IMG/VR virus record: IMGVR_UViG_3300005663_000130
Coordinates: 1 to 35,605 of that record
Length of the DNA: 35,605 nt
Strand: one strand, 5' to 3'
From: a virus
The notes below the pieces were generated by a model. It saw nothing but the letters and a program-made list of their open reading frames with translations, was not told the DNA's origin and searched no databases. Shown one piece after another: positions 1 to 35,605 of the stretch. The position numbers and the translations under genes are program-made. How positions within the stretch are numbered: position 1 is the first letter of the stretch; each line of letters starts with the position of its first letter.

Positions 1-1330
1 GTCTGTCACCTGCCTGGCGCGCCTTCTTTTTTCTCGGCTGGCGCCGCCCCGCTCCAGTGATCCGCGCCCTTCTTTTTTGCAGGCTTTCCTGCCGTTTTCC
101 CGTTTTTTTCCTCTCCTTTTTCTAATCAATCCCTCATCTTTTTTCTCGCGCAAACCCTGTTTTGTGCTATACTTAGCTAACGTTCACAACCCTTCTTCTA
201 TCCCTTTTAGTGAGGTGCTCCGTGTCAAACCCCCCCGTTCTACCCCCCCCCGGTTCCGTTGCCGGTGTTGTCAGTTCTGTTTTGGGTTTCTCTTCTGTCC
301 CCGTGGTTTCTTCTTTGTCCTGTCTTCGCTGTGGCAGGCTTGTTGTTGGGCTTGTCTTCTTTGGCGCTTGCCGGTTCTCTTTGGCGCGCCGTGCTCTGCT
401 TGCTGCCCGCTCCCGTGGTCTAGCCCGCGCCTTTGCGCTTTCCCCCCTTGGTGCCGGGCGCTGGTGTTTGGTTGTCTTTGTTGGCCTTTCTCGCTCTTGC
501 CTTTCCTCCCTTCCTGCCGTGCGCTCCGCCGTTCTCACTGCCCCGGTCGGTTGTTTTCGCTCCGCCGGGCGTTTGGGGTTTGGCTGTGGTTAGTCTCCCC
601 TCGTTTGGTCCCGTCGCCCGCTCTGCTTTCCGCGCCGGCTCTTTGCGTGGTGTGTTCCCCCGCTCTTCCAGCCGCGCCCGTTCTGGCGCGGTGTTGGTGT
701 GTCTTTTCTCCTGCCCTCGGCGCGCCGGCTCTTTTGCGGCGCGTTGGGCCGGTCGTTGTGGTGTTTCTGTTTCCCTCCGCCGTTGGGCCGGTCTTTGGGC
801 CGTGTCTGTCCCGGTTTCTGTCGGGTCTTCGCGTTGGCCTCCGTCTGTCGGCCGTGTGGTGTCTGTGGTCGGTGGTTTGCGCGCTTTCCGGCTCGCTCTC
901 CTTTCGTCTGGTCTTGCTTTTTAGTCTCCCATGTCCCCCTCCCCTTCTCCTTCCCCTTTCCCGCTCCCTTCCCTTCCCCCTGGGGCTCGTGTCCTGTTTG
1001 GGGGGTCCCGGTCCCTTGCTTCCTCCTCTTCTCCTCTCGTTGGTGGTGTTGTGCGCTCCGCCCTGGCGCGCGGCCTGGCGTTGTCCGTCGGCTGCGCGTC
1101 CGGGGCTGACGCCCTGGTCCTTTCCTCCGCTCTGGCAGTCTCTCCTGCTAGTGTGTCTCTTTTTTGCGTCGGTTCTTCAACCGGTGCCGGTTTCTGGTCG
1201 GGGTCCGCTTCCCTTTCCCTTTTGCGATCCGCCGCTCCAGCCGGTGCTGCTGTGTCGTGGTGGGCTGGTGGTGTCTCTTCTCTTCCCCTTCGCGCCCGGC
1301 TCATCCGCCGCTCCAAATCCGCGCTGTCCG
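1..1330. other. A-depleted, six-frame-open GC-rich tract
   Basis: The + strand is built almost only of C, T and G. Counting by eye gives 11 A in the 900 bases 241-1140, about 1 percent, with several 60-base lines holding none; G, C and T are each roughly a third in the middle part. Every stop codon needs an A on the + strand or a T on the - strand, so all six frames are open and long open frames here mean little. The bias fades at 121-230 and again after about 1330. Three GGCGCGCC palindromes lie at 16, 383 and 719. Only the end of one leftward gene (stop at 921) is credible inside it; positions 1-920 hold no gene I can support. Confidence 0.85.
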
Positions 1331-1622
1331 GTTGTTCCTGTGCCGTCTTCTTCTTGGCCTCAGCTTTTTCAGCATCTTCTATTCGCTTTTTCTTCTTCTC
1401 TTCGTCCTTCTCGTCTTCGTTCTCGTGCTCAGCCTTCTTGATCTCGATTTCCTCATCAAGATTTAGCTCTTCGGCTGCGGACTTAAAAAACTCTCCAACC
1501 TCTTCAGGTAGAGAGTTTATATTGTCCTTGATAGCTTCATAAGATAAGGCTAAGGCATTCTTGGTCTTATCATCGATCTCTGAGAAGTCATAGCTTGGAT
1601 CTTCGTCTTTGTTCTTTGCCAT
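921..1622 (-). CDS. acidic/charged disordered protein, C-terminal half in A-depleted tract
   Basis: About 233 residues. The first ~60 residues look like an ordinary small helical phage protein; then comes a lysine/glutamate-rich stretch, and the last ~130 residues are a disordered string of R, E, A, P, T, D and G, exactly the amino acids whose codons avoid T. The start chosen has a strong GGAGAAGG ribosome site about 5 bases upstream. The frame is open further upstream to 1793, but that outermost TTG is the first half of a TTGACA promoter box, so it is unlikely to be used; an ATG at 1739 is a second option. No domain recognised. The tail may have grown with the local base bias rather than by selection on protein. 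Confidence 0.55.
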   Translation of the reverse strand: MAKNKDEDPSYDFSEIDDKTKNALALSYEAIKDNINSLPEEVGEFFKSAAEELNLDEEIEIKKAEHENEDEKDEEKKKKRIEDAEKAEAKKKTAQEQPDSADLERRMSRARRGREETPPAHHDTAAPAGAADRKREREADPDQKPAPVEEPTQKRDTLAGETARAEERTRASAPDAQPTDNARPRARAERTTPPTRGEEEEARDRDPPNRTRAPGGREGSGKGEGEGEGDMGD

Positions 1623-1764
1623 AATCACCTTCTCCTTGTTTGCTGCCTTTTTCACTAATGATAAGTCGCTGACATCTGGATCACCCAACTTGCCTGGGGT
1701 TCGTAGTTGCCGTAATCGTGCGAGAATACCTGCTGCCATCTCAATTTGTCCTATTACTGTATCC

Positions 1765-1793
1765 ACTATCTTATATATGGCTGGTTTTGTCAA
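1765..1793 (-). promoter_or_regulatory. candidate sigma70-type promoter for the leftward gene at 921-1622
   Basis: Reading leftward: TTGACA, 17-base spacer, GATAGT (4 of 6 matches to TATAAT). It lies about 140 bases upstream of the chosen start. A transcript from here would run into the A-depleted tract as an RNA almost free of uridine. Confidence 0.45.
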
Positions 1794-1872
1794 GGCCGCA
1801 CCCCGCTCGTGCTAGATAGGTGTCACCCTATACTTGACACACCCCATAAGATATGGTAGCCTTGAAGACGCC

Positions 1873-2124
1873 ATGAACATAGATTGTGACAAGTGTTCAG
1901 TTTATCATAGACATGATCATATGGAAGAATGGATGACCAAACGTAATAAGAAGATCGTTTTACTGAAGCGAGCAGGGCTGTCTTTTAGAGCTATAGCCCT
2001 ACGAGACGAGATAGCTCTTACACATCAGCAGGTACATCGAGTCTACCATCAGTGGAAAGGCCGTGTACCTCTTCGGGAGTCGGCATCACTCCAGGTGACA
2101 GAATTGCTGGCCCCCGCGGACTAG
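1873..2124 (+). CDS. small HTH-like protein
   Basis: About 83 residues. The middle (roughly residues 35-70) reads as a homeodomain-like helix-turn-helix: a KRAGLSFRAIA helix pair followed by a QQVHRVYHQW recognition-helix-like segment, as in transposase or small-terminase HTHs. There is a TTGACA box just upstream (1834-1839) but only a weak -10. The open frame extends up to that TTG; the ATG chosen follows GAAG. The 3' end overlaps the end of the opposite-strand XkdF-like gene by about 107 bases, so one of the two C-termini may be unconstrained. It could be a regulator of the left end of the late operon; function is not known. Confidence 0.5.
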   Translation: MNIDCDKCSVYHRHDHMEEWMTKRNKKIVLLKRAGLSFRAIALRDEIALTHQQVHRVYHQWKGRVPLRESASLQVTELLAPAD

Positions 2125-2707
2125 CACCTGTTAACTTACCACTCATAATTTTATTCCAGATTTCGTCATTAGGCACATACAGTACTACCATCCATGTACC
2201 CAGCACAATACTGTGCCCATTAAGCACGAAGTCTACAGGCGTTATATAACTCTGAGCTATAAAGACACCTGACGTTCTTTTACTATGCTCTTCAAAGATA
2301 TGAGCTTCTCCAAGACCGTATCTAACTAAAAAGCGATGAGCCATTAATTCCACATCTTCAAGTGGAAACCATTGATCATCTGTATCAAGAGTATTTGGTT
2401 TAACAACTATAAGATAAACTAAACGCTGAGAGTCATCTGCTTTAACTATCTTTATTGTCTCTTTTTCAGATTTCTTATAACCTGAACCAGATCGTTTACG
2501 AACATGAGCAGCACGATGATGCTTGTCGCATAACCATACTATATGTTTAGTGCCACTGTAAGAACCAGTAGGATGATGAGCCTGTGTTTTACCTGCGCCA
2601 CATCTTGCACACTTACCACGTTTTAGCTTACCTGATTTAACAGCAGCCCATACAGAAGAATAGGCAGAGTTACGATCTGGCATAGTCGCATTTTCTTTAG
2701 TGCCCAT
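2018..2707 (-). CDS. HNH-type zinc domain fused to XkdF-like domain
   Basis: 229 residues. N-terminal part (about 30-80) has CARCG, then HH, then CDKHH, the CxxC...HH...C..HH arrangement of an HNH-type zinc finger. The C-terminal part (about 95-215) resembles the XkdF family of phage-head-associated proteins: YITPVDFVLNGH, GTW, a DEIWNKI segment and SGKLTGAS. Its start overlaps the stop of the upstream holin-like gene (TAATG), so translation is coupled. In other phages XkdF-like proteins sit near capsid or prohead protease genes; here it is at the end of the late operon. Whether the HNH part still cuts DNA cannot be told. Domain assignment is from pattern memory. Confidence 0.6.
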   Translation of the reverse strand: MGTKENATMPDRNSAYSSVWAAVKSGKLKRGKCARCGAGKTQAHHPTGSYSGTKHIVWLCDKHHRAAHVRKRSGSGYKKSEKETIKIVKADDSQRLVYLIVVKPNTLDTDDQWFPLEDVELMAHRFLVRYGLGEAHIFEEHSKRTSGVFIAQSYITPVDFVLNGHSIVLGTWMVVLYVPNDEIWNKIMSGKLTGASPRGPAILSPGVMPTPEEVHGLSTDGRLDVPADV

Positions 2708-2934
2708 TATTTAAATAAGTCTACTATCACATCTCGGATACCAAAGATAAACAAAGGAGACATTAATCCTAATAATGCACCTGCGCCGAGTACACGCTGC
2801 ATCCATGTTTCTAGAACGCCTAATCGTCCATTCTGCTCTTTCTGATGAATCTCCATAACCTCTATCGTCTCTTTAATATTTTCAGTACGTTCATCTAGTC
2901 GTCCAAGAAGCGCATCGCGTTCTGCTGCATCCAT
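2707..2934 (-). CDS. holin-like / XhlA-like membrane protein
   Basis: 75 residues. The first ~45 residues form a charged amphipathic helix (RLDERTENIKETIEVME) that could be coiled coil. They are followed by one hydrophobic segment (about 50-68, GAGALLGLMSPLFIFGI) and a short charged tail. This coiled-coil-plus-one-membrane-segment layout is that of XhlA/haemolysin-type accessory holins. It is coupled to both neighbours in the late operon. A lytic domain is found only at the far right edge of the window, so a classic holin-endolysin pair is not visible here. It could instead be a virion membrane or assembly protein. Confidence 0.5.
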   Translation of the reverse strand: MDAAERDALLGRLDERTENIKETIEVMEIHQKEQNGRLGVLETWMQRVLGAGALLGLMSPLFIFGIRDVIVDLFK

Positions 2935-3558
2935 TTAATCAAAACCCTCATCTTCATCTGGTGACTTAAACTTACAGATAGATAACGCCACACCATCATC
3001 ATCTTTATCGCTAAGAAGACTGTCTACATGAACATCTCCAGAATCAGGCTGTGCTTTAACGATTATATACTCTCCTGGCTTAAATAAATCACATGTGCCG
3101 AACTGTTCAATATCACCTTCTACCAGCTGGCACACACCTGTATTACCTTCAAGATCAAAGAAGCTACAACTGGTACAGATGCGTCCGCTCCGCATCTGTT
3201 CATCTGTAGCTTTATCTTGATAATTAACTAAGTCTTTACTTAGAACACCAGCTGCTTTTTCTATCACTACTGGCTTTTTAGTTATTTTGCCTGTTCCACC
3301 AGCATGGCCTCTAGCTTTCTTCATAGCATCTTGTACTATAGCAGTAGGAAGTTGAGTAGTAAGATGAGAAGCAAACTTTACTAGAAACCGTTTAGTAGGA
3401 GTTTCGCGTTCCATCTCTTCGCGTAGGGACTTCTTAATCTTCGCAGTACATTGCTCACAGGCCACAGCCTTATCAGGTAACTTCTGTCCTGGTTTAGCTT
3501 TAACCTTATCATTACAGACAGCACACATAAGGCGTCGAACTTTCTGAGTTGCAGGCAT
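2935..3558 (-). CDS. cysteine-cluster phage protein (possible metal or Fe-S site)
   Basis: 207 residues. Two cysteine groups are visible. An N-terminal CAVC...CEQC pair (about 12-37) looks like a zinc ribbon. Around residues 127-157 is a GRICTSCSFFD...GVCQLVEGDIEQFGTCDLF block, which resembles the cysteine cluster of high-potential iron-sulfur-like domains seen next to XkdF-type domains in phages. Lysine-rich N-terminal half, acidic C-terminus. Its start overlaps the stop of the BppU-like gene by one base. Position just before the holin-like and XkdF-like genes suggests a late role, but none is known. Confidence 0.45.
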   Translation of the reverse strand: MPATQKVRRLMCAVCNDKVKAKPGQKLPDKAVACEQCTAKIKKSLREEMERETPTKRFLVKFASHLTTQLPTAIVQDAMKKARGHAGGTGKITKKPVVIEKAAGVLSKDLVNYQDKATDEQMRSGRICTSCSFFDLEGNTGVCQLVEGDIEQFGTCDLFKPGEYIIVKAQPDSGDVHVDSLLSDKDDDGVALSICKFKSPDEDEGFD

Positions 3559-3890
3559 TATGCTGCCAAACCTTCCTCAACCTGAAACTGGAAACGTTCT
3601 GTCTGTTGAGCACTACTTGAAAAAGTTAATTGTAGTTGACCTGAATAAGTACCAGCCGCTGTAATCCCGCCAGTAGGAAGAGTATAATCAATACGACCTG
3701 TAGGTTTATCTATAATAGTAGCATTTACATCACCACCAGAGAATAGATTGGCTACAGCATCGTGTTTTCGTATAAAGCACTTAACTGATGTCAGGTCAGG
3801 ATTTGAAAGATCAACAACATTGCCATCTTCATCTTTAATAGTAAATTTAAACTTTGGGAGAGTATCATCCTTGAAGTATTTAACCGCCAT
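3558..3890 (-). CDS. BppU-like baseplate/fibre N-terminal domain protein
   Basis: 110 residues forming a single predicted beta-sandwich: FKFTIKDEDGNVVDLSNPD, a constant-looking middle, GRIDYTLP, then GTYSGQLQLTF. This matches the layout of the BppU N-terminal (DUF2479-like) domain that anchors receptor-binding proteins or caps baseplates. It follows directly after the long repeat fibre and overlaps its end by 11 bases, which fits a fibre-attachment or fibre-tip partner. Assignment is from the pattern of strands and the position, not from a search. Confidence 0.5.
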   Translation of the reverse strand: MAVKYFKDDTLPKFKFTIKDEDGNVVDLSNPDLTSVKCFIRKHDAVANLFSGGDVNATIIDKPTGRIDYTLPTGGITAAGTYSGQLQLTFSSSAQQTERFQFQVEEGLAA

Positions 3891-6800
3891 CTTCTTTAGA
3901 CTCCTGTATATTGATCATGTGGCCTGATATCAATTCAAGAGGTATTATAACAGACGTTTTTACCAATGAGAGATTCCCACTATCTAGTCCTATAGATAGG
4001 ATATCAGTCTTTTTTACCGTTGTCAAGACACCACTATAAAGAGTTAAGGTAATAGCTAACAGTACTTCAGGTATTAATTTTAATACACCTGTAGCGCTTG
4101 GCTGAACACCTGCTAACGCTCGCGTTGCTGCCCTACTCCGTACAAGAATTCCTGCAGCTGCAGTCTGACTGCCAACTATTATTCTAAGAGCTTTCTCAAT
4201 CCGTATTAATGTACCAGCTGAGACAGGTTGTGAACCTGATATTGTTCGATCAGCACCCTTTTCAGCTGATTCTAATGTCCCTGTTAATGCAGGTTGACTA
4301 CCGATAACAGATCGGATAGCTTTTTCAGTGCGAATAAGTACCGCAGCTGCTGTCAGCTGAATGCCTGCAGATGATCGTTTCGCTTGTTTCTTACGAGATA
4401 AAGTGCCAGAAGGAGCAAGTTGAACTCCTGTGAGAACTCGAACAGCTTTTTCTATCCTGGTTAAAGCTCCAGTAGCTGATGGCTGGCTACCTACAAGATC
4501 ACGCTTCGCAATATAGGTAAGAGTACCTGTAGCATTAAGCTGAGAACCTGAGAGTGATCGCAGAGCCTTTTCTATATGGATAAGAATTCCAGTTGCTGCG
4601 AGCTGGACTCCAGGTATAGCGCGAACGCCCTGTTTTATACGAGTGAAAATGCCTGTAGATGCTGATTGAATTCCTGTGAGAGTCCGCTTTCCCTGTTCTA
4701 TACGGATGAGTGTTCCTGTTGCAGATAGTTGACTTCCAGATATCTGGCGAGAAGTTATAAGTGTCGCAGAGACTGTACCAGATGATGTAGGTTGATTACC
4801 AGATAAAGATCGAGAGGCTTTTTCAATTCTAGCAAGGGTACTCGTAGCAGATAACTGACTACCTGATACAGAGCGTTGTAGTAGTACAGTAAGTGCCCCA
4901 GTTGAATTAGGCTGATTACCTTCAAGTGATCTAAGGGCTTGTTCTTTTCTTGTCAGTATTCCTGTAGCTGCAAGTTGGATTCCTGTTAGAGCACGAAGAG
5001 CTTCTTTAATACGAGCAAGGATGCCTGTAGTATTAGGTTGATTACCTGTTATTACTCTTGACGCTTGTTCTTTGCGAGATAATATTCCAGTAGATGCAGG
5101 TTGACTCCCAACTGTAAAGCGGACAATAGTTAACTGAGTAGTAAGTGTACCTGTAGCTGTTGGCTGGTTTCCAGAGACAGAACTAAATTGTCCATGAGTC
5201 CGTATTAATGTTGCAGAAGAAGAAGACTGTTCACCTGAAAGTGAACGAATAGCCTTCTCAGCATGAGTAACAGCTCCAGTAGCAGAAGATTGCGTTCCAG
5301 TTAATATACGACTAGCCTGCTCTTTACGAGCTAAAGTAGCTGTAGATGAAGACTGAGAGCCTGAGAGACTACGTTGTTGATTTTTAGTAAGAATACCTGT
5401 AGCAGAAAACTGGCTACCAACCAATGAGCGTTTCGCTTGTTCTGTACGAGAGAGCGTCCCTGTAGTAGAAGACTGATTACCAATGACAGACCTGAAAGCC
5501 TTAAAGATGCCAGTGAGTACACCTACTGCTGATAATTGACTACCAGTAATAGCACGGATAGCTTCTTCTGTACGTGTTACAATTCCTGTAGATGTAAGTT
5601 GACTACCAGAAATTACTCGTGCTAGAGCTGAAGAGGTAGCAATGGCCCCCGTAGCGTTAGATTGACTACCTGCTAGAGAACGGAGGGCCTTTTCAGTACG
5701 AGCGATAACTCCACTAGAAGAAGGCTGTGATCCAATAAGAGTACGTCCTGCTTGTCCTATACGAGCTATAATGCCAGTAGAGAATGTCTGAGAACCACTA
5801 AGAGCACGGAGAGCTTTCTCTATACGTGTTAATATACCAGTAGCAGCTGGCTGAATACCTGTTACAGTCTTAACCGTTAGCTTAGTTAGAGTACCAGAGG
5901 CAGACGGCTGATTTCCAGCCATCGACCGCTTATTCGCTGCGTTAAGATATGCTGCTTGAGTAGCTTCTATCGCTCCTGAATAGGAAACTAATAATCGAAA
6001 TGCTGAGCATCTGATAGTATCGTCCAGGTTGATTCGGTCAATACCAAGCATGACAGCATCGAGCATGGGAACATTCCAGCCCATAGTGCCCATTGCCCAA
6101 CCCCACTTGTAAATATCTTGGTCATAGGGCGTCCGTCCATTCGCGCTGGAACCATATTGACCGTCAGTGCCGGAACCTGTACCGCGAACAAACACAGCAC
6201 ACGCATTCTGAGCCGCTGATCCTCCCTTAGACCAAGCCATATACATGACAGACCGAACAGGATCGATCAATCCCGCTTGCTCTGGCGCACCAACAAATGT
6301 ACTCTTGTTGATTAGCAGATCTCCAGATTCATTTGCTAGATACGATGAGTCGTCATCTGGAATATCGGGATCGTCCCAGTTCTTATAAAAATCACCTCCT
6401 GATTGGGAAGGTGTAGGAACCCAAAAGGCTTCAGTCTGATCCCCTGTCGGGAAGAGCTCTCGCATGAATATCCTGGTAGGGACTGTCTCAACACTGTTTC
6501 CAACGATGACATCATCAACATAACGTATTGGAGTTCCTTGAGTAATAAGTTGCAAGTTGTCAAATGCGAAAGTCGCTTGGTCATCTGTCCACGATAGTTT
6601 TTGTACTCCATCGACCAGTACTTCGACTGTATCACTAAAGCGCCAGATGAGAACTATGAAATGATACCGGCCGGTCTCTGGAGTCCAAGAGGTGTTTGCC
6701 CGCTTCACACCCCCACGCCACAGCTCCAGATCCCCAGAAGGGCCGTCGTATCTGACCTCGAACTTAGTAGTAACGTCAGCTCGACCTACAAACCGGTCGT

Positions 6801-7656
6801 CCTCTCCAACACCGTCAGGGAGGCTATCCCAATACCAGTTGACACCCACCCAGAAATCGCCGGCCCCTGTGAGGCCTCCGAAGTCTGGGGACGTAAACTC
6901 CTGCGTCCCCGTAAGCTTGCCGGCGTGCATGCCGCTGTGCACGGGGGTCGTAACAATCGTGCCGGTAGCGGTCGCCCACTCAGCAGCCATTCCCGTTTCA
7001 AAGCCGCTCTGCCAATGAGCATCATTTATTCCTGCACTGAGCAGATACGCAATTTGTATATCGGTTAATACCGAACCCCGACCCATAAGGAATGCAGGCT
7101 GAGTATCTGAGACAGGAACAGCTGAGACAGTATAGTCGATGTCCAGTAGAGCAGCATTAGAAGGGCTAGTATCGTAAGCCTCTGCCTGGAATGAAGCAGC
7201 ACCAGCACTTTTTGGTTTTGCAATAAGGACAAATGCCGTTGGGTTATGAGCATCAACGACCTCCTGAAGAACTGTTTTCAGTTCTGGACTGTTCTGTCGT
7301 CCAGTACCAAGATCGTCAGCATCCCAAGACACGCTTGCAGTTGTGCGTGGTCTGTCTGTAATATCATTAGTAGTAGTTGTAAATACTGCAGGGCCTGCGG
7401 CCTTCTCAAAGAAGACATCGATCTGGGGAGAGTCAGCCTTTGTGCTGGCTAGATATGGTTTCCAGATGCAGGCATCAATCACGTCATTCTGAATGATGTC
7501 AGAATCTACAAATCGGAAACCGCCCCACCATCGAAGAGAATCAACAGCCGCGTTGTCCATAACGACTTGGTTACGGATAAGATCCATCGCGCCAGAGCTG
7601 TCAAGCTCGTCGGCGTCATCTATGGAAGCTCCGACTTGGAGATTTAGGGTAGGCAT
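3880..7656 (-). CDS. long tail-fibre-like protein with LamG-like domain and ~30 short repeats
   Basis: 1258 residues, the largest gene here. Residues 1-200 resemble a beta-sandwich head common in fibre proteins (SWDADDLGTG, ELKTVLQEVVD, LDIDYTV). Residues ~220-390 resemble a concanavalin/LamG domain (FETGMAAEW, GRYHFIVLIWR, VEVLVDGVQKLSW). A linker runs to ~575. Then about 30 tandem repeats of ~20 residues, core GSQxSATGxLxRxEKAxRxL, run to ~1190, followed by a non-repeat C-terminus of ~65 residues. It sits mid late operon, between small virion proteins and a BppU-like gene. Known members of this repeat style occur in phage fibres; the role in host binding is inferred. Copies differ enough at DNA level that they are not recent duplications. 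Confidence 0.75.
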   Translation of the reverse strand: MPTLNLQVGASIDDADELDSSGAMDLIRNQVVMDNAAVDSLRWWGGFRFVDSDIIQNDVIDACIWKPYLASTKADSPQIDVFFEKAAGPAVFTTTTNDITDRPRTTASVSWDADDLGTGRQNSPELKTVLQEVVDAHNPTAFVLIAKPKSAGAASFQAEAYDTSPSNAALLDIDYTVSAVPVSDTQPAFLMGRGSVLTDIQIAYLLSAGINDAHWQSGFETGMAAEWATATGTIVTTPVHSGMHAGKLTGTQEFTSPDFGGLTGAGDFWVGVNWYWDSLPDGVGEDDRFVGRADVTTKFEVRYDGPSGDLELWRGGVKRANTSWTPETGRYHFIVLIWRFSDTVEVLVDGVQKLSWTDDQATFAFDNLQLITQGTPIRYVDDVIVGNSVETVPTRIFMRELFPTGDQTEAFWVPTPSQSGGDFYKNWDDPDIPDDDSSYLANESGDLLINKSTFVGAPEQAGLIDPVRSVMYMAWSKGGSAAQNACAVFVRGTGSGTDGQYGSSANGRTPYDQDIYKWGWAMGTMGWNVPMLDAVMLGIDRINLDDTIRCSAFRLLVSYSGAIEATQAAYLNAANKRSMAGNQPSASGTLTKLTVKTVTGIQPAATGILTRIEKALRALSGSQTFSTGIIARIGQAGRTLIGSQPSSSGVIARTEKALRSLAGSQSNATGAIATSSALARVISGSQLTSTGIVTRTEEAIRAITGSQLSAVGVLTGIFKAFRSVIGNQSSTTGTLSRTEQAKRSLVGSQFSATGILTKNQQRSLSGSQSSSTATLARKEQASRILTGTQSSATGAVTHAEKAIRSLSGEQSSSSATLIRTHGQFSSVSGNQPTATGTLTTQLTIVRFTVGSQPASTGILSRKEQASRVITGNQPNTTGILARIKEALRALTGIQLAATGILTRKEQALRSLEGNQPNSTGALTVLLQRSVSGSQLSATSTLARIEKASRSLSGNQPTSSGTVSATLITSRQISGSQLSATGTLIRIEQGKRTLTGIQSASTGIFTRIKQGVRAIPGVQLAATGILIHIEKALRSLSGSQLNATGTLTYIAKRDLVGSQPSATGALTRIEKAVRVLTGVQLAPSGTLSRKKQAKRSSAGIQLTAAAVLIRTEKAIRSVIGSQPALTGTLESAEKGADRTISGSQPVSAGTLIRIEKALRIIVGSQTAAAGILVRSRAATRALAGVQPSATGVLKLIPEVLLAITLTLYSGVLTTVKKTDILSIGLDSGNLSLVKTSVIIPLELISGHMINIQESKEDGG
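4083..5930 (-). repeat. tandem protein-coding repeat array (~61 bp units)
   Basis: About 30 imperfect units encode the GxQxxxTGxL...R repeat of the fibre gene. Average spacing is about 20 codons. Unit sequences are diverged but the Gly-x-Gln and Thr-Gly positions are nearly invariant; a few units are shortened by 3-4 residues (for example before SGSQ around 5370 and 4860). Confidence 0.8.
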
Positions 7657-7664
7657 TAGCTACC

Positions 7665-8063
7665 CTAGCGCCACTCGATTAGGCCATCTTCGTGATCAGT
7701 GATCCCTGGGTCAAATGTCTTAATAAGTGTACGAAGATCTCGATTGGTCACGATACCAAAAGCAGCACCTTTGTCAGTATGTATCTGAACAATGAGCGCT
7801 TCCGCAGCATCTGCCCATCTAGACCCCGTACAGCGTAGCCAAGTCATATCTCCATCAGGCTTAACGATTGCTATTCCGTAGACTATCGAGGCTTCACTCG
7901 CTACATACAACTCAAAATCTGTCGCATCCCGAACTAGTATCTCACGAGAAGGAACGGCTGGGCCACGGGAACACAGCCATCGAGGATCAATCGTCCCGAT
8001 ACACATCTGATAAGCAGCATCAATCGTGGCGATGTCTCCCGAACTGACTATCTGGACATTCAC
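7665..8063 (-). CDS. late-operon virion-associated protein, unknown
   Basis: 132 residues, not recognised. It mixes short strands and helices: MNVQIVSSGDIATIDAAYQM at the start, and LYVASEASIVYGIAIV and FGIVTNRDLRTLI further on. Its start overlaps the stop of the preceding gene (ATGA-type) and it lies immediately upstream of the fibre gene. Gene order suggests a small tail or fibre-assembly protein. It ends in TAG, with a second in-frame stop two codons later. Confidence 0.6.
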   Translation of the reverse strand: MNVQIVSSGDIATIDAAYQMCIGTIDPRWLCSRGPAVPSREILVRDATDFELYVASEASIVYGIAIVKPDGDMTWLRCTGSRWADAAEALIVQIHTDKGAAFGIVTNRDLRTLIKTFDPGITDHEDGLIEWR

Positions 8064-8623
8064 AGATCAAATTCCGTGTTGGCTAGACCTCCGATACTAA
8101 TATCGCTATCGAAGATGTCTTGATTTGTTTGGCGTCTCACAACCTCTCTGTTATATCTTCCCTTAATCGTAGCTTTGATCTCTGCTACATCTAGAGTAGA
8201 CACTGTTTCTGTTTTCCAGCTTGAGCCATCAGGGAGATACGGCTGACCAAGAAATCGGTCACGAAGGCTGTCAATAAGAACGCTCCAGCGTTGATCTACT
8301 GTAGCTTTCTTAGGACTCGCATCGGGAACCGCTGTCACTATTGCTTGAAGGATACCAAGAGTAGGAAGCTCTGCAAGAGCCTTCTGACGAGCCGACGCCT
8401 GATCATAACTTGGAGCTCTTGAGTCGTCAGAGAGTAGAGGCCAATCGTCAACTGGATCAGTAACGACCTTCTGTCCAGTTGCAGCCTCTCTGCTGAATAA
8501 GAACCAGTCATCAATAAATGGAAGGGTGCCTGCAACAGCATCCACAACAGAGTGCCAGATAGCAGCCCGAATAGCGATATGTGGCCCACGTAAGATAGGG
8601 CCAATTAAGACCTTTACATGCAT
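8060..8623 (-). CDS. late-operon structural protein, unknown
   Basis: 187 residues, no recognised domain. The N-terminus (MHVKVLIGPILRGPHIAIRA) and a WRVLI-like strand suggest a mixed alpha/beta fold, with a charged central part and a C-terminal ISIGGLANTEFDL. It overlaps the downstream gene by 4 bases and follows the previous one after 3 bases. Gene order in the late operon, before the fibre, suggests a tail component; no function can be assigned. Confidence 0.6.
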   Translation of the reverse strand: MHVKVLIGPILRGPHIAIRAAIWHSVVDAVAGTLPFIDDWFLFSREAATGQKVVTDPVDDWPLLSDDSRAPSYDQASARQKALAELPTLGILQAIVTAVPDASPKKATVDQRWSVLIDSLRDRFLGQPYLPDGSSWKTETVSTLDVAEIKATIKGRYNREVVRRQTNQDIFDSDISIGGLANTEFDL

Positions 8624-8626
8624 CTC

Positions 8627-9160
8627 TTACACCTGCTTTCGGGCTACAACCTGCCCCAGATCTTTCTTTGTAGTAATTGCCTGCTGCTCACCAATCATAC
8701 ATGGCAGCCATCCAGTCCGGCGTATATGTTCGAGGACTCCTCCTGCTCTAACCTGACGGACTTGAATATGCAATCCGCGTTTATCTGTCTCCGGCCAGCA
8801 GATCGCAAGTGCCTCACAGCCCTGGCTGTTCTGACGAAAGCTATGAACAAAGGTCTCAAAGTAACCATACGCTCCACGATTAGCAGGTGCTATTGCAACC
8901 AATCCCCAAGGAGGAATCCAGAGAGATAACTGCACAAGCTCCTCGTGGTCTTCAGATATCCGTGCCTGGAGTCTTCTCCAGTCGCTCATTGGTCGAGATT
9001 CGTCAGCCGGAAGAGCAACCGCTCCTGAGTTGCCCATCCAAGATGGTTTTCCTATAACGGTGGTGCCATCTGATAACTTCGCGATCCAGCGAGGACTCTC
9101 AGATGCATTTCCAGGAGCTTCGACGATCTTTCCTTTAACAATCGTATACGGATCAGACAT
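8627..9160 (-). CDS. late-operon protein, unknown
   Basis: 177 residues. It opens with a beta-rich segment (YTIVKGKIVEAPG, then TTVIGKPSWMG), and has a middle WIPPWGLVAIAPANRG and a C-terminal arginine-rich helix. No family recognised. The start overlaps the preceding stop (one base) and two bases separate it from the next gene, so it is translated with its neighbours. Likely a virion or assembly protein by position only. Confidence 0.6.
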   Translation of the reverse strand: MSDPYTIVKGKIVEAPGNASESPRWIAKLSDGTTVIGKPSWMGNSGAVALPADESRPMSDWRRLQARISEDHEELVQLSLWIPPWGLVAIAPANRGAYGYFETFVHSFRQNSQGCEALAICWPETDKRGLHIQVRQVRAGGVLEHIRRTGWLPCMIGEQQAITTKKDLGQVVARKQV

Positions 9161-9783
9161 TAGAAGGTCTCCGTCCGCATCTTGAAGTCGTGGCTTGTCT
9201 TACCGCCAGCCGTTTCTCCACGAGACGAGAGGGCTAGATACCAATAGTGATCAGTGGCCGCGGCCACTGATTCTGCAATATCCAGTCGCTCACCAGCGTT
9301 ATCTCCGCCCACACTTACGGAATCATCGTTGATCTGTTCCCAAGCTGTCTTAGCCTCGCCCTGTTCAAAAACGTATGTCTCAATTCCAACAGCAGGTGTT
9401 GTGTCAGTAATTCCATCAAAGTTGAAGAAGAAGCTGTTTTGCGTGGAGACTGACGATACACTATTAAGATGGAGCCGAAGAGTACACTCACCTGCAATCA
9501 GGTTAGTGTCATTTAGTACCTCTGACGTTCCTCCGTTAAGTATAAAGTTTGTCGAGTTCACAAACCTAACGTTGTTCATATGACCACTGGCAGGCCCACC
9601 ACCACAAGCATCTGAGCCAGGATCGCCGGTTCCTATATGTGTACCATCTTGCCAGTCAGCCGTATCAATAGTTGTAGTAAGGTCAGTAAGCGATCCAGAG
9701 AAGACAAGGGTATTAGCAGCAATATCGACCCACGTAGGAGACCCTACTGTGTTCTGGTTACGTTCGAACGTTATAGTTGCCAC
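9160..9783 (-). CDS. beta-rich virion protein
   Basis: 207 residues, nearly all beta-strand and turn composition (ITFERNQNT at the start, FVNSTNFILNGGTSEVL, CTLRLHLNSVSSVSTQ, HYWYLALSSRGE). No cleavable signal peptide. This is typical of phage head-decoration, neck or fibre-associated proteins. It lies between the strongly translated 260-aa protein and a series of unknown tail-like genes. Family not identified. Confidence 0.6.
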   Translation of the reverse strand: MATITFERNQNTVGSPTWVDIAANTLVFSGSLTDLTTTIDTADWQDGTHIGTGDPGSDACGGGPASGHMNNVRFVNSTNFILNGGTSEVLNDTNLIAGECTLRLHLNSVSSVSTQNSFFFNFDGITDTTPAVGIETYVFEQGEAKTAWEQINDDSVSVGGDNAGERLDIAESVAAATDHYWYLALSSRGETAGGKTSHDFKMRTETF

Positions 9784-9817
9784 AGTTTATTTGTGATCCC
9801 CTGTTTTATCTCTTTAT

Positions 9818-10600
9818 TTATGCCTCTGGATTCTTGGTTAGCTCATAAGTAAATTCTACGGTATCACTAGCAACCACAGAGACGTTTGGGGTAATGAGAG
9901 ATCTGTCCATCATTGTACCAAGAGGAGTAGTTGTTCCAGCTTGACTAAAGATACCATGTTCTTGCCAAGTCTCAGTCGCATCAGCAGTAACTGTAGCTAC
10001 AGTTCTATAAATAGGATCAACGTCTACTTGTGTTCCTGATACACCAGTGATACCAGCATCAGTTGTAAGTGCTGTATGGTTATTGTCTTCAGCTGCAGCA
10101 CTTGTACCAACGCGGTGAAACTGAAAGTCAGCATATTCTGAATCTGTAAGTACCAGCGTAGCGATCTCAAACGTGACAAATGCATCTGTGACCTTACGAC
10201 GAGAAACAAGACCAATATTTTCCCACCACCCAGGAACAGTCTGAAGGACACCATTCATCTTTACCTGATGAAACTCTAGCTTATTAGTGAACGGATCAAG
10301 CTGTCCGTAATGAAAATGGCGAACATAAAGTTCAGCATAGACGCTGACATGGAGATCATGGCCTAATACAAGATTATAGTAGGCTTGTGGAATGCCTGCA
10401 TGAATATGATCACGTAACCATGCTAGAGCGTTACGACGCCAAGTGCTGAGCTTTTTATTATGATGAAGATGCCGTTTTCGACTCTTCTGATAATGACCTT
10501 CCAGACCACTATCAATAAGTCCCTTTGGAACAATAGTAGGACTCGTTTCAGGAAATATAACCCCTGGAGCTGCCAATCGTTCTTCTAATTTAATGTCCAT
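9818..10600 (-). CDS. probable abundant structural protein (beta-rich, strong RBS)
   Basis: 260 residues. The ribosome site TAAGGAGGT is a full match to the 16S anti-Shine-Dalgarno, the best in the late operon, which points to high expression. The N-terminal ~110 residues are basic and histidine-rich (SRKRHLHHNKK, WRRNALAW). The C-terminal half carries the pattern ETWQEHGIFSQA...DRSLITPNVSV...FTYEL, seen in small structural proteins of phage particles. It stands where a major capsid protein would be expected, but it does not look like an HK97-fold capsid, so it may be a tail or decoration protein. That alternative cannot be settled from sequence alone. Confidence 0.6.
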   Translation of the reverse strand: MDIKLEERLAAPGVIFPETSPTIVPKGLIDSGLEGHYQKSRKRHLHHNKKLSTWRRNALAWLRDHIHAGIPQAYYNLVLGHDLHVSVYAELYVRHFHYGQLDPFTNKLEFHQVKMNGVLQTVPGWWENIGLVSRRKVTDAFVTFEIATLVLTDSEYADFQFHRVGTSAAAEDNNHTALTTDAGITGVSGTQVDVDPIYRTVATVTADATETWQEHGIFSQAGTTTPLGTMMDRSLITPNVSVVASDTVEFTYELTKNPEA

Positions 10601-10618
10601 AACAATATACCTCCTTAA

Positions 10619-10846
10619 CTACTTCTTCATACATTTAGGACAAGGCACAAAGCCTTGATCAATGAGATTATCAAAACCATTGTTGCAGCGTTCTGCTCCA
10701 GGATCACAACCATCAACTATATGCATTAAGAACGGCCCTCCACGATGCGAGATCAGGAACTTACCACGCATCTTGCTACCCTTTCTGTGCTCTGTAGTAG
10801 TTTCTGAACTAGAGCTACCACCAAGACCACGACTTTGTTTAGTCAT
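10619..10846 (-). CDS. small basic cysteine protein
   Basis: 75 residues. N-terminal third is Ser/Thr/Arg-rich and probably disordered. The C-terminus has CDPG, CNNG and a final CPKC motif, suggesting a small zinc knuckle. It is encoded between the GroES-like gene and the abundant structural protein, in the same leftward run, two bases after the former. Function unknown; possibly a scaffold or head-assembly accessory. Confidence 0.5.
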   Translation of the reverse strand: MTKQSRGLGGSSSSETTTEHRKGSKMRGKFLISHRGGPFLMHIVDGCDPGAERCNNGFDNLIDQGFVPCPKCMKK

Positions 10847-10847
10847 C

Positions 10848-11093
10848 TTAGCCTCCTATCTCTGCTACTACATCTGATTCGTTCACAAGTCTAACTATTA
10901 TCCCTCCTTCGTTAATGTTTAGACCAGCTTTAGTTGGTATCAGTACTAATTGACCTTTAGGAAAGTTACCATTTCCATTAACAATTTCCGCCACCGATAA
11001 TTCAGGTAGAGTTACAGTTTCAGGTAGATGAATAAGAGAATGTTTCTGTGAATAGACTTCTACTAGAACTTTGCCTCGTGCAGGAATTATCAT
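10848..11093 (-). CDS. GroES-like co-chaperonin
   Basis: 81 residues, slightly shorter than bacterial GroES (~95). It has the GroES beta-barrel signature: an N-terminal GKVLVEVYS strand, an IHLPET segment where the mobile loop begins, QLVLIPTKAG, and the C-terminal RLVNESDVVAEIGG which parallels the ILREsDILAVIe ending of GroES. The mobile loop looks short. Phage GroES homologues such as T4 gp31 help host GroEL fold the capsid protein; its place beside head genes fits that role. No phage-encoded GroEL is seen in the window. Confidence 0.75.
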   Translation of the reverse strand: MIIPARGKVLVEVYSQKHSLIHLPETVTLPELSVAEIVNGNGNFPKGQLVLIPTKAGLNINEGGIIVRLVNESDVVAEIGG

Positions 11094-11106
11094 GCGTCAG
11101 AAAACC

Positions 11107-11514
11107 TTACAGCTTACTTTCGGTACAGAAGGATAAACGATTCAGGATTACAGATCTTCGAAGACCTGCAGGTTCAACTACAACGAACAACCAGTGCTGT
11201 TTCTCTTCGATCAATTCTCCGCCATCTGGATAAGGATTGTGTATCATCTTACCGTCCTTGCCGACAACGACATGCTCTAATCCCGCATCACCACCTGTAA
11301 GGTGAATACCAGGAGGAGTCCAGCCGCCAGTAGGGATGCAGACCATCTCAACCCCGTAGGTTTCTCTCAGCCATTTGTTCATTGCCTCATACCAATCGTC
11401 ACGCTCTGCCAAATCCGGCACATCGGCTAGCGGCACCTCCAACGCAGAGGCAAGACTAGCCTGAAGACAGTTGCCCTTGACAGCATCAAAGACGGTTTGA
11501 AATACAGGCTTCAT
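11107..11514 (-). CDS. papain/C39-like cysteine peptidase fold protein
   Basis: 135 residues. It shows GNCLQASLASALEVPLADVP, the nucleophile-cysteine helix of a phage papain/C39-like fold, and later LEHVVVGKDGKMIHNPYPDGG, which contains the expected histidine and the conserved NPYP/DPHP turn. A late aspartate or asparagine would complete the site. The gene starts two bases before the portal stop codon region and precedes the GroES-like gene. Such proteins are common beside phage head genes; whether it processes head proteins or acts on cell-wall links is unknown. Assignment by motif. Confidence 0.65.
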   Translation of the reverse strand: MKPVFQTVFDAVKGNCLQASLASALEVPLADVPDLAERDDWYEAMNKWLRETYGVEMVCIPTGGWTPPGIHLTGGDAGLEHVVVGKDGKMIHNPYPDGGELIEEKQHWLFVVVEPAGLRRSVILNRLSFCTESKL

Positions 11515-11516
11515 TA

Positions 11517-12947
11517 TTACTTATCACCTTCGTCATCTGCCATCTTTCTGGCCAAGCGTTTTAACCCTTTCCGACCTGAATCATTGTCATTATCTATCCC
11601 GCCAGGGAACTGACCGTTCTCTCCTCCGCCATTGCTGTCGTTCCCAGGGTTCAGCTCCTCTTTTTCTTCCACGGTCAGCTCCTGGCGTTCTGAAACAGAC
11701 GCGCCTTTTGGTAGACGTGCTACGTCTCTGAGATAATCACGTAGAACAGGATCAGGTTGTAAGTAACCTGTGTCAGTTAGAGTCTTAATGTATTTTGCTA
11801 AGGCTTCAAGCTCTGGATCGCCCACTGTAGTATGGGTTAGCTTCGGGTACTTGCCATCTGTAATACCGTTTAGTTCAAAGAGAAGCGGGATAACCTTTTT
11901 GTTAAACATCTCTTCAATAATGGAGACATATCCTTCAAGAGCGACTTCGAAGAAGGAGCGGGACTGTTGAGCCAAGGCAAAAGAACCAACTCTAGCTGTA
12001 CCAAATTCAAGAAAAGCTGCCAGGACTGATATAAGCATGTTAGAGCGATGACGCTTAATGGCGAGATCAAATAACTCAGGGTCAACTCGCGTCCCTGCAG
12101 TAGCTAACTCAAACGTCCATCCGTCAAAGAGAACGATTCCGCCCTGTTCATCTACCCTCACCTGCTTTACTATATTTATAGCTGCTTGCTCGTCAGATAG
12201 AACACCTTTATCTTTTACAGTTGTCGCGCCCTTTGGTAGTGTAATAAGAGGAATACCAGCACCTGTACGCTCTAGAGATATGCCCTCAATGGCTTCCAAA
12301 TTATTCATAAAGTACCAGGGTCTGTACGCTTGTCGAAAAATCGACTCGCCTTCAGGGTTGTCCTTTTCAGTCCGCAGCCTGAAGTTGACTACTTTATCTA
12401 TAGGAATAGTAATTTCTGTGTATGTGGGAGGTGCTCTCTGTGTGATAGCTATAATGACAGGCGAGTTCTGCTCTGTTTCCCACCGTTCTATAGTATCTTG
12501 TGGTATTAAGTCTAAGTTTTCTAGGCCGACTTTACCATCGGTAAATTCTGAAGGCTGTTTGCCTGTTTTGCCACTACGATGCTTAAAAGTCATCTCAAAC
12601 GGAGCATGACCGAACGGGAGAACTGTTGTAGCATTAGCCATAAAAACAGCCCAAGGGTCTTTCATGTCTTTGCGGACAGATGTTAGGAAAGCAGCTCTTT
12701 CCATACCTTCTTCATCCATCTCATATGGTATGTCTATCCATGTGACAGACCTAAAGGCCATTTCGATAGCGCGAATAAAGCCACCCGCAATAGGGTTGCC
12801 TTTCCGCATTTCATTGTAAACTGCAATTCCTGGTTTACCACGCAGTTCAGGAAGGTAATCCTCCATGACCTGACCACCCCAGATATTTAATCCACTGGTG
12901 GACATCTTTGGAGTCAAAGAAGATTGTCGTTTCTGATTAGTTGCCAT
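11517..12947 (-). CDS. portal protein (DUF935 / Mu gp29-like)
   Basis: 476 residues, the usual portal length. Features typical of DUF935 portals: an N-terminal YNEMRKGNPIAGGFIRAIE helix, DPWAVFMANATTVLPFGHAPFEM, the WYFMNNLEAIEGISLER segment in the stem region, and a C-terminal glutamate/lysine/asparagine-rich tail. The portal forms the dodecameric vertex through which DNA is packaged and ejected. It is directly downstream of the large terminase gene, the standard order. The C-terminal ~70 residues are disordered (GGGENGQFPGG), which is common. Confidence 0.88.
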   Translation of the reverse strand: MATNQKRQSSLTPKMSTSGLNIWGGQVMEDYLPELRGKPGIAVYNEMRKGNPIAGGFIRAIEMAFRSVTWIDIPYEMDEEGMERAAFLTSVRKDMKDPWAVFMANATTVLPFGHAPFEMTFKHRSGKTGKQPSEFTDGKVGLENLDLIPQDTIERWETEQNSPVIIAITQRAPPTYTEITIPIDKVVNFRLRTEKDNPEGESIFRQAYRPWYFMNNLEAIEGISLERTGAGIPLITLPKGATTVKDKGVLSDEQAAINIVKQVRVDEQGGIVLFDGWTFELATAGTRVDPELFDLAIKRHRSNMLISVLAAFLEFGTARVGSFALAQQSRSFFEVALEGYVSIIEEMFNKKVIPLLFELNGITDGKYPKLTHTTVGDPELEALAKYIKTLTDTGYLQPDPVLRDYLRDVARLPKGASVSERQELTVEEKEELNPGNDSNGGGENGQFPGGIDNDNDSGRKGLKRLARKMADDEGDK

Positions 12948-12965
12948 TGTTATTTATCATTCCTT

Positions 12966-14678
12966 TTATCCTACGTGTCTCCATCCTCTGTTTTTACCTA
13001 TACCTGTCCATGAAGAAGAACTTTGCTGACCTGCAAAAACAACGGCTTCCTTATCTATAGGCGTAGGTGGTGGACTGGCCGTATTCTCACCTGCTGCAAG
13101 TACAGCATAGCTAAGAGCAAAAGCATAGTGATCTGGAGCAGTACCAACATACCTAGGTATTAGCTTGTTCAGACGCGGGTCTTTAACGAGTTCTCGAACT
13201 AAGGCACGAAGATGCGACAGAAAGCTAGGAATATTTCTAATATCAGTTGGGAAGACTATACGTTCTTCACGACAAGCGGTATACATCATATCAAGAAGAG
13301 AAGTACGGTTGAGTTTAACCTCGTTTGTGTCTTCAGTATATCTTACATCATTAGTATTCTCTACGTGGTTCCAACGATATACGCGACCAATATACTTCTC
13401 AGCCCATTCAGTCGTTGCTCTAGGATCACCGCGAGCATCAATGATACAAGTTTTGATATTGTTTCTGCTAAACCAATGATCTAATTCTTCAAATGTATCA
13501 AACTCTTCAAGTTGCCTAACTTCCCACCTGTCACCATTTCTTTCAATGACAGCAGCATGGAGTTTAAGTCCAACATCGACTCCACCGAATCCCTGATCAG
13601 CAGTATGCAGCGTAATATCAGGATCATACTTCAGTTCGGAGCTGTCAATTCTGCCGCCCTTTGGTGCGTATGCTAGTCCAAGACCTGAATTGTAGAAGCG
13701 CTGAAGAATTGGTATATCTGAGACTCTGAGTGAGTCTTCAGCCATACTAATTAAGTTAGCAAGCGGAGACAAGAGACGCGATAAGTGATATCCGTGAACT
13801 CGCCTGCCTGGGTGAGCTGCTACCCATTCACCTGAGCCAAGACGATCAATAGGCAAGCGGCATTTTTCATTACTGCATAGAACTTTTACATCAGTAACAG
13901 CTTGAACAGCATTATCATAATGAAATACAATGCTTTTATCCCAATCTATAGGTTGCCATCTGTTACAGTGTAAACATTTAATATGCCATTGTCTCTTATC
14001 TGATTCGTTATATAATAGATCAATGCCCTGGCCAGGATATGTTGGCTTTGATACGGCTCTGAATAAAGGCTGCTTAGAAGAACCTAGACGCTCTCTAGTC
14101 CACTCTACAGTTTCCTCACTGAACCAGTCAACCTCATCGTCGATAACAATATCAGCGTCTACAGAAATAGCTTGCTTAAGAGAATCAGAACCTCTCATAT
14201 GTAAAGAGCTACCACCAAGTCTTTTCAGTCTAGACCTGTTAGCCTGGTTTCTTGACATTGCAGTTTTAAACCGACGACTTAGATACGGAGACTCTTCTAT
14301 GGCTTTATCCATACGCGACTGAGAAAAGTCATCCATAAGAAGCTGTGTTGGCATCATATAAAGAACATTACCTCGGTCTGCGTATTTAGAGTCAATAGCC
14401 CATAGAGAAAGATTGACTAAGAATTCAGATACAAAAACCTGTGTGCCTTTCAAAATAACTACATCAGGTGACAAATCTTCATAGATACCAATTTGTGAGA
14501 GTGGTAAGTTAACTTCGTGACCGTTAATAAGACGATTCTTTTGAGTCCACTCTACAAGATCAACAGTGTCAGACTTACCCAGGCCCTGTATAAGACTTTC
14601 GTGCAAACCTCTAGTGAGATAGCTGGCACCTTTACTGCCAACTATCTCTAGAGCTTCTATCTTCTTCCTGTCAGGCAT
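12966..14678 (-). CDS. terL: terminase large subunit, GpA-like
   Basis: 570 residues. The ATPase half contains a degenerate Walker A region (VILKGTQVFVSEFLVN), LYMMPTQLLMDDF, and a Walker B VIDDEVDWF. A zinc-ribbon-like insert CLHCNRWQPIDW...CSNEKC is typical of GpA-type (lambda-like) terminases. The C-terminal half has GFGGVDVG, the start of the RNase H-like nuclease, and IIDARGDP. The protein cuts concatemers and drives DNA into the prohead. Two bases separate it from the small-subunit gene and it precedes the portal gene, the classical packaging order. Family call is from these motifs. Confidence 0.88.
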   Translation of the reverse strand: MPDRKKIEALEIVGSKGASYLTRGLHESLIQGLGKSDTVDLVEWTQKNRLINGHEVNLPLSQIGIYEDLSPDVVILKGTQVFVSEFLVNLSLWAIDSKYADRGNVLYMMPTQLLMDDFSQSRMDKAIEESPYLSRRFKTAMSRNQANRSRLKRLGGSSLHMRGSDSLKQAISVDADIVIDDEVDWFSEETVEWTRERLGSSKQPLFRAVSKPTYPGQGIDLLYNESDKRQWHIKCLHCNRWQPIDWDKSIVFHYDNAVQAVTDVKVLCSNEKCRLPIDRLGSGEWVAAHPGRRVHGYHLSRLLSPLANLISMAEDSLRVSDIPILQRFYNSGLGLAYAPKGGRIDSSELKYDPDITLHTADQGFGGVDVGLKLHAAVIERNGDRWEVRQLEEFDTFEELDHWFSRNNIKTCIIDARGDPRATTEWAEKYIGRVYRWNHVENTNDVRYTEDTNEVKLNRTSLLDMMYTACREERIVFPTDIRNIPSFLSHLRALVRELVKDPRLNKLIPRYVGTAPDHYAFALSYAVLAAGENTASPPPTPIDKEAVVFAGQQSSSSWTGIGKNRGWRHVG

Positions 14679-14680
14679 TT

Positions 14681-15391
14681 CTAATTGACTTTTTCTGCCT
14701 CTATGATATTACTGGCATCTAAATCTGGAGCAGGATTCCCAGGAAGTAAAGCTGCGAATTCAGACATAAATACTCTGGCTCTGTCAGATGGACTCTGATA
14801 ACCATTACATCGTGTAAAGGCATGAGTGATAGCAGCAATAATACCGTCCATGAATTCCTGCTTGATAACATTGCTTTCTTTTTCTCTGATTAGCTTTGCA
14901 TCTTTAGCTATGCGGCTAATAACTTTGAGAGACTGAAGAATAAGCTCTCTGTCTAGACTGTTATTATTGCTACCCTTACTATCTTTACTACCTTTATTGT
15001 TATTATCTTTCTTCTTAAGAAGTTCTGCTAGAACGATACGAGCAACAGCTAACTCTTCACCTAAGTCAGTTGTGTAAAGCTGTTCTATGAATTCTGGAAA
15101 GGCTGTCAGCTCTCTACGGATATTCTCATAGCCTTTCCAGAGACGCTGTGGATCATATATACTAGCAGAATCTTTAGCTAGAGCTAAACCCTTTTCTGTA
15201 GCTTTCCAGGTTCCTCCATGCCGTCTACATCTCCAGCGTGGAGCGATTGGAGTACCTTTGCAAATAAGGCCAGGACGACCTAATTCTTCACCACAGATAA
15301 GTGTTCCAGTCTCTTCATCAAAAACAGGTTCTTTGTCTTTGACAAGAGCTACAGCAACACTCCCACCGATCCTTTGCCTTTCGTTAACCAT
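14681..15391 (-). CDS. terminase small subunit-like protein
   Basis: 236 residues. Near the N-terminus is a CGEELGRPG-LICKG...RWRCRRHGGTW block, a Cys/His cluster often seen in phage small terminase-like and related proteins. The rest is helical and charged, with a low-complexity KKKDNNNKGSKDSKG run in the middle (about 155) that may be a flexible linker. It is the first gene of the late operon and sits directly before terL. The start chosen has GAGGTAGT just upstream and lies 10 bases after the -10 box; the frame is open 13 codons further but that would overlap the promoter. Confidence 0.6.
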   Translation of the reverse strand: MVNERQRIGGSVAVALVKDKEPVFDEETGTLICGEELGRPGLICKGTPIAPRWRCRRHGGTWKATEKGLALAKDSASIYDPQRLWKGYENIRRELTAFPEFIEQLYTTDLGEELAVARIVLAELLKKKDNNNKGSKDSKGSNNNSLDRELILQSLKVISRIAKDAKLIREKESNVIKQEFMDGIIAAITHAFTRCNGYQSPSDRARVFMSEFAALLPGNPAPDLDASNIIEAEKVN

Positions 15392-15401
15392 ACTACCTCT
15401 A

Positions 15402-15430
15402 CATATATAATAAAGCGAGTGAATTGTCAA
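15402..15430 (-). promoter_or_regulatory. late-operon promoter
   Basis: Leftward reading: TTGACA, 17-base spacer, TATATG. The -35 is perfect and the -10 matches 4 of 6. Only about 10 bases separate the -10 box from the terminase small-subunit start, so the leader is very short. The leader and promoter probably carry the whole 13-kb late operon, unless further promoters are used. A second TTGACA, on the opposite strand 20 bases away, marks a divergent control region. Confidence 0.65.
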
Positions 15431-15448
15431 GCCCCTCTATAGATAGGC

Positions 15449-15477
15449 TTGACAAATAGCTCTAGGTGTGATAGGAA
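15449..15477 (+). promoter_or_regulatory. candidate rightward promoter of a small RNA
   Basis: TTGACA, 17-base spacer, TAGGAA, with a TG at the extended -10 position (TGATAGGAA). The -10 is only 3 of 6, so it would depend on the extended motif. It stands back to back with the late promoter and upstream of a hairpin-plus-terminator segment that holds no protein start. Confidence 0.4.
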
Positions 15478-15483
15478 CGAATA

Positions 15484-15583
15484 GGGTACTAGGTCGTAGT
15501 ATTCTCCTTCTGGTCTAGCTGGCTAGTGATTGCGCCAGCTGATAAGGGGCTGGGATAGGTGGCTCAGCCCCTTATTTTATTTG
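15484..15583 (+). ncRNA. candidate small RNA with two hairpins
   Basis: A rightward transcript starting near 15484 would contain a perfect 7-bp hairpin AGCTGGC/GCCAGCT (15517-15523 with 15534-15540, 10-base loop) and then end in an intrinsic terminator at 15542-15583. It has no ribosome site plus start with a credible frame. Placement between the late promoter and the early rightward operon makes it a candidate regulatory RNA, or the leader of an attenuated rightward operon. Seen as sequence structure; expression is inference. Confidence 0.4.
15542..15583 (+). terminator. intrinsic terminator
   Basis: An 11-bp perfect stem ATAAGGGGCTG/CAGCCCCTTAT (15542-15552 with 15565-15575) with a 12-base loop is followed by TTTATTT. 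The T-run lies on the + strand, so it acts rightward, upstream of the next rightward promoter. Confidence 0.75.
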
Positions 15584-15602
15584 TCTGTGTCGTCTAATTC
15601 AC

Positions 15603-15631
15603 TTGACAAAACTACAGACTTATGTTAGTAT
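15603..15631 (+). promoter_or_regulatory. promoter of the rightward operon
   Basis: TTGACA, 17-base spacer, TAGTAT (4 of 6). It lies 16 bases before the ATG of the winged-helix gene, giving a very short leader, and immediately after a terminator that would isolate it from the candidate small RNA. Confidence 0.6.
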
Positions 15632-15646
15632 TACTTTGTCGAGATT

Positions 15647-15871
15647 ATGCCGCGAGCGGTAGCAGTTCCAACTTATGACTACTCAGGATTGCTTCAGTTC
15701 ATACCTGAAGAGAAGTGGTGTACGACTAGATATCTTCAGGAGAAGCTCGACAAAAGCCGTATCTGGGTGATAAACAGGTTATGGGTCGCATTTCATGACG
15801 GAGTTGTAGAATACAAAGAAGTAATTAACAAACGCGATAGAGTAGCTTATGCTTGGAGGCTAGTTTCATGA
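15647..15871 (+). CDS. small winged-helix-like DNA-binding protein
   Basis: 74 residues, first gene of the rightward operon. The pattern WCTTRYLQEKLDKSRIWVINRLWVAFHDGVVEY, followed by a KRDRVAYAWRL strand pair, matches a winged helix: two helices, a recognition helix, and a beta wing. A small winged-helix protein placed just inside the divergent control region is a good candidate for a switch regulator acting on the neighbouring promoters. The family is not identified. Confidence 0.6.
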   Translation: MPRAVAVPTYDYSGLLQFIPEEKWCTTRYLQEKLDKSRIWVINRLWVAFHDGVVEYKEVINKRDRVAYAWRLVS

Positions 15872-16107
15872 GAAGTTGGATAATGCTTATTGTTACATTA
15901 AGCATCTTAGTAGTAATATCACTTATAATAATCTTCAGTTCTAACAGTAATAATAGTACAGATGTTAGATGTAAAGAAACTTCTGATACCGTCGGTGAAT
16001 ATAAAGCTTGCATAGCATTTCAGCGATGTTACGATGAATTTGAAGACAATATTGATCTGCAAGCTAGTTGCATTGCAGACCTAATTCAGGGAAGGAACCC
16101 GTTTTAA
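15868..16107 (+). CDS. single-pass membrane protein with four cysteines
   Basis: 79 residues. Starts with an ATGA overlap on the previous stop. The first ~25 residues form a hydrophobic helix after MRSW (IMLIVTLSILVVISLIIIF); the remaining ~50 form a soluble domain with Cys at four positions (VRCKE, KACIAF, QRCYDE, ASCIAD) spaced so two disulfides are possible, suggesting that the C-terminus is outside the cytoplasm. Function unknown; small phage membrane proteins of this sort may affect the host envelope or superinfection. Upstream in-frame starts exist but lie inside the previous gene. Confidence 0.6.
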   Translation: MRSWIMLIVTLSILVVISLIIIFSSNSNNSTDVRCKETSDTVGEYKACIAFQRCYDEFEDNIDLQASCIADLIQGRNPF

Positions 16108-16109
16108 TA

Positions 16110-16559
16110 ATGAAAGAAGTAAACAGTAACTTATGGGACAGTAATGCAGATATTATAGTTATCACTACTAATGGAGCAACAAGAAAAGATGGTGCTGCTA
16201 TCATGGGACGTGGAGTAGCACTACAGGCCAAACAGAGGTATCCTGGTATTGAACACGTACTAGGAAGACTTATTAGAGAGAACGGCAATCACGTAAGTCT
16301 TATAACTGGTAATATTCCAAAGATTGTCAGTTTTCCTGTTAAGCACCACTGGCGCGAGAGAGCAGATCTGAAACTTATTAACCAAAGCGTTATTGAATTA
16401 GTTCAACTTGTTGATAGAGGAACCTCTTTTTTCCAAAAGTATCTCACTGTTGCTCTACCAAGACCAGGATGTGGTAACGGCAGACTAAGATGGGAAGAAG
16501 TTAGGTCTATTATCAGACTCATCTTAGACGACAGATTTACAATATATAATAATGACTAA
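16110..16559 (+). CDS. macro domain protein
   Basis: 149 residues, a macro-domain-sized protein. Diagnostic pieces: NADIIVITTNGATRKDGAAIMGRGVALQAKQRYP, which carries the glycine-containing ligand loop (MGRG) and the strand-loop N; VSLITGNIPKIVSFPVKHHW; and LPRPGCGNGRLRWEEV, the C-terminal PGCGNG loop. Macro domains bind ADP-ribose or remove ADP-ribosyl groups. Within a phage early operon it could reverse host ADP-ribosylation used in antiphage defence, or handle ADP-ribose 1''-phosphate. The start chosen is the second in-frame ATG, two bases after the preceding stop. Confidence 0.8.
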   Translation: MKEVNSNLWDSNADIIVITTNGATRKDGAAIMGRGVALQAKQRYPGIEHVLGRLIRENGNHVSLITGNIPKIVSFPVKHHWRERADLKLINQSVIELVQLVDRGTSFFQKYLTVALPRPGCGNGRLRWEEVRSIIRLILDDRFTIYNND

Positions 16560-16698
16560 TTTCTTTCATCAACTAGAGAGATACTTAACTTCGCACGGCT
16601 GCCAAGTGCCACAACATCACATTTCTGCTATGATGTACAGAAAGAGAAAGCTTGACTGTCGTGAAGCCGGAATCTCTATCTGGTTCCAGCAGCACTAG
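16552..16698 (+). CDS. small protein, unknown
   Basis: 48 residues, start ATG overlapping the last codons of the macro gene (8-base overlap). Basic, with YRKRK and several His and Cys. No known family. Tight coupling and placement support translation. It ends with TAG. Confidence 0.4.
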   Translation: MTNFFHQLERYLTSHGCQVPQHHISAMMYRKRKLDCREAGISIWFQQH

Positions 16699-16702
16699 CT
16701 CT

Positions 16703-16930
16703 ATGGAAACCTGTCCAACTTGCAGCCAAGTAACAGACAAGTATACTGAAGGCTTAGTTCAAGCAAGGATAGCCACTAGACCTTTTGCTAGTCCTGGTCA
16801 GGTGCGACATATAACTAAGCTTGAAGCAGAGTTAAAAACAGCTAACACCTGGATAGACACGAAATGCACTATTGCTAGCTGCTGGAAATCTAAATATGAG
16901 ACTCTGATAGCAGAACTGAAAAAGGAGTGA
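16703..16930 (+). CDS. small CxxC protein
   Basis: 75 residues from the ATG four bases after the preceding stop; the frame is open to a TTG at 16652. The N-terminus METCPTCSQV carries a CxxC that may bind zinc, and two further Cys (TKCTIASCW) lie near residue 58. The central part is amphipathic helix (HITKLEAELKTANTW). Weak ribosome site, probably coupled to its neighbours. Unknown function. Confidence 0.4.
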   Translation: METCPTCSQVTDKYTEGLVQARIATRPFASPGQVRHITKLEAELKTANTWIDTKCTIASCWKSKYETLIAELKKE

Positions 16931-17145
16931 TACTTACAGACGGTGTTCACTTAGTTAGCGATACTAGCCTAGAAGAATTACACAGCTTCGCGCAAAACAT
17001 GGGCTTGAAACGTCATTGGTTTCAGGTTCACAGAAGTCATCCGCATTATGACTTAACGACAACGAGAGCTTCTGAGCGAGCTTTAATGTATGGCGCAACT
17101 AAAGTAACAGGCAGAGAGCTTGTTAAGCGCATGGTAAGGAGATAG
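16927..17145 (+). CDS. DUF4031 family protein
   Basis: 72 residues, GTG start overlapping the preceding TGA by four bases. Matches the DUF4031 family by its characteristic ELHSFAQNMGLKRHWFQ, HYDL and ASERALMYGATKVTGRELV segments, length ~70-80. This family is widespread in phages and bacteria; no function is established. Confidence 0.75.
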   Translation: MILTDGVHLVSDTSLEELHSFAQNMGLKRHWFQVHRSHPHYDLTTTRASERALMYGATKVTGRELVKRMVRR

Positions 17146-17147
17146 CC

Positions 17148-17321
17148 ATGAAGAAACTAAGAGCAAATAAGATTCTGCGCGATGCACTAGAGATCTGGGA
17201 AGAGTATTGGCCGCATATTAACAAACTTAGTTCGCCATACGACAGATACCTAATCCGTCATCTAGATATAGGTCTACGGTATATAGCAGAATTAGTAGAA
17301 TCTGCAAAGAATTCTGATTAG
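17148..17321 (+). CDS. small helical protein, unknown
   Basis: 57 residues with AAGGAG six bases upstream of the ATG. Mostly helix: RANKILRDALEIWEEYW, then DRYLIRHLDIGLRYIAEL. Two bases after the DUF4031 stop, so the operon is continuous. Not recognised. Confidence 0.55.
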   Translation: MKKLRANKILRDALEIWEEYWPHINKLSSPYDRYLIRHLDIGLRYIAELVESAKNSD

Positions 17322-17333
17322 GAGGAAATAACC

Positions 17334-17540
17334 GTGGTAGAAGATCTAACGAACCAGGAACGCCAGCGCGATCTTATAAATCAGGTAGTGCGCCATACTA
17401 TATAGGATGTGAAGGCAATAGGAGCACTTCTATTAGTAGACATTATGCCAGAATACCGAGCAGGGTTTGTTAAACTAATAGAGTTACTGTATGAGATACA
17501 GATTACTACTGACTCAATGCCGCGGAAAACTGAAAATTAG
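17334..17540 (+). pseudogene. short ORF split by an in-frame TAG, or two tiny ORFs
   Basis: A GTG start with a strong GGAGG site about 7 bases upstream is followed by 23 codons, then TAG at 17403-17405, then 44 more codons in the same frame to a second TAG. The second half could restart at a GTG at 17409. Across the stop the sequence reads as one continuous small helical protein (VVRHTI then DVKAIGALLLVDIMPEY). Other genes here end with TAG, so general TAG reassignment is not supported. It may be a decayed gene, a sequencing error, or readthrough. Confidence 0.4.
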
Positions 17541-17627
17541 TTATCCATCTGTGACAGGGTGAGGTAAGCAAATCGGCCAACGGCGCAATTTCGAGCGCCT
17601 CTGATTATCTGAATGCTACCAGACACA

Positions 17628-17711
17628 CTACATTGACAGTAAGACGAAGACAACGAAGCCGACGATGATTAGATATCCGATAACATGAACGATGGCTCTC
17701 ATGGCTCTCAC
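17628..17711 (-). CDS. 27-aa single-pass membrane peptide
   Basis: GTG start with AGGAG seven bases upstream, 27 codons, then TAG. The product is almost one hydrophobic helix: HVIGYLIIVGFVVFVLLSM after a short RAMRA basic start. Such mini membrane proteins occur in many phages and may inhibit host envelope processes. It follows the terminator of the 161-aa gene on the same strand, so it would need read-through or its own promoter. Confidence 0.45.
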   Translation of the reverse strand: MRAMRAIVHVIGYLIIVGFVVFVLLSM

Positions 17712-17750
17712 GTTGCGTCTCCTTTGATTCTGATGGGCTATGTTGGGTGC

Positions 17751-17789
17751 AAAAATAAGAGGGGTAAGTGTCGGGTTACTTACCCCTCT
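17751..17789 (-). terminator. intrinsic terminator of the 161-aa protein gene
   Basis: A 12-bp perfect stem AGAGGGGTAAGT/ACTTACCCCTCT with an 8-base loop, followed leftward by TATTTTT. The T-run exists only on the - strand, so it terminates leftward transcripts. Confidence 0.85.
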
Positions 17790-17799
17790 AGTTACTGAC

Positions 17800-18285
17800 C
17801 TAGCTCTTCAAGAATGCGATGGCGTCCGATGGCTTACCGTCACGAACTACTTTCACCTTGCGGCCCGCTAGCTTATCAAGGAAGGCGGGCTTGCGGATGA
17901 AGCGCTCCGGTGAGTCTTTATCGTAGACATCCTTGGCACGCTCCACGTTGTAGATAGCGGCGATAAGCTTGCTCGCCATCGGTGAGCCGATGTCTTTGCC
18001 ACCGACCACCCATGATGTCACCTTAGCCTGACGGCCAAGAGACGGGGACTTGTCACCACCGAGGCCACCACCACGCCACGTTGCGGCTTCGTGATTCACC
18101 ACGATGGAGCCGACGCTATCCGCGTCTATCCGCTTGGCCTTACATGCCGACCGGAAAGCCGATAGCACCTTGGCCGCGATACCGTCACGCGCCTTTACGA
18201 TGCGCTCGTCTTCCTTAGCGGCATCCGCTTTGGCCGTCTTCAGTGTAGCCTTAGCGTCATCTATCGCTTGTCGCTTGCTCGTCAT
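17800..18285 (-). CDS. 161-aa protein, relative of the protein at 19817-20404
   Basis: 161 residues with its own promoter and terminator. An N-terminal helix (to ~50) is lysine/alanine-rich and possibly coiled coil (AKATLKTAKADAAKEDERI). Then comes a Gly-rich stretch (WRGGGLGGDKSP), and a C-terminal module with NVERAKDVYDKDSP and VVRDGKPSDAIAFLKS. This order matches the second protein, with the same V..AKDVY..xSP core and a Gly/Lys loop. Base composition is GC-richer than neighbouring genes. Autonomous, strong expression signals suggest an abundant protein, perhaps DNA-binding. Function unknown. Confidence 0.65.
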   Translation of the reverse strand: MTSKRQAIDDAKATLKTAKADAAKEDERIVKARDGIAAKVLSAFRSACKAKRIDADSVGSIVVNHEAATWRGGGLGGDKSPSLGRQAKVTSWVVGGKDIGSPMASKLIAAIYNVERAKDVYDKDSPERFIRKPAFLDKLAGRKVKVVRDGKPSDAIAFLKS

Positions 18286-18331
18286 CGTATCTCATTCCTC
18301 TCACTACGAACCGTTGGCTCCCGACACTTAG

Positions 18332-18360
18332 ATCGTATCACGATGTGTCTATCATGTCAA
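18332..18360 (-). promoter_or_regulatory. promoter of the 161-aa protein gene
   Basis: Leftward TTGACA, 17-base spacer, TACGAT. Perfect -35 and 4 of 6 at -10; about 45 bases before the start codon. Confidence 0.65.
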
Positions 18361-18877
18361 GTGATAGAGACGCGATAGAGAACGTAGATGTAAACTAGAA
18401 ACCCTCTTCGTGTTTCGGGTGCAGATTATGTCAAGCAGTTTAGATACGGAAGCGTGAATGTTATGTCATCTTCTTTTGGATTAGTGAGGTTAGGGTAGAA
18501 GTAGAACAAAGTATCAGATATTCATTCATCTATACACTTGCCACCCTCTTCGTTATGTCTACCACTTCCCCGATGTATTTCGGTCTAGTCTCTTCATTAT
18601 GTCTATTAGACATATGTTCTACAACCACCGGCTTCCGATACTAGAAACAGAGTGCCGGCTGTTTTGGATGATAGGTTAGGGTCTTCGAAGACCAGCTCTG
18701 CACCTAAATAGAAGATTAAAGGGTTTTTGACTTCGAAGTGCAGAATAGATAAGAAGAGTAGATTTCTGAATTTAATCTGCACCTGAATCAGTATTTAAAG
18801 GGCAAAACAGTTTGACTTCTTGCACTCATCTTCGAAGAGCAGAGGAGAGTTGCAGATGCAGAGCAGATATTAAAGGG
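18361..18877. other. noncoding repeat-motif region
   Basis: No credible gene was found on either strand between the divergence of the two monocistronic units. It holds the motif TTATGTC at four places (about 18425, 18461, 18552, 18596), CTTCGAAG at 18683, 18731 and 18830, TGCACC at 18699 and 18778, and TTAAAGGG at 18716, 18794 and 18870. The spread of short motifs with no reading frame suggests a regulatory or replication region. Confidence 0.55.
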
Positions 18878-18912
18878 TAAAAGAAAGAGCAGGCCGGATG
18901 AGAAACCTGCTC
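18878..18912 (-). terminator. intrinsic terminator of the 90-aa protein gene
   Basis: A 7-bp stem GAGCAGG/CCTGCTC with a 12-base loop, followed leftward by TTTCTTTT. Begins about 15 bases after the stop of the 90-aa gene. Confidence 0.8.
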
Positions 18913-18926
18913 TCCCTCTGTAAGTG

Positions 18927-19199
18927 TTATGAGAATAGATGGTTCAGAGAGCGCTCCAACATCTTCTCAACGGCCTCTTCAGATGAATCGCGGATGCCAC
19001 TCCAATCACTCTCCCCATTCGGTTGAAGCGTTCCCATACCGACTCCGTAACCGTCTGCGAGGTCTTCGAAGCTGCAGCCCTTGTCTCTTGCCTGCGATAT
19101 AAGGAACAACGAGAAGTTAGCACTGAAGAGCATTCCGTTTCGCACTCCCATAAAACTATCACCCTTCACAGCAATAGTAACGTCTTCATACTTCGTCAT
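18927..19199 (-). CDS. 90-aa protein, unknown, monocistronic
   Basis: 90 residues. The start has AGGAG seven bases upstream; an upstream in-frame TTG is ignored. Composition is mixed: TIAVKGDSFMGVRNGM then FSLFLISQARDKG, then a Gly-rich middle GYGVGMG and a C-terminal amphipathic helix EAVEKMLERSLNHL. With its own extended promoter and intrinsic terminator it forms an independent unit. No family recognised. Confidence 0.6.
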   Translation of the reverse strand: MTKYEDVTIAVKGDSFMGVRNGMLFSANFSLFLISQARDKGCSFEDLADGYGVGMGTLQPNGESDWSGIRDSSEEAVEKMLERSLNHLFS

Positions 19200-19245
19200 G
19201 CTTTGCACTCCTTTCACTCTGTCTTGTTTCTCATCCGTCAAGGCT

Positions 19246-19275
19246 ATTATACCATGATCCGAACCATCCGGTCAA
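19246..19275 (-). promoter_or_regulatory. promoter of the 90-aa protein gene
   Basis: Leftward TTGACC, 18-base spacer, perfect TATAAT preceded by TGG (extended -10). Strong by sequence; about 45 bases upstream of the gene start. Confidence 0.7.
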
Positions 19276-19337
19276 GTCCTATAATGAAGAGATTCACAAA
19301 CATACTGCATATTCGCAGCTATCTGGATAATCTACCC

Positions 19338-19358
19338 TGCACCCACTTCGAAGACCAG
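19338..19358 (-). repeat. composite motif copy 1 (CTTCGAAG + GGGTGCA)
   Basis: Reads leftward as CTGGTCTTCGAAGTGGGTGCA. One base shorter than the other three copies, in a noncoding gap. Confidence 0.75.
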
Positions 19359-19695
19359 ACCAGTAAACCAGCTCAGATTCAGTCTTTTAAAGGCGAAACA
19401 CCAGAAACCTGCATTTTAAAGGGCCAAACTAAAACAGTCTGAACACATCAAACACATCTCCAAAGACCAGATTTAGATATAGCTGTACGCTCTAAGCACG
19501 AATAATCAGATGTTTTACTATGCAATGAAGAGTGTCAGAGACCTTTCTTATCTACGCTACAACTGTACTATTCTGTACAGTCAGAGTCTCTGGTAATGGT
19601 TTTACCTACATGGTCTGAGTTAGTGTAAGTAGATACGAGCAAGTGTTTCTGGACGCTGTGGTTAGATAGCGGGTCGCATTCTATGTCTTAGTATA

Positions 19696-19734
19696 GGACA
19701 AGACCCCACAGCTCATAACTGTGAGGCCCTGTCC
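19696..19734 (-). ncRNA. 16-bp hairpin that pairs fully only in - strand RNA
   Basis: In the leftward RNA the arms GGACAGGGCCTCACAG and CTGTGGGGTCTTGTCC pair at all 16 positions, three of them as G-U wobbles, around a 7-base loop. In + strand RNA the same three positions become A-C mismatches. Such strand-specific pairing suggests that the leftward RNA is the functional one. No U-run follows, so it is not a simple terminator. It lies downstream of the 195-aa gene's 3' end, in a noncoding stretch; it may be a 3' UTR structure or a small RNA. Confidence 0.45.
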
Positions 19735-19816
19735 GGCTGCTATTCTATTAGACTTGTTAGTATTAGTTGTCAGGTGGCGAGTCGGGTCAACTAGCTATAC
19801 CTGACACTGTGACGTG

Positions 19817-20404
19817 CTAGCTTTTCTTTTCGTATAGACTAACTAGCGGAACCTTCTGGCCATTCTCAAGGACAGCAACGAAGCCCTTGTCTTTGATCAG
19901 CTTCAAGTTCTCAGGCTGCATTGCTACAACATGAGGAGACTTTGTGCCGTAGACATCTTTAGCGACTTCTACACCATGAGCCACTCGGAGGACTTCACTC
20001 TCTGCTGTCTTCTCTAGAGGCTTGCCATGCAGCTCGATAGCCACTACATTGTTAGCCTTTAGGAAACTCTCGCCTCTGCTTCCGCCACCACCTTTTCCAC
20101 CAGCACCCTTGCCTGTTACTGCACCCACGAAGCCTTGGCCGTCCTCAGATGCGGCGATCTTAACAGTTAGAGGCACTAGCACCGAAGGCTCAATTTTAGC
20201 GTTGGCTGCATACTGAAGTATCGTGTCAACAAAGGCCGACGCGATCTTCTCTTTATGCTCCGAGAGCACAGACTTCTGAGCCTTAGTCTCACGCTTTGTT
20301 ACGTTCTTCTCTATCTTAGCGATCTCTTCAGCCTGTGCTTCAGGCGAGAGCTTCGCTAGACGCTCCGCAATCTCCTGAATCTTTTCCCTAGTCGCAGTAG
20401 CCAT
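19817..20404 (-). CDS. 195-aa protein, relative of the protein at 17800-18285
   Basis: 195 residues. N-terminal lysine/glutamate-rich helix (KLSPEAQAEEIAKIEKNV), central SAFVDTILQYAANAKIEPS segment, a glycine run (GKGAGGKGGGGSRG, about 100-112), and a C-terminal VEVAKDVYGTKSP module ending ENGQKVPLVSLYEKKS. The same domain order is in the 161-aa protein. Good GGAAG ribosome site and its own promoter inside the preceding short frame. Likely abundant; unknown function, possibly DNA- or RNA-binding given basic character. No terminator identified except the hairpin at 19.7 kb. Confidence 0.65.
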   Translation of the reverse strand: MATATREKIQEIAERLAKLSPEAQAEEIAKIEKNVTKRETKAQKSVLSEHKEKIASAFVDTILQYAANAKIEPSVLVPLTVKIAASEDGQGFVGAVTGKGAGGKGGGGSRGESFLKANNVVAIELHGKPLEKTAESEVLRVAHGVEVAKDVYGTKSPHVVAMQPENLKLIKDKGFVAVLENGQKVPLVSLYEKKS

Positions 20405-20436
20405 TTCTACTTCCCTTCTTCTGGTCTATGACCAGA

Positions 20437-20592
20437 CTATAGACCCAACTCGATGATCTTATTATCGCCTATTTCTCTGGTAATGTCAAGAGTAATTGGA
20501 CGCGATAGACGCCTATTCCTTATTTTAGTGCCTGCTAAGTTAACGTATAAAGATACGTCTTTATTGCTAACTTTGCTATACGATATTGACAT
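20437..20592 (-). CDS. 51-aa protein overlapping a promoter
   Basis: 51 residues, Ser/Asn/Ile/Arg-rich and basic (YSKVSNKDVSLYV, IRNRRLSRPITLDITREIG). No strong ribosome site. The frame carries the promoter of the next leftward gene (TTGACA and GATAAT) in its last third and a long imperfect inverted repeat in its first third, so it could be spurious. Kept because it follows the zinc-ribbon gene in the same direction. Confidence 0.4.
   Translation of the reverse strand: MSISYSKVSNKDVSLYVNLAGTKIRNRRLSRPITLDITREIGDNKIIELGL
20461..20489 (-). promoter_or_regulatory. promoter of the 195-aa protein gene
   Basis: Leftward TTGACA, 17-base spacer, GATAAT (5 of 6). About 55 bases before the start codon. 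Confidence 0.7.
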
Positions 20593-20626
20593 TAGAGATT
20601 CTCTTGTTGTTCTTTTACTGACTCTT

Positions 20627-20782
20627 CTAGCTTCCGCGCATCCAAGTCTTCAGATATGCTACAACAGCTACTCCACCACATTCTGGACACTCTACTGCTC
20701 CAATACTTGCATGTTTAATCCATGTAATCCAACTGTTGCACGCAGTACAATATCCTTTTCGTTTCTTCGTCGCCGATGCCAT
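20627..20782 (-). CDS. 51-aa zinc-ribbon protein
   Basis: 51 residues with two CxxC pairs (YCTACN and VECPECGG), about 20 residues apart, basic N-terminus (ATKKRKG). A typical small zinc ribbon that could bind nucleic acid or a partner protein. GGAGATACGAAC precedes the ATG. Part of the leftward series of tiny zinc-ribbon genes. Confidence 0.6.
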   Translation of the reverse strand: MASATKKRKGYCTACNSWITWIKHASIGAVECPECGGVAVVAYLKTWMRGS

Positions 20783-20805
20783 GTTCGTATCTCCTCTATC
20801 TGCAC

Positions 20806-20916
20806 CTAAAACACTTCATAGATCAGTATAGTTACTACTGCGCCTACCTCTAGACCCATAAAGAAGCCGGTAAGCAGAAGGACTCTATATGTAAACTTCA
20901 GATCCATCGGCTTCAT
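20806..20916 (-). CDS. 36-aa single-pass membrane peptide
   Basis: 36 residues: short MKPMDLKFTYR start, then LLLTGFFMGLEVGAVVTILIY, one membrane helix. It overlaps the preceding gene by 32 bases and its stop codon shares bases with a TGCACC motif. A GGGGTG-like site lies upstream. Confidence 0.4.
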   Translation of the reverse strand: MKPMDLKFTYRVLLLTGFFMGLEVGAVVTILIYEVF

Positions 20917-21118
20917 CTTGACACCCCTGACACGTCTGGCTTATTTTGAACTCTCTACGACTTTTGTTATCTCTGAAATGCTCTGGTTTTATTTGGTTTG
21001 TTCCACATGTAATACAAACAGGACTGTTACGATCTCTACTTGTGAATGTAAGTAAGGCTTCTTCCATTCCCGTTATGGTCGCCGTTTCTGTCTGTAGCGT
21101 CTTCGTCATCGTATCCAT
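20885..21118 (-). CDS. zinc-finger-like protein
   Basis: Up to 77 residues, with CITCGTNQ...HF...CQGCQ in the C-terminal half: the CxxC...F...CxxC arrangement of the Endonuclease VII-type and related zinc ribbons. The start is uncertain: it may begin at 21118, 21109 or 21067, and the longest version overlaps the next gene by 83 bases. Unknown role. Confidence 0.45.
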   Translation of the reverse strand: MDTMTKTLQTETATITGMEEALLTFTSRDRNSPVCITCGTNQIKPEHFRDNKSRREFKISQTCQGCQDEADGSEVYI

Positions 21119-21308
21119 ATTCCTCTCTGCATACCTTACAGTTCTTAACGTGTATCTCCCATACGGTTTTGGCTCTTCTTAGAGACAGAGCACGACCATA
21201 AGAGCCGCAGGCGAGATCATACTTAATAACTCTAACTTCTGCTATAAAGCCATCTTTTTGTAAGACAGTAGCAGGTACGGTCTTGATTACTGGTGCTAGA
21301 GTTATCAT
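21036..21308 (-). CDS. small protein, unknown, two cysteines
   Basis: 90 residues, mixed alpha/beta with CKVC in the middle and an acidic/Gly-rich end. Overlaps the downstream gene heavily if that starts at its first ATG; either the overlap or the start choice is wrong. Coupled to the upstream gene by a short 4-base gap. No family known. Confidence 0.45.
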   Translation of the reverse strand: MITLAPVIKTVPATVLQKDGFIAEVRVIKYDLACGSYGRALSLRRAKTVWEIHVKNCKVCREEYGYDDEDATDRNGDHNGNGRSLTYIHK

Positions 21309-21312
21309 CTGA

Positions 21313-21558
21313 TTATATTATAGTCGGCGGATTCTCTTCTACTAATACTAGGCTTATTGAATCTACTGTCAGACTAAGTCGCAATTCTATATCGTTACGA
21401 ATCGTATCTCTTAGATGATTCAGGGATGCTTCGTCATTAGATCTTCCTCTGTTAACCTCAATTAGAGTAGTAGATATAGCCAGTGCGTAACGCGGCATCT
21501 TGGCTCTATCCCATTCAGACCGTGTAACCTTGACGTTAATCTTCTTCTTACGTGGCAT
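21313..21558 (-). CDS. small basic protein, unknown
   Basis: 81 residues from an ATG with AGGAG seven bases upstream. Starts MPRKKKINVKVTRSEWDRAK, then a helix, ending in SLTVDSISLVLVEENPP. Lysine-rich N-terminus suggests nucleic-acid contact. Its start overlaps the end of the preceding gene by 11 bases. Confidence 0.55.
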   Translation of the reverse strand: MPRKKKINVKVTRSEWDRAKMPRYALAISTTLIEVNRGRSNDEASLNHLRDTIRNDIELRLSLTVDSISLVLVEENPPTII

Positions 21559-21829
21559 CTTTTTGCTCCTCTCTATGAATTTTTCCTGTACTCTCAATCC
21601 ATCTAGCTAAATGCTGAGCTGCACAGAAGTGATATATCCCAGGACTAATACTTATTGTCTGCTCCCAATGAGTATCCAGGGCTACACCTTCTAGCTTTAT
21701 ATCTGATGGCTCCCACCATCCAGAATGAGGGCCAATACTTATAGACAGATGGGGTGTCTGAACTGCTTCGTCATCACTTAGAATGATGTTACACCAGTCA
21801 CAATGATAAACAGTAATCGTTGTTTTCAT
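21548..21829 (-). CDS. 93-aa protein with CxxC...HxxC zinc site
   Basis: 93 residues. Starts MKTTITVYHCDWCN, then a beta-rich middle (HLSISIGPHSGWWEP), then YHFCAAQHLARWIE, giving C-x2-C and a C/H pair later, like a treble-clef or zinc-ribbon fold. Strong AGAAGGAT ribosome region. Just downstream of composite motif copy 2. Confidence 0.55.
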   Translation of the reverse strand: MKTTITVYHCDWCNIILSDDEAVQTPHLSISIGPHSGWWEPSDIKLEGVALDTHWEQTISISPGIYHFCAAQHLARWIESTGKIHREEQKDAT

Positions 21830-21848
21830 ATCCTTCTATTCTCCTTTT

Positions 21849-21870
21849 TGCACCCAACTGAGAAGCTCAG
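21849..21870 (-). repeat. composite motif copy 2 (variant)
   Basis: Reads leftward CTGAGCTTCTCAGTTGGGTGCA; CTTCGAAG is changed to CTTCTCAG here, making a CTGAG/CTCAG palindrome. It fills the whole gap between two genes. Confidence 0.65.
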
Positions 21871-21871
21871 A

Positions 21872-22096
21872 TTAAACACTCTTTCGCCACCCTGGATTTG
21901 CATCAGACATAGTTTCGAAGCTATCTAGACTAGCTAGAAGTTCATCTAGTTCGCTTATCTGATTATCTATAGCCTCCTTGATTTCTATACGACGATTAGT
22001 TGAATCTTCGTCTCTTACTTGGGCAGCTAGACCAGCAATAGCATCACCGCATAACTCTACTTCTTTCCACCTGATTGTGCTGTTATAGTTAGTCAT
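21872..22096 (-). CDS. small helical protein, unknown
   Basis: 74 residues, mostly helix, acidic (RIEIKEAIDNQISELDELLASLDSF). Coupled to the 76-aa gene by a short gap and AGGAG ten bases upstream of the ATG. Probably a small dimer or inhibitor, not identified. Confidence 0.5.
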   Translation of the reverse strand: MTNYNSTIRWKEVELCGDAIAGLAAQVRDEDSTNRRIEIKEAIDNQISELDELLASLDSFETMSDANPGWRKSV

Positions 22097-22101
22097 TATT
22101 G

Positions 22102-22332
22102 TTATACTCCTTCTTCTAGTTGATCAGCAAGCTTCTGATAGTAAACCACTATTTGTGCTGCGTGTTTAATCCGTATAGAATAATCTTGTCTTGAAGATGT
22201 GACTAAACAAACAACAGCTGCCATTAACCACATCTTCTCATTCATCAGCCAGTCAGAATAATTTATGCTTTGCAAAAAGGCGTCTACCGTGACTTCTTCC
22301 GTCGCGCCTTCTGGTCTAATCAATTTCTTCAT
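22102..22332 (-). CDS. MKKLIR family protein A (paralogue at 24557-24814)
   Basis: 76 residues. Starts MKKLIRPEGATEEVTVD, then YSDWLMNEKMWLMAAV and a helix ending YYQKLADQLEE. The 85-aa protein about 2.2 kb to the right shares MKKLIR, YSQWLMNEKMWL and a Y-x2-K motif, showing that the genome has two members. Both sit in the same leftward operon after zinc-ribbon genes. Function unknown; the WLMNEKMW segment could be an amphipathic helix contacting a partner or membrane. Confidence 0.6.
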   Translation of the reverse strand: MKKLIRPEGATEEVTVDAFLQSINYSDWLMNEKMWLMAAVVCLVTSSRQDYSIRIKHAAQIVVYYQKLADQLEEGV

Positions 22333-22350
22333 TGTTGCTACTCCTTTATA

Positions 22351-22434
22351 CTATGCTATTGCTATTTGCAATCCTGTGAGCAGAGCCGTTCCTAGTATCA
22401 TGGCGATAAGACTTATTAGTTCTTCACTATTCAA
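22351..22434 (-). CDS. 27-aa membrane peptide, TTG start
   Basis: 27 residues: NSEELISLIAMILGTALLTGLQIAIA, one hydrophobic helix. AGAAGG is 5 bases upstream of a TTG start. Easily missed because of its size; similar in layout to the 27-aa peptide at 17.6 kb and the 36-aa peptide at 20.8 kb. Confidence 0.4.
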   Translation of the reverse strand: MNSEELISLIAMILGTALLTGLQIAIA

Positions 22435-22488
22435 GATGCCTTCTCCCTATTCGCTCTACGCTCTAGTTGTTCAGGTAATCTGCTCCTG

Positions 22489-22617
22489 TTACGCTCCCGT
22501 ATCAGTATCATGTACGGCGATAGATATTTTACAGGGTTCGCATTTATACCATTGACCGTTATGAGTATAGCTTGCCCCTTTAATAACTAGCTCTCTCTGA
22601 CATTTTGGACAGGTCAT
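22489..22617 (-). CDS. 42-aa zinc-ribbon protein
   Basis: 42 residues with MTCPKCQREL and YKCEPCK, two CxxC pairs 22 residues apart. GGAG is 5 bases before the ATG. A minimal zinc ribbon, like the neighbours at 20627 and 24438. Confidence 0.6.
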   Translation of the reverse strand: MTCPKCQRELVIKGASYTHNGQWYKCEPCKISIAVHDTDTGA

Positions 22618-22619
22618 AT

Positions 22620-22910
22620 CTACTCCTTTTGTTGTTCTGCTTGTTCAGCCGTCAGCCCGCAGGCTTCTAGGAACCACTCGCGGTTGAAGCCACCGAAGTT
22701 GTGCCCCTCATTAGGGCGAGTGCAAAGCGCCATTGACTCATTATCGTCACCGCAGTTCCAACATCGGGTAGATGGCGGGTTGTCGGCGGCGAAGAGGTCA
22801 GCAAAGTCTAGACAGATACCTTTTACTTGAATCATAACCGGATGTGACGGATCAGCCTTAGATAGTAAGTCAGCTATACTTTTATAGTGCTGCTCTGTAT
22901 AGATGCTCAT
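22620..22910 (-). CDS. 96-aa protein with CxxC...C zinc motif
   Basis: 96 residues. N-terminal half is helical (YKSIADLLSKADPSHP, LDFADLFAADNPP); the C-terminal half has RCWNCGDDN...LCTRPNEGH...FNREWF. The cysteines and histidine suggest a zinc knuckle. Not recognised; part of the same leftward series. Confidence 0.55.
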   Translation of the reverse strand: MSIYTEQHYKSIADLLSKADPSHPVMIQVKGICLDFADLFAADNPPSTRCWNCGDDNESMALCTRPNEGHNFGGFNREWFLEACGLTAEQAEQQKE

Positions 22911-22916
22911 AACTGC

Positions 22917-23213
22917 TTAGTCTCCTTTCTCCTCATTATCTGCACCTAAGATTACAGATGTAAGAGGGATGTGATTGATAAAAGACTTAACTACGTCGTC
23001 TTCCAGCGCATCTGCTTCAGAGTGTACGCCCTGGGTTATCTTATAGTAAGCCTGAGCATATTCGGGATGCTGTAATGCTATAATCATGCCAAGCCGGACT
23101 GAGGTGGTCGCAATTTCAGACCCTGGACGCCCCTGCATCGCGCTTGATGCTCCCATAAAGTGAGCTAATGTTCTAAGAAGAATCTCACTGCCGGCTTCAC
23201 TCTTATCGCTCAT
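22917..23213 (-). CDS. small helical protein, unknown
   Basis: 98 residues, mostly alpha-helical (EILLRTLAHFMGASSAM; VRLGMIIALQHPEYAQAYYK). Starts by ATGA overlap with the preceding stop, so translation is coupled. No known family. Confidence 0.55.
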   Translation of the reverse strand: MSDKSEAGSEILLRTLAHFMGASSAMQGRPGSEIATTSVRLGMIIALQHPEYAQAYYKITQGVHSEADALEDDVVKSFINHIPLTSVILGADNEEKGD

Positions 23214-23527
23214 TTCTTTGCCACCTTCTCTCTTCTCTCTACTTCTACACCATACCTGTAGACGCCAGCATCATCTGTGATATTGCTACCCATTGCTAGA
23301 AGCTTGCGTATCGCCCGAAAGACCAACTGGATTTTAGAGTCCTCGCAGCAGCGCCTGCAGAGTATCACGTCACCTAAGTCTCTATGCCGCAGATAGAACG
23401 TATCTTTGCAAAGGGCTTCTTCCTCACAATATTCGCACAGGTGAGTATGTTGCCCTTTAGAATCAAAGCCCGTTATCGGTATCTCCAGCATGTGCGGCAT
23501 CTGCCTGATTCCTTTCTGAACAAACAT
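23210..23527 (-). CDS. 105-aa zinc-finger-like protein
   Basis: 105 residues. LCEYCEEEALC, then VILCRRCCED: two CxxC-type knuckles with intervening histidines. TAATG overlap with the upstream gene supports the first ATG; an alternative start at 23500 has its own AGGA. The C-terminal third is basic. Function unknown. Confidence 0.55.
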   Translation of the reverse strand: MFVQKGIRQMPHMLEIPITGFDSKGQHTHLCEYCEEEALCKDTFYLRHRDLGDVILCRRCCEDSKIQLVFRAIRKLLAMGSNITDDAGVYRYGVEVERREKVAKK

Positions 23528-23847
23528 TAGTCCAGCTCTCCCGCTATCTTCGCTTGGACATACTCTGCATAAGCTCGTTTAGAAGTTACATCCTCTTTGT
23601 CTAGACCATGAGCTAAGAAGCCCTTCTCAAGTCTGCCGCCGTCCCACTGGACAGCGTATACCTCTGGATAATCTCCGTGGTAAGTATCATATCCTATTCC
23701 GTTATCGTAGATAGAGTATCTGAGAGCAACTCTTCCACGTCGTACAGCACTGCTATCATCATAAGCATCAAGTCGTCTCTGAACTCTATCACCTACATTC
23801 CAAACAGGCTTTAGGACAGGACAGGTCTTTATCTCTATCTTCCTCAT
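23527..23847 (-). CDS. 106-aa beta-barrel-like protein
   Basis: 106 residues. The core WNVGDRVQRR...RRGRVALRYSIYD...YPEVYAVQWDGGRLEKGF reads as an SH3/KOW-like small barrel, with a helical C-terminus. Follows a gap holding composite motif copy 3. Unknown function. Confidence 0.55.
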   Translation of the reverse strand: MRKIEIKTCPVLKPVWNVGDRVQRRLDAYDDSSAVRRGRVALRYSIYDNGIGYDTYHGDYPEVYAVQWDGGRLEKGFLAHGLDKEDVTSKRAYAEYVQAKIAGELD

Positions 23848-23871
23848 CAGTTGACACTCCTTGTTCTGAAT

Positions 23872-23893
23872 TGCACCTAACTTCGAAGCTCAG
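23872..23893 (-). repeat. composite motif copy 3
   Basis: Leftward CTGAGCTTCGAAGTTAGGTGCA, 22 bases. It begins in the stop region of the 67-aa gene and fills the gap before the next gene. Confidence 0.8.
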
Positions 23894-24093
23894 CCTTGTG
23901 TCTCATCTTTTCTCTCTCCTGAATAGGTCTCCTGCACAAACTCAGCCTCCATCCCCCTAAGATAACCCCGTTTATGCAGAATTGATGCAGCTGCTAAATC
24001 AACTGAAACCATTAGCTCTCCTAATGCTTTCAGCTCCTCATCCAACTCCCTTCGTATTCTCTTAATTTCCCGTTGTAGAGAAAACTTAGACAT
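23890..24093 (-). CDS. 67-aa coiled-coil-like protein
   Basis: 67 residues, starting MSKFSLQREIKRIRRELDEEL, a highly charged coiled-coil-like helix, then a shorter helix. The start is placed at an ATG inside the last codons of the upstream zinc-ribbon gene, with AAGGG nine bases ahead. Unknown function. Confidence 0.5.
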   Translation of the reverse strand: MSKFSLQREIKRIRRELDEELKALGELMVSVDLAAASILHKRGYLRGMEAEFVQETYSGERKDETQG

Positions 24094-24253
24094 TACGTTT
24101 TTCCCTTCCACAAACTGTGCAGCGAAAACCTTTGTTGTTTTTCAATGATGTATGGACACGCTTCCCTTTGTATCTCTTATGCTGAAACTCACTGGCTGGT
24201 ATAGCCCATGAATCTGTTCGGTAAACAACAGGACAAGTACAAGGCAGTATCAT
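24086..24253 (-). CDS. 55-aa zinc-ribbon protein
   Basis: 55 residues with CTCP at residues 5-8 and CTVCGREKR at the C-terminus, basic between. ATGA overlap with the upstream gene and a GGAGATACG-type ribosome site. Another member of the small zinc-ribbon series. Confidence 0.6.
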   Translation of the reverse strand: MILPCTCPVVYRTDSWAIPASEFQHKRYKGKRVHTSLKNNKGFRCTVCGREKRNV

Positions 24254-24441
24254 CGTATCTCCTTTCTACCAGACCAGAGTAAATCTTTCTGGCTAGGTAA
24301 GGCAAGGCCAGCAAGCCCTTTAATAGCTAAGGTATTACCTGCCTTAACTAACCACTTCAGAGTATCTATACCTGTATGAATCTTATCCTCTCTAAATGGA
24401 CATAACCAGCTTCTCACACCGCATTGCTTACATCGCTTCAT
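24250..24441 (-). CDS. 63-aa protein with CxxC N-terminus
   Basis: 63 residues: MKRCKQCGVRSWLCPFRED, then an amphipathic helix ending PSQKDLLWSGRKE. It begins by ATGA overlap. The N-terminal CxxC plus Cys suggests a zinc knuckle, the C-terminal half looks helical. Unknown function. Confidence 0.5.
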   Translation of the reverse strand: MKRCKQCGVRSWLCPFREDKIHTGIDTLKWLVKAGNTLAIKGLAGLALPSQKDLLWSGRKEIR

Positions 24442-24557
24442 CTGTTCGCCTTCTTCATGCACATATAACATCTATCTTTTCCGGCTCTGACGCGGATGCG
24501 CTTTCGCCTACCACATGAAGAACATCTTCGCCAAGGAATCTCTGTTTTTATCGTCAT
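24438..24557 (-). CDS. 39-aa zinc-ribbon protein
   Basis: 39 residues: MTIKTEIPWRRCSSCGRRKR, then CYMC near the end, two CxxC pairs in a very basic peptide. TAATG overlap with the upstream stop. The smallest of the zinc-ribbon set. Confidence 0.55.
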   Translation of the reverse strand: MTIKTEIPWRRCSSCGRRKRIRVRAGKDRCYMCMKKANR

Positions 24558-24814
24558 TATACTTCCTCCCCCTCCATTATTAGTATAGCAGCTTGTGGGC
24601 CTATGAGATCAGTCATCTTCTTGAGATAATACTGTTCAGATACTTGTCTGAAATACAGTAATACCGCTCGCGGCTTAAGATTAAGAGGATCAACAGATAG
24701 CGCTTCTAGAGAGGCCCACAGCCACATCTTCTCATTCATTAACCACTGACTATATCGTATAGCTGATCCAAAAACATCATCCATGTCTACAGTGAGACGA
24801 ATCAGCTTCTTCAT
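24557..24814 (-). CDS. MKKLIR family protein B (paralogue at 22102-22332)
   Basis: 85 residues. MKKLIRLTVDMDDVFGSAI, then YSQWLMNEKMWLWASLEAL, then VLLYFRQVSEQYYLKKMTD. Shares the WLMNEKMWL helix and MKKLIR start with the 76-aa paralogue about 2.2 kb away. Coupled to its downstream neighbour by TAATG. Function unknown. Confidence 0.6.
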   Translation of the reverse strand: MKKLIRLTVDMDDVFGSAIRYSQWLMNEKMWLWASLEALSVDPLNLKPRAVLLYFRQVSEQYYLKKMTDLIGPQAAILIMEGEEV

Positions 24815-25077
24815 TACACTCCTTCCTCAGCTAGTCGCTGCCTCGCAAAGACTATCTCCTGCTCAACTGCACCTGATTCCAGACTATCCTCAGCTACCAG
24901 CTTAGTTCCAAGACCTACTGCATATCCCTTATAGTGATAGCAGCAAAGATACGCCCAGCCGTTTCCAGCTATGGGCGCATCGTACCGAGCCGCCTGAGGT
25001 TTACTCAGAGGATTCTCCAATTTGCAGAGATCGCAATCCGGAAGAACCGTGAACCTTGCGATATGTTGCTTCGTCAT
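24814..25077 (-). CDS. 87-aa protein with CxxC, first gene after strong promoter
   Basis: 87 residues. Starts MTKQHIARFTVLPDCDLCKLENP, with a CxxC, then WAYLCCYHYKG in the middle, and ends in a helix. AGGAGTGCAAAGA lies just ahead of the ATG, resembling the same sequence before the 90-aa gene at 18.9 kb; a TTG 13 codons upstream was not used. First gene downstream of the 25.2-kb promoter. Unknown function. Confidence 0.55.
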   Translation of the reverse strand: MTKQHIARFTVLPDCDLCKLENPLSKPQAARYDAPIAGNGWAYLCCYHYKGYAVGLGTKLVAEDSLESGAVEQEIVFARQRLAEEGV

Positions 25078-25184
25078 TCTCTTTGCACTCCTTTTGACTA
25101 CTTCGCTAAACGCCAAAATTGGGAAGACTTGTTTCTTCTTCCCTCCTTTCCTCTTCCCTCTCGCTAACCTATTCCATTACCAGT

Positions 25185-25213
25185 ATTATACCACACATCT
25201 GCGAACTTGTCAA
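25185..25213 (-). promoter_or_regulatory. near-perfect sigma70-type promoter
   Basis: Leftward TTGACA, 17-base spacer, TATAAT with TGG at the extended position. It is the strongest promoter in the window, with a leader of about 100 bases before the 87-aa gene. It would drive the long series of small genes down to about 20.4 kb. Confidence 0.8.
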
Positions 25214-25296
25214 GTGCCTCTGCCGGCGTCTTCACGAACAAATGTTTGCCGTCTCGTGGCTCTGAGATTTTCACAGCCTATCTGCATTGTCTGATA

Positions 25297-25318
25297 TGCA
25301 CCCAACTTCGAAGCTCAG
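25297..25318 (-). repeat. composite motif copy 4
   Basis: Leftward CTGAGCTTCGAAGTTGGGTGCA, 22 bases. It lies between the 46-aa gene and the strong promoter, about 85 bases upstream of the -35. Confidence 0.8.
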
Positions 25319-25364
25319 TGTAGATGTACTGCATTCATGCTTCTGATTTAAAGCGAATTAGAGT

Positions 25365-25505
25365 TTAAAGCTCTTCTGCGTTTTCAAGGCTTTTCTGTTT
25401 ATGACAGTTGCACGAACATGGCCAGTCCCGAATCATACCTTTAGCGATTCCAGAACAATCTTTATGATTCTGCAGCCAGTATTCTCCAGAGACAAATTTA
25501 GTCAT
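25365..25505 (-). CDS. 46-aa cysteine-rich protein
   Basis: 46 residues with CSGIAK and PCSCNCHKQ: a Cys/His cluster in a short protein, probably zinc-binding. Starts by ATGA overlap with the HTH gene. Unknown function. Confidence 0.5.
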   Translation of the reverse strand: MTKFVSGEYWLQNHKDCSGIAKGMIRDWPCSCNCHKQKSLENAEEL

Positions 25506-25774
25506 TCTCTATTCTCCTGGTTAAAGCGAATTGCGTAAAAGGCATAAGCCTGTCTTCTGGTTTTAGCATGTGCCGCTCGTACTGCTCGCCATAGATACTC
25601 TTCAGTAGTCTTAATATTAATTTCCAGTATCTCTGATATCCCTTTATTACTGAAGCCCTTGACTATAGCTAAGTACATGACCTGACGTGTCTGCCTACCT
25701 AGATTCGGCCATGCTCGTTTTAAAGCTAGCTCAGTCAGACTGTCTATCGTTATCTGGCGTATCGGCTTGGGCAT
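25502..25774 (-). CDS. LuxR-type HTH DNA-binding protein
   Basis: 90 residues. QTRQVMYLAIVKGFSNKGISEILEINIKTTEEYLWRAV matches the GerE/LuxR helix-turn-helix: the KGFSNKGISEIL helix and the NIKTTEEYL recognition helix. No receiver or autoinducer domain; a stand-alone regulator. It overlaps the upstream gene by 44 bases. It may control the operon below or the neighbouring strong promoter, but that is inference. Confidence 0.7.
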   Translation of the reverse strand: MPKPIRQITIDSLTELALKRAWPNLGRQTRQVMYLAIVKGFSNKGISEILEINIKTTEEYLWRAVRAAHAKTRRQAYAFYAIRFNQENRE

Positions 25775-25988
25775 CGGCTGGTGTACTTACTCCTAGTGCC
25801 TGTTTAATAACCTCTGTAATTATCTTCCAACAATCTTCTTTATGATAGAGAGCAATCCAGGGCTGATCATCTGGCACAATAGCTTCGTGAGCATCAACCA
25901 CTATTGCGCCAGTTATACCTATTATGTCTTCTTCGTCCTCAAATCCTTTTCCGCATTGTTGACAACGCGCCTCACTACCATCATCCAT
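25731..25988 (-). CDS. 85-aa protein with one CxxC and acidic tail
   Basis: 85 residues. RCQQCGKGFEDEED at the start, a middle IVVDAHEAIVPDD segment, and an acidic disordered tail. Likely a single zinc knuckle. Overlaps the HTH gene by 44 bases. Not recognised. Confidence 0.5.
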   Translation of the reverse strand: MDDGSEARCQQCGKGFEDEEDIIGITGAIVVDAHEAIVPDDQPWIALYHKEDCWKIITEVIKQALGVSTPADAQADTPDNDRQSD

Positions 25989-25990
25989 TA

Positions 25991-26278
25991 TTATGTACTC
26001 TTTTCTATTACAGGTATATCAGCATGTATTCCTTCTGCTATGTTAGTATGTTCAGGATCGTATATTTCACGATAGTCTATCTCTCCTATAGCTACAAGCA
26101 GATTCATTCTAATTACCTCAACTTCGCGTGATAAATCATCAGCAGCTTGCTCAGCAGCCTCTAGTCCTTTCATAAGATAGTCGTCCTTCTTATGATCTAT
26201 AATATATCCGAGAACTGATAGAGACTTATCAACATAGCCTTTAGCTTCACGAACACGAGTTAGTAGATCGTCAGACAC
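25991..26278 (-). CDS. 95-aa helical protein, unknown
   Basis: 95 residues, GTG start overlapping the upstream TAG. Mostly helical (RVREAKGYVDKSLSVLGYII, GLEAAEQAADDLSREVEVI). No recognised family; no cysteines. Confidence 0.5.
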   Translation of the reverse strand: MSDDLLTRVREAKGYVDKSLSVLGYIIDHKKDDYLMKGLEAAEQAADDLSREVEVIRMNLLVAIGEIDYREIYDPEHTNIAEGIHADIPVIEKST

Positions 26279-26481
26279 TATCTATGATTACCTCTCTTCT
26301 GTAACTTATCTGGGAGCTGTTTTGCCGCATTTAGTTCTTCTAAGCTTACAGAATCAGCATCCTCTTGCATTGATCTGCAAGCGCATCCTCCCTCTTTCTC
26401 AAAATTGACGCCACATCCTGTTTCCGCACAATCAGAAACAGTCTTTGAACATTTAGGACACATTGGATCTTCTAATAGCAT
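26278..26481 (-). CDS. 67-aa cysteine-rich protein
   Basis: 67 residues. MCPKCSKTVSDCAETGCG and CACRS: six cysteines in the first 40 residues, so probably a small metal-binding fold. Acidic C-terminus. Unknown function. Confidence 0.5.
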   Translation of the reverse strand: MLLEDPMCPKCSKTVSDCAETGCGVNFEKEGGCACRSMQEDADSVSLEELNAAKQLPDKLQKRGNHR

Positions 26482-26485
26482 TATC

Positions 26486-26848
26486 TTATCCGTACCTGTG
26501 TCCTTTAGTCATTTCTTCTGCTACCGCTGGCACATCTTCAATCTCAATGCACCCACCTTCTTTCTGATGATAGCATACACCATCTGGATCACCATTACAA
26601 TGAGGACAGTCTTCTAGTCGCTGTTGCTTCCAAGCTTCATAACCATGAATGGAACACTGATCATCAGGACTTCCAGGCTTACAAGAGCAAATCTGATACG
26701 CTTTTAGATAGACACTTAGATCTTCGACACAAGTAGCAACTAGGCAATCCAGCCATTTTCCTAGATGACCACATCGTATATGATAACCAGACCCAACACG
26801 CCTCAGCGCTGTCATTAATTCTGTAATGAGTCTACTCTGAGTGGTCAT
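26486..26848 (-). CDS. 120-aa cysteine-rich protein
   Basis: 120 residues. Helical N-terminal third (TELMTALRRVG), then about ten cysteines in pairs: HIRCGHLG, ICSCKPG, DCPHCNGDPDG, GVCYH. Suggests two small metal-binding modules, but I cannot name a family. ATGA-coupled. Confidence 0.5.
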   Translation of the reverse strand: MTTQSRLITELMTALRRVGSGYHIRCGHLGKWLDCLVATCVEDLSVYLKAYQICSCKPGSPDDQCSIHGYEAWKQQRLEDCPHCNGDPDGVCYHQKEGGCIEIEDVPAVAEEMTKGHRYG

Positions 26849-27042
26849 GCGTGATCTCCTGCCTGTGTGAGATAAAACTTCTGTCGTTCACCTAACTTAT
26901 CTTTTAGATATCTTTCTACTTCTCTGTTTGCAGCAGCCATCGCACCATAAATAATACTAGATAGTTCCTTTTCTGTCATCACTTCAAACTTGGCAGCCCA
27001 ACCACTCTCTATTTGCCTGTGTATTTCTGTTGCCCTTATCAT
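26845..27042 (-). CDS. 65-aa helical protein, unknown
   Basis: 65 residues from the ATG overlapping the preceding stop by ATGA. One long helix region (EKELSSIIYGAMAAANREVERYL). No known family. Confidence 0.5.
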   Translation of the reverse strand: MIRATEIHRQIESGWAAKFEVMTEKELSSIIYGAMAAANREVERYLKDKLGERQKFYLTQAGDHA

Positions 27043-27377
27043 GCGTATACTACCTCCAACTCTTCTCCACACTCAGTACATCTGAATACTCTCATAGGTA
27101 CGCCAAAGTTACCATCTGCGTTATCACCGTATGTATCTGTAGGGCCTATCTGCACCCACGTCTGCTCTTGAGAAGATTCGAAGTCGCAATGATCTCTACA
27201 TTGTGCACAGATACCTACTAGATTATCTTTACTAACATCAGGTGTCGCCATATGAGGAGGAGCACCGCAGCATCCACTGAGTAGCTCACACCCACATGGC
27301 TCTGGCAGTATAGATTCTTGCTCCTCCTCATATTGTTCACGCTTTGCATCTTCATGTCTACTTTCTAAATCACTCAT
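27039..27377 (-). CDS. 112-aa zinc-binding-like protein
   Basis: 112 residues. Contains EPCGCELLSGCCGAPP, ICAQCRDHCDFES and VFRCTECGEELEVVY: at least four CxxC-type pairs, typical of a zinc-rich adapter. The last motif is a canonical zinc ribbon. Unknown function. Confidence 0.55.
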   Translation of the reverse strand: MSDLESRHEDAKREQYEEEQESILPEPCGCELLSGCCGAPPHMATPDVSKDNLVGICAQCRDHCDFESSQEQTWVQIGPTDTYGDNADGNFGVPMRVFRCTECGEELEVVYA

Positions 27378-27540
27378 CTAGAATCTCGTGCCCTAACTGT
27401 ATAATCTCAGTGATATGGTCTATTCTTGTTTGACAATCAAGAAGCTCTGCTTCGTGTCTATTAAGACGCTCTTTTAACCTATTGTCTTCTTGCAGTTTAC
27501 GGAAATGATTACGCCAATTCTCTCGTGCAGCTTCTTTCAT
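27370..27540 (-). CDS. 56-aa coiled-coil protein
   Basis: 56 residues, strongly charged heptad-like helix (RKLQEDNRLKERLNRHEAELL). The start is 30 bases after the first direct-repeat copy; the end overlaps the next gene. Unknown function. Confidence 0.5.
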   Translation of the reverse strand: MKEAARENWRNHFRKLQEDNRLKERLNRHEAELLDCQTRIDHITEIIQLGHEILDE

Positions 27541-27569
27541 ATTCTAATCCTTTCAAAACAGACAGATAA

Positions 27570-27681
27570 AGTGATAAACATTGTTAGCGAATGTAGGCTC
27601 CGAGCGAGCCGTGCCTTGACTCTCCGAAACCATAGCCAACCACCAGTCTCCCTATGAAAGTAGTGATAAACAATGTTAGCG
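27570..27681 (-). repeat. direct repeat pair with start-codon context
   Basis: Two 20-base copies (27570-27589 and 27662-27681), 19 of 20 identical, read leftward CGCTAACAWTGTTTATCACT. Each follows GGAG and could start a short MFIT... peptide: one from TTG at 27673 (29 aa, stop 27584), one from ATG at 27581 (14 aa, overlapping the 56-aa gene by ATGA). Could be a duplicated leader or micro-gene. Confidence 0.45.
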
Positions 27682-27918
27682 TTAGCCTCCTTTGATCTCG
27701 GCGGCTGAGTTTATAGCATGTTGGTGACTAGAACGTTCTCGTAGCTGTTGCTCTTTTGTTATAGCTTGAACACAGAGTAATAATGCACTATGTTCATCTG
27801 TAGTAGTTTGATTCTTTAAACCTCGCAGCATCCTAGACCCAAGATTAAGAAGTAGTATTCTTGACGTTTCTAGGATTTTGTCTTCTACTAACTCAAATGG
27901 ACAATCGACTTCTGACAT
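27682..27918 (-). CDS. 78-aa helical protein, unknown
   Basis: 78 residues from an ATG with AGGAG five bases upstream. Starts MSEVDCPFELVEDKILETS, then a hydrophobic helix, then QQLRERSSHQHAIN. No known family. Stop immediately precedes a copy of the direct repeat. Confidence 0.5.
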   Translation of the reverse strand: MSEVDCPFELVEDKILETSRILLLNLGSRMLRGLKNQTTTDEHSALLLCVQAITKEQQLRERSSHQHAINSAAEIKGG

Positions 27919-27934
27919 TCTTTCTCCTTTACTG

Positions 27935-28315
27935 TTAACCATTCATACGCCAAGGTGAAGCATTAGGCATCATCTTAGCTTTTTCCTCTGCTGTTAGTAA
28001 TGTATCTGTTACCTCTTTTAAGTTAGCTTCACCTTCCGGAGTCGATCTCGCAGCCTTTGCTATCTTCTTAGCAAGTATAACTGCCTGATTAGTTTTAGTT
28101 GCTTCCTTAAGCTTGTACTGTGTTAAATCTGTACCGGACAACTGATCAACTACCTGCATAATATTAGACCCCATACTGCCTAAATCAAATACAGATCCAC
28201 AACGCCTGCAGAATAATGCTTGTGGATATAATGTTCTGTTAACTGTAAGCTCAACTACTTTAAAATCATGATCTATATCATCCTGCTCGCAGACATAATA
28301 GATTATCTCACTCAT
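27935..28315 (-). CDS. 126-aa CxxC protein coupled to the VWA gene
   Basis: 126 residues. The N-terminal half has ALFCRRCGSVFDLG, a single CxxC; the rest is helical with lysine-rich stretches (ILAKKIAKAARS, TLLTAEEKAKM). Its start overlaps the stop of the von Willebrand A gene (TAATG), so the two are co-translated and may work together. Unknown function. Confidence 0.5.
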   Translation of the reverse strand: MSEIIYYVCEQDDIDHDFKVVELTVNRTLYPQALFCRRCGSVFDLGSMGSNIMQVVDQLSGTDLTQYKLKEATKTNQAVILAKKIAKAARSTPEGEANLKEVTDTLLTAEEKAKMMPNASPWRMNG

Positions 28316-30303
28316 TATGAAGTCACCAGTAGATTATATAGTAACTTTCTAAGAGCCTCTGGTAGATCAGTATAACTATTTAGCTTCTCATAAGAATCAC
28401 CATATGCCTTTTTAAGAAGATTATCTTGATTAGTAATTCTACCTTCGACGCCTGCACCGTACCCCATAATAGCAAGACAGTATGTATCTATCTTGTGCTT
28501 CTTGGCTAGCACTTCTACTAAATCTTCTACATATGTATTCAGAATCTTTTCGTCGTGTGGAAAGCCATCTGTGATATGAATAAGAAGATTGTCGCTAGCT
28601 CTGCCTAGTAATCTACGCATTAAACCAGGAACAGCTCCTATAACCGCTATTGAAGGCGTTCCACCCTCAGCTTCAACAAAACGTACTTCTTTATCGCCTG
28701 TTTCAAAAAGACGATATATATTTACATCGTTATCACTACTGCCTGGATAATATGCACCAGCATGAGAGTTATAAGCTAAAGCACATATCTTCACACCCCT
28801 GCGATGAGATAAACTTAATGCTAAAGAACTGACGCATTGGCCTAATATCTCTTGGCTGCCAGATACACTTGAAGACATATCAACCAAAATACAGATATTA
28901 ATATCTAGGCTGTCTTTGATGTCTCTCTTCTCGTACAGATGTTGGCTATTTAGACCAGCGCGATATAATCTTGTCTGAGAGATTGTTCCTTCTTCGGTTC
29001 CTCTACTATATCGCGTCTTGCGTCTCTTACGGAAGTTGAATATCTGTCTAATACTACGAGATACTTCATCATCTTGATCAGGAAGAACCATTGACGCTGC
29101 CTTTTCGACGATGACATTGGAATGATACTGATCTTGCATTGTATCAAAGAATCCTTCATCACTGAATTCATCCATGATATCTTGAGTTATATCCTCTCTG
29201 TCATTCACGATAGCAGATTCTATACGTTGTTCCAACTCTTCAGGCAACTTTTGGTGACTCTTATCCTGACAAGGAAAAACCTTACTGTATGGGCTATCTC
29301 TAGGCTCTTCATCCTTATCAGACTCTTCGCTCTCATCTGCACCCGTTCCAGATGACTCTTCAAAAGGATCGTCATCCTCCTCTTCATCCTCGTCCTCTTT
29401 ATCCTCAGCATCTTCTTCGTCAGCCTTATCATCCCCTTCGTTGCCAGAGCCATCATCACCTGTGTCACTATTCTGTTGACTATCATCATTGTCACTATCT
29501 TCTTTTTGCTCATTGCCATTCTTGCCTTCGCCATCTTCGCTAGGCTCACCATCCTCTGATGGTTGACCAACAGGATCACTATAACCCTTCATCTGTCCCC
29601 ATATAGACTCATACATTGCTACTGCATCTACTAAACCCTTTTTCTTACAGTATGTATCTGTTATCTCAGCTAGATTAAGTAAAGTTTCTAAAATAGTATC
29701 AGGAAAATCCTTCAGTTCATCTGCTGAATTAAATCCATACAGTTCATATTTAGCCCAGAGTTTAAGAACATCTACTTTAGTTAGTTCATCAGTTTGAGCC
29801 TTCAGCTTTAACTCATCAGTATCAATAGCATACTTTGGCTGTTCCATATCCCATTCTCTGCCACGTTTGATGTATGCTTCAAGCACAGGAGCCTTACTGA
29901 TATAAAGATAATGATCTATATAGACATCCTCTAGAAGATTTCTAACAGCAAGTTCTATGTCAACTGTCATGCCATCAGGACGTTCTTGATCATCTAGAAG
30001 CCTAACAGATTGACCACGTTGATCTCTGATACGATGACCAGCCTCATGCGCTGCAAAGCCTGCAATAACATCAACAGTTTCACCAGAGAATGGTGTCGAT
30101 ACATCTGCAACAGGCGCATAGCTGAGTGTTACTTTTCTCGCACTGCTGTCGGTTTGAGAGTTCGCACCCCAGGCAACTTGAAACTCACCTTCGTCAGCAG
30201 CCATTTCGATAAAGGCTTTAAGATCTTCCAGAATAGTCTTCATCTCTATAGCTTTATCATAAGAGCGGCGAGTACGCCAGAAGTCACTCAGGCTCTTTGT
30301 CAT
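28315..30303 (-). CDS. von Willebrand A protein with HEAGH N-terminal domain
   Basis: 662 residues. Residues ~60-130 hold AAHEAGHR and later NLLEDVYID, resembling an HExxH zinc-metallopeptidase signature with a downstream acid; a CobT-type N-terminal domain is also possible. A 100-residue Asp/Glu-rich linker follows (about 245-350). The C-terminal ~200 residues are a von Willebrand A fold with a full MIDAS set: ILVDMSSSVSGS, EGGTPS and HITDGFPHD. Together with the neighbouring AAA+ ATPase it forms a MoxR/VWA-type pair, as known for metal chelatase and assembly-remodelling systems. In phages such pairs are seen but poorly understood. Confidence 0.75.
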   Translation of the reverse strand: MTKSLSDFWRTRRSYDKAIEMKTILEDLKAFIEMAADEGEFQVAWGANSQTDSSARKVTLSYAPVADVSTPFSGETVDVIAGFAAHEAGHRIRDQRGQSVRLLDDQERPDGMTVDIELAVRNLLEDVYIDHYLYISKAPVLEAYIKRGREWDMEQPKYAIDTDELKLKAQTDELTKVDVLKLWAKYELYGFNSADELKDFPDTILETLLNLAEITDTYCKKKGLVDAVAMYESIWGQMKGYSDPVGQPSEDGEPSEDGEGKNGNEQKEDSDNDDSQQNSDTGDDGSGNEGDDKADEEDAEDKEDEDEEEDDDPFEESSGTGADESEESDKDEEPRDSPYSKVFPCQDKSHQKLPEELEQRIESAIVNDREDITQDIMDEFSDEGFFDTMQDQYHSNVIVEKAASMVLPDQDDEVSRSIRQIFNFRKRRKTRYSRGTEEGTISQTRLYRAGLNSQHLYEKRDIKDSLDINICILVDMSSSVSGSQEILGQCVSSLALSLSHRRGVKICALAYNSHAGAYYPGSSDNDVNIYRLFETGDKEVRFVEAEGGTPSIAVIGAVPGLMRRLLGRASDNLLIHITDGFPHDEKILNTYVEDLVEVLAKKHKIDTYCLAIMGYGAGVEGRITNQDNLLKKAYGDSYEKLNSYTDLPEALRKLLYNLLVTS

Positions 30304-30541
30304 TACTATCACCTTCTTCTTCCATAATAGCTGCTACCAAGATCTGTAACATTTCACCAGTCATCTTATGAATAAGCTTCAGATTTTCTATAACGCTTTT
30401 AATCTTGAATTCTGTATGAGGAGCAGGGTAGACATCACTAGCTAAATCTTCTATTGCTGTAAATGCTCGCTCGAAGCGTTCCATTACAGCCTCTTGAACA
30501 GTAACGCCTTCGCTAAGATCATCTATTTCAGGATTATCCAC
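30284..30541 (-). CDS. 85-aa protein between MoxR and VWA genes
   Basis: 85 residues. GTG start overlapping the AAA+ stop, and its end overlaps the VWA gene. Helical, acidic C-terminus (EEEGDSNDKEPE). Position between the two partners suggests an adaptor for the complex, but this is inference. Confidence 0.5.
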   Translation of the reverse strand: MDNPEIDDLSEGVTVQEAVMERFERAFTAIEDLASDVYPAPHTEFKIKSVIENLKLIHKMTGEMLQILVAAIMEEEGDSNDKEPE

Positions 30542-31586
30542 TCCAGTGACTCCACTTATCCTCTACTTCTAGACTATCAGCATTACCTGTAACAGAAGAC
30601 TTAACTTGCAGGATTTGCAAGGCTTCCGTTTGCTGATCGGGTGTCATATTACCTATCATACCTAACATAGCAGCATCTACTAAACTAGCCCCATATTTAA
30701 TGTCAGCAGCAAGTCTCAGTGCGTGACGAATAGAAAGTGGAAGACCTTTCTTAATACACTGTAGAAAGAAATCTATACCTATAGTAATCTCTGGAGTCTG
30801 AGCAACCTTGGAATAGATTATCTGTCTAATAATATCTGCGGGTGGCAACGGGATAGGTATTACATCGAAGCGGTCTTTTAATCCAGCATCTGCTTCATCT
30901 GCACCCGTGTACTGCCACCCTTCGTTAGATGTTGCAAAGAAGACAACACCTATAGCTACCCGAATATCTCTTCCCATCTCTTCGCACCATGTAGCTCCTG
31001 TCTCATCACATATATCCATAAGAGGATTCAGAACTTTAGGATTTTCTACACGAGTAATATCATTCAGGATGATAACAGCATTCTCTGTCTCGACAGCCTC
31101 AACAAAAACACTTGGAGTATAAAACGTTCCACGTTCTGGAGTAAATGCTGTTCTACCCATCCATTGACTTACTTCTGTCATGGCAGGACAAGGAGCCTTA
31201 TAAGTTGGTGACTTTGTGACGGCTGCAAATTCCAGCGCAAGACTTGTTTTGCCTGTACCAGCAGGGCCTACAAACCAGACATGCTGTAATGAGTGTTCTC
31301 GTCTATCAATCATCCGCTGAAACTTGCCCTGGACACGTTCTGGCATAACAAAGTTCGGGTCAGATTTAAAGAACTGAAGCCGAGTTTTTGTCTTATTTTC
31401 TTCTTCCCATTCCTTCTTTTGCTCGTCATCTAAGGCATGTCCTGATTGACCATTAGCATTAGTAGTAATTACAACTGGCGCTGAGTCATCTGGCTTTTTA
31501 TCACAGAAGTTTCGCTCATGGACAACTTGCTGTACTGAAGTTTGATAAGGCCCATCCCCACAATATTGACATCTGTAGTCTTCCAT
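30534..31586 (-). CDS. MoxR-type AAA+ ATPase with N-terminal zinc motif
   Basis: 350 residues. N-terminus has YRCQYCG, a CxxC that could be a small zinc ribbon, before a ~60-residue linker. The ATPase core shows Walker A GPAGTGKTS, Walker B AVIILND, sensor FFATSN and GLKDRFDVI (arginine finger region), with a typical MoxR/CobS/dynein-like layout. AGGAG five bases upstream fixes the start; an earlier in-frame start lacks one. Together with the VWA protein it probably remodels or loads a target protein or complex. Confidence 0.85.
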   Translation of the reverse strand: MEDYRCQYCGDGPYQTSVQQVVHERNFCDKKPDDSAPVVITTNANGQSGHALDDEQKKEWEEENKTKTRLQFFKSDPNFVMPERVQGKFQRMIDRREHSLQHVWFVGPAGTGKTSLALEFAAVTKSPTYKAPCPAMTEVSQWMGRTAFTPERGTFYTPSVFVEAVETENAVIILNDITRVENPKVLNPLMDICDETGATWCEEMGRDIRVAIGVVFFATSNEGWQYTGADEADAGLKDRFDVIPIPLPPADIIRQIIYSKVAQTPEITIGIDFFLQCIKKGLPLSIRHALRLAADIKYGASLVDAAMLGMIGNMTPDQQTEALQILQVKSSVTGNADSLEVEDKWSHWSG

Positions 31587-31628
31587 ACCTACTCCTTTAC
31601 TCTGCACCTGAATTACAGAGCTTATAGA

Positions 31629-31835
31629 TTACTCTCGTGGCAGCTTCTCATTCTTATCTATCCAGTCGTCAAGTATGCGCTTCCCTTCATCTGTAATTTC
31701 CATATCGTATTCTTTCATATTTTCTACAGTGAGATTCTCAGGATGTACTAAGAAACCATCTTCTGTTCTAAACCTAAGTAGACCCTCTGTTGCCAGCTTT
31801 ATCATGTCTGCTTTGATCCTAACATCTTCACTCAT
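31629..31835 (-). CDS. 68-aa helical protein, first gene after the 31.9-kb promoter
   Basis: 68 residues (MSEDVRIKADMIKLATEGLL, ENLTVENMKEYDMEITDEG). GGAGAGAGACTTA precedes the ATG; an upstream in-frame frame start lies beyond the promoter -35 and was rejected. Helical; no family recognised. It is the first gene of the leftward run that includes the AAA+/VWA module. Confidence 0.55.
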   Translation of the reverse strand: MSEDVRIKADMIKLATEGLLRFRTEDGFLVHPENLTVENMKEYDMEITDEGKRILDDWIDKNEKLPRE

Positions 31836-31886
31836 TAAGTCTCTCTCCTTTCTCTTCCTACTTACTATATCTATTTTACCATTACC

Positions 31887-31915
31887 ATGATAACATGTAT
31901 CTGCAAGTGTGTCAA
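31887..31915 (-). promoter_or_regulatory. promoter of the AAA+/VWA module
   Basis: Leftward TTGACA, 17-base spacer, TATCAT (5 of 6). About 50 bases before the 68-aa gene's start codon. Confidence 0.7.
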
Positions 31916-31971
31916 GCACTATAACAGTTAACTGTGTGTGCCTAAGCCAACTGGAGCCCCCATTAGAACTT

Positions 31972-32047
31972 CTTCGAAGCGAAGAAAAGAAAGTCTGGTT
32001 ATTCAGACGTGATTCTTGTATTTAGTCTCCTGCACCTATTTAAAGGG
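31972..32047. repeat. motif island: CTTCGAAG, TGCACC, TTTAAAGGG
   Basis: Contains CTTCGAAG at 31972, TGCACC at 32031 and TTTAAAGGG at 32039, in a gap without genes between the 118-aa gene and the 31.9-kb promoter. The same three motifs recur together in the 18.7-18.9 and 19.3-19.4 kb gaps. Confidence 0.6.
31984..32008 (-). terminator. weak intrinsic terminator
   Basis: A 5-bp stem GTCTG/CAGAC with a 6-base loop, followed leftward by TTTCTTTTC. Short stem, but placed correctly after the 118-aa gene. Confidence 0.5.
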
Positions 32048-32066
32048 CCGATCAATTTATAAAGAT

Positions 32067-32423
32067 TTATATGAACCAGCCACGACCTATAGCTTCTTTA
32101 TGACGATCACTGAGCTTCTTATAATTAGACCTGACGGACTTTTCTGATTTAGTCCAATCTATTAAATTCTGAATGTTCCTAATGTAATCCATGCATCGTC
32201 TTCTTGTATTAAATAATGGGCCAATACGATATCCCGATTTTATATGGGTTACAGACCAATTCCCATATATATCACCTGTATCTCTAATTGTCTTATGAAA
32301 AGCTAAACCAGGAACTTTAATATAAATAGCAGCTTCAATTAAAGGATTCTTTTCTTCAATGTGATGAATACCACACAGGCCGTCACATAAAACAGTAATA
32401 GATACTTGTTTTGTGCTCATCAT
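32067..32423 (-). CDS. 118-aa protein, unknown
   Basis: 118 residues. Starts MMSTKQVSITVLCDGLCG, then mixed alpha/beta (YIKVPGLAFHKTI, IYGNWSVTHIKSGYRIGP) and a basic C-terminus (SNYKKLSDRHKEAIGRGWFI). It overlaps the methyltransferase stop by ATGA, suggesting a functional link. No family recognised. Confidence 0.55.
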   Translation of the reverse strand: MMSTKQVSITVLCDGLCGIHHIEEKNPLIEAAIYIKVPGLAFHKTIRDTGDIYGNWSVTHIKSGYRIGPLFNTRRRCMDYIRNIQNLIDWTKSEKSVRSNYKKLSDRHKEAIGRGWFI

Positions 32424-33157
32424 AATGGCATCTCTGACTGTTCCATAAACATCGGAAGCTGTTGTAGTCTCTGTGTAGCTAAGCTACAAAAATGCTCATC
32501 AATTTCTATACCAATAGCATGTCTATTCAGCTTATTGGCTGCAACAAGACTAGCGCCTGAGCCTACAAATGGGTCTAGTATTAAATCTCCTGGCTGAGTT
32601 GAACATACTAACATTCGCTCGAAAACAGCTACAGGTTTAGAGGTAGGATGTTTAACTATTCTGTCGTTTTCTCTATTGATAGACCAAAGATTCGTGAATC
32701 TGTAATCATTTAGCAGCCTAGGTTTACCCTCAGTAACATATAGAATCAGATCATATACAGGAGCAAAGCTTTTCATATCACCAAGTCCATGTATAATTCT
32801 GTCCCAAACAATACAATTCCTGATATTTAACTTAGTGAGATTCCGTACAAGGCCAATTAAGAAACCTATCTTATCCCATCTAGTCATAACATAGAGCGAG
32901 CCTTCTGGTTGCAATAATCTTTCACAGTCTACTAGAAAATCGCCCATCCAGGTTAAGTCTTTATCGCCTTTGAGAACTTCCTTCTGAAGATGTTTTTGCG
33001 TCCAATTGCTCTTCCAGGTTATACCATAGGGCGGATCAGTAATAATAGCTTTAATATCTTTGTCAGGCAACAAAGACATAATCTCAGCAGCATCTCCGTT
33101 ATAGAGAATTATCCTGCCATCCGCGCTCTTGAAATAAGGTTTAGGAAGAACTTGCAT
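32420..33157 (-). CDS. adenine-specific DNA methyltransferase (N6, beta class)
   Basis: 245 residues. Motif IV is DPPYGI near residue 40; motif I DPFVGSGASLVAAN is near the C-terminus, followed by AIGIEID. The IV-before-I order marks the beta class, and DPPY the amino-methyltransferase activity. No cognate restriction enzyme is seen, so it is an orphan methylase, probably protecting phage DNA from host restriction or altering its regulation. Recognition sequence cannot be inferred. Together with its neighbours it is at the AT-rich start of the right-hand block. Confidence 0.85.
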   Translation of the reverse strand: MQVLPKPYFKSADGRIILYNGDAAEIMSLLPDKDIKAIITDPPYGITWKSNWTQKHLQKEVLKGDKDLTWMGDFLVDCERLLQPEGSLYVMTRWDKIGFLIGLVRNLTKLNIRNCIVWDRIIHGLGDMKSFAPVYDLILYVTEGKPRLLNDYRFTNLWSINRENDRIVKHPTSKPVAVFERMLVCSTQPGDLILDPFVGSGASLVAANKLNRHAIGIEIDEHFCSLATQRLQQLPMFMEQSEMPL

Positions 33158-33169
33158 TAACTCACTGTC

Positions 33170-33589
33170 TTATCTTTTGATAACTGTTTCTAGCTGTGTT
33201 AATATTTCATTATGGCTTAACTTCTGTTCCCCAGGTTTCCAGGGCCATCCAACTTCTCTATCTACAGACTTTATGAATGCTGCAGCCTTTTCAGCTAAGA
33301 CATTCATTGGATATGTTTCCCATGCTATATCTGCTTCTTTAACGATCATGCCGTGGCCTCTATATTCAAAAGCATAGAGATGATTCTGTCGATTATAGTC
33401 AGCATGGAGAGTATGACCTTCTTTTCCAGTAGATTGATCTGGACTAGAAGCACCACGATACTGTCGATCTTTTCGATCAAAGTCTTTGTGTTCAAGGAGA
33501 CTTTGATAACCACGACTGCAAAAATGGGTTTGTTGAATATCAGAAGATATCTTTCCACAGTTCGGACATCTTAGAGGCTGAATCTTCAT
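33170..33589 (-). CDS. 139-aa zinc-finger protein, unknown
   Basis: 139 residues. N-terminal RCPNCGKISS and later FCSRG suggest a zinc knuckle; the middle holds HTLHADYNRQ, the rest is helical. Coupled to the upstream gene by TAATG. No recognised family. Confidence 0.5.
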   Translation of the reverse strand: MKIQPLRCPNCGKISSDIQQTHFCSRGYQSLLEHKDFDRKDRQYRGASSPDQSTGKEGHTLHADYNRQNHLYAFEYRGHGMIVKEADIAWETYPMNVLAEKAAAFIKSVDREVGWPWKPGEQKLSHNEILTQLETVIKR

Positions 33590-34254
33590 TAAGTCTTCTC
33601 CTCTCCTGGGGCTAGGGCAGCACGGACTTGCCGCTCGCTCATGCGTAAGAACCTCGCTGCCTCACGGCGGGCGTCATTGTCCGGCACCCACGCTAGAACG
33701 CCCTGTAAGTGGCGCTTAGCCTCTGCAAACACAAGGGCATGAAGGCGGCACCCTCCGCATCGCTCCCCCTGGGCCAGCAGCGCCGCAGCAGCCGGGGAGG
33801 TGTCAGCGTAGAGCCTGTCGATAGCTTTACGCACTAGCGCCCACGGCGCATTCTCGCCCCGCTCGAACTCCACGCCCTCCGCAAGGGCCTCTAAGTCGTT
33901 GGCAGCGCACTCTAACGCACCGCCAGCCATTTGCACCAGCACCGCTTTCTCCGCATCGCAGGCCGGTGTGTTGGCTAGAGCAAACCGTAGTTCAAAGACT
34001 CCGGCGTATGGCTTTCGATGGTCTGCGTCTTCTAGGCGCTCAGGCCCATAGTAGGCAACATGACAGATTTTGAGTGCGAAGCCGTGAAATGTCTCCCAGA
34101 AGGCGTCGTCGAAAATGAATCCTGGCTGCGTTCGCATCTTGTAAACGTAGTCGTCAACCTTCTGCGGCTTCTCAAGCCACTCACGTTGCGGTCCAAGAGC
34201 CTGGTAGAACTGTTCGACTTCGTTCTCCAGCAGCCTCAGCGCCTCGTCATTCAT
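33589..34254 (-). CDS. 221-aa protein with C-terminal HTH-like segment
   Basis: 221 residues, mostly helical, in the GC-rich right-hand block. N-terminal RLLENEVEQFYQALG, a middle CGGCR (residues ~170), and a C-terminal REAARFLRMSERQVRAAL that reads as a helix-turn-helix. The start overlaps the preceding small membrane gene's stop. Base composition is visibly GC-richer than genes below 33.6 kb. Function unknown; possibly a regulator. Confidence 0.55.
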   Translation of the reverse strand: MNDEALRLLENEVEQFYQALGPQREWLEKPQKVDDYVYKMRTQPGFIFDDAFWETFHGFALKICHVAYYGPERLEDADHRKPYAGVFELRFALANTPACDAEKAVLVQMAGGALECAANDLEALAEGVEFERGENAPWALVRKAIDRLYADTSPAAAALLAQGERCGGCRLHALVFAEAKRHLQGVLAWVPDNDARREAARFLRMSERQVRAALAPGEEKT

Positions 34255-34358
34255 GGCAAGACCCCATTCTTCAACAGGGCGGCGACGATAGAGACAGCCG
34301 CAAACAAACCGATAGACAGGAACATCACCGCTATCCACTTCCATTGATGAAAGCTCAC
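34251..34358 (-). CDS. 35-aa single-pass membrane protein, GTG start
   Basis: 35 residues: SFHQWKW, then IAVMFLSIGLFAAVSIVAAL, a membrane helix. GGAGG is seven bases upstream and the GTG overlaps the previous stop (GTGA). Easily missed. Similar in type to the other membrane peptides in the window. Confidence 0.5.
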   Translation of the reverse strand: MSFHQWKWIAVMFLSIGLFAAVSIVAALLKNGVLP

Positions 34359-34777
34359 TGCTTCTCCTCCTTCTCCCTGGCCTCTTCGGACGTGGCGTCG
34401 ATGGCGGCACGAGCTTCCTTGCACCGGCTGGAGCACGGATACCTGATGCACCGTGTACGCGATTCATCCCTAGCCCAATTGACGTGGCGGCAACTGAAAT
34501 GATGCCAGCGCCCACAGTAGCAACAATCCTCTCCTGATTTTAGTATCTCCTCTCGACGCAGCTTGGCCAGCGCCTTGTAGCCGTCGCGCTCACGCTCCAG
34601 GAAATGGATGCCATCTATGGTGAGTTGCACGATGGCCGTTGCTGTAGCCTGTAACTGGCTCCACAACCAAACGCCGCGCCCGTGCGTCTCGTCCAGCGCG
34701 GCCTGTAGGCGGGCATTATCGGTCTTGAGGCGAGAACAGGCAGTCATGTAGTGTTCAAGCTCGTCGGTTGCGCTCAT
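34355..34777 (-). CDS. 140-aa protein with coiled coil and cysteine/histidine cluster
   Basis: 140 residues. N-terminal coiled-coil-like helix (RLKTDNARLQAALDETHG), a middle helix ending in YKALAKLRREEI, and a C-terminal CCYCGRWHHFSCRHVNW...CIRYPCSSRC with several Cys/His pairs, likely two zinc sites. ATGA-coupled. GC-rich. Function unknown. Confidence 0.5.
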   Translation of the reverse strand: MSATDELEHYMTACSRLKTDNARLQAALDETHGRGVWLWSQLQATATAIVQLTIDGIHFLERERDGYKALAKLRREEILKSGEDCCYCGRWHHFSCRHVNWARDESRTRCIRYPCSSRCKEARAAIDATSEEAREKEEKQ

Positions 34778-35136
34778 TCGCTCTCTCCCAGAACAGTACG
34801 GAGGGCCGAAACGTAACCGCACCTGCAATCACGGACGCCAGGAGCGTGGTGATCCAGAACACAGTCCAGATGGTGCCTACCGTACTCCGTAAATAGCCTC
34901 TGCGCCTCCTCCAGCGCCTCCAGGGCGGCGGCACGCTCAGCCCGCAGATTTGCCATCTCCGCGCACTTGGAGCACACAGGCTTCACGGCCCGTCGCTCGC
35001 GCTCACCACACCCCCCACAGGCATAAGTTTCTTCAGTGACGCGTTGATGGCAGCCAACTAGAGTCGAACTCTCCAGCCTCCATTCACCGTGTCGGTGGAA
35101 ACGCCCCTGTCGGTCTCGAAGGGCAGCCCCACTCAT
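34774..35136 (-). CDS. 120-aa zinc-ribbon/coiled-coil protein
   Basis: 120 residues. ACGGCGERERR and PVCSKCAEM, a zinc-ribbon pair, followed by an arginine/alanine-rich helix (LRAERAAALEALEEAQRLF) and a DCRCGY end. GC-rich block. Function unknown. Confidence 0.5.
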   Translation of the reverse strand: MSGAALRDRQGRFHRHGEWRLESSTLVGCHQRVTEETYACGGCGERERRAVKPVCSKCAEMANLRAERAAALEALEEAQRLFTEYGRHHLDCVLDHHAPGVRDCRCGYVSALRTVLGESE

Positions 35137-35181
35137 TCCGTCGCCGCCTCGCACCGCGCCCTGGCCGCTTGAGGGTCAAAC

Positions 35182-35605
35182 CTAGCGGCAGTATGGCCAG
35201 GGACTTGTCCTTGTTCCTTCATGACTCAACTCCCAGGCTGCGAGTACATTGTTGGTATCATCCTCTAGCCATCCTCTCTCGTAGTTATGTCCTATCCATA
35301 TCTGGAACAGGCCGACATACGGGTTCCAGTCTGCGTAGGCATTAGGGTCCTGACCTAGTGTTGACTCGCACCGTGCTATACCTATCCAATAGTTGCATCC
35401 TTGGGGCCAGGGGTAGGCACAGATAAGTTCCTCAACTCCTCGTCTACCTGAAACTGGAGCCGGATTTTCCTCAACAACTGTATACCTAGCTCCGTCCAGC
35501 CCCACTCCTCCAGCCACCTTGATGTTAGGCTTGGCGGAGGCACCAGTCGGTGTACCTCCCTGTGCTTGCAGGTCAGCCAGTGTAGTAAGTCGAACATCTA
35601 TGGCC
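35182..35605 (-). CDS. lysozyme/transglycosylase-like protein, partial (runs off window)
   Basis: At least 140 residues, 5' end outside the window. The C-terminal ~80 residues carry the fold and catalytic glutamate motif of transglycosylase/goose-type-lysozyme-like domains: YWIGIARCESTLGQDPNAY, then NPYVGLFQIW, then a loop, then NNVLAAWELSHEG...PWPYC. The N-terminal visible part is low-complexity. It may be a virion-associated lytic protein or part of an endolysin; the missing front part must be seen to say. The frame stays open to the last base. Confidence 0.65.
   Translation of the reverse strand, partial: AIDVRLTTLADLQAQGGTPTGASAKPNIKVAGGVGLDGARYTVVEENPAPVSGRRGVEELICAYPWPQGCNYWIGIARCESTLGQDPNAYADWNPYVGLFQIWIGHNYERGWLEDDTNNVLAAWELSHEGTRTSPWPYCR

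Follow-up and report, generated by a model that had tools for sequence, protein, structure and literature searches.

The window analysed here, an entire virus record of 35,605 bases, carries at its start (positions 1-1355) the first portion of a mobile gene cassette, comprising a leader, ORF1, ORF2 and a DprA-like SLOG gene, which is misjoined to another phage. A comparison with related loci shows that the mRNA-sense strand of ORF2 and of the SLOG gene is kept near adenine-free, at synonymous as well as non-synonymous sites, across very divergent carriers.

Composition and gene content of the adenine-poor tract

Base counting returned 11 A between positions 241 and 1140, exactly the number given by the first-pass annotation of this DNA, and the 900-nt stretch lowest in A is located at 230-1129 with 10 A. 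Between 593 and 892 there is 1 A per 300 nt, compared with a mean of 25.5% A over the whole window, and these counts rule out chance as the source of the depletion. The maximal A-poor segment extends from 230 to 1440 and contains 25 A; a segment scan of the 35,605-nt window revealed no comparable segment for T, C or G. The annotation had also described all six frames as open and the bias as running past the stop of the only credible gene. Both descriptions had to be corrected: stops persist at TAG 421, TAG 591-593, TAG 922-924, TGA 1107 and TAG 1149, two of which terminate genes, and the tract is filled by overlapping plus-strand ORFs at 222-593, 586-924 and from 931 onward. Two of these three are conserved elsewhere under purifying selection, and a non-coding reading of the tract does not hold for a conserved gene cassette present in many genomes. 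The claim of a nucleotide-level signal is borne out, since synonymous sites are A-free as well.

The leader (1-221, plus strand) is T/C-rich and, with about 12% A, A-poor and not A-free, as judged from sequence, counts and relatives; its ribosome-binding site, located at about 213-218, reads GAGGTG, and a T-rich leader of similar kind is present in relatives. The putative ORF1 (222-593, plus strand) consists of 123 codons with a GTG start and a TAG stop that is retained within the A-free stretch; a relative search detected no convincing relatives except the identical copy in viral contig L002. ORF2 (586-924, plus strand, 112 codons) has a GTG start overlapping the ORF1 stop, and alignment and dN/dS identify it as the conserved partner of the SLOG gene. 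Its AlphaFold2 model reached a modest pLDDT of 72, and neither a Pfam match nor a PDB fold match was obtained for it. The DprA-like SLOG-fold gene (931-1355, plus strand) starts with ATG and is cut at the junction, which leaves about 142 of about 200 codons. The remaining product is 54% identical to the protein of locus L003, which is complete and about 60 residues longer. The GAC codon of the invariant Asp in the GAD motif lies at 1108-1110 (plus strand; column D44 of the SLOG alignment), and its A is retained in every relative. RNA structure is no general rule across the cassettes, with z values of -3.4 for window positions 586-1353 and -1.1 for locus L021.

The contig is a misjoin

Positions 1-1355 are 100% identical to the terminus of viral contig L002 (UViG_3300005253_000331), which stops at window position 1355 and runs leftward into a different phage that encodes structural proteins, a portal-like one among them. 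When positions 1330-2900 were used as DNA query, only 1330-1355 matched in L002. The chimeric junction itself, to which no strand applies, lies at 1345-1355, where the cassette and a phage scaffold gene have the 11 nt GTCTTCTTCTT in common. Both the plus-strand DprA-like gene and this scaffold gene are interrupted at that point. The latter remains as a truncated scaffold-like gene of an unrelated tailed phage (1356-1793, minus strand), as indicated by the scaffold alignment with contig L094, the native continuation in contig L120 and the phage genes to the right. L094 is a relative of the right-hand phage (protease 86% identical), in which the scaffold gene carries on and is followed by capsid-like genes; its homology stops at the junction. 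L120 is identical to window positions 1345-1400 and then contains the native scaffold gene (KKKTDMIKSAFPG...) in place of the A-poor tract. The identity with L002 together with the native continuation in L120 therefore shows that the tract is foreign to the phage filling the rest of the window. The idea of a chimera, raised in the annotation, is right for the contig and wrong for the tract itself, which is a conserved cassette of many genomes. The sharp edges noted there divide in the same way: the left one is natural and lies near the ORF1 start codon, and the right one is the assembly junction.

Some additional observations concern the contigs. Positions 1-248 of L120 are unmatched in the window, though the next 56 bases match, so that a separate misjoin may exist in L120 at the same K/E-rich stretch. 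At about 33.5 kb of the window the GC content rises from about 0.40 to 0.51-0.64, so that 33500-35605 may have been acquired or may reflect a second misjoin. At 28315-31607 there are adjoining genes with matches to phage families of the cobalamin-biosynthesis-like and MoxR/AAA-like types.

A divergent DprA-like SLOG protein

The AlphaFold2 model of the L003 protein (pLDDT 93.6) has a DprA-type Rossmann-like SLOG fold, and its top PDB matches in Foldseek are DprA of S. pneumoniae, ShosA and DprA of H. pylori, followed by LOG and Moco carrier proteins, so that the matches cover the LOG, Moco carrier and DprA groups of the SLOG superfamily. The TM scores against the DprA structures are 0.52-0.60. 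Profile matches to DprA (PF02481, TIGR00732) are weak, though they agree with the fold: PF02481 was matched by 12 of 18 members at E values up to 0.1, and the L003 protein stayed below the curated cut-off (19.3 vs 29.6 bits). The product of the 931-1355 family is a divergent DprA-like SLOG protein. It shares the SLOG/Rossmann-like fold and the GSR and GAD motifs with DprA, its best PDB match (TM 0.60), but comprises only the SLOG domain with about 200 residues and is encoded almost without adenine. A-poor DprA-like proteins of similar kind may also occur in cyanobacteria.

The DprA-like antitoxins ShosA and PsyrA of the ShosTA and PsyrTA systems are similar insofar as ShosA is the third-best fold match, PADLOC returned weak antitoxin matches and the cassette is also located on mobile elements. 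In contrast to these systems, the partner ORF2 encodes a small protein without fold match, and next to the DprA-like gene no toxin was recognised, the PADLOC matches being limited to the weak antitoxin ones.

Occurrence on mobile elements

The cassette, defined as ORF2 plus the DprA-like SLOG gene, was found in about 25 loci on phage contigs, plasmids and bacterial genome contigs. The plasmids belong to Methylobacter, Methylocaldum, Methylomagnum, Allochromatium and three Nitrosococcus species and thus represent the Methylococcaceae, Chromatiaceae and Nitrosococcus, with complete plasmid records among them. The genome contigs are labelled as Methylococcales, Methylomonas, Crenothrix, Sulfuricella, Imhoffiella, Chromatium weissei, Granulosicoccaceae and Anaerolineae. 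Neighbouring genes encode siphovirus Gp157, DUF932, RepA, ParA/MipZ, integrases, portal and terminase, and the setting of the cassette is that of a mobile element. On plasmid A of Nitrosococcus oceani (L091, 4137-4743) genes for a HicA toxin and a HicB antitoxin are located directly 3' of the cassette.

This distribution also bears on the reading that assembly error or low complexity accounts for the entire tract, which would then have no biology. The junction at 1345-1355 does prove artefactual and is accepted as such, but homologous cassettes in many independent genomes and in complete plasmid records, together with purifying selection, refute this reading for the tract itself and make it practically negligible. 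Low complexity was considered separately in a survey that listed A-free runs of at least 142 nt in a sample of 398 genomes, and was rejected. The other A-free runs listed resemble, for the most part, repeats of low complexity or the opposite strand of coding sequence rich in K/A/E; in C. weissei, all four A-free runs of this length in the sample fall inside the cassette.

Adenine exclusion as a trait of the family

In nearly all loci the coding (mRNA-sense) strand is depleted in A alone. The strongest A-poor segment likewise overlies the coding strand of the SLOG gene in almost all of them, with 0.6-6.7% A over 0.25-1.46 kb. At fourfold-degenerate sites the cassettes contain 154 A in 4987 positions (3.1%) compared to 4573 in 23117 (about 20%) in neighbouring ORFs; single loci reach 0/170 (L021), 0/262 (L090) and 1/310 (L019). 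As fourfold sites are A-free too, an effect of protein composition alone was rejected. The A's that stay are the essential ones in stops and in the invariant Asp: the L021 gene has 1 A-containing codon in 193, which is the GAC of this Asp, and the two genes of C. weissei contain three A-containing codons plus the stops among 377 codons. Pairs of A-poor SLOG genes show dS values up to about 1 with dN/dS of 0.19-0.30, and ORF2 pairs between relatives have dN/dS of 0.10-0.34. This indicates that the proteins are constrained and that the exclusion of A persists through synonymous turnover.

The trait has exceptions. Several members tolerate 5-7% A, the Anaerolineae locus L016 has a near-normal A content, and in the Methylomonas locus L011 (3901-4855) the SLOG gene contains 21% A and ORF2 is still A-poor. 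The L011 SLOG gene sits on a long branch within an A-poor clade, which suggests that the constraint was lost from one gene. In Chloroflexota, eleven DprA genes and one additional member of the family lack any A-poor segment, so the depletion is not required by the fold. Selection against off-frame stops was also considered and is unsupported, because members with 5-7% A such as L007 hold several of them. Among the residual A's, CA is favoured and GA and AC are disfavoured, a preference that may be explained by G-to-A input at CpG.

Two further stretches of unusual composition were observed. On the reverse strand of the Sulfuricella MAG locus L030 (about 445-710) a second A-poor stretch with 3 A in 266 nt lies close to an inverted repeat, and no SLOG gene was recognised there. 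In L028 (3974-4273) the plus strand lacks T for 300 bases, and the sequence consists of degenerate tandem repeats.

Boundaries and leaders

On the 3' side, A accounts for 2-6% of the sequence up to 30 nt ahead of the SLOG stop, for 16% of these final 30 nt and for 21-33% of what follows the stop. On the 5' side, the window, L025, L018, L010, L006, L011 and L028 change composition at the first start codon or no more than a few codons away from it. Taken over the loci, the edges coincide with start and stop codons in about half and lie near the stop in nearly all. Leaders are A-free or nearly so in L009, L091, L093, L021 and L015 and contain 10-25% A in the window, L025, L018, L006 and L010. The ribosome-binding site of several loci reads GGGGGTG, which by its sequence is probably GGAGGTG with G replacing A. 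A search covering six leaders revealed inverted repeats of 16-49 nt whose right arm overlaps the T-rich leader (L007 4260-4436, L009 4213-4444, L010 4344-4503, L015 4637-4883 and L090 3338-3512). No evidence for the packaging or replication signal suggested earlier was found, and the A-poor pattern tracks genes.

Possible causes of the adenine exclusion

Our preferred reading, held tentatively, is that A is removed by selection on the message, so that an A-free transcript survives an adenine-dependent attack on mRNA. Candidate attackers would be ribosome-dependent nucleases of the HigB/RelE type with a preference for A-containing codons or, alternatively, MazF-type nucleases with A inside their target sites. 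This would allow the cell to go on making the DprA-like protein and its partner during the destruction of its other messages, for example in an inter-element or anti-phage shut-off. Immunity to adenine-dependent cleavage is suggested by analogy: HigB toxins prefer codons with A (PMC9098466), and mRNAs lacking ACA serve for expression under MazF (PMC9102682). In this single-protein production, too, a message without the nuclease target survives while others are cut (PMC9102682), but those messages are engineered and lack only ACA triplets, whereas the cassette is naturally without all A and its attacker is putative. HigB-like toxins were detected in 3 of 5 carrier genomes tested, and the HicA gene adjoining the cassette of N. 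oceani also fits this reading. In the comparison of the Nitrosococcus plasmids, G-to-A change is the only source of new A's in the coding part, which is what mutation-selection balance would predict.

Several results count against immunity of the message. PF05015 had no match in 2 of the 5 carrier genomes tested, and to our knowledge the avoidance of known nucleases would take the loss of less than every A. A is often present (16%) in the last ten or so codons of the SLOG gene, where an attack coupled to the ribosome should select against it. Leaders are A-free in some loci and not in others, so that a purely codon-bound model cannot account for every locus, and no more can a whole-transcript model. 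The members with 5-7% A, the near-normal L011 and the Chloroflexota members likewise speak against it.

Among the alternatives, a locus-specific mutation that replaces coding-strand A by other bases, comparable to the adenine mutagenesis seen with diversity-generating retroelements (DGR), with selection retaining only the essential A's, appears rather unlikely to us. Both phenomena are adenine-specific and confined to one strand, the missing A's are distributed over T, C and G, and A loss per A site appears raised in the Nitrosococcus cassette, although these counts are small. However, the cassette genes are conserved (dN/dS 0.10-0.34) instead of diversified, and the edges track start and stop codons. 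Furthermore, RVT_1 (PF00078) was matched in 3 of 5 carrier genomes and had no match in C. weissei and the Granulosicoccaceae MAG, both strong carriers, which argues against mutagenesis by a reverse transcriptase (RT). As for the hypermutated segment proposed in the annotation, the spread of the missing A's over three bases excludes A-to-G deamination as sole cause, and the RT-based version is disfavoured. A role of the A-free strand at the DNA level, in recombination, R-loops or single-strand uptake tied to the DprA-like protein or the mobile element, is unlikely. It would suit the neighbouring Gp157, RepA and integrase genes, the inverted repeat at the leader and the fact that DprA binds ssDNA, but the edges follow genes and no fixed site, and the protein-coding sequence is conserved separately.

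Transcription of the operon under severe ATP scarcity, caused by an ATP-depleting defence or starvation, so that the message avoids ATP as building block, would account for strand-specific loss of A at all positions and for the A-free leaders of L009, L091, L093 and L021. We nevertheless regard it as quite unlikely, as the leaders with 10-25% A (window, L025, L018, L006 and L010) would still need ATP, and charging of tRNAs for translation consumes ATP anyway. Those same A-free leaders speak against an avoidance of tRNAs with U in the anticodon, for instance those cut by anticodon nucleases, although in roughly half of the loci examined the start codon marks the onset of the depletion. This possibility is very unlikely because third-position G is abundant, and gammaproteobacteria usually decode GCG with the U34 tRNA that also serves GCA, and GTG with the one that serves GTA. 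The distribution of the missing A's over T, C and G, the carriers without an RT match, the Nitrosococcus substitutions and the gene-linked edges taken together favour selection on the message. With low confidence, we infer that RT-driven adenine mutagenesis, A-to-G deamination and tRNA-level accounts fit worse than immunity of the message.

Novelty and meaning

In a full-text literature search no relevant description of adenine-depleted or adenine-lacking genes was found, and we know of no base exclusion of such strength that is strand-specific and kept through synonymous turnover on conserved proteins. It is conceivable, if still doubtful, that these cassettes form a class of three-letter genes, in which operons of mobile elements are held near adenine-free by a dedicated pressure at the message level. 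Their functional SLOG-fold products would consist largely of the ten amino acids that have A-free codons, together with one essential Asp, and the operons could be expressed while A-containing mRNAs are destroyed. The exclusion of this base points to a selective agent acting on adenine in mRNA, and natural folded proteins that make do with three nucleotides and not many more than ten amino acids bear on the question of minimal genetic alphabets.
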